Shown: positions 1 through 48,935 of the stretch, one piece after another
Layout: each line of letters starts with the position of its first letter
Numbering within the stretch: the stretch's first letter is position 1
NCBI GenBank assembly: GCA_017408395.1
Contig: JAFQUQ010000019.1
Span: forward strand, 1-48,935
DNA: 48,935 bases
Direction: 5' to 3'
DNA from: Oscillospiraceae bacterium
GTDB lineage: Bacteria; Bacillota; Clostridia; Oscillospirales; Ruminococcaceae
Position numbers and translations under genes: made by a program
The notes under the pieces: generated by a model
What the model saw: the letters and a program-made list of their open reading frames with translations, nothing else
Told to the model about the DNA's origin: nothing
Databases searched by the model: none

Positions 1-37
1 CAGAGGGTCTGGGGTTCAAATCCCCAATAGCTCACCA
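1..37 (+). tRNA. 3' end of a tRNA (partial)
   Basis: The first 37 bases read as a T-arm (TGGGG, loop TTCAAAT, CCCCA), the 3' acceptor strand ATAGCTC, discriminator A and an encoded CCA. The anticodon arm lies before the window, so the isotype cannot be given. An intrinsic terminator follows directly, so this is the last gene of its transcript. Confidence 0.85.
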
Positions 38-39
38 GT

Positions 40-94
40 AAAAAGCCTTGTAAAGCTTGATTTTATCAGCGTTTACAAGGCTTTTTATTTTTTT
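40..94 (+). terminator. Intrinsic terminator after the tRNA
   Basis: Inverted repeat AAAAGCCTTGTAAA / TTTACAAGGCTTTT with a T-rich tail. The flanking A and T runs let it work in both directions, so it may also stop the thiamine operon coming the other way. Bases 95-156 hold no gene that I can see. Confidence 0.85.
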
Positions 95-156
95 GCAGCC
101 ATCATTTTGAAAGTAAATGTGATTTGCTGCTTTGAGTCTGCAAAAAATCACAATTT

Positions 157-960
157 TTACAGCTCTTTAAACAAATACCCGTGATCCATCGGACCGCTTC
201 CCTTGCCCAGATCAAGCATAGCGGATAATGCACCCGAAATATATTCCTTTGCAAGCCTTACCGACTGCTTTAAATCATACCCTTTTGCAAGATCTGAAGC
301 TATTGCAGATGACAGTGTACAGCCTGTACCGTGGGTATTGGGATTGTCGATACGGACACCCTCAAACCACGTAATCCCGTCACTTTCATATAGCAAGTCG
401 TTTGCGTCGTTAATGCTGTGTCCGCCTTTCAGAAGCACCTCACAGCCGTAAATTTTGTTAATACGTTCTGCCGCTTTCTCCATATCGGATTTATCGGCAA
501 TTTTCATCCCCGACAGCACCTCTGCTTCGGGAATGTTCGGAGTGACAAGGTACGCAACAGGAAGTAATTCTTCTTTAAGCACAGCCACCGCTTCTTCGGA
601 AATAAGCCTTGCACCGCTTGTTGCAATCATTACAGGGTCAACCACAATATTTTTTGCACCGTAAAATGCAAGCCTTTCTGCAATAACCTCAATCAGCCTG
701 TCATTTGCAGTCATACCGATTTTTACGGCATCGGGAAAAATGTCCGTAAACACAGCATCTATCTGCTGTCCGAGAAATTCGGGCGTCACTTCTGAAATTG
801 CAGTAACTCCCATAGTATTCTGTGCGGTAAGTGCGGTTATGGCACTCATTCCGTAAACACCGTTTGCAAGCATTGTCTTTAAATCCGCCTGAATTCCTGC
901 ACCGCCGCTTGAGTCGCTTCCTGCGATCGTTAGGGCGGTTTTAATTTTGCTGTAATTCAT
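157..960 (-). CDS. thiD: Hydroxymethylpyrimidine / phosphomethylpyrimidine kinase
   Basis: Ribokinase-fold kinase that phosphorylates HMP and HMP-P to HMP-PP, the pyrimidine half of thiamine phosphate, in the cytoplasm. The 267-residue length is usual. The N-terminus carries the family motif TIAGSDSSGGAGIQAD, and the C-terminal part holds the anion-hole/catalytic motif NPNTHGTGCTLSSAIA. The start is preceded by a GAGGGGG ribosome binding site. It is the last gene of the thi operon and overlaps the 3' end of thiE by 20 bases, which suggests translational coupling. Transcription is expected to depend on the TPP riboswitch ahead of thiC. The identification is secure from motifs and context. Confidence 0.95.
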   Translation of the reverse strand: MNYSKIKTALTIAGSDSSGGAGIQADLKTMLANGVYGMSAITALTAQNTMGVTAISEVTPEFLGQQIDAVFTDIFPDAVKIGMTANDRLIEVIAERLAFYGAKNIVVDPVMIATSGARLISEEAVAVLKEELLPVAYLVTPNIPEAEVLSGMKIADKSDMEKAAERINKIYGCEVLLKGGHSINDANDLLYESDGITWFEGVRIDNPNTHGTGCTLSSAIASDLAKGYDLKQSVRLAKEYISGALSAMLDLGKGSGPMDHGYLFKEL

Positions 961-1576
961 TGAAAGCCCCCCTCAATTCCTTTGCAGCAATGCACGGGTC
1001 GTCTGCCTTCATAATTGCTGAAACAGCACAGATACCGTCAATTCCGCTGCCTTTAAGAACGTGGATATTGTCCTTGTTCAGACCGCCGATTGCATTTACT
1101 TTAATCGGTACTGCCTTCACGATTTCTTTCAGAGTTTCAACAGAAGTAAGCACGGTTTTTACCTTTGTAGTCGTAGGATAAATCGCACCCACACCAAGAT
1201 AATCCGCACCCTGTTCATAAGCTTCTGTCGCCTGTGGTACTGTCTTTGCAGTCGCACCGACGATTTTGCCATTGCCCATAAGCTTACGTGCTATCCTGAC
1301 AGGCATATCGGACTGCCCGACGTGCACTCCTTCCGCATTTACAGCAAGGGCAACGTCTGCCCTGTCGTCAATAATAAGCGGAATATTGTACTGCATTGTA
1401 ATTTCGTGAACCTTTTCGGCAAGGGAGAGATACTCCCTCGTTGTACGTTCCTTTTCACGAAGCTGAACAAGCGTAACACCGCCCTTGCAGGCTTCTTCAA
1501 CACGTCGGAGAAATTCTTCTTCCGTGTAATTCGTGCTGTCGGTTATAAAATACATAGTTGTATCAAGCTTTTTCAT
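941..1576 (-). CDS. thiE: Thiamine-phosphate synthase
   Basis: TIM-barrel enzyme that couples HMP-PP with the thiazole phosphate to give thiamine phosphate. Recognisable segments are TLVQLREKE near the N-terminus (substrate binding), DDRADVALAVNAEGVHVGQSD (Mg/pyrophosphate binding), GVGAIYPTTTK (pyrophosphate loop) and VNAIGGL near the C-terminus. I place the start at 1576 (MKKLDTTMYF) because GAGGTG lies just before it; a longer in-frame GTG at 1582 is part of that ribosome binding site. It lies 7 bases after thiH and overlaps thiD. The 211-residue length is typical of single-domain ThiE. Confidence 0.95.
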   Translation of the reverse strand: MKKLDTTMYFITDSTNYTEEEFLRRVEEACKGGVTLVQLREKERTTREYLSLAEKVHEITMQYNIPLIIDDRADVALAVNAEGVHVGQSDMPVRIARKLMGNGKIVGATAKTVPQATEAYEQGADYLGVGAIYPTTTKVKTVLTSVETLKEIVKAVPIKVNAIGGLNKDNIHVLKGSGIDGICAVSAIMKADDPCIAAKELRGAFNELQQN

Positions 1577-1583
1577 AAACACC

Positions 1584-2837
1584 TCACATATAGATATAAT
1601 CGTTCAAAACAGGCTGTAAGCCCTCAGCGGCAATGTCCTTGTACATCACGTCAAGGCTTCTGCCGTCATTTATCTCAAACTGTTCGTCACCCTCGTTTCC
1701 GTCAGTTTTCTTGCCGTTGTACTTGCTTTCGTGGTCACCGATACCCGTGGAAACACCTGCTGAAACCTTTGTTGCTGCAATCTTCACAATACCGTTGCGG
1801 AAGCTTTCGCTTTCCCTTGATGAAACTGTAATTCCAACGTAAGGCAGAAAAATCCTGTACGCACAGATAATCTGACAAAGCTGTGTTTCATGGACATCAA
1901 GGGGATTGATTTTGTCGTTGTTGATAATCGGGCGTAATCTCGGACAGGACAGGGACATTTCAGCGTGAGGGTATTTGCGCTGTAAAAACCAGACGTGCAG
2001 AGCGCTTGCCAAAGCATCTTTTCGGAAATCGGACAAGCCTAAAAGTGCCGAAAATGCAACTCCCCTCATACCTCCCAGCAAAGCACGTTCCTGTGCGTCA
2101 AAGCGGTATGGGTAAACACGTTTATGTCCAAGCAGGTGCAAATCTGAATAACGGTCGCTGTCGTAGGTTTCCTGAAAAACTGTAACATAATCAGCACCGC
2201 ATTCGTGAAGATAACGATATTCATCAACGTTAACGGGATAAACTTCAATTCCCACCATACGAAAATATTTTCGTGCTAACTTACACGCTTCACCGATGTA
2301 TTCGACGTTGCTTTGTGCACGGCTTTCTCCCGTGAGAATTAGGATTTCCTCCATTCCGCTGTCAGAGATAATCTGCATTTCACGTTCAATCTGCTCCATA
2401 TCAAGCTTCATACGGTTGATGTTGTTGTAGCAGTTGAAACCGCAGTATACGCAGTAATTCTCGCAGTAGTTTGCAATATAAAGCGGTGTGAACATATACA
2501 CGGTGTTGCCGAAATGTTTCGACGTTTCAAGCCTTGCACGCTGTGCAAGCTGTTCGAGAAACGGTTCTGCGGCAGGTGATAAAAGTGCCTTGAAATCCTC
2601 GATAGTACAGGTTTCGTGCTCAAGTGCCGCCTTTACGTCCTTTGCGGTATAGCGTGCGTAATCATAACTATCCATTTCAGAAAGCACCTTTTCCATTATG
2701 TCGGAATTGATTTTCTCCATTCCGTCCATATATTCCATATGATTTGTACGGCTTGCAGGGTCGGTTTCAAGGCGGTGCTTCTTTTCAAGTGCAGAGGACG
2801 AAAGGTGTTCGCCGTCCACAAAAAATCTGTTATCCAT
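1584..2837 (-). CDS. thiH: 2-iminoacetate synthase (radical SAM tyrosine lyase)
   Basis: Radical SAM enzyme that cleaves tyrosine to dehydroglycine (2-iminoacetate) and p-cresol, feeding thiazole formation by ThiG. The iron-sulfur motif CxxxCxxC is visible as CENYCVYC about 110 residues in, followed by GFNCYNN. The later segment MSLSCPRLRP and the C-terminal half match ThiH. Use of ThiH rather than the oxygen-dependent glycine oxidase ThiO fits an anaerobe. The start at 2837 is set by a GAGGTG site; the in-frame GTG at 2843 belongs to that site. Eight bases separate it from thiG upstream. Confidence 0.94.
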   Translation of the reverse strand: MDNRFFVDGEHLSSSALEKKHRLETDPASRTNHMEYMDGMEKINSDIMEKVLSEMDSYDYARYTAKDVKAALEHETCTIEDFKALLSPAAEPFLEQLAQRARLETSKHFGNTVYMFTPLYIANYCENYCVYCGFNCYNNINRMKLDMEQIEREMQIISDSGMEEILILTGESRAQSNVEYIGEACKLARKYFRMVGIEVYPVNVDEYRYLHECGADYVTVFQETYDSDRYSDLHLLGHKRVYPYRFDAQERALLGGMRGVAFSALLGLSDFRKDALASALHVWFLQRKYPHAEMSLSCPRLRPIINNDKINPLDVHETQLCQIICAYRIFLPYVGITVSSRESESFRNGIVKIAATKVSAGVSTGIGDHESKYNGKKTDGNEGDEQFEINDGRSLDVMYKDIAAEGLQPVLNDYIYM

Positions 2838-2844
2838 AAGCACC

Positions 2845-3615
2845 TCAATCTCTCAGAAAACCTGTCAGCGGATCAGATGCCGAAGCTCCTCTTGCAAGCA
2901 CTCGTCCAAGTCCTGAAAGGTAAGCTTTTCGTCCTGCTTCAACAGCATTCTTGAAGGCTGAAGCCATCATCGGCAAATCTCCTGCTGTTGCAAGAGCCGT
3001 ATTCGCCATAATTGCCGCCGCCCCCATTTCCATAGCTTCGCAGGCCTGTGATGGTCTGCCGATACCTGCATCAACGATGACGGGAAGGTCGATTTCATCT
3101 ACAAGTATCTGAATGAACTCTCTTGTGGCAAGCCCCTTGTTTGAGCCGATTGGTGCAGCAAGGGGCATTACAGCCGCCGCACCTGCGTTGACAAAGTCAC
3201 GTGCCGAATACAAATCGGGGTACATATAAGGCAGCACAACAAACCCCTCTTTTGCAAGAATTTCAGTAGCCTTTACAGTTTCGTTGTTGTCAGGGAGCAA
3301 ATATTTCGTGTCACGCATAATTTCAATCTTTACAAAATCACCGCACCCGATTTCTCTTGCAAGCCTTGCAATCCTGACAGCCTCCTCCGCTGTTCTTGCA
3401 CCCGACGTATTGGGTAAGAGCGTAACTCCCTTTGGTATGTAATCGAGAATATTTTCCTGTTCCTTAGTGTTTGCACGGCGTACCGCAAGGGTGATAATTT
3501 CCGCACCTGCGTCACGTACAGCCGCTTCAATAAGGTTAAGGGAATACTTGCCCGAGCCTAAAATAAAGCGTGAGTTAAACTCGTGTCCGCCTAAAATAAG
3601 TTTATCATTGTTCAT
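2845..3615 (-). CDS. thiG: Thiazole synthase
   Basis: Forms the thiazole phosphate ring from deoxyxylulose 5-phosphate, 2-iminoacetate and sulfur delivered by ThiS thiocarboxylate. It is a 256-residue TIM barrel with the N-terminal signature [12 protein letters not shown] and the segments [51 protein letters not shown] (given here only as a landmark) and [14 protein letters not shown]. The ATG is preceded by AAAGGA. It sits between thiF and thiH, the usual neighbours in clostridial thiamine operons. Confidence 0.96.
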
Positions 3616-3629
3616 AGTGTAAATCCTTT

Positions 3630-4256
3630 CTATACTTCAAGTTTGCCTGCGATAATACGCAGAACCGTGTTCGCCTGATGTGCGGCACACAGCATTACAC
3701 GTGGAGCAAAAAGTGTTCCGTCATCAGCAACATCGTTTGCTCCGTCACCGCAGATATAAAGCCGCTTGCCAAGCTTTTTCGTCAGTATCGTGTTGCCTGT
3801 ATACATACCGGACATTCCCGATGCCGCAACCATGTACTTTTCGGGGTAACGCTCCGCAACTTCATTAACAAGCATCGCCTTGCACTCTGCATTGTCAAAA
3901 CACTCGCATACAATGTCACAATCAGCAATAATCGAGAGGTTTTCTTCTGTGAGTTTCACCGTATGCGTTACAACCTCGCAGTAGGGTGCAATCTCAGCAA
4001 GCGTCTGCTTCATGGCTTCTGTCTTACACATTCCGAGCTGTGAAACAGCATACTGCTGACGGTGCAGGTTTGAAGCATCCACTTTGTCAAAGTCAATCAG
4101 ATGAATCGTTCCCACACCTGCCCTCGCAAGTGAAATTGCAACGTTTGAGCCAAGCCCGCCAAGCCCACAGACCGTAACGCAGGATGACGAAAATTTTTGC
4201 TGTAAATCTGCTCCGTTCCTTTGTTGAAGTGTATTGTACCATTCTTCCCTTGTCAT
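3630..4256 (-). CDS. thiF: Sulfur carrier ThiS adenylyltransferase
   Basis: E1-like enzyme that adenylates the C-terminal glycine of ThiS so that it can be loaded with sulfur. The short length (208 residues) matches the small clostridial ThiF subgroup. The Rossmann nucleotide motif GLGGLGSN is near residue 32, followed by [17 protein letters not shown], the ATP-binding region of the ThiF/MoeB family. I prefer the ATG at 4256, which follows AGGTGG by 8 bases and nearly abuts the thiS stop. An in-frame GTG at 4268 would overlap thiS by 11 bases. Confidence 0.93.
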
Positions 4257-4257
4257 A

Positions 4258-4452
4258 TCAGCCGCCACCTACAAAGCTTACGATTTCAATGCTGTCGCCG
4301 TCCTGAAAAAGTGTACTTTCGTATTGTGATTTCGGAAGAATATCTCCGTTGATCTCTACCGCCACACGCTTTAAGTCATAGCCGCTTTCAGTAAGATACT
4401 GTGCAACGGTCTGATCTGTAACATTCAGTTCTTTACCATTGATTTTTACCAT
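4258..4452 (-). CDS. thiS: Sulfur carrier protein ThiS
   Basis: Ubiquitin-like 64-residue sulfur carrier ending in the required diglycine (SFVGGG). The C-terminal glycine is adenylated by ThiF and thiocarboxylated, then gives sulfur to ThiG. The start follows GAGGTG by five bases. It lies 9 bases after thiC and directly before thiF, so carrier and activating enzyme are probably made together. Confidence 0.95.
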   Translation of the reverse strand: MVKINGKELNVTDQTVAQYLTESGYDLKRVAVEINGDILPKSQYESTLFQDGDSIEIVSFVGGG

Positions 4453-4461
4453 ATTTTCACC

Positions 4462-5760
4462 TCACAGAATGTCGATATATTCGCCTTCAAGCGCTTTGTT
4501 CATACTTCTCACAGCACAGAATTTACCGCACATTGAACAGCTTTCCTCAATCTCAGGCTTCCTGTCATCACGGATTTTCTTCGCTGTTTCGGGGTCAATG
4601 GAACACTCCCATTGTTTATCCCAGTCAAAAGTCCTGCGTGCGTCAGCCATTGCATCATCAATGTCCCTTGCGTGAGGAATATGCTTTGCAATATCAGCGG
4701 CGTGTGCGGCAATTTTAGAAGCGATTATGCCTTGCTTTACATCTTCAACATTCGGCAAAGCAAGATGTTCGGCAGGGGTTACATAGCAAAGAAATGCCGC
4801 ACCGTTCATTGCCGCAGCAGCACCGCCGATCGCAGAAGTTATGTGGTCGTAGCCTGGGGCAATATCCGTAACAAGAGGACCTAAAACGTAAAACGGTGCA
4901 CCCATACATATAGTCTGCTGTATCTTCATATTTGCTGCAATCTGATCGAGAGGCATATGTCCCGGCCCCTCAATCATAACCTGAACATCCTTCTCCCACG
5001 CCCTTTTGGTAAGCTCACCAAGGCGCACCAATTCCTCAATTTGACAAACATCGCTTGCATCGGCAAGACACCCCGGACGGCAGGCGTCACCAAGAGAAAT
5101 CGTTACATCATACTCACGGCATATTTCCAGAATTTCATCATAAAATTCATAGAACGGATTTTCGTTGCCTGTCATACTCATCCATGCAAAAACAAGTGAG
5201 CCGCCTCGTGAGACAATGTTCATCTTACGTTTATGCTGTTTTATCTGCTCAATGGTCTTGCGTGTAATTCCGCAGTGCAGTGTTACAAAATCAACACCAT
5301 CCTCAGCATGCAGACGTACCACGTCAATAAAATCTTTTGCTGTAAGGGCTGCAAGGTCACGCTTATAGTGAATAACACTGTCATAAACGGGAACTGTGCC
5401 TATCATTGCAGGACATTCCGCAACAAGCTTCTGTCTGAAAGGCTGGGTATTGCCGTGAGAGGACAGATCCATTATTGCATCAGCCCCCATATTTACTGCT
5501 GTCATTACCTTTTGCATCTCAATGTCATAATCCTTGCAGTCCCTTGAAACGCCAAGATTTACATTGATTTTAGTACGTAACATTGAACCTACGCCATTAG
5601 GATCAATGCTTTTGTGAAGTCTGTTTGCACAGATCGCAACCCTGCCTTCTGCAACGAACTGACGTATTTCTTCAGGATTACGGTATTCCTTTTTTGCAAC
5701 AACCTCCATTTCTTTTGTAATAATTCCTTTTCGTGCCGCTTCCATTTGTGTTCTGTACAT
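4462..5760 (-). CDS. thiC: Phosphomethylpyrimidine synthase
   Basis: Noncanonical radical SAM enzyme that rearranges aminoimidazole ribotide into HMP phosphate. At 432 residues it is the shorter form usual in clostridia. The C-terminal iron-sulfur motif CxxCxxxxC is visible as CSMCGKFC, and family segments include [12 protein letters not shown] and [17 protein letters not shown]. The start follows GGAGG. It is the first gene of the seven-gene operon and lies just after a TPP riboswitch with a terminator. With ThiH/G/S/F, ThiE and ThiD the operon covers both thiamine halves and their joining; no final ThiL kinase is seen in the window. Confidence 0.97.
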
Positions 5761-5796
5761 AGCTTTCCTCCCTCAAATTATTTCTAACAGACGGAA

Positions 5797-5830
5797 ACAA
5801 AAAAGAAGCTACCGATTTCGATAGCTTCTT
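5797..5830 (-). terminator. Regulatory terminator of the thi leader
   Basis: On the minus strand the hairpin arms AAGAAGCTA and TAGCTTCTT enclose about ten bases and are followed by T6. It lies between the TPP aptamer and thiC, where an expression platform is expected. Premature termination when TPP is bound is the likely mechanism (inference). Confidence 0.85.
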
Positions 5831-5843
5831 AGTATGCATATAT

Positions 5844-5863
5844 AAAAAATGCACCGACGTGCA
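5844..5863 (-). terminator. Second, shorter hairpin with T-run in the thi leader
   Basis: Minus strand TGCAC-GTCG-GTGCA followed by T6, about 20 bases after the aptamer and before the main terminator. It may be a weak extra terminator or part of the antiterminator switch. Its role cannot be settled by eye. Confidence 0.45.
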
Positions 5864-5883
5864 AGCGTCAGCGCTTTACAGTC

Positions 5884-5967
5884 GTCCCTACGTTGGCATT
5901 ATCCAAATCAGGTTATCGGTCGGAGGTTATACCTCCCTCTCAGCCTGTAATACAAGCTCCCGTCTGT
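5884..5967 (-). promoter_or_regulatory. TPP riboswitch (THI element)
   Basis: The minus strand carries the conserved blocks of the THI box: CTGAGAGGG in the pyrimidine-sensing arm, then CCTGATTTGGATAATGCCA and CGTAGGGA. It lies between a strong promoter and the terminator before thiC. Thiamine pyrophosphate binding should reduce expression of the whole thi operon. Confidence 0.96.
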
Positions 5968-5981
5968 TAAATTGTGTTTTT

Positions 5982-6010
5982 ATTATACACCGCTGATTTA
6001 CAAATGTCAA
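5982..6010 (-). promoter_or_regulatory. Promoter of the thi operon
   Basis: Consensus TTGACA (6005-6010), exactly 17 bases, and consensus TATAAT (5982-5987) on the minus strand, just upstream of the TPP riboswitch. Confidence 0.9.
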
Positions 6011-6107
6011 GATGTAAATGTAATTACACAAGTTTTCTTTCTCACAGGACGTATGCTTTATTTCTTGATGCATCACAAATTACAATCGGTGAAGAATTTT
6101 GGGAGAT

Positions 6108-6137
6108 AAAAAAACCTCGCAGGATAGACCTGCGGGG
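6108..6137 (-). terminator. Terminator of rplM-rpsI
   Basis: Minus strand hairpin CCCCGCAGG / CCTGCGAGG with one G-U pair, followed by T7, about 30 bases after the rpsI stop. The stretch 6011-6107 shows nothing else. Confidence 0.88.
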
Positions 6138-6169
6138 TGATTTTTCTTTGTAAACCCATTCGGGTAAAA

Positions 6170-6571
6170 TTATCTCTTGGAGAACTGAGGAGCGCGACGA
6201 GCAGCCTTTAAGCCGTACTTCTTTCTTTCCTTCATTCTTGGGTCACGAGTGAGGAAGCCAGCCTTCTTAAGGGAAGGACGGAGAGCTTCATCATACTTGA
6301 GAAGAGCTCTGGAAAGACCGTGACGGATAGCACCAGCCTGACCTGTTACGCCGCCGCCTGCTACTGTACATACAATGTCAAACTTTTCAGATGTTTCTGT
6401 AAGTACGAGTGGCTGTCTAACGATGAGCTTAAGTGTTTCAAGACCAAAATAGTCGTTGATATCTCTGCCGTTGATTGTAACGTTACCGCTGCCTGGGTAA
6501 ACTCTAACTCTTGCTACGGAGCTCTTTCTTCTGCCTGTGCCGTAGTAATATGGCTGTTTGGATTCGTACAT
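6170..6571 (-). CDS. rpsI: 30S ribosomal protein S9 (uS9)
   Basis: Small-subunit ribosomal protein whose basic tail reaches the P-site tRNA. The sequence has the family landmarks [15 protein letters not shown] near the N-terminus, [14 protein letters not shown] in the middle and the C-terminus RRAPQFSKR ending in the conserved SKR. Length 133 is normal for S9. It follows rplM by 14 bases in the universal rplM-rpsI pair and is closed by an intrinsic terminator. Confidence 0.98.
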
Positions 6572-6585
6572 ATTAAGCTACCTCC

Positions 6586-7014
6586 TTATATCTCGTAGAT
6601 TTCAGGCTTCTGAGCTGCGTTATCATGTTCAGGACCTGCATAAGTTCTGAGACGTGTAAGTGCTGCTCTGCCGAGTGTATTGTTAGGAAGCATGCCGTTT
6701 ACAGCAATCTTCATTGCTCTTTCCGGTTCATTCTTCATCATATCGCTGTACTTGATTTCCTTGAGACCGCCGATCCAGCCTGTGTGCCACTTGTAAGTCT
6801 TCTGTTCAAGCTTCTTACCTGTGAGCACTGCCTTGGAGCAGTTGATGATGATTACGTGGTCTCCGCAATCTGCGTGTGGTGCAAATGTAGGCTTGTTCTT
6901 GCCTCTGAGGATTGATGCAGCAGCTGCAGCTACTCTACCGAGTGACTTATCAGTAGCATCAATAACATACCACTTGCGGCTGATTTCGTTAGCCTTTGGC
7001 ATATAAGTTGACAT
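6586..7014 (-). CDS. rplM: 50S ribosomal protein L13 (uL13)
   Basis: Early-assembling large-subunit protein. Landmarks are WYVIDATDKSLGRVAAAAASIL near the N-terminus, HADCGDHVIIINC, and GMLPNNTLGRAALTRLRTYAG in the C-terminal half. The start is placed at 7014: AAGGAG is 7 bases before this ATG but only about one base from the in-frame ATG at 7020. It is transcribed from a consensus promoter through a structured leader. Confidence 0.97.
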   Translation of the reverse strand: MSTYMPKANEISRKWYVIDATDKSLGRVAAAAASILRGKNKPTFAPHADCGDHVIIINCSKAVLTGKKLEQKTYKWHTGWIGGLKEIKYSDMMKNEPERAMKIAVNGMLPNNTLGRAALTRLRTYAGPEHDNAAQKPEIYEI

Positions 7015-7037
7015 AGTCATTCTCCTTTATATTAATA

Positions 7038-7087
7038 GTATGATTCCTGCCCGACGTTTAATCACTCTTGTAGGCAACTCCTCATAC
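7038..7087 (-). promoter_or_regulatory. Structured leader before rplM (possible L13 leader)
   Basis: On the minus strand GTATGA and TCATAC form the base of a stem that continues, after an internal loop, with TTGCC / GGCAG around a 21-base loop. It lies in the 5' UTR between the promoter and the rplM ribosome binding site, the position of autoregulatory L13 leaders in Firmicutes. Assignment to that RNA family is inferred. Confidence 0.55.
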
Positions 7088-7118
7088 AATCTGATGTACG
7101 TCCGACACAACATTTAGT

Positions 7119-7147
7119 ATTATACACATTTGATTTTACATTGTCAA
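7119..7147 (-). promoter_or_regulatory. Promoter of rplM-rpsI
   Basis: Consensus TTGACA (7142-7147), 17-base spacer, consensus TATAAT (7119-7124) on the minus strand. Confidence 0.9.
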
Positions 7148-7336
7148 TAGTCAAAATGCTGAATTTTTAAAATATATCCCCTATTCTCTCGTTTTCTCTG
7201 CGTTTTACTCTTTTTCTCTACGTTTCTCTAATTTCATTTCATTTTTCATATTGTTCTTTTTTTATTGATTTTTACATCGTTTTTTTATGTATTCGTCAAA
7301 AAATTACTATAAAAAGAGTTTTTTATCCAAATTCTA

Positions 7337-7365
7337 TTGACATTGCTTATATTGAGGTATATAAT
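7337..7365 (+). promoter_or_regulatory. Promoter upstream of the lipoprotein/aro cluster
   Basis: Consensus TTGACA (7337-7342), 17 bases, TATAAT (7360-7365). It gives a leader of more than 200 bases before the lipoprotein gene and precedes a small hydrophobic ORF. The rest of 7148-7595 is AT-rich with no other gene seen. Confidence 0.85.
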
Positions 7366-7399
7366 AATTGTATATTTTAAGTTGCGGAGATTATTTGCG

Positions 7400-7504
7400 A
7401 TGAATACTATCCTGTTTATATTCAGCTTTATATTTTTTGCAGGCTTCAGCTTTTACAACAGCTTTAGCTTTGGTTTTTTCTGCCGCAAAAAATATTCTGC
7501 CTGA
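7400..7504 (+). CDS. Possible 34-residue hydrophobic peptide
   Basis: ATG-initiated ORF beginning MNTILFIFSFIFFAGFSF and ending CRKKYSA. It is almost entirely hydrophobic with a short basic tail, so if translated it would insert in the membrane. A GGAG sits about nine bases before the ATG, and a consensus promoter lies 35 bases upstream. It has no recognised family and may be a chance ORF; the phenylalanine richness partly reflects T-rich DNA. Confidence 0.35.
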   Translation: MNTILFIFSFIFFAGFSFYNSFSFGFFCRKKYSA

Positions 7505-7595
7505 AACAGTATGGTAATTTTCTTTTTATAAGTACTTTTACTGTCTGGGGCATTTTGTCACGGACTTTTTTTATTTTAAGAAAGGACTGCTTATT

Positions 7596-8606
7596 ATGAA
7601 ATTAAAAAAAGCATTTACGATTCTTACCTGCTGCTGTATTGCTTTTTCTGCCTTTACAGGCTGTTCAAAGGATGGTGCTGAAAACAATGCAGAGCCTACA
7701 AACGAGGAGCTTTTATCACAGATTGAATCCTTACAGAGTCAGGTCGAATCCCTTAAAGCAGAGACTGTTCCCAACATTTCCTTCAAAAACAAAAATGACT
7801 ATCTTCTCGGAAAGGATAACCCTGCTGTAAGCGAGGCAGTTGCCGAAAAGGAAAAGGTTATGGCTGATCTTCCTGCCACTGTAACTATCGGCAGCGAAGA
7901 ATACAGCACCTCCCTCACCTCCCTTACTTTAAGCAATATGGAGCTGACCGACGAGGATATTAAAAACCTTAAATACATGGTAAACCTCACCGACCTGCAG
8001 ATATATCAGAACAATATAACCGACCTCTCTCCTTTAAAGGGTCTTACAAATCTGACAAACCTTTCACTGTTTAAAAATAAAATCAGTGACCTCACCCCCA
8101 TTGCAGGTCTTATCAATCTTGAGGGACTTTATCTCAGATCAAATGAGCTTTCCGATATTTCCCCTATCGACGGGCTTGTAAATCTCAGGGTACTTGATCT
8201 TTCCGAAAACAACATCACCGATATTTCTCCTCTTTCGGGTCTTCACGAGCTTACACTCCTCCGTCTCAACGACAACAACATAACAAGCATCGCTTCACTC
8301 GGCGGAATGAACAATATGACCCGTCTTCACCTTCACAACAACTATATAAGTGATATTTCACCTGTTATCGATATGATTGAGCTTAATGAGCTTTACATTG
8401 AAAACAATGCTGTTGAATCACTCGAGCCTATTATGTCACTTACAACAATTGAATGGCTCAAAGCAGGCTACAATCCTATTTCAAGCCTTCGTCCCGTTGC
8501 GTCGCTTACAGCGCTTAAAAAGCTTTACATAGAAAATGTGGAAGTTGACACGGAAACTATGGACTACCTTATAGAACAGCTTCCCGATACAACAATCGTT
8601 CAGTAA
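7596..8606 (+). CDS. Leucine-rich-repeat lipoprotein
   Basis: A 336-residue exported protein. It has a basic N-terminus, a hydrophobic stretch and a lipobox (FTGC), so it is predicted to be lipid-anchored on the outer face of the membrane. A short predicted coiled coil (about residues 36-57) is followed, from about residue 110, by some nine or ten 22-residue leucine-rich repeats of the bacterial internalin type (LxxLxLxxNxIxDISPL). Such repeats bind proteins or surface ligands; the partner is unknown. Start follows AAAGGA. The gene is only 35 bases before aroF with no terminator, so co-transcription with the shikimate genes is possible though functionally unexplained. Confidence 0.85.
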   Translation: MKLKKAFTILTCCCIAFSAFTGCSKDGAENNAEPTNEELLSQIESLQSQVESLKAETVPNISFKNKNDYLLGKDNPAVSEAVAEKEKVMADLPATVTIGSEEYSTSLTSLTLSNMELTDEDIKNLKYMVNLTDLQIYQNNITDLSPLKGLTNLTNLSLFKNKISDLTPIAGLINLEGLYLRSNELSDISPIDGLVNLRVLDLSENNITDISPLSGLHELTLLRLNDNNITSIASLGGMNNMTRLHLHNNYISDISPVIDMIELNELYIENNAVESLEPIMSLTTIEWLKAGYNPISSLRPVASLTALKKLYIENVEVDTETMDYLIEQLPDTTIVQ

Positions 8607-8641
8607 ATTTTATTTTAAATAAATTCTTGGAGGAACCAAAA

Positions 8642-9655
8642 ATGATTATTATTTTAAAGAAAAATGCAACAGAAGAATCCATTTCCAGACTTGAAGCCCT
8701 TCTTCAGAACAAAGGCGTAAAGGCTAACCATATTGCAGGTGCAAATCAGAACATCATCGGTCTCGTTGGTGATACCTCTCACATCGACATCAGCAACCTC
8801 GCTGCTCAGGAATGCGTTGAAGACATCAAGAGAGTTCAGGAACCTTACAAGAACGCTAACCGTAAGTTCCACCCGGATGATACTGTTATCGAAGCAGGCG
8901 GCGTAAAGATCGGCGACGGCTCACTCCAGATCATTGCAGGTCCTTGCTCCGTTGAAAATGAAGACCAGATCATGACAACCGCTATCGCTTGTAAGGAAGC
9001 AGGCGCTACAATGCTCAGAGGCGGCGCTTTCAAGCCAAGAACTTCCCCTTACTCCTTCCAGGGTCTCCGTGAAGAGGGTCTTAAGCTTCTCATCAAGGCT
9101 CGTCAGGAAACAGGTCTTCCTATCGTTACGGAAATTATGAGCCAGTCTGACCTTGATCTCTTTGCCGATATTGACGTTATCCAGGTCGGCGCAAGAAATA
9201 TGCAGAACTTTGAGCTTCTTAAGGCTCTCGGCAGATGCGACAAGCCTATCCTTCTCAAGAGAGGTCTTGCAAATACACTTGAAGAGCTTCTTATGTCAGC
9301 TGAATACATTATGTCCGAAGGCAATATGAAGGTTATTCTCTGCGAAAGAGGTATCCGTACTTTTGAAACAGCTACAAGAAACACATTCGACCTTTCCGCT
9401 ATTCCTCTTCTCAAGCAGAAGTCACACCTCCCTATCTGTGCTGACCCTTCACACGCAACAGGTATCATTTCTCTTGTTGATCCTATGTCCCTTGCTGCTG
9501 TTGTTTCAGGTGCAGACGCTCTCGAAATCGAAGTTCACAACAATCCTAAGATCGCTCTTTCCGACGGCGGTCAGCAGCTTACTCCTGATATGTTCAAGGC
9601 TACTATGGACAAGATCAAGGGTCTCTGCGGTTACCTCAACAGAAGAATCGGCTGA
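8642..9655 (+). CDS. aroF: 3-deoxy-7-phosphoheptulonate (DAHP) synthase
   Basis: Condenses phosphoenolpyruvate and erythrose 4-phosphate in the first shikimate-pathway step. Residues 1 to about 70 form a ferredoxin-like regulatory domain typical of the KdsA-related type I-beta group, beginning MIIILKKNATEESI. The catalytic barrel follows, with IIAGPCSVEN, MLRGGAFKPRTSPYSFQG, KRGLANTLEELL and DPSHATG. The start is at 8642, after GGAGG; an upstream in-frame TTG at 8627 is part of that site. Codon use is strongly biased, as in highly expressed genes. It is followed by aroB, aroA and aroC. Confidence 0.95.
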   Translation: MIIILKKNATEESISRLEALLQNKGVKANHIAGANQNIIGLVGDTSHIDISNLAAQECVEDIKRVQEPYKNANRKFHPDDTVIEAGGVKIGDGSLQIIAGPCSVENEDQIMTTAIACKEAGATMLRGGAFKPRTSPYSFQGLREEGLKLLIKARQETGLPIVTEIMSQSDLDLFADIDVIQVGARNMQNFELLKALGRCDKPILLKRGLANTLEELLMSAEYIMSEGNMKVILCERGIRTFETATRNTFDLSAIPLLKQKSHLPICADPSHATGIISLVDPMSLAAVVSGADALEIEVHNNPKIALSDGGQQLTPDMFKATMDKIKGLCGYLNRRIG

Positions 9656-9682
9656 TTTTAAATTAAAATTTCGGAGTAAACT

Positions 9683-10747
9683 ATGGAACACACAAGAATT
9701 ACTGTCAAGGCTTCGGGTACTTACGAGGTCATTGTCGGAAACGGTCTGTTAGAAAAAACAGGCGAATACATCAGAGAAGTCACAAAGGCTGAAACATTCG
9801 CTGTAATTACAGATGATACGGTTGATTTGCTTTACGGCGAAACAGTCTGCCGAAGCATCTCAGAAGCAGGCTTCACCGTATATAAATTCGTTTTTCCTCA
9901 CGGCGAAGCTTCAAAATGCTCGGATACCCTGCTTAAAATTTACAGCTTTCTTTGCAGCAATCACATCTCACGCACAGACTGCCTTATCGCTTTAGGCGGC
10001 GGCGTTGTGGGTGATATTACAGGCTACGCTGCGGCTACCTTCCTCAGAGGTCTTGATTTTATACAGATACCCACCACCCTGCTTGCTCAGGTTGACTCAT
10101 CCGTCGGCGGAAAGACCGCTATCGACCTGCCTGAAGGCAAAAACCTCGTTGGTGCTTTCAAACAGCCGAAGCTTGTTCTCTGCGACACTGACACGCTGAA
10201 CACTCTTCCCGAAGAATTCCTTATTGACGGTATGGGCGAGGTCGTAAAGTACGGTATGATAAAGTCAGAGCCGCTGTTTAAGCTGCTTGAAACCCGTACT
10301 ATAGACGACATCAGGGAAATTTCCGCAGAGGTAATTGAAAAGTGCGTTTCCATAAAGCGTGACGTTGTTGAAGCAGACGAGTTCGACAAGGGCGAAAGAA
10401 TGCTCCTCAACTTCGGTCACACTCTCGGTCACTCCATTGAACAATATTACAATTACACGGGTATCACTCACGGCAAGGCTGTTGCCGTAGGTATGAGAAT
10501 GATAACGGATATTGCCGAACGCAGGAATCTTGCGGAAGCAGGTCTTTGCAGCCGTCTTGAAAATTGTCTTGAAAAATACAAGCTCAATGTTCAGGTCGAG
10601 CCTGCCATATGCGAACTTGCAGACGCCTGCCTTAACGACAAGAAGCGTGAAAGCGGCAGTATCAGCATCATTATATGCAGCGGCACAGGAAAATCTTCCG
10701 CTGTAAAAATGCCCGTAGGCGAATTTATAGATTTTCTCAACAAATAA
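9683..10747 (+). CDS. aroB: 3-dehydroquinate synthase
   Basis: NAD- and metal-dependent enzyme that converts DAHP to 3-dehydroquinate. At 354 residues it has the usual length. Landmarks are FPHGEASK, the nucleotide segment ALGGGVVGDITGYAAATFLRG, PTTLLAQVDSSVGGKTAID, and the metal-binding NFGHTLGHSIEQ. The start follows CGGAG. It lies 27 bases after aroF and is probably in the same transcript. Confidence 0.96.
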   Translation: MEHTRITVKASGTYEVIVGNGLLEKTGEYIREVTKAETFAVITDDTVDLLYGETVCRSISEAGFTVYKFVFPHGEASKCSDTLLKIYSFLCSNHISRTDCLIALGGGVVGDITGYAAATFLRGLDFIQIPTTLLAQVDSSVGGKTAIDLPEGKNLVGAFKQPKLVLCDTDTLNTLPEEFLIDGMGEVVKYGMIKSEPLFKLLETRTIDDIREISAEVIEKCVSIKRDVVEADEFDKGERMLLNFGHTLGHSIEQYYNYTGITHGKAVAVGMRMITDIAERRNLAEAGLCSRLENCLEKYKLNVQVEPAICELADACLNDKKRESGSISIIICSGTGKSSAVKMPVGEFIDFLNK

Positions 10748-10754
10748 TCAAACG

Positions 10755-10794
10755 AACCGCTGGTAACAGACGTACTCGCCTTTCATCAGCGGTT
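10755..10794 (+). other. Hairpin between aroB and aroA
   Basis: Perfect 8-base arms AACCGCTG / CAGCGGTT around a 24-base loop, followed by a short T-run, 26 bases before the aroA start. It may be a weak attenuator or an mRNA processing/stability element; too weak to call a terminator. Confidence 0.5.
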
Positions 10795-10820
10795 TTATGA
10801 CTTTAAAAGGTGGATTCATA

Positions 10821-12074
10821 ATGAATGTAAAAATCACCCCTACAAAGCTTATCGGACGTATAAATGCTCCGTCCTCAAAAAGCTTCTCCCACAGAATGCT
10901 TATCGCCGCTGCTCTTGCTGACGGTGTTTCCGAAATAAGCAACATCAACCCGTCCGAGGACATTGACGCAACCGTTGACGCTATGACTGCTCTCGGTGCA
11001 AACATTTACCGTGACGGCAGCACCTATACCGTAAAAGGTATAAGCACCCCTTCCCAGAAGGCTGTTATAAACTGCCGTGAAAGCGGTTCAACACTGCGTT
11101 TTATTATCCCTGTTGCGGCTGTTCTCGGCTGTGAAGCGGAATTCAACGGCTACGGCAAGCTGCCGACCCGTCCTATCACTCCTTATAAAAGGGAAATGTC
11201 CGAAAAAGGCATTACATTTAATCATACAGACGGTATTATGCCGTTTACAATGTCGGGAAAGCTCACGGGCGGTGTTTACAAGCTTGAAGGTGACGTTTCA
11301 TCACAGTTCATAACAGGTCTGCTTTATGCGCTTCCTCTTTGCACAGAAGACAGCGTAATTCAGCTTACATCCCCCCTTGAATCCAAGCCTTATGCAGATA
11401 TGACGATTGCCGCACTGAAAGTTTTCGGCATTAAAATCGACGAGTCTGCCGATGAAAACGGCTACCCTGTTTACAGCATAAAGGGCGGTCAGAAATACAC
11501 CGCCGCAGACTGCTCCGTAGAGGGTGATTACTCACAGGCCGCCTTCTATTTTGCCGCAGAAGCCTTAGGCTCTGAACTTACAGTAAGCAACCTTAATGAA
11601 AATTCTGTTCAGGGAGATAAAAAAATCCTTGAAATTATACAGGAAATGGGGTATAATAAATTAGAATGCGGTAAATATGTACCCTTTACCGTTGACGTAG
11701 CTGATATACCCGATATTGTTCCTATTCTGACAGTGCTCGGCTGCTTTACCTCATCGGAAAGCCGTATCGTAAACGCAAAGAGGCTTAAAATAAAGGAAAG
11801 CGACCGTCTTAAAGCTATTGCTGACGCTGTAAACAACATCGGCGGCAATGTTACAGCAGGCGACGATTACCTTATCATACGTCCTGTTGAAAGATTCAAG
11901 GGCGGAACTATTGACGGCTGCAACGACCACAGAATCGTTATGGCATCCGCAATTGCTTCAACTATGTCAGACGGCGCTGTTATTATTTCAGACTGCGAGG
12001 CCGTTTCCAAGAGCTATCCAGGTTTCTGGGACGATTTCAAAGTTCTCGGCGGCAGATTTGAATTTATTGATTAA
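10821..12074 (+). CDS. aroA: 3-phosphoshikimate 1-carboxyvinyltransferase (EPSP synthase)
   Basis: Transfers the enolpyruvyl group of PEP to shikimate 3-phosphate. The N-terminal motif APSSKSFSHRMLIAAALADG, the CRESGSTLRFIIPVAAVL segment, LPTRPITPYKREM and KESDRLKAIADAVNNIGG all match the family. I place the start at 10821 (MNVKITPTKL) after AAAGGTGG; a longer in-frame reading from 10797 has no better ribosome binding site. Length 417 is slightly short of the usual 425-430 but complete at both ends. Downstream aroC follows after 40 bases. Confidence 0.96.
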   Translation: MNVKITPTKLIGRINAPSSKSFSHRMLIAAALADGVSEISNINPSEDIDATVDAMTALGANIYRDGSTYTVKGISTPSQKAVINCRESGSTLRFIIPVAAVLGCEAEFNGYGKLPTRPITPYKREMSEKGITFNHTDGIMPFTMSGKLTGGVYKLEGDVSSQFITGLLYALPLCTEDSVIQLTSPLESKPYADMTIAALKVFGIKIDESADENGYPVYSIKGGQKYTAADCSVEGDYSQAAFYFAAEALGSELTVSNLNENSVQGDKKILEIIQEMGYNKLECGKYVPFTVDVADIPDIVPILTVLGCFTSSESRIVNAKRLKIKESDRLKAIADAVNNIGGNVTAGDDYLIIRPVERFKGGTIDGCNDHRIVMASAIASTMSDGAVIISDCEAVSKSYPGFWDDFKVLGGRFEFID

Positions 12075-12114
12075 ACAGCTTCAGCCTTAACTTTTATTGA
12101 AAGGATTGACAAAA

Positions 12115-13206
12115 ATGTCTTCATTCTGGAATCATAATGTTACAATGTCCATTTTCGGCGAGTCCCACGGCCCTGCTATCGGCGTTGTAATTGACAATCT
12201 CCCTGCAGGTGAGCGTATTGATCTTGAGGCTCTCCGTGATTTTATGGCAAGACGTGCTCCCAAAAAGGACGCTACTTCTACTCCCAGAAGCGAAAAGGAT
12301 ATGCCTAACATCGTTTCAGGCGTTTACAACGGCTACACAACAGGCACTCCCCTCACCGCTTTTATCAGCAACACCGATACACACTCACAGGACTACGGCA
12401 ACATCTCCAAGCTTGCACGTCCGGGTCACGCTGACTACACAGGTGCGCTCCGCTACAAGGGCTTCAACGATGTAAGGGGCGGCGGTCATTTCTCAGGCAG
12501 ATTAACTGCTCCGCTTGTATTCGCAGGCGCTATCTGCGGTCAGATTCTTGAACGCAGAGGTATTTACACAGGCTCACACATCCTTCAGATACACAACATC
12601 AAGGACACACGCTTCAATCCCTGTGAGATTTCAAGAGAGCAGATAATCGCTCTCCGTCACAAGAAATTCCCCACAATCAGCGACAGAAAGGGTCAGGCTA
12701 TGTTTGACGACATCGCTAAAGCCCGTGAATGTATGGACAGCGTAGGCGGTATCGTTGAATGCGCTGTTACAAACGTACCTGCCGGCATAGGCTCGCCTAT
12801 GTTTGAAGGCCTTGAAAACAGCATTTCTCAGCTTGTTTTCGGTATCCCTGCCGTAAAGGGTATCGAATTCGGCGCAGGCTTCCAGGTTGCTACAATGCTT
12901 GGCAGTCAGAACAACGACGAATTCTACGTAAATGAATACGGTCACGTTCTCACCAAGACAAACAACCACGGCGGTATTCTAGGCGGTATTTCTTCAGGTA
13001 TGCCTATCGTGTTCAGAGTCGCTTTCAAGCCTACACCGTCAATTGCACAGCCTCAGGAAACCATTGATTACAGCAACCTTAAGAATGAAGTCATCGAAAT
13101 TAAAGGCAGACACGACCCTTGTGTTGTTCCGAGAGCTGTACCTTGTGTTGAAGCTGCTGCAAACATTGCTATTCTTTCACATATGCTTGATTATCCTAAC
13201 TTTTAA
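12115..13206 (+). CDS. aroC: Chorismate synthase
   Basis: Reduced-FMN-dependent enzyme that makes chorismate from EPSP. Signatures are FGESHGPAIGVVIDNLPAG at the N-terminus, RPGHADYTGALRYKGFNDVRGGG (landmark) and RHDPCVVPRAVPCVEA near the C-terminus. The start at 12115 follows GAAAGGA; an in-frame TTG at 12097 lies in or before that site. With aroF, aroB and aroA it supplies four of the seven shikimate steps; aroQ/D, aroE and aroK are not in the window. Confidence 0.97.
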   Translation: MSSFWNHNVTMSIFGESHGPAIGVVIDNLPAGERIDLEALRDFMARRAPKKDATSTPRSEKDMPNIVSGVYNGYTTGTPLTAFISNTDTHSQDYGNISKLARPGHADYTGALRYKGFNDVRGGGHFSGRLTAPLVFAGAICGQILERRGIYTGSHILQIHNIKDTRFNPCEISREQIIALRHKKFPTISDRKGQAMFDDIAKARECMDSVGGIVECAVTNVPAGIGSPMFEGLENSISQLVFGIPAVKGIEFGAGFQVATMLGSQNNDEFYVNEYGHVLTKTNNHGGILGGISSGMPIVFRVAFKPTPSIAQPQETIDYSNLKNEVIEIKGRHDPCVVPRAVPCVEAAANIAILSHMLDYPNF

Positions 13207-13235
13207 GCTATCCCCTTTCAGACGGAGGTATTGTT

Positions 13236-14006
13236 ATGGCATCAGTTCATCGTGAACGAAAATTCGAGGAATACAGAAAAAGAAGCTTTGAAGCAAAAAG
13301 CAAGTTTAAGACAGCATTTTTCCTTATAATTCTTCCATTCGGCGGATTATTTGTCGGTCTTATGCTCTATTATTTCATAAGAGCCCTTGCACTTCTTGCA
13401 GGCGGCAGTATGTATTTCGGACAGATAATTACGAATTATGCCACAGGCCGTGATGAGGAGTTACCTCTTGCTTATACTGTACCTCACCTGCTTATGCTCT
13501 ATCTGTTTTTTGTTTCCGTTCTGGCAGGTATAACACATATCTTTAAAGTCAAAGGCTGCAATACGGCACTTAAGCTATTATACGTCGTGTCCTTTGTCTA
13601 TGGTTTCATCACAATATTCAATCAGAGTATGGAGTTATGGAAATCCGTTATTCTTATGGTGGGAAGCTTTTACGGCTTCTGGTGCTGTGATGTTATCGGA
13701 AGACAATTAAAGGAATTCAAGTTTCTTTCACAGCAGGAGGGCTACCCCGATTTCATTGATCTGATCGGCGAGCCTGTCCCTATCGCAAACACCAGAGGCG
13801 TTTATATGCGTCAGTATGAGGAGCTTAAAAAGCAGGCTGAACAGCGTACTAAGGAAAAAAATCTTAATCAGCGGCGTGAGGGCTGTGTTGATATTGCCGA
13901 TTACCTTACAAAAGGCGGCGAGGGCGGTATCCCGGAAAACGCAATGGATGAACTTACTACCGACTTTAATGCTGACCTGGATGAGCTTCTCAAAAATGCA
14001 AAATAA
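13236..14006 (+). CDS. Four-helix membrane protein with cytoplasmic tail (QEGYP family)
   Basis: 256 residues of unknown function. A basic N-terminus precedes four hydrophobic segments (about residues 27-55, 77-105, 112-130 and 137-155). A polar tail follows that contains FLSQQEGYPDF near residue 166 and a charged, lysine/glutamate-rich stretch. The same layout, and a closely similar motif (FLKSQEGYPYF), occur in the protein at 20488-21054. Start follows ACGGAGG. It lies 29 bases after aroC and 20 bases before the DUF4364 gene, so it belongs to the end of the aro transcript. I do not recognise a named family. Confidence 0.8.
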   Translation: MASVHRERKFEEYRKRSFEAKSKFKTAFFLIILPFGGLFVGLMLYYFIRALALLAGGSMYFGQIITNYATGRDEELPLAYTVPHLLMLYLFFVSVLAGITHIFKVKGCNTALKLLYVVSFVYGFITIFNQSMELWKSVILMVGSFYGFWCCDVIGRQLKEFKFLSQQEGYPDFIDLIGEPVPIANTRGVYMRQYEELKKQAEQRTKEKNLNQRREGCVDIADYLTKGGEGGIPENAMDELTTDFNADLDELLKNAK

Positions 14007-14026
14007 AACCCGAAAGGATATTTAAA

Positions 14027-14593
14027 ATGGACGATTTTACAACAGAATTGTCATCAGCTCACGATGTGAAAATTTCCATATGCTATATGCTGAACAAGCT
14101 TGATCGTCCTGTTACGGAGGAGCAGCTTTACGAAATAGCGCTGAACAGCGAGGTTATAAACTATTTTTATTACACCGAGGCAATGTCGGAGCTGCTTAAA
14201 AGCGGTGCTGTTTCAAAAAAAAGCATAAACGGTACGGAATTTATCGTGCTTGAAGAAAAGGGACAGTTAAGCTCGGATTATTACAACGAGTTTATCCCCT
14301 ACTACTTCAGAAAAAGAATTCTCCGTGCGGCATTCGCTTTCTTTGCAAAGCTCAAGCGTGAAAGCGAAGCTGACATAAGCATAAAAAAAGTGCCTAACGG
14401 CTGTGAGGTTGACTGCATTGTCAAGGACACGGGATACGATTTAATGCGTATTTCATTGTATGCTCCCGATGAAGACCAGGCAGGCATCATAAAAGAAAAA
14501 ATCCTGCTTAATCCCGCAGGTTTTTACAACAAGGTCATTACCTATGTTCTCAACAACGAAGAAGAACAGTTTGATATTGATATAAACGAATAA
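14027..14593 (+). CDS. DUF4364 family protein (winged-helix-like regulator)
   Basis: 188 residues. The N-terminal 70 residues (SICYMLNKLDRPVTEEQLYEIAL, then EAMSELLKSGAV and EKGQLSS) look like a winged-helix DNA-binding domain of the kind seen in the clostridial DUF4364 family. The second half is a mixed alpha/beta domain ending in an acidic tail. A transcriptional role is inferred from the fold only. It is the last gene before a shared terminator. Start is preceded by CGAAAGGA. Confidence 0.75.
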   Translation: MDDFTTELSSAHDVKISICYMLNKLDRPVTEEQLYEIALNSEVINYFYYTEAMSELLKSGAVSKKSINGTEFIVLEEKGQLSSDYYNEFIPYYFRKRILRAAFAFFAKLKRESEADISIKKVPNGCEVDCIVKDTGYDLMRISLYAPDEDQAGIIKEKILLNPAGFYNKVITYVLNNEEEQFDIDINE

Positions 14594-14640
14594 AACGGTT
14601 AAGCTTACGAGGCGTCCCCTCTGCGGCTTAACCGTTTTTA
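14592..14640 (+). terminator. Bidirectional terminator between the aro cluster and pcrA
   Basis: Arms AAAACGGTTAAGC / GCTTAACCGTTTT with A-run on one side and T-run on the other, between two converging genes. It should serve both. Confidence 0.9.
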
Positions 14641-14642
14641 TT

Positions 14643-17021
14643 TTAATTCAGTTTTTTAAGCTTGGCAAAATTCGCCATTACTTTTTTTGTGCCTACCGTT
14701 TCAAATGCTATCTCCAGCATTGAATCGTTGGACATTTTCTTTACGGAAAGGATCGTACCCTCACCGAATTTTCCGTGAAGTATTTTTTCACCCACGGTAT
14801 ATTCGTCAGATGAAGCAGCTGCTTTTTTAGCCTGCTCGATACGTTTGCTTGCCAGCTGGCTCTGAAGCGTATAACTGCTTGAATTCTGCACAATTACATC
14901 CGCTTCGGCAGCCTTTCTTGCAACGGTACCGTCTACACGCTCAATATATTCCGCAGGAATTTCCTTGATAAAACGTGAAACCATATTGCGGTTGGTTGAG
15001 CCGAAAAGCATTCTCTGCTGTGCATAGGATATGTGCAGCTTTTTCTTTGCACGGGTTATTGCTACATAAGCAAGGCGGCGTTCCTCTTCAAGGTCTTCAA
15101 GTGTATCGGTGCTTCTTGTGCTCGGGAAAATACCGTTTTCAAGACCAACCATAAACACCGTTGGAAATTCAAGTCCCTTTGCGGAATGCACCGTCATCAT
15201 ACATACAACATTTTCATCATCGGTCATTTTATCCACATCGGTATAAAGCGATATTTCCTCAAGGAACTCGGAAAGACTGTAATCACCGTCAGGCTTGCTT
15301 TCCATATATTCCACCATTGTTGATTTAAGTTCGGCAATATTTTCAAGCCTGCCTGCACCCTCGTCACCCTGATTTTCCATATATGTACGGTATCCCGTAA
15401 CATCCAGCAGCTCATCCAGAAGCACGTCAAGCGGCTCTGTTTCCGCCGTCTGTTTAAGCTTGATAAACATATCGGCGGTCTTTTTAAGTGCGGCTGATTT
15501 TTTGGAGAGGATAGGATAATCGGCGGCGTTGCTCATAACATCTATGGGCGACATTCCCATATCAGAAGACATCTGCTCTATCATCGCAACGGTAGAGTCA
15601 CCAAGACCACGCTTAGGCTCGTTTATGATACGCTTGAAACGGAGCATATCCCTGTCATTGTTGAGCACGGCAAGGTATGCTATCATATCCTTTATTTCCT
15701 TGCGGTCATAGAAACGCTGACCGCCTATTACCTTATACGGTATTCCGCTTGCGGTAAAAGCACGTTCAAGGCTGTTTGACTGTGCATTCATTCTGTAAAG
15801 CACGGCAAAATCCCTGTACTCTGCACCGTTCTGCACACCTTCAAGTATTGTACTTGCAACATAGCGTGACTCCGCAGACTCATCCGACGCTTTATAGAGA
15901 ACGATTTTTTCGCCGTCGCCTGTATCTGTCCAGAGCTGCTTTGCGTTTCGTGCTGTATTATTTGAGATAACAGAGTTTGCAGCATTTAAGATATTCTGGG
16001 TTGAACGGTAATTCTGCTCAAGTCTTATTGCTGTTGCACCGTCAAACTGCTCTGTGAATTTAAGGATATTTTCTATTGTTGCGCCTCTGAATTTATAGAT
16101 GGACTGGTCATCGTCACCTACTACGCAGATATTGTTGTACTTCTGCGAAAGAAGCGTAACAAGCTTAAGCTGTGCATAGTTCGTGTCCTGATACTCATCT
16201 ACCATTATATATCTGTATCTGTTGCTGTAATGGTCAAGAACCTCAGGCTCCTGCTCAAAAAGACGCACGGTAAGATTGATTATATCATCAAAGTCAACGG
16301 CATTTGCACTTTTAAGACGCTCCTGATACAATTTATAAAGCTTTGCATATCCCAGCAAACGATAATCGCCGCCTGCCTGCTCTTCAAATTCCTCAGGTGT
16401 TATAAGACTGTCCTTGGCGTGGGAAATTGCTGAAAGAACAGCTTTCGGCGGAAATGTCTTATCTGAAAGGTCAAGAGGGTCATAGCAGGACTTAAGCAAT
16501 CGCTGACTGTCGTCACTGTCGTAAATGGTAAAGTTCTTTTCATACCCCAGCCTGTCGATCTCACGTCTTAAAATGCGTACACATACGGAATGGAAGGTTG
16601 CCGCAGTAATATCCTCCGCCTTGTTTCCAAGCATATCCGCAAGACGTTCTTTAAGCTCTCCTGCCGCCTTGTTTGTAAAGGTGATCGCCATTATACGCCA
16701 GGCGTCGATAGTGTTTACGGCAATCAGCTCTTTAAGCCTTGATACGGTTTCTTCATCTCTTTCACCGTCATAACTTTCAAGAAAGCTTATATCATCCTCT
16801 GTTACAAATGCAGGACAGTTCTCGTCTGCATAAGCGTCACCGAAATTGACCATATTCGCAATTCTGTTTACAAGCACAGAGGTCTTTCCGCTTCCTGCTC
16901 CCGCAAGTATAAGAACAGGTCCCTCTACTGTAAAAACAGCCTTCTTCTGCATATCGTTCAATCTTTTGAAATACCTGCTCAACGCCTGCCTTCTGGCAGA
17001 AACAAACCTGTTATTTTCCAT
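14643..17021 (-). CDS. pcrA: ATP-dependent DNA helicase PcrA/UvrD
   Basis: Superfamily 1A 3'-5' helicase used in repair and replication-fork maintenance. The 792-residue protein has motif Q/I near the N-terminus (LNDMQKKAVFTVEGPVLILAGAGSGKTS as landmark), motif II VDEYQDTNYAQ, motif III VVGDDDQSIYKFRGA, motif IV LEQNYRSTQNIL, motif V MTVHSAKGLEFPTVF and motif VI LAYVAITRAKK. The C-terminus (KILHGKFGEGTILSVKK) is the PcrA Tudor-like RNA-polymerase-binding end. Start follows GGAGG by eight bases. It is transcribed alone. Confidence 0.97.
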   Translation of the reverse strand: MENNRFVSARRQALSRYFKRLNDMQKKAVFTVEGPVLILAGAGSGKTSVLVNRIANMVNFGDAYADENCPAFVTEDDISFLESYDGERDEETVSRLKELIAVNTIDAWRIMAITFTNKAAGELKERLADMLGNKAEDITAATFHSVCVRILRREIDRLGYEKNFTIYDSDDSQRLLKSCYDPLDLSDKTFPPKAVLSAISHAKDSLITPEEFEEQAGGDYRLLGYAKLYKLYQERLKSANAVDFDDIINLTVRLFEQEPEVLDHYSNRYRYIMVDEYQDTNYAQLKLVTLLSQKYNNICVVGDDDQSIYKFRGATIENILKFTEQFDGATAIRLEQNYRSTQNILNAANSVISNNTARNAKQLWTDTGDGEKIVLYKASDESAESRYVASTILEGVQNGAEYRDFAVLYRMNAQSNSLERAFTASGIPYKVIGGQRFYDRKEIKDMIAYLAVLNNDRDMLRFKRIINEPKRGLGDSTVAMIEQMSSDMGMSPIDVMSNAADYPILSKKSAALKKTADMFIKLKQTAETEPLDVLLDELLDVTGYRTYMENQGDEGAGRLENIAELKSTMVEYMESKPDGDYSLSEFLEEISLYTDVDKMTDDENVVCMMTVHSAKGLEFPTVFMVGLENGIFPSTRSTDTLEDLEEERRLAYVAITRAKKKLHISYAQQRMLFGSTNRNMVSRFIKEIPAEYIERVDGTVARKAAEADVIVQNSSSYTLQSQLASKRIEQAKKAAASSDEYTVGEKILHGKFGEGTILSVKKMSNDSMLEIAFETVGTKKVMANFAKLKKLN

Positions 17022-17082
17022 AAAAAAACCTCCGCTGACTACGGCTGATTATCACCGCTGTCTGTAAAAACTAACTATTATA

Positions 17083-17091
17083 ATTATACCA
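17083..17091 (-). promoter_or_regulatory. Extended -10 promoter of pcrA
   Basis: Minus strand TGGTATAAT; no good -35 hexamer is visible, as is common for extended -10 promoters. Confidence 0.5.
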
Positions 17092-17215
17092 TATACACCA
17101 ACCAAATTAAAGTGGATTTTATACTTTTTACACTTTTATAATAATTTTCAGTTTCCATTTTATGTATAGACGGTAAATATATGACTAAAATATATACATT
17201 AGTATGCAAATTCAC

Positions 17216-17244
17216 TTTACTTTCAAAAGATTTAATGATATAAT
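17216..17244 (+). promoter_or_regulatory. Promoter of the AI-2E-family permease and nadA
   Basis: TTTACT (17216-17221), 17 bases, TATAAT (17239-17244), 40 bases before the coding start. Confidence 0.7.
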
Positions 17245-17283
17245 ATTTTTAATCGGATAACGTCAAAGCAAAGGACGGTTTTT

Positions 17284-18603
17284 ATGAAGGTTGAATTCAA
17301 TAAAAAATATACCACTATCTCAATTTACACAATAATTACATTTGCAATATGCCTGCTTATGATAGTTCTTATCCAGAAATCAGAGGTTATTGCAGGCTAT
17401 CTTAAGGAAATAGCACGTGTTCTTGCGCCTGTTACCTGGGGTATCGTTATCGCTTACATCGCTAACCCCATAATGGTATGGTTTGAACGCAAGCTAAAAA
17501 AAGTCATTGAAAAGAAAAAGAAACACCCCAAAATCGTGCGTGTTTTAAGCGTTGCCATAAGCATTATCCTTCTTGTTGCTATACTTACCTCCCTTATTGC
17601 TATCCTTCTTCCGCAGGTCATCGACAGTATTGTCGGAATTATCAGCAACTTTTCCGTTTATATGGATAATCTGGAAAATTCAATCTATACCTTCTTTGAG
17701 GATTACCCTGACATCTCAAATTTCGTGGAGTCACAGTTTGAAAGCATACAGCCTAAAATCGTCGATTTTGTAAATAATATTATGCCTTCCGTTGCTAACA
17801 TTGCCGTAAAGCTCAAGGACGGTGCAGTAGGAATTATCATCGGTCTCAAGGATTTCCTTATCGGATTTATCGTAGCCATCTACCTGCTTTTCAGCAAGGA
17901 AAAATTCCTCGGTCAGATGCGTAAGTGCGTTATTGCTGTTTTCCCTAAGCAGATGAGCAACAGCGTACTCGGTATTGCCGCACACACAAACCAGACTTTA
18001 AGCGGCTTTATCTCAGGCAAGCTTCTTGATTCACTCGTAATCGGTATCCTATGTTTCATCTGTATGACAATAATGAAGATGGAGTTCGTCGCTCTCATCA
18101 GCGTTGTTGTAGGCATAACAAACATTATTCCGTTCTTCGGCCCGTTCTTCGGTGCTATACCAAGTGCCGTACTGCTGCTTGTTGCTGCACCTAAACAGGT
18201 TATTCCATTCATTATTTTCATTCTCATCCTTCAGCAGTTTGACGGAAACATCCTCGGTCCGAAAATCCTCGGTGACTCAACGGGACTTTCTGCTTTCTGG
18301 GTAATGTTTGCGATCTTTATCGGCGGCGGTCTTTTCGGTTTTGCAGGCATGGTGCTTGGTGTCCCTGTTTTTGCGGTAGTTTACACTCTCGTAAGTGACT
18401 TTATTAATTTCCTGCTTAAGAAAAAGGGATTATCAACAGCTACTGCCGATTATATTGTTTACCACGAAGAAAAGACAAATAAAAAGGAAACTTCACAGCC
18501 GCCAAGACAGAATTATTTTGAAGATATTTTCAAGAAAAAGACAGAGGTTAAAACAGAAAACACTGAAGAAAAAACAGACGAAAACAAAGATAATAAAAAT
18601 TAA
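17284..18603 (+). CDS. AI-2E family transporter (PF01594-type permease)
   Basis: 439-residue multi-pass membrane protein. The arrangement of hydrophobic segments and the motifs GKLLDSLVIGILCFI, GITNIIPFFGPFFGAIPS and GPKILGDSTGLSAFWV are those of the AI-2 exporter-like family, in which some members act as Na+/H+ antiporters or exporters; the substrate here is unknown. A long extracytoplasmic or amphipathic region lies between the second and third hydrophobic blocks, and the C-terminal 45 residues are polar and lysine/glutamate-rich. Start follows AAAGGA. nadA follows after 39 bases. Confidence 0.88.
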   Translation: MKVEFNKKYTTISIYTIITFAICLLMIVLIQKSEVIAGYLKEIARVLAPVTWGIVIAYIANPIMVWFERKLKKVIEKKKKHPKIVRVLSVAISIILLVAILTSLIAILLPQVIDSIVGIISNFSVYMDNLENSIYTFFEDYPDISNFVESQFESIQPKIVDFVNNIMPSVANIAVKLKDGAVGIIIGLKDFLIGFIVAIYLLFSKEKFLGQMRKCVIAVFPKQMSNSVLGIAAHTNQTLSGFISGKLLDSLVIGILCFICMTIMKMEFVALISVVVGITNIIPFFGPFFGAIPSAVLLLVAAPKQVIPFIIFILILQQFDGNILGPKILGDSTGLSAFWVMFAIFIGGGLFGFAGMVLGVPVFAVVYTLVSDFINFLLKKKGLSTATADYIVYHEEKTNKKETSQPPRQNYFEDIFKKKTEVKTENTEEKTDENKDNKN

Positions 18604-18642
18604 TTCCATCGTTTTTTACGATGGTTACATAAAGGAGATATT

Positions 18643-19554
18643 ATGATCAAGGATTTACAGGCAGAAATTCTGCGTTTGAAGAAGGAAAAAAATATTACCA
18701 TACTCGCTCACAGCTACGTTGCTGAAGAAATTCAGGAAATTGCCGATTACACAGGCGACTCGTTCAAGCTTTCACAGCTTGCTCAGCAGGACAAAAATGA
18801 CACCCTCATAATGTGCGGTGTGCATTTTATGGCTGAAACCTGCAAAATTCTTTCACCCGAAAAAAAGGTTATCCTGTCCTCTCCATGCGCAGGCTGTCCT
18901 ATGGCAGAACAGGTCAGTGCGGATGAGCTTATCGAGCTTAAAAAGCAGTACCCCGACTACACGGTCGTTGCTTACATAAACACTACCGCCGCACTTAAAG
19001 AGCACTGCGACGTCTGCGTAACTTCAAGCTCTGCTCTTGAAATATGCAGTAAAATCGAAAATAAGAACATCCTCTTTATCCCCGACTGCAATCTGGGTGC
19101 TTTTGTAAAGGAAAAGCTTCCCGAAAAGAACGTTCAGCTTATTAACGGCGGCTGTCCTGTTCACGCTGCTGTAAAGGAACAGGCTGTGCTTGACGCCAAG
19201 GCTGCTCACCCTGACGCTCTCCTGCTTGTTCACCCCGAATGCAAGCCTGAGGTCTGCAAGCACGCCGACTACATCGGCTCAACTTCGGGTATAGTTGATT
19301 ATGCCGTAAAATCCGATGCGAAAGAATTCATCATCGGTACGGAAATTTCCATCGCAGAACATCTGCAGTACATCTGCCCTGATAAAAAATTCTACCCTCT
19401 TTCAAAAAATCTCATCTGTGCAGATATGAAATCAACCACCCTTGTTGATGTTTACAACTGTCTCACAGGAAATGGCGGCCTTGAAATTAATATGCCGGAT
19501 GAACAGATAAAACGTGCTTCCGTTTGCATTGACAAAATGCTTGAACTGGGCTGA
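18643..19554 (+). CDS. nadA: Quinolinate synthase A
   Basis: [4Fe-4S] enzyme that condenses iminoaspartate with dihydroxyacetone phosphate to quinolinate in NAD synthesis. Landmarks are ILAHSYVAEEIQEIADYTGDS near the N-terminus, MCGVHFMAET (first cluster cysteine), HPECKPEVCKHADYIGSTSG (middle cysteine) and the C-terminal NCLTGNGGLEI (third cysteine). The 303-residue length is normal. nadB and nadC, often next to nadA, are absent here. Start follows AAAGGAG. A terminator follows. Confidence 0.96.
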   Translation: MIKDLQAEILRLKKEKNITILAHSYVAEEIQEIADYTGDSFKLSQLAQQDKNDTLIMCGVHFMAETCKILSPEKKVILSSPCAGCPMAEQVSADELIELKKQYPDYTVVAYINTTAALKEHCDVCVTSSSALEICSKIENKNILFIPDCNLGAFVKEKLPEKNVQLINGGCPVHAAVKEQAVLDAKAAHPDALLLVHPECKPEVCKHADYIGSTSGIVDYAVKSDAKEFIIGTEISIAEHLQYICPDKKFYPLSKNLICADMKSTTLVDVYNCLTGNGGLEINMPDEQIKRASVCIDKMLELG

Positions 19555-19583
19555 TACTTTCATCAAAGTAAAATAATACTATT

Positions 19584-19634
19584 AAAATCCACGTCTTTTG
19601 TGCAAAATAAACAAAAGTGTGGATTTTATTTTTT
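19584..19634 (+). terminator. Terminator after nadA
   Basis: Arms AAAATCCAC / GTGGATTTT enclose an inner stem CTTTTGT / ACAAAAG; a T-rich run follows. Confidence 0.85.
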
Positions 19635-19655
19635 AGGCTAATTTACGAATATTTG

Positions 19656-19684
19656 TAGACTTTTTAACGGTTATGTTGTATAAT
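19656..19684 (+). promoter_or_regulatory. Candidate promoter of the fucose cluster
   Basis: TAGACT (19656-19661), 17 bases, TATAAT (19679-19684), about 95 bases before the fucA start. The -35 is only a partial match; activator dependence is possible. Confidence 0.55.
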
Positions 19685-19778
19685 ATAAACATAAATGTAC
19701 AATGTAATTGTTTACAAATCAATATTTACATTGCAGACATTTATATTACTTTCTTTTCAAAGAAATGAGGTTAGTCCA

Positions 19779-20468
19779 ATGAACGAACAACAGATTAAAG
19801 AGCAGATGTGTGACATCTGCCATAAAATGTGGCAGCTTGGCTGGGTTGCGGCTAATGACGGTAATCTCTCCGTTAAGCTTGAAGACGGCAACTTCCTTGC
19901 TACCCCGACAGGTATAAGCAAATGCTTTATCACACCTGAAAAAATCGTTAAAATCAATGCTCAGGGCGAAATCCTTGAGGCTCTTGAAGGTTACAGACCT
20001 TCTTCCGAAATAAAGATGCACCTGCGCTGCTATGAGGTAAGAGATGACGTAGGCTCCGTTCTTCACGCTCATCCGCCGACAGCAACAGGCTATGCAGTGG
20101 CAAACAAGGCTCTTGACGGCTACACTATGATCGAATCGGTAATCGCTATCGGCTCTATCCCTGTTACACCTTACGGTACACCGTCTACATACGAAGTTCC
20201 CGAAGCAATTACACCTTATCTCGAAAATCACGATGTAATGCTTCTCCAGAATCACGGTGCTCTTTCCGTAGGCGCAGACCTTATCACAGCTTACTACCGT
20301 ATGGAAACTCTTGAACTTTTCGCTAAGATTTCCCTTACTGCCCATCTTCTCGGCGGTGAAAGAGAAATCTCCCGTGAAAATATCGACCGTCTGTGCAGTA
20401 TGCGTGAAAATTACAAGGTTACAGGCAGACACCCAGGCTACAAGAAATATCCTTACGGCGACAAGTAA
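19779..20468 (+). CDS. fucA: L-fuculose-1-phosphate aldolase (class II)
   Basis: Zinc-dependent aldolase that splits L-fuculose 1-phosphate to dihydroxyacetone phosphate and L-lactaldehyde. The class II aldolase/adducin fold is shown by GNLSVKLEDGNFLATPTG, the catalytic glutamate region PSSEIKMHL, the zinc ligands HAHPPTATG and NHGALSVG. The start at 19779 (MNEQQIKEQM) follows GAGG; a 28-residue longer reading from 19695 lacks a ribosome binding site and would overlap the promoter. Related aldolases act on rhamnulose or ribulose phosphates, but neighbouring fucI, fucU and fucO favour fuculose. Confidence 0.9.
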   Translation: MNEQQIKEQMCDICHKMWQLGWVAANDGNLSVKLEDGNFLATPTGISKCFITPEKIVKINAQGEILEALEGYRPSSEIKMHLRCYEVRDDVGSVLHAHPPTATGYAVANKALDGYTMIESVIAIGSIPVTPYGTPSTYEVPEAITPYLENHDVMLLQNHGALSVGADLITAYYRMETLELFAKISLTAHLLGGEREISRENIDRLCSMRENYKVTGRHPGYKKYPYGDK

Positions 20469-20487
20469 TGCGAAATGAGGTACGGCA

Positions 20488-21054
20488 ATGGCTTCGTCTG
20501 ATTATGAGCTTATCAATGAAAACTTCAAGGAAATGAGTGAGCTGAAAAAGCTTTTCAACACAGCCTTTATTTTTAGTGCTGTACCGTCATTGCTGTATTT
20601 GTTATTAGGCTTTTTCAGCTTGATTTCAATCATCATAACAGCAGGTAAGGTTGCTCCTTCCGCAGGCTTTTTATTTATACTGCTGTTATCCGTTGTATCG
20701 CTGGTCTGCTTTTCTTTTTCAAGAATGATGGAGAAAAAAGCTACAATGATTTCAATTGCAGTGCTTGTTTTTCTTCTGATAATGTATTGTGTTAACGAAA
20801 ATCCCCTGTTCTTTATTCTGTCTCTCGCAGGTTTTGCATTGCAATGTGTTTGCTTTACAAAATATAAGCGGCTTGACTTTCTTAAATCACAGGAAGGATA
20901 CCCTTATTTTAACACGCTGCTTACATCAAATCAGGACTCAAAGCGTTACTCCGATAATGAAATTATGAAGAATTATAATTACACTTCCAATTCTGAAAAA
21001 GACACGGACAAGACGTTTATGATGGAAGAAATAAATACGTCGGAAAAAATATAA
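20488..21054 (+). CDS. Four-helix membrane protein with cytoplasmic tail (QEGYP family)
   Basis: 188 residues, unknown function. Four hydrophobic segments (about residues 24-52, 62-77, 88-105, 108-122) are followed by a polar tail containing FLKSQEGYPYF. Layout and motif match the protein at 13236-14006, so the two are probably distant paralogues. It lies 20 bases after fucA and 60 bases before fucO, inside the fucose cluster; a link to sugar uptake or sensing is conceivable but unsupported. Start follows GAGG. Confidence 0.78.
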   Translation: MASSDYELINENFKEMSELKKLFNTAFIFSAVPSLLYLLLGFFSLISIIITAGKVAPSAGFLFILLLSVVSLVCFSFSRMMEKKATMISIAVLVFLLIMYCVNENPLFFILSLAGFALQCVCFTKYKRLDFLKSQEGYPYFNTLLTSNQDSKRYSDNEIMKNYNYTSNSEKDTDKTFMMEEINTSEKI

Positions 21055-21114
21055 AAAGTAAATTTACGGTGGCTGTTTCCACCATTAAAACTTATTAAAA
21101 GGAGTGCATTTAAA

Positions 21115-22263
21115 ATGGCAAACAGATTTATCCTCAACGAAACATCCTATCACGGTGCAGGCGCTATCGCTGCAATCGCTGACGAAGCAAAGGGCAGAGG
21201 CTTCAAAAAGGCTCTCGTTTGCTCCGACCCTGACCTCATCAAGTTTGGCCTTACAAAGAAGGTTACTGATGTTCTCGACGGTGCAGGCATTGCTTATGAC
21301 ATCTTCTCCGACATCAAGCCTAACCCTACTATTGAAAATGTTCAGAACGGCGTAGCTGCATTCAAGGCTTCCGCAGCAGACTGCATTATCGCTATCGGCG
21401 GCGGCTCCTCGATGGACACAGCTAAGGCTATCGGTATCATCATCACAAACCCTGAATTTGCTGATGTAAAGAGCCTTGAAGGCGTTGCTGACACAAAGAA
21501 TAAGTGCGTTCCTATCCTTGCTGTTCCTACAACTGCAGGTACAGCTGCTGAAGTTACAATCAACTACGTTATCACAGACGCTGAAAACAACAGAAAGATG
21601 GTTTGCGTAGACCCGCACGATATTCCTGTGGTTGCTTTCGTTGACCCTGAAATGATGGAAACTATGCCTAAGAGCCTTACTGCTGCAACAGGTATGGACG
21701 CTCTTACTCACGCTATTGAAGGCTACATCACAAAGGGTGCATGGGAACTCTCCGATATGTTCCACCTTAAGGCTATCGAAATTATTGCAAGAAGTCTCAG
21801 AGGTGCTGTTGACAACACCAAGGAAGGCAGAGCAGATATGGCTCTCGGTCAGTATGTTGCTGGTATGGGCTTCTCTAACGTAGGTCTTGGTATCGTTCAC
21901 TCAATGGCTCACCCTCTCGGTGCTCTTTATGACACACCACACGGCGTTGCTAACGCTATCATTCTCCCTACTGTTATGGAATACAACGCTGAAGCAACAG
22001 GCGAAAAGTACCGTGAAATCGCAAGAGCTATGGGCGTTCAGGGCGTTGACGCTATGTCACAGGAAGAATACAGAAAGGCTGCTATCGACGCTGTAAAGAA
22101 GCTTTCCGCTGATGTCGGCATCCCTGCTGACCTTAAGGATATTGTTAAGGCTGAGGACATTCCTTTCCTTGCACAGTCCGCATTTGATGACGCTTGCCGT
22201 CCGGGCAACCCTAAGGATACTTCCGTTGAAGATATTACTGCTCTTTACAACTCCCTTATGTAA
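21115..22263 (+). CDS. fucO: Lactaldehyde reductase / iron-containing alcohol dehydrogenase
   Basis: Group III iron-dependent alcohol dehydrogenase, expected to reduce L-lactaldehyde from fucose breakdown to L-1,2-propanediol, re-oxidising NADH. The NAD-binding segment AIGGGSSMDTAKAIG, the metal-binding GMDALTHAIEGYI and HSMAHPLGALYDTPHGVANA (with the histidine ligands) are all visible. The 382-residue length equals E. coli FucO. Strongly biased codons suggest high expression. Start follows AAAGGAG. Other substrates are possible for this family; context supports lactaldehyde. Confidence 0.92.
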   Translation: MANRFILNETSYHGAGAIAAIADEAKGRGFKKALVCSDPDLIKFGLTKKVTDVLDGAGIAYDIFSDIKPNPTIENVQNGVAAFKASAADCIIAIGGGSSMDTAKAIGIIITNPEFADVKSLEGVADTKNKCVPILAVPTTAGTAAEVTINYVITDAENNRKMVCVDPHDIPVVAFVDPEMMETMPKSLTAATGMDALTHAIEGYITKGAWELSDMFHLKAIEIIARSLRGAVDNTKEGRADMALGQYVAGMGFSNVGLGIVHSMAHPLGALYDTPHGVANAIILPTVMEYNAEATGEKYREIARAMGVQGVDAMSQEEYRKAAIDAVKKLSADVGIPADLKDIVKAEDIPFLAQSAFDDACRPGNPKDTSVEDITALYNSLM

Positions 22264-22281
22264 TTTAACCGATTAAACTAT

Positions 22282-22319
22282 GCAAACCGAGCGTTTCTGC
22301 GTTCGGTTTGCCCTTGTTT
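22282..22319 (+). terminator. Hairpin after fucO (weak terminator)
   Basis: Perfect arms GCAAACCGA / TCGGTTTGC around an 11-base loop, followed by CCTTGTTT rather than a clean T-run. It may reduce, not stop, transcription into the downstream fuc genes. Confidence 0.6.
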
Positions 22320-22333
22320 AAAGGACGCTTTAA

Positions 22334-22438
22334 ATGAAATATACACTTGAAATTGGAATGCAGCGTTCAGACGTTCACGGCTTCTACGAAAAAAGAGGGT
22401 ATCAGAAGTACAGCCTTGGGTTCAAAAAGATACTTTAA
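22334..22438 (+). pseudogene. C-terminal remnant of a GNAT acetyltransferase
   Basis: A 34-codon ORF whose product ends SDVHGFYEKRGYQKYSLGFKKIL (quoted in part: HGFYEKRGYQKYSLGF). The FYEKxGY...FxK pattern is the usual C-terminal end of a GNAT N-acetyltransferase. An in-frame stop lies directly before its ATG and no upstream GNAT sequence is visible, so this looks like the leftover of a deleted gene. AAGGA sits about eight bases before the ATG, so it could still be translated as a small peptide. Confidence 0.6.
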
Positions 22439-22448
22439 GGAGAATGAT

Positions 22449-22796
22449 ATGTCTTTGCCTAAGAAAATTGTTTTAGCGGTTTTATGCATGGTATTTTTAT
22501 GTGCTGTACTCTTCAGTGCAATAGCTTCACGGCATGAACTTGGTACACAGTGCGGAGGATTTCCAATAAATCTGCCTGATTTTAAAGGATATAGCTTTGA
22601 AGAATGCAAACAACAATATGCTTTATATTACGATTTCAAATCAGTTTATGAGTATAGTTCTGAAGTTCCTAAGGGAATTGTCATATCACAATACCCTCAG
22701 CCAAACACAAGGCACTACGAAGATACGAGACTTACCATAGAATGCACTGTCAGCAAGGGCAATCCCCCGAAAGAAAGATTACAAGGAGATGATTAA
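22449..22796 (+). CDS. Membrane-anchored PASTA-like protein
   Basis: 115 residues: an N-terminal transmembrane or uncleaved signal segment (about residues 6-26), then a short extracytoplasmic domain of about 65 residues. It reads LPDFKGYSFEECKQQ...VPKGIVISQYPQPNT...TIECTVSKG, the pattern of a single PASTA domain, which in penicillin-binding proteins and Ser/Thr kinases contacts peptidoglycan. No kinase or transpeptidase domain is attached. Start at 22449 follows AAGGAG; the in-frame reading from 22347 would overlap the GNAT remnant. It sits one base before fucU. Function unknown. Confidence 0.7.
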   Translation: MSLPKKIVLAVLCMVFLCAVLFSAIASRHELGTQCGGFPINLPDFKGYSFEECKQQYALYYDFKSVYEYSSEVPKGIVISQYPQPNTRHYEDTRLTIECTVSKGNPPKERLQGDD

Positions 22797-22797
22797 A

Positions 22798-23226
22798 ATG
22801 CTTAAAAATATACCAAAGATAATGTCCCCCGACCTGCTTAAAACACTTATGGAAATGGGTCACGGCGACGAAATCGTTATTGCAGACGGAAACTTCCCTG
22901 CCGAAACCTACGGTCAGCGTGTTATACGCTGTGACGGTCACGGCGTTACAGAGCTTCTTGACGCTATTATGCAGTTTTTCCCTCTGGACACCTACACCGA
23001 AAAGCCTGTTATGCTGATGGAGGTCGTAAAGGGCGACAATGTTGTTCCGACTATCTGGGACGATTACAAGGCTGTTATAAACAAGTACGAGCCTGAAAAC
23101 TGCAAGATCGAAATGATAGAACGCTATGCTTTTTATGAACGTGCAAAGACTGCTTATGCGGTAATTGCTACGGGCGAAGAGGCTATCTACGCTAACATTA
23201 TTCTTAAAAAGGGTGTTGTAAAATGA
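22798..23226 (+). CDS. fucU: L-fucose mutarotase (RbsD/FucU family)
   Basis: Interconverts alpha and beta anomers of L-fucose so that the isomerase gets its preferred form. The 142-residue protein has the RbsD/FucU pattern: LKTLMEMGHGDEIVIADGNFP (with the catalytic histidine) at the N-terminus and YAFYERAKTAYAVIATGE near the C-terminus. Start at 22798 follows AAGGAG by nine bases; an ATG at 22789 abuts that site. Its stop overlaps the fucK start by four bases (ATGA), a sign of translational coupling. Confidence 0.93.
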   Translation: MLKNIPKIMSPDLLKTLMEMGHGDEIVIADGNFPAETYGQRVIRCDGHGVTELLDAIMQFFPLDTYTEKPVMLMEVVKGDNVVPTIWDDYKAVINKYEPENCKIEMIERYAFYERAKTAYAVIATGEEAIYANIILKKGVVK

Positions 23227-24692
23227 GCGCAAAACGAGTTTTAGCCTTCGACTTCGGCGCTTCAAGCGGCAGGGCAATCATCGGCACATTTGACGGCGAA
23301 ACCATCAGGCTTGAAGAAATACACCGCTTTGAAAATACTCCCGTAAAAATGAACGGTACCCTCTACTGGGATCTGCCACGGCTTTTCCACGAAGTAAAAC
23401 AGGGTCTTGTAAAGGCTGCTGACAGCGGCGGATTTGACAGCCTTGCAGTTGATACGTGGGGTGTTGATTTCGGTCTTATCGGTAAGGACGGTCACATTCT
23501 CGAACTGCCTGTAAACTATCGTGATGAACGCACAAAGGGTATGCTTGATGAATCGTTCAAGCTTATTGACAAACAGCAGTTCTACAAAATCACGGGTAAT
23601 CAGTTTATGGAAATAAACACCGCCTTCCAGCTGCTTTCACTTAAACATAAACGCCCCGATTTTCTGCGTAATGCTGAAACGATGCTGCTTATGCCTGACC
23701 TTTTCAACTACCTGCTTACAGGCAAAAAGCGTGCGGAGCTTTCAATTGCTTCCACAACTCAGCTTCTTAATGCTGTAAACAAGGACTGGTCGGATACGGT
23801 GCTTAGAGCACTGTGCATACCAAGAATTATGCTTCCGCAGATTTGTATGCCGGGCACAGAGGTTGGTATGCTTACGGATGAAATTTGTGAAGAGCTTAAC
23901 ATTCCCAAGGCTAAGGTTATGTCGGTATGCGGTCACGATACCCAGAGTGCGGCGGCGGCCACCCCTACTCAGGAAGACGATTTCATTTTCATCTCCTGCG
24001 GTACCTGGTCACTTTTCGGCACGGAAGTCGATGAGCCTGTCATAAACGAAACTTCTGCCGCTTTAAACATTACAAACGAAATCGGCTACGGCGGCAAAAC
24101 CACCTTCCTCAAAAACATCATCGGCCTGTGGCTTATTCAGGAATCACGCCGTCAGTTTACGCGTGACGGAAACGACTATTCCTTTGCAGACCTTGAAAAG
24201 CTTGCGCTGGAAACAGAGCCGTTCAAGTGCTTTATCGACCCTGACGCACCTGAGTTTGTTCCTGTGGGAAATATCCCGAAACGTGTGCAGGAATACTGCG
24301 AAAAAACAGGTCAGGCTGTCCCCTCCTCCGTTGGCGAAATTATGCGCTGTATTTACGAGAGTCTTGCACTTAAATACCGTCAGACCTTTGACGAAATCAA
24401 GCAGTGCACTGGCAAGGATTACAGCAAAATTTATCTTATGGGCGGCGGAACAAAGGACGGTATGCTCTGTCAGATGACCGCCAACGCCTGCAACTGTGAG
24501 GTTTGTGCAGGTCCTATCGAAGCTACGGCTTACGGCAACATCGCTGTTCAGCTTATCGCTTCGGGTGACATTCCCGACATTAAAACTGCACGAAAGATAG
24601 TTGCAGCATCAGATAACATAAAGACATTCTCCCCTTGCGACTGCGACAAATGGGAAGAAGCTTACAAAAATTATATCAACATTATTAAATAA
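23223..24692 (+). CDS. fucK: L-fuculokinase (FGGY, rhamnulokinase-like)
   Basis: FGGY-family sugar kinase of 489 residues. The phosphate-binding start AFDFGASSGRAIIG, the segment VDTWGVDFGLI, and the ATP-site region CGHDTQSAAAATP plus LMGGGTKDGMLCQ are visible. By sequence it is nearer to the RhaB-like branch than to E. coli FucK, but its place between the fucose mutarotase and isomerase makes L-fuculose the likely substrate. Activity on rhamnulose cannot be excluded. It overlaps fucU by four bases. Confidence 0.88.
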   Translation: MSAKRVLAFDFGASSGRAIIGTFDGETIRLEEIHRFENTPVKMNGTLYWDLPRLFHEVKQGLVKAADSGGFDSLAVDTWGVDFGLIGKDGHILELPVNYRDERTKGMLDESFKLIDKQQFYKITGNQFMEINTAFQLLSLKHKRPDFLRNAETMLLMPDLFNYLLTGKKRAELSIASTTQLLNAVNKDWSDTVLRALCIPRIMLPQICMPGTEVGMLTDEICEELNIPKAKVMSVCGHDTQSAAAATPTQEDDFIFISCGTWSLFGTEVDEPVINETSAALNITNEIGYGGKTTFLKNIIGLWLIQESRRQFTRDGNDYSFADLEKLALETEPFKCFIDPDAPEFVPVGNIPKRVQEYCEKTGQAVPSSVGEIMRCIYESLALKYRQTFDEIKQCTGKDYSKIYLMGGGTKDGMLCQMTANACNCEVCAGPIEATAYGNIAVQLIASGDIPDIKTARKIVAASDNIKTFSPCDCDKWEEAYKNYINIIK

Positions 24693-24710
24693 TCGAAAGG
24701 ATTGATTGAA

Positions 24711-26480
24711 ATGTACCCAAGAATTGGTATCAGACCGGTAATTGACGGACGTCAGTTCGGTATCAGAGAATCTCTCGAGGTTCAGACAATGAATATGGCT
24801 AAGGCTGCAAAGGAGCTTATTGAAGCTAACTGCCGCTACGCTGACGGCACTCCTGTTGAATGCGTAATCGGCCCCTGCACAATCGGCGGCGGCGCTGAAG
24901 CTTACCGCACAGAAGAATTTTTCGCTACACAGAATGTATGCGCTACACTTTCCGTTACTCCTTGCTGGTGCTACGGCTCGGAAACAATGGATATGAACCC
25001 TCTTACAATCAAGGCTGTATGGGGCTTCAACGGTACTGAAAGACCGGGCGCTGTTTATCTTGCTGCTGTTATGGCTGCTCACGCTCAGAAGGGTCTGCCT
25101 GCATTTGCAATTTACGGCCACGATGTAAAGGATATGACTGACACATCCATCCCTGACGATGTTGCAGAAAAAATTCTCCGCTTTGCACGCTGTGCTGTTG
25201 CAGTCGGCTCTCTCAGAAACAAGGCTTATGTTGGTCTTGGCGGTGTTTCTATGGGTATCGCAGGCTCATGGTGCGATGCAAACTTTATGCAGAAATACCT
25301 CGGCATCCGTCCTGAATGGGTTGATATGACAGAAATTCTCCGCCGTATCAAGCTTAAGATTTATGACGAGGCTGAATACGAAAAGGCTCTTGCATGGATC
25401 AAGGAAAAGTGCCCTGAGGGTATGGACGTCAACGAAGAAGTCAACCCGGGCAACAAGGACGTTATGACCAAGGAAGAACAGTGGCAGTTCTGTGCTAAGA
25501 TGACTCTTATCATCCGTGATATTATGCTCGGCAACGAAAAGCTTGCTGAAATGGGCTGGATGGAAGAATCACGCGGCAGAAACGCTATTTACGGCGGCTT
25601 CCAGGGTCAGAGACAGTGGACAGACTGGCTCCCTAACGCTGACTTCTCCGAAAGTATCCTCAACTCCTCATTTGACTGGAACGGTAAGAAACAGCCTGTT
25701 ACTCTTGCTACTGAAAACGACGGTCTTAACGGTACTGCTATGATTTTCGGACGCCTTCTCACAGGTACAGCTTCTGTTTTTGCAGATGTAAGAACTTACT
25801 GGAGCCCTGAAGCTGTTGAACGTGTTACAGGAAAGAAGCCGGAAGGCAAGGCTGCAAACGGCTTTATCCACCTCATCAACTCAGGTGCGGCTGCTCTCGA
25901 CGGAACAGGTGCTTCCAAGGATGAAAACGGCAACGGTGTTATCAAGCCTTGGTGGGATGTAACTGAAAACGACATCAACGCTATGCTTGAAGCTACTGAC
26001 TGGTGCCAGGCTAACCTCGGCTATTTCAGAGGCGGCGGATATTCTTCACACTTCAAGACAATCGCTGAAATGCCTGTTACAATGATGCGTGTAAACATTA
26101 TTGAAGGCGTAGGTCCTACACTTCAGATTGCAGAAGGCTACACAGTCTGCCTCCCTGACGAGATCCACCAGCCTCTTGACCTCCGTACAGACAAGACATG
26201 GCCTACAACATGGTTTGTTCCAAATCTTACAGGCAAGGGTGCATTCAAGGATGTTTACAGCGTAATGGCTAACTGGGGCGCTAACCACGGCTCACTTACA
26301 TACGGTCATATCGGTGACGACCTCATCACTCTCGCTTCAATGCTCCGTATTCCTGTTTCTCTCCACAACGTTTCTGAAGACAGAATTTACCGTCCACACA
26401 CATGGTCAGGCTTCGGTACTGCTGATATTGAATCTGCAGATTACAGAGCTTGCGCTTACTACGGTCCTCTTTACAAGTAA
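24711..26480 (+). CDS. fucI: L-fucose isomerase
   Basis: Mn-dependent isomerase that converts L-fucose to L-fuculose, the first catabolic step. The 589-residue length matches the family. It begins [17 protein letters not shown] and contains [32 protein letters not shown] and [15 protein letters not shown]. Start at 24711 follows GAAAGGA; an upstream in-frame reading from 24702 would begin inside the ribosome-binding region. Codon use is strongly biased. It closes the cluster; a fucose transporter and regulator are not in the window. Confidence 0.96.
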
Positions 26481-26497
26481 TATTTCAATTTAAACTT

Positions 26498-26535
26498 AAA
26501 GTGCTGCTGTACAGACGTACAACAGCACTTTTTTT
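26498..26535 (+). terminator. Terminator after fucI
   Basis: Arms AAAGTGCTGCTGTAC / GTACAACAGCACTTT (one mismatch) then T-run. It overlaps the end of the converging gene and can act both ways. Confidence 0.9.
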
Positions 26536-27127
26536 ACATATTCAGACCAAGCTCATAGGCTTTTTTAAGAAAAATTACCTCATTTTCATCACGGTGTCCG
26601 TCATTTCCGTAACCACGTGTCATTTCATCGAAAACTATCATTTCGGTTTCCTTTGCACGGTCAGCTATCCTGTCACCTATCATAACTGTTTTCATCGCTT
26701 CAACCTGTATCTGACGCTTTTTATCGGAAAGCTTTCCTCCCATTGTTACAAGAAACAATGCTTTTTCAAGCTTTTTCATCGTAGGAGCGTCACCGTAAGC
26801 ATAGCCGTAGGTCCACACCCTCTGAAACCAGCCCCCAAGCATTGCAGGTGCGTCCGTCCAGAAATCGGGATAAATAAAAACTATGGCATCCGCATTGTTT
26901 ATTTTGCTCTGCTCAATCCTCACATCATCGGGAATCGGTGCTTCAAGCTTGTAAAAAGCCTCCCTAAGATACTCCTGCTCCGAAAAAACTGAGTTGAAGT
27001 TCATTTTATACAAATCTGAAATTTCATAGCTGTGTCCTACCGCTTCAAGTCCTTTCACAAACTGTTCTTTTACTTTATAGGTAAAACTCTCTGAACTGGG
27101 ATGGCAGTAAACCACAAACACATTCAT
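26534..27127 (-). CDS. Flavodoxin-fold NAD(P)H oxidoreductase
   Basis: 197-residue protein of the NAD(P)H:quinone oxidoreductase / flavodoxin-2 group. The N-terminus VYCHPSSESFTYKVKEQF matches the FMN phosphate-binding loop of the family, and IVFIYPDFWTDAPAMLGGWFQRVWTYGYAY (landmark) is the flavin/dimer segment. It probably reduces quinones, nitro- or azo-compounds with NAD(P)H; the natural substrate is unknown. Start follows AAGGAGG. It is separated from ddh by a hairpin and is probably transcribed alone. Confidence 0.85.
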   Translation of the reverse strand: MNVFVVYCHPSSESFTYKVKEQFVKGLEAVGHSYEISDLYKMNFNSVFSEQEYLREAFYKLEAPIPDDVRIEQSKINNADAIVFIYPDFWTDAPAMLGGWFQRVWTYGYAYGDAPTMKKLEKALFLVTMGGKLSDKKRQIQVEAMKTVMIGDRIADRAKETEMIVFDEMTRGYGNDGHRDENEVIFLKKAYELGLNM

Positions 27128-27149
27128 AAATATCCCTCCTTATAAAATA

Positions 27150-27181
27150 AGGCATAACGGAAAATCCGCTATGCCTTTTAT
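27150..27181 (-). terminator. Terminator of ddh
   Basis: Arms AAGGCATAGCGG / CCGTTATGCCTT (one mismatch) around a short loop, followed by ATTTT, between ddh and the oxidoreductase gene. Confidence 0.8.
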
Positions 27182-27186
27182 TATGC

Positions 27187-28176
27187 TTAAAGCATTTCTG
27201 CTCTTAATTCCGCAGGACTCTTAGGTGAAAGATATGCAGGTGCAATGTCAAATACAGACTTGGCACCGCATACTCCCTCACGGGAAAGCTTTACTGCTGC
27301 CCTTGCATATGCAACAAGAATGCTTGATGTAAACTCTGGGTTTGAGCCAAGCTTCAATGAATACTCAACGATGTGGTTTGTTTCCTTGTTAAGACCTGTC
27401 TTGCCGCTTCTGATTACAAAGCCGCCGTGTGGCAGACCGCTGTGGTCACGCTGTAATTCTTCTGCTGAAATAAAGTGTACCACTGTATCATAATCAGCAA
27501 AATAGTTCGGCATTGTCTTTATCTCATTTTCAATCTTTGCCTTGTCAGCACCTTCCTTTGCAACTACAAAACATTCTCTCAGATGCTTCTGACGTGTTGT
27601 AAGCTGTGGATTTGAGCCGCTTCTTACAGCTTCTACAGCTTCATCTATCGGAATGGTATACTGTCTTGCATCAGCTACTCCGTCAATTCTTCTTATTGCA
27701 TCGGAATGTCCCTGACTTACGCCCTTGCCCCAGAAGGTATAGGTTTCGCCTTCGGGGAGGATACAGCTGCCGTAAAGACGGTTAATCGAGAACATACCAG
27801 GATCCCAGCCAACAGAAATTATGCTTACATTGCCGCCCTTCTTTGCAGCAGCATCCATTGCTTCAAAATATTCGGGGATCTTTGCGTGTGTATCAAAGCT
27901 GTCGATTGTATTGAACATCTCTGCAAGCTTCGGTCCCTGCACAGGAAGGTCTGTTGCACTGCCGCCGCAGAGAATAAGCACGTCAACGTCATTCTTATGC
28001 GCTTCAATGTCGTCCATAGCGTAAACAGGCACATCTGCTGTCAATATTTCCAGAGCAGACGGGTCACGTCTTGTAAACACGCATGCAAGCTCCATATCGG
28101 GAGTCTGTCTCAATGCAAGCTCCGTGCCCTTGCCCAGATTGCCGTAGCCAACGATACCAACACGAATTTTACTCAT
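27187..28176 (-). CDS. ddh: meso-Diaminopimelate D-dehydrogenase
   Basis: NADPH-dependent enzyme that makes meso-diaminopimelate directly from tetrahydrodipicolinate, supplying lysine and peptidoglycan. The Rossmann start IRVGIVGYGNLGKG, the segment CGGSATDLPVQGP, SFDTHAKIPEYFEAMD and SVGWDPGMFSINR match the family; 329 residues is usual. The start is set at 28176 (MSKIRVG) after GGAGGG; six extra codons upstream run into that site. Monocistronic by its flanking signals. Confidence 0.95.
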   Translation of the reverse strand: MSKIRVGIVGYGNLGKGTELALRQTPDMELACVFTRRDPSALEILTADVPVYAMDDIEAHKNDVDVLILCGGSATDLPVQGPKLAEMFNTIDSFDTHAKIPEYFEAMDAAAKKGGNVSIISVGWDPGMFSINRLYGSCILPEGETYTFWGKGVSQGHSDAIRRIDGVADARQYTIPIDEAVEAVRSGSNPQLTTRQKHLRECFVVAKEGADKAKIENEIKTMPNYFADYDTVVHFISAEELQRDHSGLPHGGFVIRSGKTGLNKETNHIVEYSLKLGSNPEFTSSILVAYARAAVKLSREGVCGAKSVFDIAPAYLSPKSPAELRAEML

Positions 28177-28228
28177 TTTATATATACCCTCCATTATGAT
28201 AAAGTATCAACACTTTTAAACATAATTA

Positions 28229-28257
28229 ATTCTAACACATTTTGCAAGATTTGAAAA
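28229..28257 (-). promoter_or_regulatory. Candidate promoter of ddh
   Basis: Minus strand TTTTCA, 17 bases, TAGAAT. Both hexamers deviate from consensus. Confidence 0.45.
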
Positions 28258-28297
28258 GAGGTTTTTCATAAAATTTCTGAAATTTAATTAAATTTGT

Positions 28298-29362
28298 TTA
28301 TTCTGCCGTATCTTCTGAAATTTCTGTCGTTTCTTCCGTCGTTTCAGATACTGTTTCAGCCTCCGTTGCTTCGGTAACGGGCATTGCTGTTGTCACTGTT
28401 TCCGTAAGCTCGGCTTCGATAGGCAGAACGCCGTCCTTTAAGATTACGATTGCCTGGCTGTTCATCTGACGGTAGCGTGTTTCAAACTTGTTTATGTTAT
28501 AGTCGATGATACCCTTCATAGGGTCGTTGAGAGTGACAAAATTGCCGTCCATATTAAAGCCTGCCAGCACAAAGCAGTGCTCGTTTATATACCAGTCAAG
28601 CTTTTCGCCTGTTTCGCTGTCGTACCAGCTTTCGTAGAACTCAGGCTCAATCATTCCGTCCGTTGCCCAGCAGATAACAGGTATACCCTGTGCAAGATAA
28701 TCATACAGCAGATCGGGATGCGCTCCCGAAATATTGTAGACGGTATAACCGCCGCCGTTATCGGCAATGTACTTATTCGCTGCCTTTTCTATGGCATTTG
28801 AAAAACAGCCGTAGCCCCTTGAAAACGGGTCGCCGATAAAGTAATCGAAAAAGCTGTCCTTGTAGACCTTGCCGTCTTCTTCCTTTACATATCCTCCCAG
28901 CGGAAGATAATCTCTTGCAAGCACCGTTTTATCAGCGTCAAAGCCGCAGTATTTAAGCATAATCGTAAGTGCGGTTATTTCACATCCCACAGGAAGCTCA
29001 GGCAGCTGTAAAATATTTTCCATATCAATATAAACAGCGTTGTTGTCATATTCCTTGCGGACACGGCTGGTGATTATGGTACGTGAAGATGATGTTTCCG
29101 AAATTTCTGACGTTTCAGAGGGTACGGTGGTGGTTTCGCTTTCTGTTCCCGTCTTTGTTTCGGAAACAGATAAAGCGGCTGTTGTTTCAGCAGCAGTTTC
29201 CGAAACGGATACCGCTTCCGTTATCTGCTCAGTATACAAGGAAACATCGTCAGGAATAGAGTCTCCGTCGTCTTCCCTGCCAAGTATAAACACAGCCACA
29301 ACCGCAGCCAGCACAGCAACACATATAACTATCACGGCAAGCCTTGTTATAAGTTCATTCAT
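28298..29362 (-). CDS. Membrane-anchored C39-like cysteine peptidase with Ser/Thr-rich linkers
   Basis: 354 residues. An N-terminal membrane anchor (about residues 7-28) is followed by a Ser/Thr/Glu-rich spacer (about 45-95), a papain-like peptidase C39_2 domain (about 108-312) and a second Thr/Glu-rich tail. The likely catalytic set is Cys127 (LPVGCEITAL), His262 (NEHCFVLAGF) and Asp280 (TLNDPMKG). The spacers resemble those of clostridial cell-surface proteins. It is expected outside the membrane. The gene lies 12 bases after a GH2 glycosidase gene and is probably co-transcribed, although that enzyme lacks an export signal. Substrate unknown. Confidence 0.82.
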   Translation of the reverse strand: MNELITRLAVIVICVAVLAAVVAVFILGREDDGDSIPDDVSLYTEQITEAVSVSETAAETTAALSVSETKTGTESETTTVPSETSEISETSSSRTIITSRVRKEYDNNAVYIDMENILQLPELPVGCEITALTIMLKYCGFDADKTVLARDYLPLGGYVKEEDGKVYKDSFFDYFIGDPFSRGYGCFSNAIEKAANKYIADNGGGYTVYNISGAHPDLLYDYLAQGIPVICWATDGMIEPEFYESWYDSETGEKLDWYINEHCFVLAGFNMDGNFVTLNDPMKGIIDYNINKFETRYRQMNSQAIVILKDGVLPIEAELTETVTTAMPVTEATEAETVSETTEETTEISEDTAE

Positions 29363-29374
29363 AACAGTACCCTC

Positions 29375-32300
29375 TTATTTTATAAATCTGAAGCTGCCGA
29401 AATCAAATTTACTGCCGGGCATAAACACAAAGCTTACATCGGTTACGCCGCTTATTTTTTCAATTTCAAACTCTCTTGCAATATATTCGTCGGAACAAGC
29501 AAATTCAAGAAGCTGGGTCTTTCTTGCACCGTTTTCTGTATAGCGGAGCTGTATGGTGTTTATTTCGTTAGGTGTTCTGCCGTAAACTTCAAGCTTGCAG
29601 GTGCCTTCTCCGAAATCCATATCAGTAAACTCAAGCACAACATTGTTGCCTATCTTTTCAACACAGCTGCCGTTTACTTCAAAGTCATCACCGTAAACAT
29701 TGTCATTATCGCCTGCGTTGAGCTGTGCATAAGCCTTTTCACACTTTACAAACTCAAAACCGCCGAAAATGCACTTTTCTGCAATAACAAAACAGATATT
29801 ATGCATACCCCTGAGCTTTGTCGGCAGAGCAAAATCATACGGTTCTGCGCTGTTCCAGCAGTTATTGTGAGGGAACATTGCAGTAATAAGCTTTACGCTG
29901 CCCTCTTCTTCAGGAACACCGTCCCAGACTTCAATCGGTATATCCCTGTTTGCACAGTTTCCGATGTAAAGGCGCAGAACTTCACTGCCTGTTTTGCCGA
30001 AATCAAACGAAGAATATCCTGCCCAGCATCTTTCTGTAAAGCCGCCGAGAGCATTGTCTTCAATAACGTTAAGAGGAATACTGCTTATGTTGTAATTACC
30101 GCCGATGGTCTTTGAATAAGGTGAGCGTACTGCTTCACCAAGACCTGTTATTTTAATAGGCACATCGGAAATTACCTGTGGGTATTCGGAGCCGTTGTTT
30201 GCATAGATGCGGAAAATACACTCTCCGTCACCCTTTGCGGTAATTATAAAATTGCCGTCCCTGTACTCTGCTGCTGCGATGTTTGTTTCTACGCCGTTTG
30301 ATTTTACAAGAGTGCAGGTAAGGTCATTATATGTAGCGTTTTCAGGGAAAATTCTGCAGATAACATCTGCTTCCGTGTGGTTTTCATCAAATTCTGCACC
30401 GCCGTTTATAACAGCTTCAATCTTTCTTACAGGAATATCCGCTTTATCTGCTGATGGTCTGATCTGAGTTACAAAAAGCTTTTCATAATCACATTCGCCC
30501 TCTGAAACAATGGTGAGCTCAGCTCCTTCAAGTCCCTGTGAGCTTATCTTTACATTAATTTCGCCCTGATTGCCGTCAGAACCGATAATTGCAAGAAGCT
30601 TACCGCTGAAAAGACGGCGGCTGTCGGTTTTATACTGCTCATAGTCGGTAGAATCGCCGTTGTCAAGTCCGAGAAGACGTCCTGCGCCGCTTACTTCTAC
30701 CTTTATTCTGTTACGTGCATTTGCAACAGGAATACCGTTTTCATCGGCAGCCCCTATTTCAACAAAACAAAGCTTTTTTCCATCGGCAGAAACCTTGTTG
30801 CAAGCTGTATAAGCCGTAACCTTTACAGCTTCTCCAAAGCTTTTCTGCGTATCCTCTGCAATTACATTACCATGTAAATCCATAGCCTTTACGGTAAGCG
30901 TACCCTTTTCATAAGGCACCTTCCATTCAGCGTGGAGAACCACACCGTTTTTATGGTCAATTTCCTTTATTCCAAGAGATTTTCCGTTTAAAAACAGCTC
31001 TGCCTTCGGTGCGTTCGTATAGGCAATAACATCAATTATCTGTCCTTCATTGAAGTCCCAGTAAGGCAGCAGATGGATCATCGGATTTGTTTTTACATCC
31101 GTCCACACAGACTGGTAGAAATAATAAATATCCTTTGGGAAACAAGCTGTATCAGCCATTCCGAAGTAGCTGTTCTTTGTGCTGTAAGGCGTTGGTTCAC
31201 CGATATAATCTATACCCGTCCAGACAAACTGTCCTGCACAGAATTTACGGTCCCTGTCCTGAATCCAGGCATCCTCTGACGGTCTGCCCCAGCCTACACA
31301 GCTGTTTGCAAGCGAGGAGCACTGATGGTCGTCGTGCGAAAGCTGCGGCATATCGGCAGGAAAATGATAAATTCCTCTGCTTCGTACAGCCGATGAAGTT
31401 TCACTGCCGTAAATAACGGTGGTCGGGTATTTTTTATGGTGGTCATCGTAGCACTTCTCGGTATAGTTGTAGCCTGAATGAACAAGCATTTCACCGATTT
31501 TCTGTGCTCTCTCCCACTCGATAAAGTTTGAACCGATAGTTACAACTGCGTTTTCTTCGGGGTCAGCCTCTCTGACATATTTTGCGAGCATTTCCGCAAT
31601 TTCATAACCGTGGTCGGAAGCGTGCGTATCGTGGATTTCATTGCCTATGCTCCACATTATCACGCTCGGATGATTACGGCAGCCCTTTACCCAGCTGAGC
31701 ACATCATCGTGAGCCGTTTCCTTAAAGAAACGGGCATTGTCAAACTCTGTCTTCGGTTCTTCCCACATATCAAAGCTTTCGGAATTTACAAGCATACCCA
31801 TTCTGTCGCAGATTTCCAGCAGCTCTCTTGAAGGCATATTATGAGATGTTCTGACAGCGTTTGCACCCATATCCTTCATAAGCTTTATCTGACGCTCCGT
31901 TGCACTGTAATTTACAGCAGAACCCAATGCGCCAAGGTCGTGATGCAGGCACACACCTTTAAGCTTCATATATTCACCGTTAAGGAAAAATCCCTCGTCG
32001 GGGTCAAATTTTATTGTACGGAAACCGAAAGTGCTCTCGCATTCGTCTGTAATGTTTCCGCCCTTTACAACCTCTGCTTTAAGTGTGTACAGGTACGGAT
32101 CATCAAGTCCCCACTTTTTATAATCGTTTACATAAAAACAGCTGTCCTGTGTTGCGAGAAGCTCATTGCCCTGTGCATCATAAACTCTGTAACGTACAAA
32201 ATCACAATCCCCTACAACCTCTGTACTGACTTTGACTTTGCCGTCCGAGCCGTCTGCGGAAATGTAAATTCCGTTATATGCAATATGTACGGGATCGGTT

Positions 32301-32728
32301 ACTGTAAGATACACATTTCTGTAAATGCCTGCGCCGGAATACCATCTGGAGTTTGGTGATTTGTGACGCACCTGCACAACAATAGTGTTCTCACCGTCCT
32401 CAACAAGGTCGGTTATGTCAAAAGCAAAGTAAGAATATCCGTAATGCCAGTCCCCTGCCTTCTTATTATTGACATAAACGGTGCTGTCCATATAAACGCC
32501 GTCGAATTCTATTCTGTAAACCTTATCACCTTTACAGCTTATATTGAACTTTTTCCTGTACCAGCCATCGCCGCTTTTATACAGATTTTCCGTGTCATAT
32601 ATAAGCCAGTCGTGCGGAATTTCAACTGCTCTGAAATCTCCTGCACAAGCCGTGGAATATTCCGTTCCGTTTTCTGTAAGATGAAATTCCCAGCCGTTAT
32701 TAAAGTTGATTGTACGCTCATTTTTCAT
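29375..32728 (-). CDS. Glycoside hydrolase family 2, beta-galactosidase type
   Basis: Large retaining glycosidase of 1117 residues. The N-terminal jelly-roll domain has VEIPHDWLIYDTENLYKSGDG, then an Ig-like domain and a TIM barrel. The acid/base glutamate is in IMWSIGNEIHD (Glu364) and the nucleophile in VIYGSETSSAV (Glu443). About 500 further residues form beta-sandwich domains, as in the longer GH2 enzymes of gut Clostridia and Bacteroides. No signal peptide is seen, so action on imported oligosaccharides is likely. Start at 32728 (MKNERTINF); the 17-residue longer reading lies upstream of the AAAGG site. Beta-glucuronidase or other GH2 activity is possible. Confidence 0.9.
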   Translation of the reverse strand: MKNERTINFNNGWEFHLTENGTEYSTACAGDFRAVEIPHDWLIYDTENLYKSGDGWYRKKFNISCKGDKVYRIEFDGVYMDSTVYVNNKKAGDWHYGYSYFAFDITDLVEDGENTIVVQVRHKSPNSRWYSGAGIYRNVYLTVTDPVHIAYNGIYISADGSDGKVKVSTEVVGDCDFVRYRVYDAQGNELLATQDSCFYVNDYKKWGLDDPYLYTLKAEVVKGGNITDECESTFGFRTIKFDPDEGFFLNGEYMKLKGVCLHHDLGALGSAVNYSATERQIKLMKDMGANAVRTSHNMPSRELLEICDRMGMLVNSESFDMWEEPKTEFDNARFFKETAHDDVLSWVKGCRNHPSVIMWSIGNEIHDTHASDHGYEIAEMLAKYVREADPEENAVVTIGSNFIEWERAQKIGEMLVHSGYNYTEKCYDDHHKKYPTTVIYGSETSSAVRSRGIYHFPADMPQLSHDDHQCSSLANSCVGWGRPSEDAWIQDRDRKFCAGQFVWTGIDYIGEPTPYSTKNSYFGMADTACFPKDIYYFYQSVWTDVKTNPMIHLLPYWDFNEGQIIDVIAYTNAPKAELFLNGKSLGIKEIDHKNGVVLHAEWKVPYEKGTLTVKAMDLHGNVIAEDTQKSFGEAVKVTAYTACNKVSADGKKLCFVEIGAADENGIPVANARNRIKVEVSGAGRLLGLDNGDSTDYEQYKTDSRRLFSGKLLAIIGSDGNQGEINVKISSQGLEGAELTIVSEGECDYEKLFVTQIRPSADKADIPVRKIEAVINGGAEFDENHTEADVICRIFPENATYNDLTCTLVKSNGVETNIAAAEYRDGNFIITAKGDGECIFRIYANNGSEYPQVISDVPIKITGLGEAVRSPYSKTIGGNYNISSIPLNVIEDNALGGFTERCWAGYSSFDFGKTGSEVLRLYIGNCANRDIPIEVWDGVPEEEGSVKLITAMFPHNNCWNSAEPYDFALPTKLRGMHNICFVIAEKCIFGGFEFVKCEKAYAQLNAGDNDNVYGDDFEVNGSCVEKIGNNVVLEFTDMDFGEGTCKLEVYGRTPNEINTIQLRYTENGARKTQLLEFACSDEYIAREFEIEKISGVTDVSFVFMPGSKFDFGSFRFIK

Positions 32729-32767
32729 ATCAATTCTGCCTTTCGCTGCAAATTTAAAATCAAAATA

Positions 32768-32776
32768 ATTATACCA
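32768..32776 (-). promoter_or_regulatory. Extended -10 promoter of the GH2/peptidase operon
   Basis: Minus strand TGGTATAAT about 40 bases before the GH2 start; no good -35. The remaining interval 32777-32907 holds upstream sequence of two divergent operons; I could not identify a convincing promoter for spoIIAA in it. Confidence 0.5.
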
Positions 32777-32907
32777 CATTCCCCCTCACTATAAATGTAT
32801 TTTTTGTTAAAAGTGCACTATTTTCGTCTTGCGACGCATATTTACATTTATTTACAACGATTTGATTTACAATAGAAATATGAAACTTTAAAACGGAGGA
32901 TAGAAAA

Positions 32908-33213
32908 ATGCCCGTAATCATTGATACTGAAGAAACGACCCTGATCGCACACATTCAAGGCGAAATCGACCACCATAATGCGGCTGAAATACGTCGTGAT
33001 ATAGACCTTGCCGCTGACAAGCACCGCCCTGTGAAGCTTGTGCTTGATTTTGATGACGTGACCTTTATGGACAGCTCAGGTATAGGTCTTGTTATGGGAA
33101 GATACAAGCTTATCAAGCCCCTCGGCGGTAAAATTCACATCATAAACACCTCTTCACAGATAAAAAAAGTTATGAAGCTGGCAGGTCTGGACAGGCTCGC
33201 TTCAATCGAATAA
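32908..33213 (+). CDS. spoIIAA: Anti-sigma F factor antagonist
   Basis: 101-residue STAS-domain protein. Unphosphorylated SpoIIAA binds SpoIIAB in the forespore and frees sigma F; SpoIIAB phosphorylates it on a serine. The phosphorylation segment FMDSSGIGLVMGRY is present (Ser56/Ser57). The start follows ACGGAGG. It is the first gene of the standard spoIIAA-spoIIAB-sigF operon, which identifies it more firmly than sequence alone, since STAS proteins are numerous. Confidence 0.93.
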   Translation: MPVIIDTEETTLIAHIQGEIDHHNAAEIRRDIDLAADKHRPVKLVLDFDDVTFMDSSGIGLVMGRYKLIKPLGGKIHIINTSSQIKKVMKLAGLDRLASIE

Positions 33214-33226
33214 AGGAGATCAGATT

Positions 33227-33676
33227 ATGGCTGTAAAAAATGAAATACACTTTTCCTTTCCCTCTGAAAGCTGCAACGAAAGAATTGCAAGAATGTGCGT
33301 TACCGCTTTCATTTCATCCCTCAATCCGTCAGTAAGCGAACTTGCAGAAATCAAAACCGCTGTTTCCGAGGCTGTTACCAACTGCATTGTCCACGGATAC
33401 CGCAACAGAAGCGGTAAAGTAGAAATACTTGTCAGGGCTTCCGATGATAACACCGTCACAATTAAAATTTCCGACCGTGGCTGCGGTATTCCCGATGTAA
33501 AAAAAGCTATGGAGCCGCTTTACACCTCTGCACCCGAGGAAGAACGTGCAGGACTGGGATTTGCTGTGATGGAGTCGTTTATGGACAAAGTTACTGTAAA
33601 AAGCGTCGTCGGCAAAGGAACTGTTATCACATTGCAGAGAAAAATACTGTCAAGTGTAGGAGCTTTACATAACTGA
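33227..33676 (+). CDS. spoIIAB: Anti-sigma F factor (serine kinase)
   Basis: 149-residue GHKL ATPase that holds sigma F inactive and phosphorylates SpoIIAA. The N-box (EIKTAVSEAVTNCIVHGY), G1 box (ISDRGCGIPD) and G2 box (EERAGLGFAVMESFMD) are intact. Start follows AAAGGAG. Thirteen bases separate it from spoIIAA and 17 from sigF. Confidence 0.95.
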   Translation: MAVKNEIHFSFPSESCNERIARMCVTAFISSLNPSVSELAEIKTAVSEAVTNCIVHGYRNRSGKVEILVRASDDNTVTIKISDRGCGIPDVKKAMEPLYTSAPEEERAGLGFAVMESFMDKVTVKSVVGKGTVITLQRKILSSVGALHN

Positions 33677-33693
33677 TTGAAAGGATATGCTGT

Positions 33694-34359
33694 ATGAACA
33701 GTTTAAAATCCGACAGATTTATTGAAGAAAATATGGGGCTTGTTCATCTGTGCGCCAACCGTTTCCGAAACAAGGGAATTGAATACGACGATTTGTACAG
33801 CGCAGGCTGCATCGGACTTATCAAGGCGGCAGGTGCTTTTGATACGGAAAGAGGTGTAAAGTTTTCGACTTATGCAGTACCTGTTATACTGGGTGAAATA
33901 AAGCGTCTTTTCCGTGACGGCGGTACGGTCAAGGTAAGCAGAAGCTTAAAAGAGCTGTCCCTGCGGCTTATGCGTATAAAGGATGATTTTCAGCTGAGAA
34001 ACGGACGTGAGCCTACCATTGACGAGCTTTGTGAAGCCTCAGAGGAAAATTACGAAGATGTTGTAGAGGCCCTTGCATCGGCAATGCCTGCATTATCGCT
34101 TACAGGTTACAGCGATGAAAATGACACAACGCAGATAGACATTGCCGTAGACCCACCCGATAATATGATGACGGAGCTGCTTTCCCTTCATCAGGCAATC
34201 GACATTCTGGAAAAGGACGATAAAATGCTTATTTTCCTGCGGTATTACAAGGATATGACCCAGACGGAAACCGCAAAAATACTGGGGATGTCCCAGGTGC
34301 AGGTTTCAAGGCGTGAAAAAAAGCTCCTGCTTAAAATGAGAAGCTTTTTATCCGATTAA
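33694..34359 (+). CDS. sigF: RNA polymerase sigma factor F (early forespore)
   Basis: 221-residue sigma-70-family factor. Region 2 (GLVHLCANRF, DDLYSAGCIGLIKAAGAFD, FSTYAVPVILGEIKRLFRDGG), region 3 (SLKELSLRLMRIKDDF) and region 4 (MLIFLRYYKDMTQTETAKILGMSQVQVSRREKKLL, landmark) are all present. It should drive the first forespore-specific genes after asymmetric division. Its place after spoIIAB separates it from the similar sigma G. Start follows GAAAGGA. Confidence 0.94.
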   Translation: MNSLKSDRFIEENMGLVHLCANRFRNKGIEYDDLYSAGCIGLIKAAGAFDTERGVKFSTYAVPVILGEIKRLFRDGGTVKVSRSLKELSLRLMRIKDDFQLRNGREPTIDELCEASEENYEDVVEALASAMPALSLTGYSDENDTTQIDIAVDPPDNMMTELLSLHQAIDILEKDDKMLIFLRYYKDMTQTETAKILGMSQVQVSRREKKLLLKMRSFLSD

Positions 34360-34388
34360 TTGACTTTATACACATTTGTTGTTATAAT
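34360..34388 (+). promoter_or_regulatory. Promoter of the zinc ribbon/EF-Tu-II/L12 gene
   Basis: TTGACT (34360-34365), 17 bases, TATAAT (34383-34388). The -35 starts at the base after the sigF stop, so the downstream gene can be expressed apart from sporulation. Confidence 0.85.
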
Positions 34389-34421
34389 TAATATTAATAA
34401 ATTTTATTTTTATGGAGAATT

Positions 34422-35015
34422 ATGACAATGAAGGTTTATAAATGCAGCTCCTGCGGTGCGGAGCTTGAATTTGAAATCGGAAGCAACATAAGTGTATGTT
34501 CATACTGCGGCACTAAAAATTCTAATGATGAGGACGGAGTTTTCATCGGCTGGAATCCCGATCTTACTAAAAACAACGCTGAGGAAAACAACCAAATTCA
34601 ATTTTCCATGGCAGCAGAAAATGTATTTTCTCCGGTCGGAAGAGGTCCTGCGGCAGTAGGTCAGATTTCCTTCGGCAGTGTAAAATTAAACGACCGTGTA
34701 AAAGTTATTTCCGATAACGGCAGCTGCACTGAATGTACGGTATCGGAAATTGAACAATTCCGTAAAAAACTCGATTTTGCCAAAAAAGGTGATTCAATCG
34801 GTCTTGTACTTTCAGACATTACCAGGCAGCAGATTTGCAAAGGTGTCATTATCATTAAGGGTGAGCTTGATATTGTACGTCTTAACAACCGCATTAAAAG
34901 CTATTACGTGCCTATCAATGACAGAGTCGGTGCAATAAATTATTATATGCAGGTTACAGGGCTTGGTCTTAAGGACGCAAAGCTCAAGGTGGACAATCTT
35001 TTTGCTGCAAAATAA
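34422..35015 (+). CDS. Zinc ribbon + EF-Tu domain II-like barrel + L7/L12 C-terminal-like protein
   Basis: 197 residues with an unusual domain order. Residues 8-29 form a four-cysteine zinc ribbon (CSSC...CSYC). Residues about 65-148 align well by eye with domain II of elongation factor Tu: ENVFSPVGRGPAAVGQISFG, KLNDRVKVI, EIEQFRKKLDFAKKGDSIGL and RQQICKGVIIIKG mirror the EF-Tu pattern. No GTPase domain is present. The last part (RVGAINYYMQVTGLGLKDAK) resembles the ITGLGLKEAK helix of ribosomal protein L7/L12. A role near the ribosome is inferred only. The start is either 34422 or the ATG at 34428; GGAG precedes both. It has its own promoter and terminator. I know no established name. Confidence 0.8.
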   Translation: MTMKVYKCSSCGAELEFEIGSNISVCSYCGTKNSNDEDGVFIGWNPDLTKNNAEENNQIQFSMAAENVFSPVGRGPAAVGQISFGSVKLNDRVKVISDNGSCTECTVSEIEQFRKKLDFAKKGDSIGLVLSDITRQQICKGVIIIKGELDIVRLNNRIKSYYVPINDRVGAINYYMQVTGLGLKDAKLKVDNLFAAK

Positions 35016-35017
35016 CA

Positions 35018-35055
35018 AAAAGCACTTCTGTATTAAACGGAAGTGCTTCTTTTTT
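35018..35055 (+). terminator. Terminator after the zinc ribbon/EF-Tu-II gene
   Basis: Arms AAGCACTTC / GAAGTGCTT with T-run; A-run on the other side lets it serve the converging AIM24-family gene. Confidence 0.9.
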
Positions 35056-35056
35056 A

Positions 35057-35131
35057 TTATTGAAAAATATCCAGAATATCTGCAGCGTCGCCTATTGCAT
35101 CAAGGATGCCTTCCCGGCGCTCACCCTTTCA
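35057..35131 (-). other. In-frame coding-like extension behind the AIM24 stop codon
   Basis: After the TGA at 35129-35131 the same frame stays open for 23 codons to a TAA at 35057-35059. The translation has protein-like character (ending ILDAIGDAADILDIFQ), as an amphipathic helix would, and the terminator begins only after it. This suggests a recent nonsense mutation, stop-codon readthrough or a sequencing error. Confidence 0.55.
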
Positions 35132-35809
35132 ATTGGATGTAACTATGTAAGGCTGAAGTGCACCTGCAAGCTTGCTGACAGGCATTGTCTGAATCCATAC
35201 GTGACCCGGACCTGTTACCTTTGTATTGAAGATACCTTCACCGCCGAAAAGTGCATTTCCTACGCCGCCTGTTGTCTGAATATCAACAGAACAGGTTGCG
35301 TCCATTAATGCAAGGTGACCTGTATCAAGAATGAGAGATTCGCCTGCTGCAAGGTCATATTCAATTGCAGAGCCGTCAATTTCAAGGAAAACTATGCCTT
35401 CACCATAAAACTTCTGCATAATGAAGCCTTCGCCGCCGAAAAGACCTGCACCAAACTTCTTCTGGAAGAAAATGCTCATTTCTACTCCCGGTGTTGATGC
35501 AAGATAAGCGGATTTCTGTGCAACAAGCTGCTTTCCGCCTGAAATCTGTACAGGAATTATTGAGCCGGGTACGGATGTTGCAAATGCAATTTCACCTGCT
35601 CCGCCCTGTGCTGTATACTTGTTCTTAAAAATGGACTCACCTGATACTGCTCTTGAAAGAAGCTTTCCAAGACCGCCGCCTGCTGTTGTTTCCATCTGCA
35701 TATTAGGTGACATCCAGGACATACCGCCCCTCTGACACTCAATTGTTTCACCTGCATCAAGCTTGCAGATAAGTACCGAAAACGGGGAACCCTTAACCTG
35801 ATAATCCAT
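35129..35809 (-). CDS. AIM24 / TIGR00266 family protein
   Basis: 226-residue beta-rich protein of the AIM24 family, which is widespread in bacteria and has no settled biochemical role. The N-terminus (CQRGGMSWMSPNMQMET) and the glycine-rich blocks GGGLGKLLSRAVSGES, AQGGAGEIAFA and GLFGGEGFIMQKF match the family. Start follows AGGAGGG. The encoded protein ends ...YIVTSN at a TGA, but the frame continues for 23 codons beyond it, so the ancestral protein was probably longer. It has a consensus promoter with a palindrome at the transcription start. Confidence 0.88.
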   Translation of the reverse strand: MDYQVKGSPFSVLICKLDAGETIECQRGGMSWMSPNMQMETTAGGGLGKLLSRAVSGESIFKNKYTAQGGAGEIAFATSVPGSIIPVQISGGKQLVAQKSAYLASTPGVEMSIFFQKKFGAGLFGGEGFIMQKFYGEGIVFLEIDGSAIEYDLAAGESLILDTGHLALMDATCSVDIQTTGGVGNALFGGEGIFNTKVTGPGHVWIQTMPVSKLAGALQPYIVTSN

Positions 35810-35829
35810 AATACCCTCCTGAAAAAATT

Positions 35830-35854
35830 AATCTGAACTTTTTAAGTTCAGATT
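35830..35854 (-). repeat. Perfect 11-base inverted repeat at the AIM24 transcription start
   Basis: AATCTGAACTT / AAGTTCAGATT around three bases, directly downstream of the -10 box. It could be an operator or a 5' mRNA hairpin; on the minus strand a T6 run follows it, so weak attenuation is also possible. Confidence 0.75.
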
Positions 35855-35855
35855 T

Positions 35856-35884
35856 ATTATACCGCATAAATAACAAATTGTCAA
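35856..35884 (-). promoter_or_regulatory. Promoter of the AIM24-family gene
   Basis: Consensus TTGACA (35879-35884), 17 bases, TATAAT (35856-35861) on the minus strand. Confidence 0.88.
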
Positions 35885-35937
35885 TAAATTCTCTAAAAAA
35901 TATACTATATTTTTCTGCGATAATTCAATAAAATCTA

Positions 35938-35966
35938 TTGAAATAATTACAGATTTGTGCTAAAAT
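35938..35966 (+). promoter_or_regulatory. Promoter of apgM
   Basis: TTGAAA (35938-35943), 17 bases, TAAAAT (35961-35966), about 40 bases before the start codon. Confidence 0.75.
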
Positions 35967-36004
35967 TTATAGGTAAAATTTTTTATAAAGGAAGTTATTA
36001 CACT

Positions 36005-37213
36005 ATGAAATACGTTGTTCTGCTTTGTGACGGTATGGCTGATTACCCTGTTGAAGAGTTGGGAAATGTCACACCTATGGAAAAATCCGTTACACCGAAT
36101 ATGGATAAGCTTGCTCCGAAATCAACAATCGGTCTTGTAAAGACTGTTGCTGACGGTATGAAGCCCGGCTCCGACGTTGCAAACCTTTCCGTTCTCGGCT
36201 ACGACCCTGCTGTATGCTACACAGGCCGTTCTCCACTGGAGGCTGGCTCTATCGGCATTGATATGCTTGATGATGACATCTCCTTCAGATGTAACCTTGT
36301 TACCGTTTCCGAAGAAGAAAACTTTGAAGAAAGAACCCTCGTTGACTACTGTGCAGACGATATTTCAACCGCTGAAGCTAAAATTCTCGTTGAATATCTC
36401 GCTGAACATTTCGATAATGACGAATTCAAGCTTTACAACGGTGTAAGCTATCGTCACTGCCTTATCTGGCACAAGGGTACTCTCGATGTTGGTACTCTTA
36501 CTCCTCCTCACGACATCACAGGCAGAAAGGTTACTGAATATGTACCTGACCACCCGAATGCCGCTAAGCTTTACGATATGATGAAGAAGAGCTACGCTCT
36601 TTTAAAGGATCACCCTGTAAACGTTGAACGTATGAAGAAGGGTCTGCGTCCTGCAAACTGCATCTGGCTCTGGGGCGAAGGCAAGCGTGCTAACCTTGCT
36701 CCGTTTACAGAATGCTATGGCATTACAGGCTCTATGATCTCCGCTGTTGACCTGCTCAAGGGTATCGGTAAGTTCTCCGAGATGAACGTTGTTGACGTTG
36801 AAGGTGCAACAGGCTACATTGACACAAACTTCAGGGGCAAGGCTGACGCCGCTGTCAAAGAGCTTGCAGACGGTCAGGATTTTGTTTACATACACGTTGA
36901 AGCGCCTGACGAATGCGGCCACCGTGCTGAGGTAAACAACAAGGTAAGAGCTATCGAAATCATCGACAAGGAAATTCTCGGAACAATCCTTCCTGAGCTT
37001 GACAAGTACGATGATTACAAGCTTATGATCCTCCCTGACCACCCTACTCCTCTTGCTCTTAAGACACACACTAATGACCCTGTTCCGTTTATGATCTATC
37101 AGAAGTCAAAGACTTTCGAGGGAAGACCTGTTTTCACAGAAAAAACTGCCGCAGATACGGGTATCTTTATTGAAAAGGGTCCTGAAATTATGAAGTATTT
37201 TATTAATCTTTAA
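36005..37213 (+). CDS. apgM: Cofactor-independent phosphoglycerate mutase, archaeal (ApgM) type
   Basis: Metal-dependent enzyme of the alkaline-phosphatase superfamily that interconverts 3- and 2-phosphoglycerate in glycolysis. The 402-residue protein starts MKYVVLLCDGMADYP, with the metal-binding Asp, then DVANLSVLGYDP (nucleophile Ser), TGRSPLEAGSIGI, VEAPDECGHRAEV and LPDHPTPLALKTH (metal ligands). Start at 36005 follows AAAGGA; 16 more in-frame codons upstream overlap the promoter. Strong codon bias suggests high expression. Confidence 0.94.
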   Translation: MKYVVLLCDGMADYPVEELGNVTPMEKSVTPNMDKLAPKSTIGLVKTVADGMKPGSDVANLSVLGYDPAVCYTGRSPLEAGSIGIDMLDDDISFRCNLVTVSEEENFEERTLVDYCADDISTAEAKILVEYLAEHFDNDEFKLYNGVSYRHCLIWHKGTLDVGTLTPPHDITGRKVTEYVPDHPNAAKLYDMMKKSYALLKDHPVNVERMKKGLRPANCIWLWGEGKRANLAPFTECYGITGSMISAVDLLKGIGKFSEMNVVDVEGATGYIDTNFRGKADAAVKELADGQDFVYIHVEAPDECGHRAEVNNKVRAIEIIDKEILGTILPELDKYDDYKLMILPDHPTPLALKTHTNDPVPFMIYQKSKTFEGRPVFTEKTAADTGIFIEKGPEIMKYFINL

Positions 37214-37218
37214 AAATG

Positions 37219-37252
37219 AAGCTGTTTTCTGAATACAGGAAACAGCTTTTTT
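37219..37252 (+). terminator. Terminator after apgM
   Basis: Arms AAGCTGTTTTCTG / CAGGAAACAGCTT (near-perfect) and a T6 run; the converging gene ends within it. Confidence 0.88.
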
Positions 37253-37713
37253 CATGCCAGATTAATAATTTTAATAGGCTTGTTCATTGCCATCTGAACA
37301 GTCTGACCTGTTCCACTGCGCATTGATTTGCAATAACAAATACAACAGTCCGCACGATTTACAAGTTCTTGATTTCTTTTCTTCATACACTCACTATTAT
37401 AATGAGAATACATTACTTCTACACTATCCGCATCATTATATATTTTATTATAATTCTCCTTTTGATATGTATTCCATTTTAATGTCTGCTCCTCTGCTGA
37501 ACACGGCAAAAGAAGATGAAGCTTTATGCCGTTATATTTTTTTCTCAATTCAATTACGGCTTCTTCGCAAAGCATATCCCATCCTATTGCTCCGCCTGCA
37601 TAAAAATCACATACTCCTGCGTTAATCAATTCCTCTATTGTTGTATACAGCTTTTGTCTTAATTCCAATGAAATATAAAGATTTCTATGCCCTGTAAAAC
37701 ACACTGATTTCAT
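37252..37713 (-). CDS. SLOG family protein (DUF1273/YpsA-like)
   Basis: 153 residues. The N-terminus SVCFTGHRN and the segments DFYAGGAIGWDMLCEEAVIELR and LLLPCSAEEQ match the DUF1273/YpsA branch of the SLOG superfamily, Rossmann-like proteins thought to bind nucleotide-derived ligands. Members include the cell-division-linked YpsA of B. subtilis and proteins in nucleotide-signalling or defence settings. The exact role here is unknown. It has a good promoter of its own and diverges from an XRE regulator. Confidence 0.82.
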   Translation of the reverse strand: MKSVCFTGHRNLYISLELRQKLYTTIEELINAGVCDFYAGGAIGWDMLCEEAVIELRKKYNGIKLHLLLPCSAEEQTLKWNTYQKENYNKIYNDADSVEVMYSHYNSECMKKRNQELVNRADCCICYCKSMRSGTGQTVQMAMNKPIKIINLA

Positions 37714-37754
37714 TTTCTCTCACCATTTTAAGATTATTTTATCACTTTCTTAAT

Positions 37755-37783
37755 ATAATAAGATAAATAAATCATTTTGTCAA
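37755..37783 (-). promoter_or_regulatory. Promoter of the SLOG gene
   Basis: Minus strand TTGACA (37778-37783), 17 bases, TATTAT (37755-37760). On the other strand an extended -10 (TGATATAAT, 37802-37810) could serve the divergent XRE gene. Confidence 0.8.
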
Positions 37784-37840
37784 GTGGTAATTATTTTATT
37801 ATGATATAATTTTCTTATTAAATCAAAAGGGGTATTACAT

Positions 37841-38176
37841 TTGAATTATCCAAGATTGAGAGATTTAAGAGAAGATAAGGATTTGACTCAGGAATGTATT
37901 GCAAAACTTATTGATATTTCTGTCAGACAGTATGGTCTTTACGAAAGAGGCAAAGCCGACATTCCTTTTGAAAAGGCTGTAATTCTTGCAAAATTTTATA
38001 ATGTAAGTCTTGACTATGTTGCAGGACTGACAAACGATAAATTAGGCTTGACACGTTCAGCTTTATCTAATGCAGAAACAAAATTAATAAAAAAATTCAA
38101 TGCTTTATCAGAAAACGGAAAAGCCCGTATTCTTGAAAGAATTGACGTAATTGAGGAACAAGAAAACAGAAAATAA
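37841..38176 (+). CDS. XRE-family helix-turn-helix regulator
   Basis: 111 residues. The N-terminal 65 form an HTH_3/XRE DNA-binding domain (LRDLREDKDLTQECIAKLI, QYGLYERGKADIPFEKAVILA); a short helical tail follows. It starts with TTG, preceded by AAAAGGGG eight bases upstream; no better ATG fits the domain. It faces away from the SLOG gene across a shared promoter region and may control it. Target unknown. Confidence 0.85.
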   Translation: MNYPRLRDLREDKDLTQECIAKLIDISVRQYGLYERGKADIPFEKAVILAKFYNVSLDYVAGLTNDKLGLTRSALSNAETKLIKKFNALSENGKARILERIDVIEEQENRK

Positions 38177-38177
38177 T

Positions 38178-38217
38178 AAATAACGCTGTATCTCAAACGA
38201 GGTACAGCGTTATTTAA
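38178..38217 (+). terminator. Bidirectional terminator
   Basis: Arms AAATAACGCTGTA / TACAGCGTTATTT around a 12-base loop, between the converging XRE and DUF4250 genes. Confidence 0.88.
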
Positions 38218-38218
38218 T

Positions 38219-38392
38219 TCAGCAGAACTTATTCAATTCACCGTCATAAACATAATCAATTGCGGCAAGCTTTGACTTTATTTCATCCGCATCTGCGTCC
38301 ATATCTTCGCATAATTCCTCAAGTGAACCGTATTTGTCACGAAGCTGTGTGTTTATGTAGCTCAAAAGCATTACAGGGTCGTTTGGAAGCAT
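38219..38392 (-). CDS. DUF4250 family small protein
   Basis: 57 residues, beginning MLPNDPVMLLSYINTQLRD and containing SLEELCEDMDAD and KLAAIDYVYD. This is the pattern of DUF4250, a small acidic helical family common in Clostridia with no known function. The start at 38392 is chosen because family members begin with MLPxDP; an in-frame TTG lies three codons upstream. The ribosome binding site is weak. Confidence 0.8.
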   Translation of the reverse strand: MLPNDPVMLLSYINTQLRDKYGSLEELCEDMDADADEIKSKLAAIDYVYDGELNKFC

Positions 38393-38429
38393 TTTTATCA
38401 ACTCTTTTCTTTAGAATAGATTTATTATA

Positions 38430-39713
38430 TCACAAAACCTTTTCGATTGCAAACATATCGTTCATCAGCAAGTACCCCTGGGGAAACGGCCGCATAAAAT
38501 TCCACCAGCCTGCTCCTGCTATGCCGCTTTCATTTATTAAGTCATATTTGCCCTTGAAGCTTCTTACGTCTTCAAACCATATTATGTGCTCCCTTCCGCT
38601 GTCATCGGTGTATTCCACATACGGACTCTGTGATTTTTCATCAAATTTTATGACGGAATTATATCGTGCGGCTCGCTGTACGGCTGTAAGGCTTCCTATG
38701 GTTTCTGCCCTTGTTACGCCTTCAAGCTGTGGCAGGGTCCAGTCGTATGCGTAATTTGCCATACCAAGATAAAGCTTTTCGGACGGTATTTCCGTCATTG
38801 CATATTCAAGAACCCGTTTTACATTCGGAAGCGGTGCTATGGCCATAGGTGCACCGAATGCATATCCCCACTCATAGGTCATAAGAAACAAAAGGTCCGA
38901 CGCTTCCCCAAGAGCCGCATAATCGTGTGCTTCATAAAGTAACCCCTTTTGATCTGCCGAAATTTTAGGCGCAAGGTCGATGTTTAAAATATACCCTTCT
39001 GCGTGAAGCCTTTCCGCCGCATTCCGCACAAATGCCGTAAAGCCTTCCTTTAATTCAGCAGGAATATACTCCATATCAATGTCCATTCCCTGTGCGCCCT
39101 TACGGCGGATTTCCGCAAGCATACCGTCTATAACTTTATTCTGAAAGGAAATGTCCGTAAGCAGAGGTGTAAGCTTTGCTGACGCAAACTCCCCCGTTAT
39201 ATCAATCAGCGACAGACTTAAAAGCACTGCTGTCCTGTTTTCAAGTGCGGATATTATCACATCTTCATCGTTAACGGTAATTATTTCTCCATTCTCGGTA
39301 AAACCATAGCCGAAAATAATCAGATAGGTTATATACGGCAGCACCTGCTCAAGAAGCCGTTTGTTTATATACGGGTAGGTGAAGCCGCTTAAACGAACGG
39401 GACGTGTGATATTATTTTTATATTCTATGACTAAATTCTCACCTGCCGACAGATAATATTCAGGGGTGATATACGGGTTGTTGCGTCTTAACTGCAAGGT
39501 GTCCGTATTGAATTTCAGTGCAATTGAATAAAGCGTATCTCCCTGCTGTACGGTGTAGACCGTTTTAGGTTTAAGGATAAGAAGCGCCTGCCCTTCAACT
39601 AAAGATAGCGGATTGCTTATGCCGTTGTCAAATATGAGCCTGCGATAGGAAACACCGTATTTTTCAGCTATGGAATAAATCGTATCTCCTGCCCTGACAA
39701 CGTAAATTTCCAT
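38430..39713 (-). CDS. LysM-GH18 spore-cortex-type glycosidase (SleL/YaaH-like)
   Basis: 427 residues. Two LysM peptidoglycan-binding modules (about 3-48 and 52-97, each with the GDTxYSIA core) precede a glycoside hydrolase family 18 domain. The catalytic DxDxE reads MDIDMEYIP (Glu215). This order is that of SleL/YaaH/YdhD, N-acetylglucosaminidases that degrade spore cortex or sit in the spore coat. No signal peptide is visible, as in several spore-associated members. Start at 39713 follows AAAGGAG by eight bases. Confidence 0.88.
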   Translation of the reverse strand: MEIYVVRAGDTIYSIAEKYGVSYRRLIFDNGISNPLSLVEGQALLILKPKTVYTVQQGDTLYSIALKFNTDTLQLRRNNPYITPEYYLSAGENLVIEYKNNITRPVRLSGFTYPYINKRLLEQVLPYITYLIIFGYGFTENGEIITVNDEDVIISALENRTAVLLSLSLIDITGEFASAKLTPLLTDISFQNKVIDGMLAEIRRKGAQGMDIDMEYIPAELKEGFTAFVRNAAERLHAEGYILNIDLAPKISADQKGLLYEAHDYAALGEASDLLFLMTYEWGYAFGAPMAIAPLPNVKRVLEYAMTEIPSEKLYLGMANYAYDWTLPQLEGVTRAETIGSLTAVQRAARYNSVIKFDEKSQSPYVEYTDDSGREHIIWFEDVRSFKGKYDLINESGIAGAGWWNFMRPFPQGYLLMNDMFAIEKVL

Positions 39714-39745
39714 CGTATACGCTCCTTTAAACGATAAATCGTTTG

Positions 39746-39774
39746 TTGACATATTAATTAATATGTACTATAAT
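39746..39774 (+). promoter_or_regulatory. Promoter of the PH-like/FkbM operon
   Basis: Consensus TTGACA (39746-39751), 17 bases, TATAAT (39769-39774). The spacer holds the palindrome TATTAATTAATA. Confidence 0.88.
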
Positions 39775-39805
39775 TAATGTATATTATACGGACGGAGGTT
39801 TTTTT

Positions 39806-40195
39806 ATGGCAAAAATAGATTTTGATTACATCTGGACAGACAAGAAACGTACAATTTTCGGTCTGCCTATCTCATTTACAAGATACATTCTTACAGAAAA
39901 AAAGCTTATTACACAGACAGGCTTTCTTTCTATAACAGAGGATGAAGTTGAGCTTTACCGTGTTTCCGACAAAAGCTTACAGCTTCCCCTTGGCCAGCGT
40001 ATGTTCGGCTGCGGTACGGTCATCATAAACTGCCGTGATACTGACACTCCTATCAAAGAAATAAAGTCTATCAAAGAGCCTCGCAAGTTTATGGCTCTGC
40101 TTGAAGAAAATGTTGACATTCAGCGTGACAAGTACCGTGTAAGAGGCCGTGATATGATCGGCGGTTATGACGACTGCGACTGTGACTCAGAATAA
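39806..40195 (+). CDS. Small protein with bacterial PH-like domain
   Basis: 129 residues. FTRYILTEKKLITQTGFLSITEDEVELYRVSDKSL (landmark) followed by GCGTVIINCRDTDTP and EPRKFMALLEENV is the pattern of a bacterial PH (YdbT/YvbH-like) domain, here without membrane segments. The end is rich in acidic and cysteine residues (DDCDCDSE). Function unknown. It lies 23 bases before an FkbM methyltransferase gene and shares its promoter. Start follows CGGAGG. Confidence 0.72.
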   Translation: MAKIDFDYIWTDKKRTIFGLPISFTRYILTEKKLITQTGFLSITEDEVELYRVSDKSLQLPLGQRMFGCGTVIINCRDTDTPIKEIKSIKEPRKFMALLEENVDIQRDKYRVRGRDMIGGYDDCDCDSE

Positions 40196-40218
40196 TCCGA
40201 AAAGGACAGGTTTGATTT

Positions 40219-41277
40219 ATGCCCCTTAATATAAAAGAAACCTCAGGCTGCTGGGATTTTCTCAGAAAAACCGACTTGCCCGTTTTTATTTACGGTATGG
40301 GCGACGGTGCTTTGAAGATAATGAAGGTGTTCGATGAATTCGGTATTCCCCTTGCAGGATTTTTTGCAAGCGATGAGTTTGTACGGGGTCATTATTTTGA
40401 AGGACACCTCGTTCACAAGCTTTCCGAAATTAAAGAGGCTGTTGACGATTTTGTCATCGTGCTTGCTTTTGCGGCAGGCTACGAAAGCCTTTATAACCGT
40501 GTAAACGAAATTGCGGCACGTCATATTCTGCTTGCTCCCGATGTTCCTGTTGCAGGCGGCGGCTTGTTTACTTACGAATACTTCCTTGAAAACAGGGATA
40601 AATTCGAGAAGGTTTACAGCCTGCTTGCTGACGAAAAATCACGTCAGACCTACGAGGACGTACTTAATTTTAAAATAAGCGGTAAAATTGAATATCTCAA
40701 CAGCTGTACCTCTCCTAAGGCGGAGGTTTTTGAAAGTATCGTACCTATAAGAGAAAACAGCGTTTACGTTGACCTGGGTGCGTACAACGGCGATACTGTA
40801 CTGGAATATGCAGAGGTTTCGCAGAACAGCTACAAGCACATTTACGCTTTCGAGCCTAATGTGAAAAACTTCCGCAAGCTTGAAAAGAACACCGCCGAGC
40901 TTAAAAATGTTACTGTATTCAATGCAGGTGCGTGGAATGAAAACGGCACTATCCGCTTCACCAAAAACGAGGGCAGAATGTCCCGTGCTTCCGCTTCGGG
41001 TGAAATTGAAACCGCCTGCCTTGCTGTTGACTCGGCTGTAAACGAGCAGGCTGACCTTATAAAGCTGGACGTTGAAGGTGCTGAACGTGAGGCAATTATC
41101 GGCGCACAGAAACAGATTGCAGGCGGCGCTGACGTTATTTCTGCTTTGTATCACCGCAATGAGGATATGTTCGCTATCCCACTTCAGATTCACGAAATCA
41201 ATCCTCAGCTTAAATTCTACGTGCGTCATCAGCTGTATATCCCTGCCTGGGAAACTAATCTTTACTGTGTAAATTAA
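40219..41277 (+). CDS. FkbM family methyltransferase
   Basis: 352 residues. The C-terminal half is a SAM-dependent methyltransferase of the FkbM type: YVDLGAYNGDTVLEYA (SAM loop), YAFEPNVKNFRKLEKN and LIKLDVEGAEREAIIGA. The N-terminal 140 residues (VFIYGMGDGALKIMKVFDEFG) look like a Rossmann-like domain often fused to FkbM enzymes in glycan or natural-product loci. Substrate unknown; no glycosyltransferases lie nearby. Start follows AAAGGA. Confidence 0.82.
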   Translation: MPLNIKETSGCWDFLRKTDLPVFIYGMGDGALKIMKVFDEFGIPLAGFFASDEFVRGHYFEGHLVHKLSEIKEAVDDFVIVLAFAAGYESLYNRVNEIAARHILLAPDVPVAGGGLFTYEYFLENRDKFEKVYSLLADEKSRQTYEDVLNFKISGKIEYLNSCTSPKAEVFESIVPIRENSVYVDLGAYNGDTVLEYAEVSQNSYKHIYAFEPNVKNFRKLEKNTAELKNVTVFNAGAWNENGTIRFTKNEGRMSRASASGEIETACLAVDSAVNEQADLIKLDVEGAEREAIIGAQKQIAGGADVISALYHRNEDMFAIPLQIHEINPQLKFYVRHQLYIPAWETNLYCVN

Positions 41278-41368
41278 TGGTATACTGCTGCGTTTAAAAC
41301 CCTACTGTGCAATTTAAACACCTTTTATATTCAAATTGTATGCACTATATGATTAAGTGACGAAAATA

Positions 41369-41402
41369 ATGCAAGAGCTTTAAAAAAGACTTGCATTTTT
41401 TT
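41369..41402 (+). terminator. Terminator after the FkbM gene
   Basis: Perfect arms ATGCAAG / CTTGCAT around a 14-base loop, followed by T6. Its 3' part also matches a possible -35 (TTGCAT, 41391) with TATTAT 17 bases on, so the aminotransferase promoter may overlap it. Confidence 0.7.
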
Positions 41403-41486
41403 GTGTTTTGTTATATTATAATGTATAGCGACATTGCAAAATTGTATTTCACAGAAAAACAGTTGTATTTTGCGGGCGTAATCTGA

Positions 41487-41517
41487 TACAAATAATTTGT
41501 ACATAATTTGTACAAAT
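41487..41517 (+). repeat. Symmetrical repeat element upstream of the aminotransferase
   Basis: A 31-base stretch made of TACAAAT-A-ATTTGTA followed by an overlapping TAATTTGTACA direct repeat and the palindrome TTTGTACAAA. It lies 40 bases before the coding start and looks like a regulator binding site. Confidence 0.6.
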
Positions 41518-41557
41518 CGCAGATGGTCAATTATAGTTTGAAAGGATAGATTTTATT

Positions 41558-42838
41558 ATGCTGCTCACAGAAATGAACAAAGCTCAGCTTGAAGAATTTA
41601 AGGCTGCTTGTGAAAAGGAATATGCTGATTACAAGGCTAAAAACCTCAAGCTCGATATGTCAAGAGGTAAGCCCGGTGCTGACCAGCTTGACATTGCCAT
41701 GCCTATGTTCGACGTCTTCACTAATTCTGCAAGTATGATTGCTGAGGACGGCACTGACTGCCGCAACTACGGTATGCTTACAGGTATTATTGACGCTAAG
41801 AAGCTTTTCGGTGAGCTTCTCGGTGTGGGTACTGATGAAATTATTATCGGCGGTAACTCCAGCCTTGCTATGATGTACGATACAATCGCAAGAGCGTGGA
41901 CTCACGGTGTTTACGGCGGAGATAAGCCTTGGTGCAAGTGCGAAAAGGTAAAGTTCCTCTGCCCTGCTCCGGGTTACGACAGACATTTTAAAATCTGCGA
42001 ACACTTCGGCATTGAAATGATAAACATTCCTATGCATTCCGATGGCCCTGATATGGATATGATCGAAAAGCTCGTTGCTGAAGACGAGGCAATCAAGGGT
42101 ATCTGGTGCGTTCCGCTTTACTCCAACCCTGACGGCATTGCTTACTCCGACGAGGTTGTAAAGCGTTTTGCAAACCTCTCCCCTAAGGCTAAGGACTTCC
42201 GTATTTTCTGGGATAACGCTTACTGCGTACACCACCTTACAGATACTCCTGACCACATTCTCAACATTCTTGACGAATGCAAGAAAACCGGCAAGGCTGA
42301 TATGGTATTCATCTTTGCAAGTACTTCTAAAATTTCATTCCCGGGTGCGGGTGTTGCTATGATGGCTGGCTCTGTAAACAACATCAATCAGATCGCTGAG
42401 CTTCTTGGTATTCAGTGCATCAGCTACGACAAGCTTAATCAGCTTCGTCACGTTAAGTATTACAAAAACGTTGACGGCATTATGGCTCATATGGAAAAGC
42501 ACAAGGCTATCCTTGCTCCTAAGTTCAAGCTTGTTCTCGATACTCTTGACAGCGAACTTGCCGACCTGGGTGTTCTTGAATGGAACAAGCCTAACGGCGG
42601 TTACTTTGTTGCTGTAAACACACTTAACGGCTGCGCTAAGAGAGTTGTTGCTCTTTGCAAGGAAGCAGGCGTTGTTCTCACAGGTGCAGGTGCTACATTC
42701 CCTTACGGCAAGGACCCTGAGGACAGAAACATCCGTCTTGCTCCTACCTACCCTCCTCTCAGCGAGCTTGAAGTTGCTATGAAACTGTTCTGCCTTTGCG
42801 TAAAGCTTGCTTCTGCTGAAAAGCTTCTTGCTGAATAA
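41558..42838 (+). CDS. PLP-dependent class I aminotransferase (aspartate aminotransferase-like, PF12897 type)
   Basis: 426 residues, fold type I. The N-terminus (LKLDMSRGKPGADQLDIAMPM), the segment CPAPGYDRHFKICEHFGIEMI, WDNAYCVHHL and the PLP-lysine region FASTSKISFPGAGVAMMAGS define the Ic subgroup of aspartate aminotransferases found in many Firmicutes and Actinobacteria. It probably uses aspartate or another amino acid with 2-oxoglutarate. Codon use is strongly biased. GAAAGGA precedes the start. An internal ATG at 41573 is a possible alternative. Confidence 0.88.
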   Translation: MLLTEMNKAQLEEFKAACEKEYADYKAKNLKLDMSRGKPGADQLDIAMPMFDVFTNSASMIAEDGTDCRNYGMLTGIIDAKKLFGELLGVGTDEIIIGGNSSLAMMYDTIARAWTHGVYGGDKPWCKCEKVKFLCPAPGYDRHFKICEHFGIEMINIPMHSDGPDMDMIEKLVAEDEAIKGIWCVPLYSNPDGIAYSDEVVKRFANLSPKAKDFRIFWDNAYCVHHLTDTPDHILNILDECKKTGKADMVFIFASTSKISFPGAGVAMMAGSVNNINQIAELLGIQCISYDKLNQLRHVKYYKNVDGIMAHMEKHKAILAPKFKLVLDTLDSELADLGVLEWNKPNGGYFVAVNTLNGCAKRVVALCKEAGVVLTGAGATFPYGKDPEDRNIRLAPTYPPLSELEVAMKLFCLCVKLASAEKLLAE

Positions 42839-42854
42839 TTTTTAACACAAAATT

Positions 42855-42887
42855 ACACCGTTCAGAGTTGATCTGAACGGTGTTTTC
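42855..42887 (+). terminator. Terminator after the aminotransferase
   Basis: Perfect arms ACACCGTTCAGA / TCTGAACGGTGT followed by TTTC. Confidence 0.85.
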
Positions 42888-42898
42888 ATTTATACGAT

Positions 42899-42940
42899 AA
42901 AATCAAACCACCCGACGCAAAATCGGGTGGTTTGATTTTT
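42899..42940 (-). terminator. Bidirectional terminator at the end of the feo operon
   Basis: Perfect 15-base arms AATCAAACCACCCGA / TCGGGTGGTTTGATT. It follows the DtxR-like gene on the minus strand and also backs up the terminator of the aminotransferase. Confidence 0.85.
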
Positions 42941-42955
42941 GGGAAAGATATGCTA

Positions 42956-43339
42956 TTAAGGGTTAAGTGATGTCTTTTCTGCCTGTATATATCCCACAAG
43001 CTTTTCTATTGTTTCATCCGAAACCTGCGATACGATAGTCACTGCGTCCGTATCTGCGTTTTCCTCGTTGACGCCTGCGGTATTGCTCAGAAAATCACCG
43101 AGTATACTGCAGCGTTTGAACAATTCTTCTGCTTCTTTTACACCTGTGGGTGTAAGGGATATTTTACCGTAATGCTCCTTTAAGATGTAGCCGTCATCAG
43201 AGAGGCTCTGCATCATTTTTACGGTACTGGGCTTGCTTACGCCAACAGACGCAGCCACGTCTGCTGAACGCACCTCACCGCCGTTAAGGCTTAATTTATA
43301 TATTGCAAACAGATATTTTTTCTGCGAATATGTAAGCAT
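42956..43339 (-). CDS. DtxR/MntR-like regulator, divergent metal site
   Basis: 127 residues. The N-terminal winged helix (YLFAIYKLSLNGGEVRSADVAASVGVSKPSTVKMMQSL, landmark) and the start of a dimerisation domain match the DtxR/MntR family; no SH3 domain is present. Compared with remembered MntR, the ligand positions look replaced: the first helix has SQKKYLFAIY where Asp/Glu are expected, KRCSILGDFL has Cys for the His of RHxLL, and AVTIVSQVSDE lacks the Glu-His of the IEH motif. It is last in the feo operon, 16 bases after the cysteine-rich gene, and is the best candidate to bind the GTTAG...CTAAC sites. Confidence 0.8.
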   Translation of the reverse strand: MLTYSQKKYLFAIYKLSLNGGEVRSADVAASVGVSKPSTVKMMQSLSDDGYILKEHYGKISLTPTGVKEAEELFKRCSILGDFLSNTAGVNEENADTDAVTIVSQVSDETIEKLVGYIQAEKTSLNP

Positions 43340-43355
43340 TATGCACCGTCCTGTT

Positions 43356-43529
43356 TTAATTTTTACAGCCGCAGGAACAGCCCTTGTGCTCTTTGGCTGA
43401 GCTGCAGGATTTGCTGTGAGGGCAGCCTATGCATTTCTGTCCGCTTTTCTTTGCTTTATAAACATATAATGCCGCAAGTACTATAATTACTGCAACAACT
43501 GCAATAACTGCAATATCTGTTATAGTCAT
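43356..43529 (-). CDS. FeoB-associated cysteine-rich membrane protein
   Basis: 57 residues: a hydrophobic helix (ITDIAVIAVVAVIIVLAALY) followed by a basic, cysteine-rich tail with CIGCPHSKSCSS and CSCGC. This is the pattern of the small FeoB-associated Cys-rich family encoded after feoB in Firmicutes, thought to help ferrous iron uptake. The start at 43529 is chosen because AAGGAG is nine bases away; an ATG at 43535 is only three bases from it. It was found by translating the gap between feoB and the regulator. Confidence 0.9.
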   Translation of the reverse strand: MTITDIAVIAVVAVIIVLAALYVYKAKKSGQKCIGCPHSKSCSSAKEHKGCSCGCKN

Positions 43530-43547
43530 ATCCATATTCTCCTTAAA

Positions 43548-45566
43548 TTATTTTACGGCAGCTTCAAGCTTCTTTCCGCTTAATGCGTAATCAGACTTAA
43601 GCTTCTTTTCAGCATTGATGCAGAGATAAACTACAATTGCCGCCATAACTGCTACTGCAACAAGACCGGGAATGAAGCCTGCTCCAAATCCGCCTGTTGT
43701 AAAGAGTGTGCCGAACTGGTATACAAGGAAGCCTACTGTGAAGCCTACGCCAAGCTGGAGAGCAATACCGCCCCATACCCACTTTGCACTCTTCATTTCG
43801 GAGTTCATAGCGCCGATTGCTGCAAAGCAAGGTGGTGTGTAAAGATTAAACATAAGGTATGCAAGAGCCGCTGCCTTTGTGATTGCAAATACAGATGCTA
43901 CTTCTGCGCCTGCGCCTTCCATAAGTGCAAGTTCTTCTGTATCAATGAGATTTTCAAGTCCTACAAAGCAAACTGCAAGTGTGCCTACTACGTTTTCCTT
44001 TGCGATAAAACCTGTAACCGCTGCTGCTGCAAGCTGCCAGGAAAGTACGCCAACAACAGGAACAAGTACATATGCAAACGGACCTGCGATAGATGCAAGA
44101 ATTGAGGAGTCTGCTGTTTCAGCAACATTGAAGCTCCAGTCGAATGTCTGCATAATCTGTACTGCTGTGTTGCAGAGAAGGATAATTGTTGTAGCCTTTA
44201 CTATGTAAGACCAGCCTCTGCTGCACATTGTAAGTGCCGCACGCTTTAAGCTTGGTACTTTATATTCGGGAAGCTCAATGATAAAGAATGACTTTCTTGC
44301 TTTATGAGCTGTGATTCTGTTTACAAGAAGTGCTCCGAGGAAAATGAGAACGATACCTGAGAGGTACATAAGCGGGCTTACCCACCATTCATCTTCAAAG
44401 AATGCACCTGCAAAAAGTGCAATTACAGGAAGCTTAGCACCGCAAGGCATAAATGGTGCAAGCATTGCTGTTGCTCTGCGTTCACGCTCGTTGCGGATAG
44501 TTCTTGAAGCCATAACGCCGGGAATTGCACAGCCTGTTGTGATTACAAAAGGAATAACAGACTTACCCGAAAGACCTACCTTTTTGAAGATAGGGTCAAG
44601 TACAACAGATACTCTTGCCATATAGCCGCAGTCTTCAAGAAGTGCAATAAGGAAGTACATTACCATTACTAATGGGAGGAAGCCGATTACTGCGATAACG
44701 CCGCCGATTACGCCGTCAACAAGAAGTGCCGATACAAGCGGATTTGCGTCGCCGATAAGCTCGCCTACCCAGCCCTGGAACGCTTCCAGCCAACCAACAA
44801 GGGTATCAGCAAAGAATGGTCCTACCCAATACTGTGAAATAAGGAGAACAAGTGTCATTACAACAGCAAAAATCGGAATACCAAGCCACTGATTGGTAAG
44901 TATAGCGTCGATCGCGTCGCCGTTATTCTTATCCTTTGTAAGAACCTTACGTGATTCTACATCCTTTACTACACTATTTACAAACTCAAATCTCTTTCTG
45001 TCTGCTTCTTCTACTGCCTTTTTGTCTGTAAGGTCGATATTGCCCTGAATGTAAGGTGCCTTCTGTGACTTGCCCTTCTGTTCAGCAGCGGTCTTAACCA
45101 CTTTGTTTAAACCGTCGGCAGATGTAGAAACCGTATCAATTACAGGACAGCCAAGCTTTTCGGAAAGAGCTGCTGTGTCAATTTTGTTATCCTTTTTCTT
45201 GTTGAGGTCGGACTTGTTAAGAGCAACAACAACAGGAATTCCAAGTTCAAGAAGCTGTGTTGTAAAGAACAGGCTTCTGCTGAGGTTTGTTGCATCCACG
45301 ATGTTGATGATAACATCAGGGTTCTCGTTCTTTACATAAGAGCTTGTGATGCTTTCTTCACTTGTAAACGGTGACATTGAATAAGCGCCGGGCAGGTCTA
45401 CTGCAACCAGCTCTTCATTTCCGCCGTAATAGCTCTTCTTGATAGGATGTTCCTTTTTTTCAACGGTAACGCCTGCCCAGTTACCAACCTTTTCATTTCT
45501 GCCGGTAAGAGCATTGTACATTGTGGTTTTACCGCTGTTAGGATTGCCTGTTAATGCAATTCTCAT
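43548..45566 (-). CDS. feoB: Ferrous iron transporter B
   Basis: Membrane Fe(II) transporter of 672 residues. The N-terminal G-protein domain has G1 GNPNSGKTTMYNALTG, G3 DLPGAYSMSP and G4 NKSD; a helical spacer follows. The C-terminal half has about ten membrane segments in two Gate motifs, with GCAIPGVMASRTI and MPCGAKLPVIALF in the first core region and TPPCFAAIGAMNSEM in the second. Start follows GGGAGG. It lies 126 bases after feoA; that gap holds an operator-like palindrome and a perfect inverted repeat. Confidence 0.97.
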   Translation of the reverse strand: MRIALTGNPNSGKTTMYNALTGRNEKVGNWAGVTVEKKEHPIKKSYYGGNEELVAVDLPGAYSMSPFTSEESITSSYVKNENPDVIINIVDATNLSRSLFFTTQLLELGIPVVVALNKSDLNKKKDNKIDTAALSEKLGCPVIDTVSTSADGLNKVVKTAAEQKGKSQKAPYIQGNIDLTDKKAVEEADRKRFEFVNSVVKDVESRKVLTKDKNNGDAIDAILTNQWLGIPIFAVVMTLVLLISQYWVGPFFADTLVGWLEAFQGWVGELIGDANPLVSALLVDGVIGGVIAVIGFLPLVMVMYFLIALLEDCGYMARVSVVLDPIFKKVGLSGKSVIPFVITTGCAIPGVMASRTIRNERERRATAMLAPFMPCGAKLPVIALFAGAFFEDEWWVSPLMYLSGIVLIFLGALLVNRITAHKARKSFFIIELPEYKVPSLKRAALTMCSRGWSYIVKATTIILLCNTAVQIMQTFDWSFNVAETADSSILASIAGPFAYVLVPVVGVLSWQLAAAAVTGFIAKENVVGTLAVCFVGLENLIDTEELALMEGAGAEVASVFAITKAAALAYLMFNLYTPPCFAAIGAMNSEMKSAKWVWGGIALQLGVGFTVGFLVYQFGTLFTTGGFGAGFIPGLVAVAVMAAIVVYLCINAEKKLKSDYALSGKKLEAAVK

Positions 45567-45625
45567 TTGTTTTTCCTCCCGATATACTTAATTTATCAAA
45601 AGCCGTACTGCAAAACATACAACAA

Positions 45626-45641
45626 GTTAGTTTTAGCTAAC
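45626..45641 (-). promoter_or_regulatory. GTTAG...CTAAC operator 1 (feoA-feoB gap)
   Basis: GTTAGTTTTAGCTAAC, matching GTTAGYnnnnRCTAAC closely (the inner bases T and G are the least symmetrical). It lies 60 bases before feoB and may tune feoB separately from feoA. Confidence 0.65.
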
Positions 45642-45653
45642 TTTACTGCAAAC

Positions 45654-45676
45654 TGCAAAGCAATGATTGCTTTGCA
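45654..45676 (-). repeat. Perfect 11-base inverted repeat in the feoA-feoB gap
   Basis: TGCAAAGCAAT, one base, ATTGCTTTGCA. No T-run follows, so it is not a standard terminator. It may set the feoA:feoB ratio as an mRNA hairpin, or bind a protein. Confidence 0.75.
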
Positions 45677-45692
45677 ATACAACAATTGCTTT

Positions 45693-45905
45693 TCAGATTA
45701 TAATAGCTTCAGCAAGCTGATTATCAATATTGTATCTGCCGTCCTTTATCGACACAACACAGCCGTTCTTCAGACGTGAAACCACCGTAACAGGCTCGCC
45801 GCTGTAACAGCCAAGCGAGAACAAAAACGCATTCAGTTCTTCATCGTCAGTTTCAATAGCTTTTACAATATATTCTTTTCCTTCTTCTGCAAGAGTTAAG
45901 TTCAT
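45693..45905 (-). CDS. feoA: Ferrous iron transport protein A
   Basis: 70-residue SH3-like cytoplasmic protein required for FeoB-dependent iron uptake. The core ELNAFLFSLGCYSGEPVTVVSR matches the FeoA pattern LxxxGxxxGxxVxVxxR. The nearest ribosome binding site (GGGAG) is about 13 bases from the ATG, longer than usual. It is the first gene of the feo operon, behind a promoter covered by two operator palindromes. Confidence 0.9.
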   Translation of the reverse strand: MNLTLAEEGKEYIVKAIETDDEELNAFLFSLGCYSGEPVTVVSRLKNGCVVSIKDGRYNIDNQLAEAIII

Positions 45906-45945
45906 AACGATTGCCGCTCTCCCTTCCCAAAGGCTATTCTTAGCA

Positions 45946-45961
45946 GTTAGTAAAGACTAAC
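45946..45961 (-). promoter_or_regulatory. GTTAG...CTAAC operator 2 (feoA leader)
   Basis: GTTAGTAAAGACTAAC: perfect 6-base arms, in the feoA 5' UTR, 34 bases centre-to-centre from operator 3. Confidence 0.75.
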
Positions 45962-45979
45962 CGTATGTACTAAAAATAA

Positions 45980-45995
45980 GTTAGTTATCACTAAC
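45980..45995 (-). promoter_or_regulatory. GTTAG...CTAAC operator 3 (feoA promoter)
   Basis: GTTAGTTATCACTAAC: perfect 6-base arms, directly downstream of the -10 box and over the expected transcription start, the classic place for a repressor. Confidence 0.8.
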
Positions 45996-46002
45996 CTTAA
46001 TT

Positions 46003-46031
46003 ATAATACAACATTCCGACTCTTTTGTCAA
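46003..46031 (-). promoter_or_regulatory. Promoter of the feo operon
   Basis: Minus strand TTGACA (46026-46031), 17 bases, TATTAT (46003-46008), followed at once by operator 3. Confidence 0.88.
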
Positions 46032-46124
46032 TAGAATTAATTGATTATTTACATAAAACCCTATTTTTATAACAGCATTACAAAGTACAAGCTAATACAG
46101 TGCTTGCATATTGTTTATTCCATA

Positions 46125-46158
46125 CAAAAATGCGCATTAAAAAAGTAAATGCGCATTT
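46125..46158 (-). terminator. Terminator after the flavodoxin gene
   Basis: Arms AAATGCGCATT / AATGCGCATTT followed by T-run on the minus strand; each arm is itself palindromic. The rest of 46032-46198 shows nothing else. Confidence 0.75.
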
Positions 46159-46198
46159 CTGTGAAGGGAGATGTCTATGAATTATAGGAATTTCTTAA

Positions 46199-46606
46199 TT
46201 ACTTGGCGAAATCCTCGCCGAATTTTTTGCAGGAAGCAATGTCGTCATCAGAAGGTGCTTCGTTTACAATAAGTCCCTTATCGCCGAATAAATCCGCACC
46301 TGCTTCCTTCACGCGTGTTTCCCAGTTTCTCATCCATTCGCCGTCGCCCCAGCCGTATGAGCCGAAAAGTGCAACGGACTTGCCGCTGAGTTTAGCCTCG
46401 GTACCTGTAAAAAACGGCTCAAACTCGTCTTCTTCAAGAACCTCGTCACCCATAGCTGAGCAGCCGAAGGCAATCTTTTCATATTCGGAAATGTCTCCGC
46501 CGAAATCGGAAACTTTAAAAAGCTCTGCTCCCGCACCTTCTGCGATGGCCTGTGCCATCTGCTCTGTGTTTCCCGTACCGCTCCAGTAAATTACTGCTGT
46601 TTTCAT
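46199..46606 (-). CDS. Flavodoxin
   Basis: 135-residue short-chain flavodoxin that carries electrons with FMN and often replaces ferredoxin when iron is low. The FMN phosphate loop [12 protein letters not shown] is at the N-terminus, and the FMN-stacking loops [13 protein letters not shown] and [12 protein letters not shown] follow. It is the last gene of DUF2325-DUF3793-flavodoxin, behind a promoter with the same operator type as feoA, which agrees with a role in iron limitation. Start follows AGGAGG. Confidence 0.93.
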
Positions 46607-46624
46607 AATGTACTCCTCCTGAAA

Positions 46625-47200
46625 TTATGAAATTTTCAAAGCACGATAAATATCAATGCCCTCGTTTAATTTATTGCACAGATATTTTCTGCACTTGTTG
46701 TAATTTTCAAATTTACGCTTCGCCGTTTCTTCATTGCCGTAAACCTTCCAGCATCCGCACATTTTGAAATTCTCGCCGTTGTTTTTTATAAATCCAATCA
46801 CATCTTCAATGGGATAATCAAGAAAAACACCGACTTCGTGCGGAAACTCGCCGTTATTTTCAGCGACACGGTCCGCCAGCTTTTTTAGACAATCATTAAG
46901 CGTCATATCATCTGTATAACCGTATTTTCTGAGCAGTTCCCTGCTTTCAGGCTCATTAAGCTTTCCTGCAAGAAGCTTTTCGCTGTAAACAAGCACAAGC
47001 ATACGGACGCCGCACTCACAGAGCTGCTTCATTTTAAGCCCCTTTGCAGCTGCTCTTTTATTAAATTCATCTGCACACGCACTTATGTCAAACTCACTTT
47101 TCTTTAACGCAATAAGATTTGCACACTTTATCCCCAATAGCGCAGGTGCTGTATGAAAAGCAAGCTTCTGTTCAAAAGCTGCACAATTTCTGCATACCAT
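46625..47200 (-). CDS. DUF3793 family protein
   Basis: 191 residues, rich in cysteine: CRNCAAFEQKLAFHTAPALLGIKCANLIAL (landmark) at the start, then CECGVRMLVLVY, FPHEVGVFLDYPIEDVIGFI and CGCWKVYGNEE. This is the DUF3793 pattern; the family is frequently found next to flavodoxin or iron genes in Clostridia, and its function is unknown. The start at 47200 follows GAGGTG; a GTG at 47209 belongs to that site. It lies 18 bases before the flavodoxin gene. Confidence 0.85.
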   Translation of the reverse strand: MVCRNCAAFEQKLAFHTAPALLGIKCANLIALKKSEFDISACADEFNKRAAAKGLKMKQLCECGVRMLVLVYSEKLLAGKLNEPESRELLRKYGYTDDMTLNDCLKKLADRVAENNGEFPHEVGVFLDYPIEDVIGFIKNNGENFKMCGCWKVYGNEETAKRKFENYNKCRKYLCNKLNEGIDIYRALKIS

Positions 47201-47212
47201 AATAATCACCTC

Positions 47213-47234
47213 TTAGTTAGCATATGTTAACTAA
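47213..47234 (-). promoter_or_regulatory. GTTAG...TTAAC operator 4 (before DUF3793)
   Basis: Core GTTAGCATATGTTAAC inside a 22-base near-perfect palindrome (one mismatched pair) in the 44-base gap between DUF2325 and DUF3793, overlapping the region just upstream of the DUF3793 ribosome binding site. Confidence 0.65.
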
Positions 47235-47244
47235 ACTGTAAAAT

Positions 47245-47526
47245 TTAAACACAATACTGATTTAAAATAGTTTTTAATGCACTCACGCTGGCACTGTGAA
47301 TTCTGGCAACGGGTATATTATACTTTGCAGACCCCTGATTTACACTGTTAACCATTTTATGAGAACAGGTATTTGTAAATACAACCATCAAATCAGGATT
47401 TCCAAGCTTATTATCAAAATCCGAGGGCATCTGTGTAAAAACCTTCGCCTTGCAGTTGTAAGACTTGCAAATATCCTTATATCTTGTTGCCATACGGTCA
47501 TTTCCACCGACTAAAACTACACTCAT
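47245..47526 (-). CDS. DUF2325 family protein
   Basis: 93 residues: VVLVGGNDRMATRYKDICKSYNCKAKVF, then PDLMVVFTNTCSHKMVNSVNQ and IPVARIHSASVSALKTIL (landmarks). This is the DUF2325 pattern, a small Rossmann-like family common in Firmicutes with conserved cysteine and histidine that suggest a metal or redox site; its role is unknown. It is the first gene of the operator-controlled DUF2325-DUF3793-flavodoxin unit. Start follows AAAGGAA. Confidence 0.82.
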   Translation of the reverse strand: MSVVLVGGNDRMATRYKDICKSYNCKAKVFTQMPSDFDNKLGNPDLMVVFTNTCSHKMVNSVNQGSAKYNIPVARIHSASVSALKTILNQYCV

Positions 47527-47573
47527 ATTATATTCCTTTCAAACAGATTTACTACTGTAATATTTTAAATTCA

Positions 47574-47589
47574 GTTAGCATTTGCTAAC
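47574..47589 (-). promoter_or_regulatory. GTTAG...CTAAC operator 5 (DUF2325 leader)
   Basis: GTTAGCATTTGCTAAC: perfect 6-base arms, downstream of the -10 box near the expected transcription start, 28 bases centre-to-centre from operator 6. Confidence 0.78.
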
Positions 47590-47599
47590 CTCTGATTAT

Positions 47600-47628
47600 A
47601 TGATAGCATATGCTAACTGATTTGTCAA
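47600..47628 (-). promoter_or_regulatory. Promoter of DUF2325-DUF3793-flavodoxin
   Basis: Minus strand TTGACA (47623-47628), 17 bases, TATCAT (47600-47605). Operator 6 fills the spacer. Confidence 0.8.
47602..47617 (-). promoter_or_regulatory. GTTAG...CTATC operator 6 (in the promoter spacer)
   Basis: GTTAGCATATGCTATC on the minus strand, one base off perfect symmetry, between -35 and -10, where a bound protein would block RNA polymerase. Confidence 0.75.
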
Positions 47629-47638
47629 GTATTTTTTC

Positions 47639-47675
47639 AAAAAAATCACACACATAATCTAATACGTGTGTGATT
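47639..47675 (-). terminator. Terminator of the XRE-VOC gene
   Basis: Arms AATCACACAC / GTGTGTGATT around a 12-base loop, followed by T-run on the minus strand. Confidence 0.85.
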
Positions 47676-47679
47676 AAAA

Positions 47680-48522
47680 TTAATTATCATTATTTTTCCA
47701 GCGTTTTAAAGCAGGATAAAGCTTAAGTAAATAATTTCTTGCCTCATCAGCAGTTTTAAATTCATTTCCGACATAAAACGGAATACAGCTTTCAGCCATT
47801 TCTTCCATAGTCTCGTTTTTTACGAATTTGCCGTCATAATAGCAGAATTTGCAATAATCTGTGTTTACACTTTCATCCGAATTTCTGCCGTAATCATTTT
47901 CGTGCATAGCCATACCGCAGCTCTGGCAAATATGATAGCCGCCTGTAACCTCAATAATATTGTTATCAGGGTCAGTAAGATGGAAATAATGATAGGTCGG
48001 ATATGCCTGACGAATTTCTGTAACTTTTCCGATGTTCAGCGATTTCACACGTTCATATTCCGTCAGAAGATCCTCAACCCAGTAATTCTGCACAAATTTA
48101 TAGGGACTGTTTAAATCAGTACAGTGCCCGATAAGATTATTTTCGTTCATTAGCGATATACATTTATTGTCAAAATAAAATTCAATAAATTTGTTCCCGC
48201 TTCTGCAGCGATCACCTGCATTTACATTGAGGAATTTTTCATAAAAATCCACGGATCTCTCAAAATCCTTTACAATAAGGTATATACTGCCAAGATGAAG
48301 CGGATTTGTATTGACTTCATCATCGTAATTATGCAGCAGAAGCGTATCTGTCGATACATCAAAAAGGTCACTCATACGAATAATCTTATCCACGTCAGGC
48401 ACAGCTTGACCAAGCTCCCATTTTGAAACTGACTGTCTCGAAACATCGAGCATTTCAGCAAGACGTTCCTGAGTCAATCCCTTTTTTATGCGTAAATTTT
48501 GTATCTGTTCTCCGATTGTCAT
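47680..48522 (-). CDS. XRE regulator fused to a VOC domain and a zinc ribbon
   Basis: 280 residues in three parts. Residues 1-65: XRE helix-turn-helix (LRIKKGLTQERLAEMLDVSRQSVSKWELG, landmark). Residues about 76-196: vicinal oxygen chelate (glyoxalase/bleomycin-resistance-like) domain, from GSIYLIVKDFERSVDFYEKFL to FHLTDPDNNIIEVTG. Residues about 198-275: putative zinc ribbon with Cys199, Cys202, Cys224 and Cys227, as in zf-ribbon_2 proteins. VOC and zinc ribbon may sense a small molecule that alters DNA binding; this is inference. Start follows AGGAGGTG. Confidence 0.85.
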   Translation of the reverse strand: MTIGEQIQNLRIKKGLTQERLAEMLDVSRQSVSKWELGQAVPDVDKIIRMSDLFDVSTDTLLLHNYDDEVNTNPLHLGSIYLIVKDFERSVDFYEKFLNVNAGDRCRSGNKFIEFYFDNKCISLMNENNLIGHCTDLNSPYKFVQNYWVEDLLTEYERVKSLNIGKVTEIRQAYPTYHYFHLTDPDNNIIEVTGGYHICQSCGMAMHENDYGRNSDESVNTDYCKFCYYDGKFVKNETMEEMAESCIPFYVGNEFKTADEARNYLLKLYPALKRWKNNDN

Positions 48523-48620
48523 AAAAACACCTCCTGTATGTCAGTTTATCATTAAACTCAGATAAAGTCTACCAATTCAAATTGGAAAATCAGCAACTGA
48601 GAGTTGCAAATCACAATAAT

Positions 48621-48650
48621 AAAAAAAGCAGACTAATCATAGTCTGCTTT
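48621..48650 (-). terminator. Terminator of the rRNA operon
   Basis: Arms AAAGCAGACT / AGTCTGCTTT around six bases, followed by T-run on the minus strand, six bases after 5S rRNA. Bases 48523-48620 hold the upstream region of the XRE-VOC gene. Confidence 0.9.
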
Positions 48651-48655
48651 TCAGT

Positions 48656-48771
<116 letters not shown>

Positions 48772-48775
48772 TATA

Positions 48776-48851
48776 TGGTGCACCATCGGGGACTCGAACC
48801 CAGGACCCACTGATTAAGAGTCAGTTGCTCTACCAACTGAGCTAATGGTGC
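48776..48851 (-). tRNA. tRNA-Lys (anticodon CTT)
   Basis: Acceptor arms GCACCAT / ATGGTGC are perfect; discriminator A and an encoded CCA follow. The anticodon stem ACTGA / TCAGT encloses CTCTTAA, giving anticodon CTT (Lys, AAG). The T-stem CTGGG / CCCCG has one U-C mismatch. It lies between the apparent 23S end and 5S. Confidence 0.95.
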
Positions 48852-48926
48852 AAATTTAGGATTTAATCAAACCCTGAAAACCGAATAAAGTGAAAGAGAA
48901 ACGAGATAATTGAAGAATAAGAAGAA

Positions 48927-48935
48927 GGTCAAGCC
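48927..48935 (-). rRNA. Probable 3' end of 23S rRNA (partial)
   Basis: The last nine bases read GGCTTGACC on the minus strand, the usual 3' terminus of Firmicute 23S rRNA, cut by the window edge. The following spacer (48852-48926), with CACTTTATTCGGTTTTCAGGG, looks like rRNA-operon spacer. Only nine bases support the call. Confidence 0.5.

Follow-up and report, generated by a model that had tools for sequence, protein, structure and literature searches.

A clostridial protein that joins a zinc ribbon, an EF-Tu domain II-like barrel, and an L7/L12-like hairpin

A gene on the forward strand of the window (the 48,935-nucleotide stretch of DNA from an Oscillospiraceae bacterium that was analyzed) encodes a 197-residue protein, P0001 (34422..35015), as read from its ORF and translation. 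In P0001 a zinc ribbon (residues 6-33, 34437..34520) is followed by an EF-Tu domain II-like barrel (residues 60-147, 34599..34862) and a hairpin resembling helices 4 and 5 of L7/L12 (residues 166-192, 34917..34997), all on the + strand. To judge from the two sequences, the modules, their order, and the protein as a whole are conserved in one relative, L004 (L004:390-968), which is 51% identical over its whole length and is the only full-length relative found. P0001 appears from these comparisons to be a new fusion of modules that are already known, and the three-module combination looks rare; none of the matches listed from Pfam, NCBIfam, PHROGs, or PADLOC is full-length, and no description of the architecture was found in the titles and abstract openings of the open-licence PMC literature. 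The original prediction of an ORF at this place, with a CxxC...CxxC zinc ribbon in front of an EF-Tu domain II at about residues 65-148, no GTPase domain, and a promoter of its own following the spoIIA operon, agrees with the results described below; it should be noted that its two statements about L7/L12 hold in part, as discussed with the hairpin.

The gene has stand-alone transcription signals that are recognizable by consensus. A sigma-70-type promoter of the extended form (TTGACT-17-TATAAT, 34360..34388, + strand), with a TG preceding the second hexamer, agrees with the consensus at 11 of 12 positions; five promoter-like sites occur in 901 bp, whereas shuffled sequence averages 2.4 (sd 1.8), and this site alone reaches 11. 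By sequence reading, a GGAG resembling a ribosome-binding site (34414..34417, +) lies 4 nt 5' of the ATG at 34422 and 10 nt 5' of an in-frame ATG at 34428, which is a possible second candidate start. An intrinsic terminator with a 12-pair stem, a 5-base loop, and a T tract follows (35020..35048, +). The near-consensus promoter and the 12-pair terminator together suggest that the gene is its own transcription unit, 3' of a set of genes resembling spoIIAA (32908..33213, +; Pfam STAS, 7e-22), spoIIAB (33227..33676, +; anti-sigma kinase, Pfam HATPase_c_2, 3e-22), and sigF (33694..34359, +; a sporulation sigma factor with Pfam sigma-70 regions 2 and 4, named sigF because of the gene order). The downstream neighbor encodes an AIM24-family protein on the opposite strand (35129..35809, −; Pfam AIM24, 1e-72). 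The gene has a lower GC content (0.407) than the window (0.431) and five neighbors (0.44-0.46), which is a weak signal. By eye, P0001 has no signal peptide or membrane segment.

The putative zinc ribbon contains Cys8, Cys11, Cys26, and Cys29 in a CxxC-x14-CxxC arrangement, and all four are present in L004; it gives weak matches to many zinc-ribbon models of Pfam and NCBIfam, none of them above cut-off. The fold of the barrel is assigned through homology: residues 60-147 match EF-Tu chains of the PDB (best E 2.4e-13), residues 54-147 match the NCBIfam EF-Tu model (E 1.6e-16), and the score against Pfam GTP_EFTU_D2 (E 1.7e-6, 28.8 bits) is slightly below the cut-off of 30.3, which the relative L004 exceeds (45.2 bits). 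The identity of the barrel to EF-Tu domain II is 28-40% among 75 rows labeled EF-Tu by their length. EF-Tu also has a G domain and a domain III, whereas neither Pfam nor NCBIfam shows a match in P0001 to a G domain or to domain III (GTP_EFTU_D3). An AlphaFold model from a two-sequence alignment (mean pLDDT 45.1, pTM 0.33) is below 50 at residues 35-109 and 111-152 and does not resolve the barrel.

Residue conservation was compared over 85 EF-Tu and 9 non-EF-Tu rows, with Salmonella EF-Tu as reference and the near-copy L126 dropped. Among the 57 positions at which at least 90% of the EF-Tu rows agree, P0001 keeps 25 residues and L004 keeps 27; the 32 changes in P0001 include Arg230, Arg233, Arg279, and Gln290, which are absent from both proteins and which we take to be partly interdomain residues, the three arginines being present in 99-100% of the 85 rows. 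The contacts of EF-Tu with the aminoacyl end of tRNA are presumably Glu215, Asp216, Phe218, Ile220, Gly222, Val226, Thr228, Glu259, Met260, Arg262, Asn273, and Leu277; P0001 and L004 each keep 5 of these 12. Because this proportion is to be set against 25/57 and 27/57 overall, there is no selective retention of these contacts, and nothing in the barrel sequences indicates that tRNA binding has been selected for.

In a tree of 44 barrels (35 of the 85 EF-Tu rows and the 9 non-EF-Tu rows, again without the near-copy L126), P0001 and L004 pair at 100/97 and join three barrels of surface-type (SLH) proteins at 98/90, in a group separate from the EF-Tu rows and from four small barrel-only proteins. 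Long branches are a feature of all nine non-EF-Tu rows, and the grouping with surface-type barrels may therefore be an artefact. The non-EF-Tu group requires three label changes, and on this 44-row tree the non-EF-Tu barrels may have one origin. In pairwise comparison, the best non-orthologue of L004 among the matches listed is the barrel-only protein L034 (79.0 bits).

The C-terminal tail of P0001 contains a predicted helix at residues 151-162 (34872..34907, +; AlphaFold, two-sequence alignment), ahead of the hairpin, whose predicted helices span residues 168-179 and 183-195; block means of the model are 61-78 from residue 151 onward, with residues 151-152 below 50. Individually, the tails score below the cut-off of the Pfam L7/L12 model (25.9 bits): P0001 reaches 14.5 bits (E 0.045) over profile positions 12-36 of 67, and L004 reaches 19.9 bits (E 0.00097) over positions 10-36 of 67. 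In a search of 41 genomes with the Pfam L12 model, the P0001 hairpin (15.7 bits) ranks below stretches, identified by eye as cysteinyl-tRNA synthetase-like, that score 19.7 and 17.0, and the single-sequence match alone is therefore no proof. An L12-like hairpin in the tail is nevertheless above chance in profile comparison, because a two-tail profile of P0001 and L004 scores 42.5 over 27 aligned columns against 31 clostridial L12 domains, whereas none of 40 column shuffles exceeds 13.8 and reversal of the profile gives 9.3. The same two-tail profile scores 24.4 against one EF-Ts N-terminal sequence, a weaker match than that to L12; a best match to L7/L12 and a lesser one to EF-Ts is what is expected for a shared EF-Tu-binding motif, and excerpts of two papers describe an alpha-hairpin of this kind as common to EF-Ts and L7/12 (PMC4739770; PMC6110070). 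P0001 has no match to EF-Ts in Pfam or NCBIfam and none to the L7/L12 N-terminal domain among the Pfam matches listed. A complete L7/L12 C-terminal domain was considered and rejected, since the match covers the helix 4-5 hairpin alone, or about 27 of the 67-68 positions of the bL12 domain. Thus the original description of the C terminus as an L7/L12 C-terminal-like helix applies to this hairpin and not to the whole domain.

The factor-binding face of L7/L12 presumably comprises Lys65, Val66, Ile69, Lys70, Arg73, and Lys84. The equivalents are Lys, Ile, Ile, Asp, Arg, and Lys in L004, and Arg168, Val169, Ile172, Asn173, Met176, and Lys187 in P0001, which is without basic residues at the positions of Lys70 and Arg73. 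Helix D of EF-Tu is part of the G domain, not of domain II. It is this helix that the L7/L12 hairpin reportedly contacts (Kothe 2004; Wieden 2001). The earlier proposal, in which domain II is what meets the C-terminal domain of L7/L12 when a translational GTPase docks, therefore needs a small correction, the reported contact being with helix D. With regard to the first position of the face, a passage of one study states that bL12 carrying the K65R substitution retains full activity (PMC6110070).

L004 comes from an Oscillospiraceae MAG, RGIG8511, a genome that entered the analysis solely through L004, and a uvrC gene lies 21 bp 3' of its reading frame; it was the 1 relative among 49 stretches from a contig scan with short P0001 peptides, a procedure that detects close relatives only. 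With P0001 as query, 172 of 197 genomes of the family sample match at 0.001; among the matches listed these are mainly EF-Tu-sized frames aligned over the barrel, and the only full-length match is the window's own. A profile built from P0001 and L004 matches 17 of 394 genomes of the order at 1e-20, 3 of 391 of the class at 1e-21, and 1 of 338 of the phylum at 1e-22; in these samples only the window's own match includes the tail, and the others fall within residues 28-156. It should be noted that the four samples, from family to phylum, share genomes and were each drawn from a larger group, and that some genomes in the order, class, and phylum searches had more first-look candidates than the 8 or 9 that were scored. 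In the genus of the L004 genome, 1 of 20 genomes matches, and it is that genome itself.

Five congeners of the source organism (two of them only 79 and 81% complete) show EF-Tu-sized or zinc-ribbon-only matches and not the three-module protein. In one of them (G002), the 180 bp from sigF to the next ORF contain no ORF of 90 or more residues; that next ORF resembles AIM24 by eye, and an AIM24 gene comes after it. Two further congeners differ after sigF, and the last two have no sigF match at 1e-50; adjacency to sigF is thus not seen in the three congeners with sigF or in L004. Gene order was rejected as a functional clue, since P0001 lies by sigF and L004 by uvrC. The scattered presence across the sampled genomes and congeners indicates that the gene is gained or kept sporadically. 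With P0001 as query, no EF-Tu was found in the source assembly (71% complete), and this is most likely an assembly gap because three congeners show EF-Tu-sized matches; the assembly encodes a true L12 of its own, at C9.

An origin from phages or plasmids was rejected, as neither the 50,697 phage records nor the 72,556 plasmid records contain a match with a query coverage of at least 80%. Fifteen phage records matched (6 annotated as EF-Tu, 9 without annotation at the site), as did 79 plasmid records, and among the best 20 of the 79 there are 16 annotated as EF-Tu and 4 without annotation. A viral collection gave no relative with P0001 alone as query; its contigs contain 12 EF-Tu domain II loci, one of them (L208) truncated, that carry EF-Tu frames. 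The PHROGs matches are weak, P0001 reaching 0.0055 at best and L004 0.0016. Membership of a defence system was likewise rejected, the sole match being TniQ_IF (0.051), on the zinc ribbon.

Both the barrel and the hairpin occur in other proteins. At least four free-standing EF-Tu domain II proteins of 120-140 residues were picked among the matches listed in a search dominated by EF-Tu, and in Pfam none of them matches a zinc ribbon or L12. One of these (L034:1002-1364), from the same family as the window, is flanked by an MPG glycosylase gene and a valS-like gene, with a gene for an NFACT RNA-binding domain before MPG and a spoIIAA-like gene about 4 kb downstream. Two others (L035:5037-5402 and L067:5219-5641), from two genera of one family, each lie between cysteine-desulfurase-like and nifU-like genes, and a divergent one (L068:1958-2335, − strand) shares its contig with a MobA/MobL-like relaxase gene; the neighbors of L034 and L035 were assigned with Pfam, and the others, as well as valS, by eye. 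EF-Tu domains II and III are found by Pfam, together with SLH and Ig-like domains, in two proteins of the genome G215 (L066:3490-8487 and 8551-10563). One 1665-residue SLH-type protein has in addition PLAT and zinc-dependent phospholipase C-like domains, and two further genomes (G616 and G666) have one SLH-type protein each, near-copies (L127 and L128) that look similar by eye. The N termini of these SLH-type proteins resemble signal peptides by eye. The CoCoNuT OB-folds, for one subtype of which an excerpt of a report lists EF-Tu domain II among the best structural hits (PMC11090510), belong to restriction proteins to which no link from P0001 was found.

The hairpin tail is present in three small clostridial proteins (L167, L168, and L169) that have a hydrophobic N terminus by eye and are above the Pfam L12 cut-off. 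The tails of P0001 and L004 match them over 39 columns that include the stretch preceding the hairpin, with a score of 55.2 that is biased upward because these proteins were found with the same tails. They are PRK06771-like (NF005269: 58.7 for L167 and 54.2 for L168, with a cut-off of 90), and unlike P0001 they have no zinc ribbon and no barrel; NF005269 is not among the 19 NCBIfam matches of P0001 (E up to 10). As a separate observation, L7/L12-like C-terminal domains above the Pfam cut-off form the ends of a protein that is secreted-looking by eye (L121, G019:C7) and of one that is membrane-type by eye (L122, G011:C62).

The reading of P0001 that we favor, tentatively and with less than even confidence, is that of a cytosolic adaptor that attaches to a translational GTPase. 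Attachment would be by the hairpin, to the G domain either of EF-Tu or of another translational GTPase. The barrel and the zinc ribbon, as second binding parts, would then contact RNA, the ribosome, or a partner protein where the factor is held, and P0001 would thereby modulate or sequester that factor; what P0001 binds, in which direction it acts, and under what physiological conditions are inferences. Consistent with this are the homology of the barrel to EF-Tu domain II, a hairpin of the EF-Tu-binding type of L7/L12 and EF-Ts, the factor-face residues of L004, the lack of a discernible signal peptide or membrane segment, the near-consensus promoter, and the location of the barrel-only L034, in a genome of the same family, next to the MPG/NFACT pair and the valS-like gene. 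Against it are the missing basic equivalents of Lys70 and Arg73 in P0001, a single-sequence hairpin score that does not exceed chance-like matches, the unselective retention of tRNA contacts, and the differing neighborhoods. Neither module by itself proves a role in translation, because domain II occurs in SLH-type proteins and the hairpin in proteins with hydrophobic N termini. It is unlikely that P0001 is a dedicated, stand-alone regulator of translational GTPases, in which a decoy domain II and a stalk/EF-Ts hairpin would imitate both the factor and its docking hook.

The alternative closest to the adaptor reading, doubtful but possible, is that the modules have left translation, the barrel being a generic binding or scaffold part and the hairpin a generic protein-protein tail of an adaptor in an unrelated process. 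The EF-Tu domains II and III of SLH proteins (by Pfam in G215, by match and by eye in G616 and G666), the L7/L12-like C termini of L121 and L122, and the 98/90 grouping with surface-type barrels all point this way, but the long branches weaken the last of these and L004 by itself is closest, among the non-orthologous matches listed, to the barrel-only L034. The loss of Arg230, Arg233, Arg279, and Gln290 would fit as well, although any freed domain II is expected to lose interdomain residues, and the hairpin is a specific EF-Tu-binding element.

The lost arginines also count against the proposal that P0001 competes with factors at the ribosome or acts in hibernation, with the barrel at the domain II site of the 30S subunit and the hairpin mimicking the stalk, so that factor binding is blocked. 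Both segments are derived from components that function at the factor-binding center, and the gene adjoins a sporulation operon. The unselective retention of EF-Tu ligand residues and the occurrence of EF-Tu domain II in SLH-type proteins weaken the proposal; its adjacency to the operon is not shared by L004 or the three congeners, the sigma-70-type promoter gives no evident stress control, and the architecture is confined to two of the genomes sampled, all of which make such a factor quite improbable. The least probable reading is a Pbp11-type binder of tRNA 3' ends that would hold uncharged or damaged tRNA. The weak matches to the Pbp11 model (NF041207) over the barrel (E 7.8e-4 for P0001 and 1.1e-6 for L034) accompany retention of the Glu259 and Arg262 equivalents, but the scores of 19.4 and 28.6 bits are far under the cut-off of 100, and the presumed aminoacyl-pocket residues Asp216, Met260, and Asn273 are changed in both proteins, as is Thr228 in P0001. 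Such matches may merely mirror a common EF-Tu-like ancestry.

If P0001 binds EF-Tu, as the adaptor reading would have it, bacteria can build GTPase-free translation regulators by recombining parts of the elongation machinery. Should it not bind EF-Tu, it still adds to the signs of EF-Tu domain II and the EF-Tu-binding hairpin moving about as independent modules among Clostridia, and the presence of EF-Tu domain II in SLH-type proteins bears on the origin of EF-Tu-like domains at cell surfaces.
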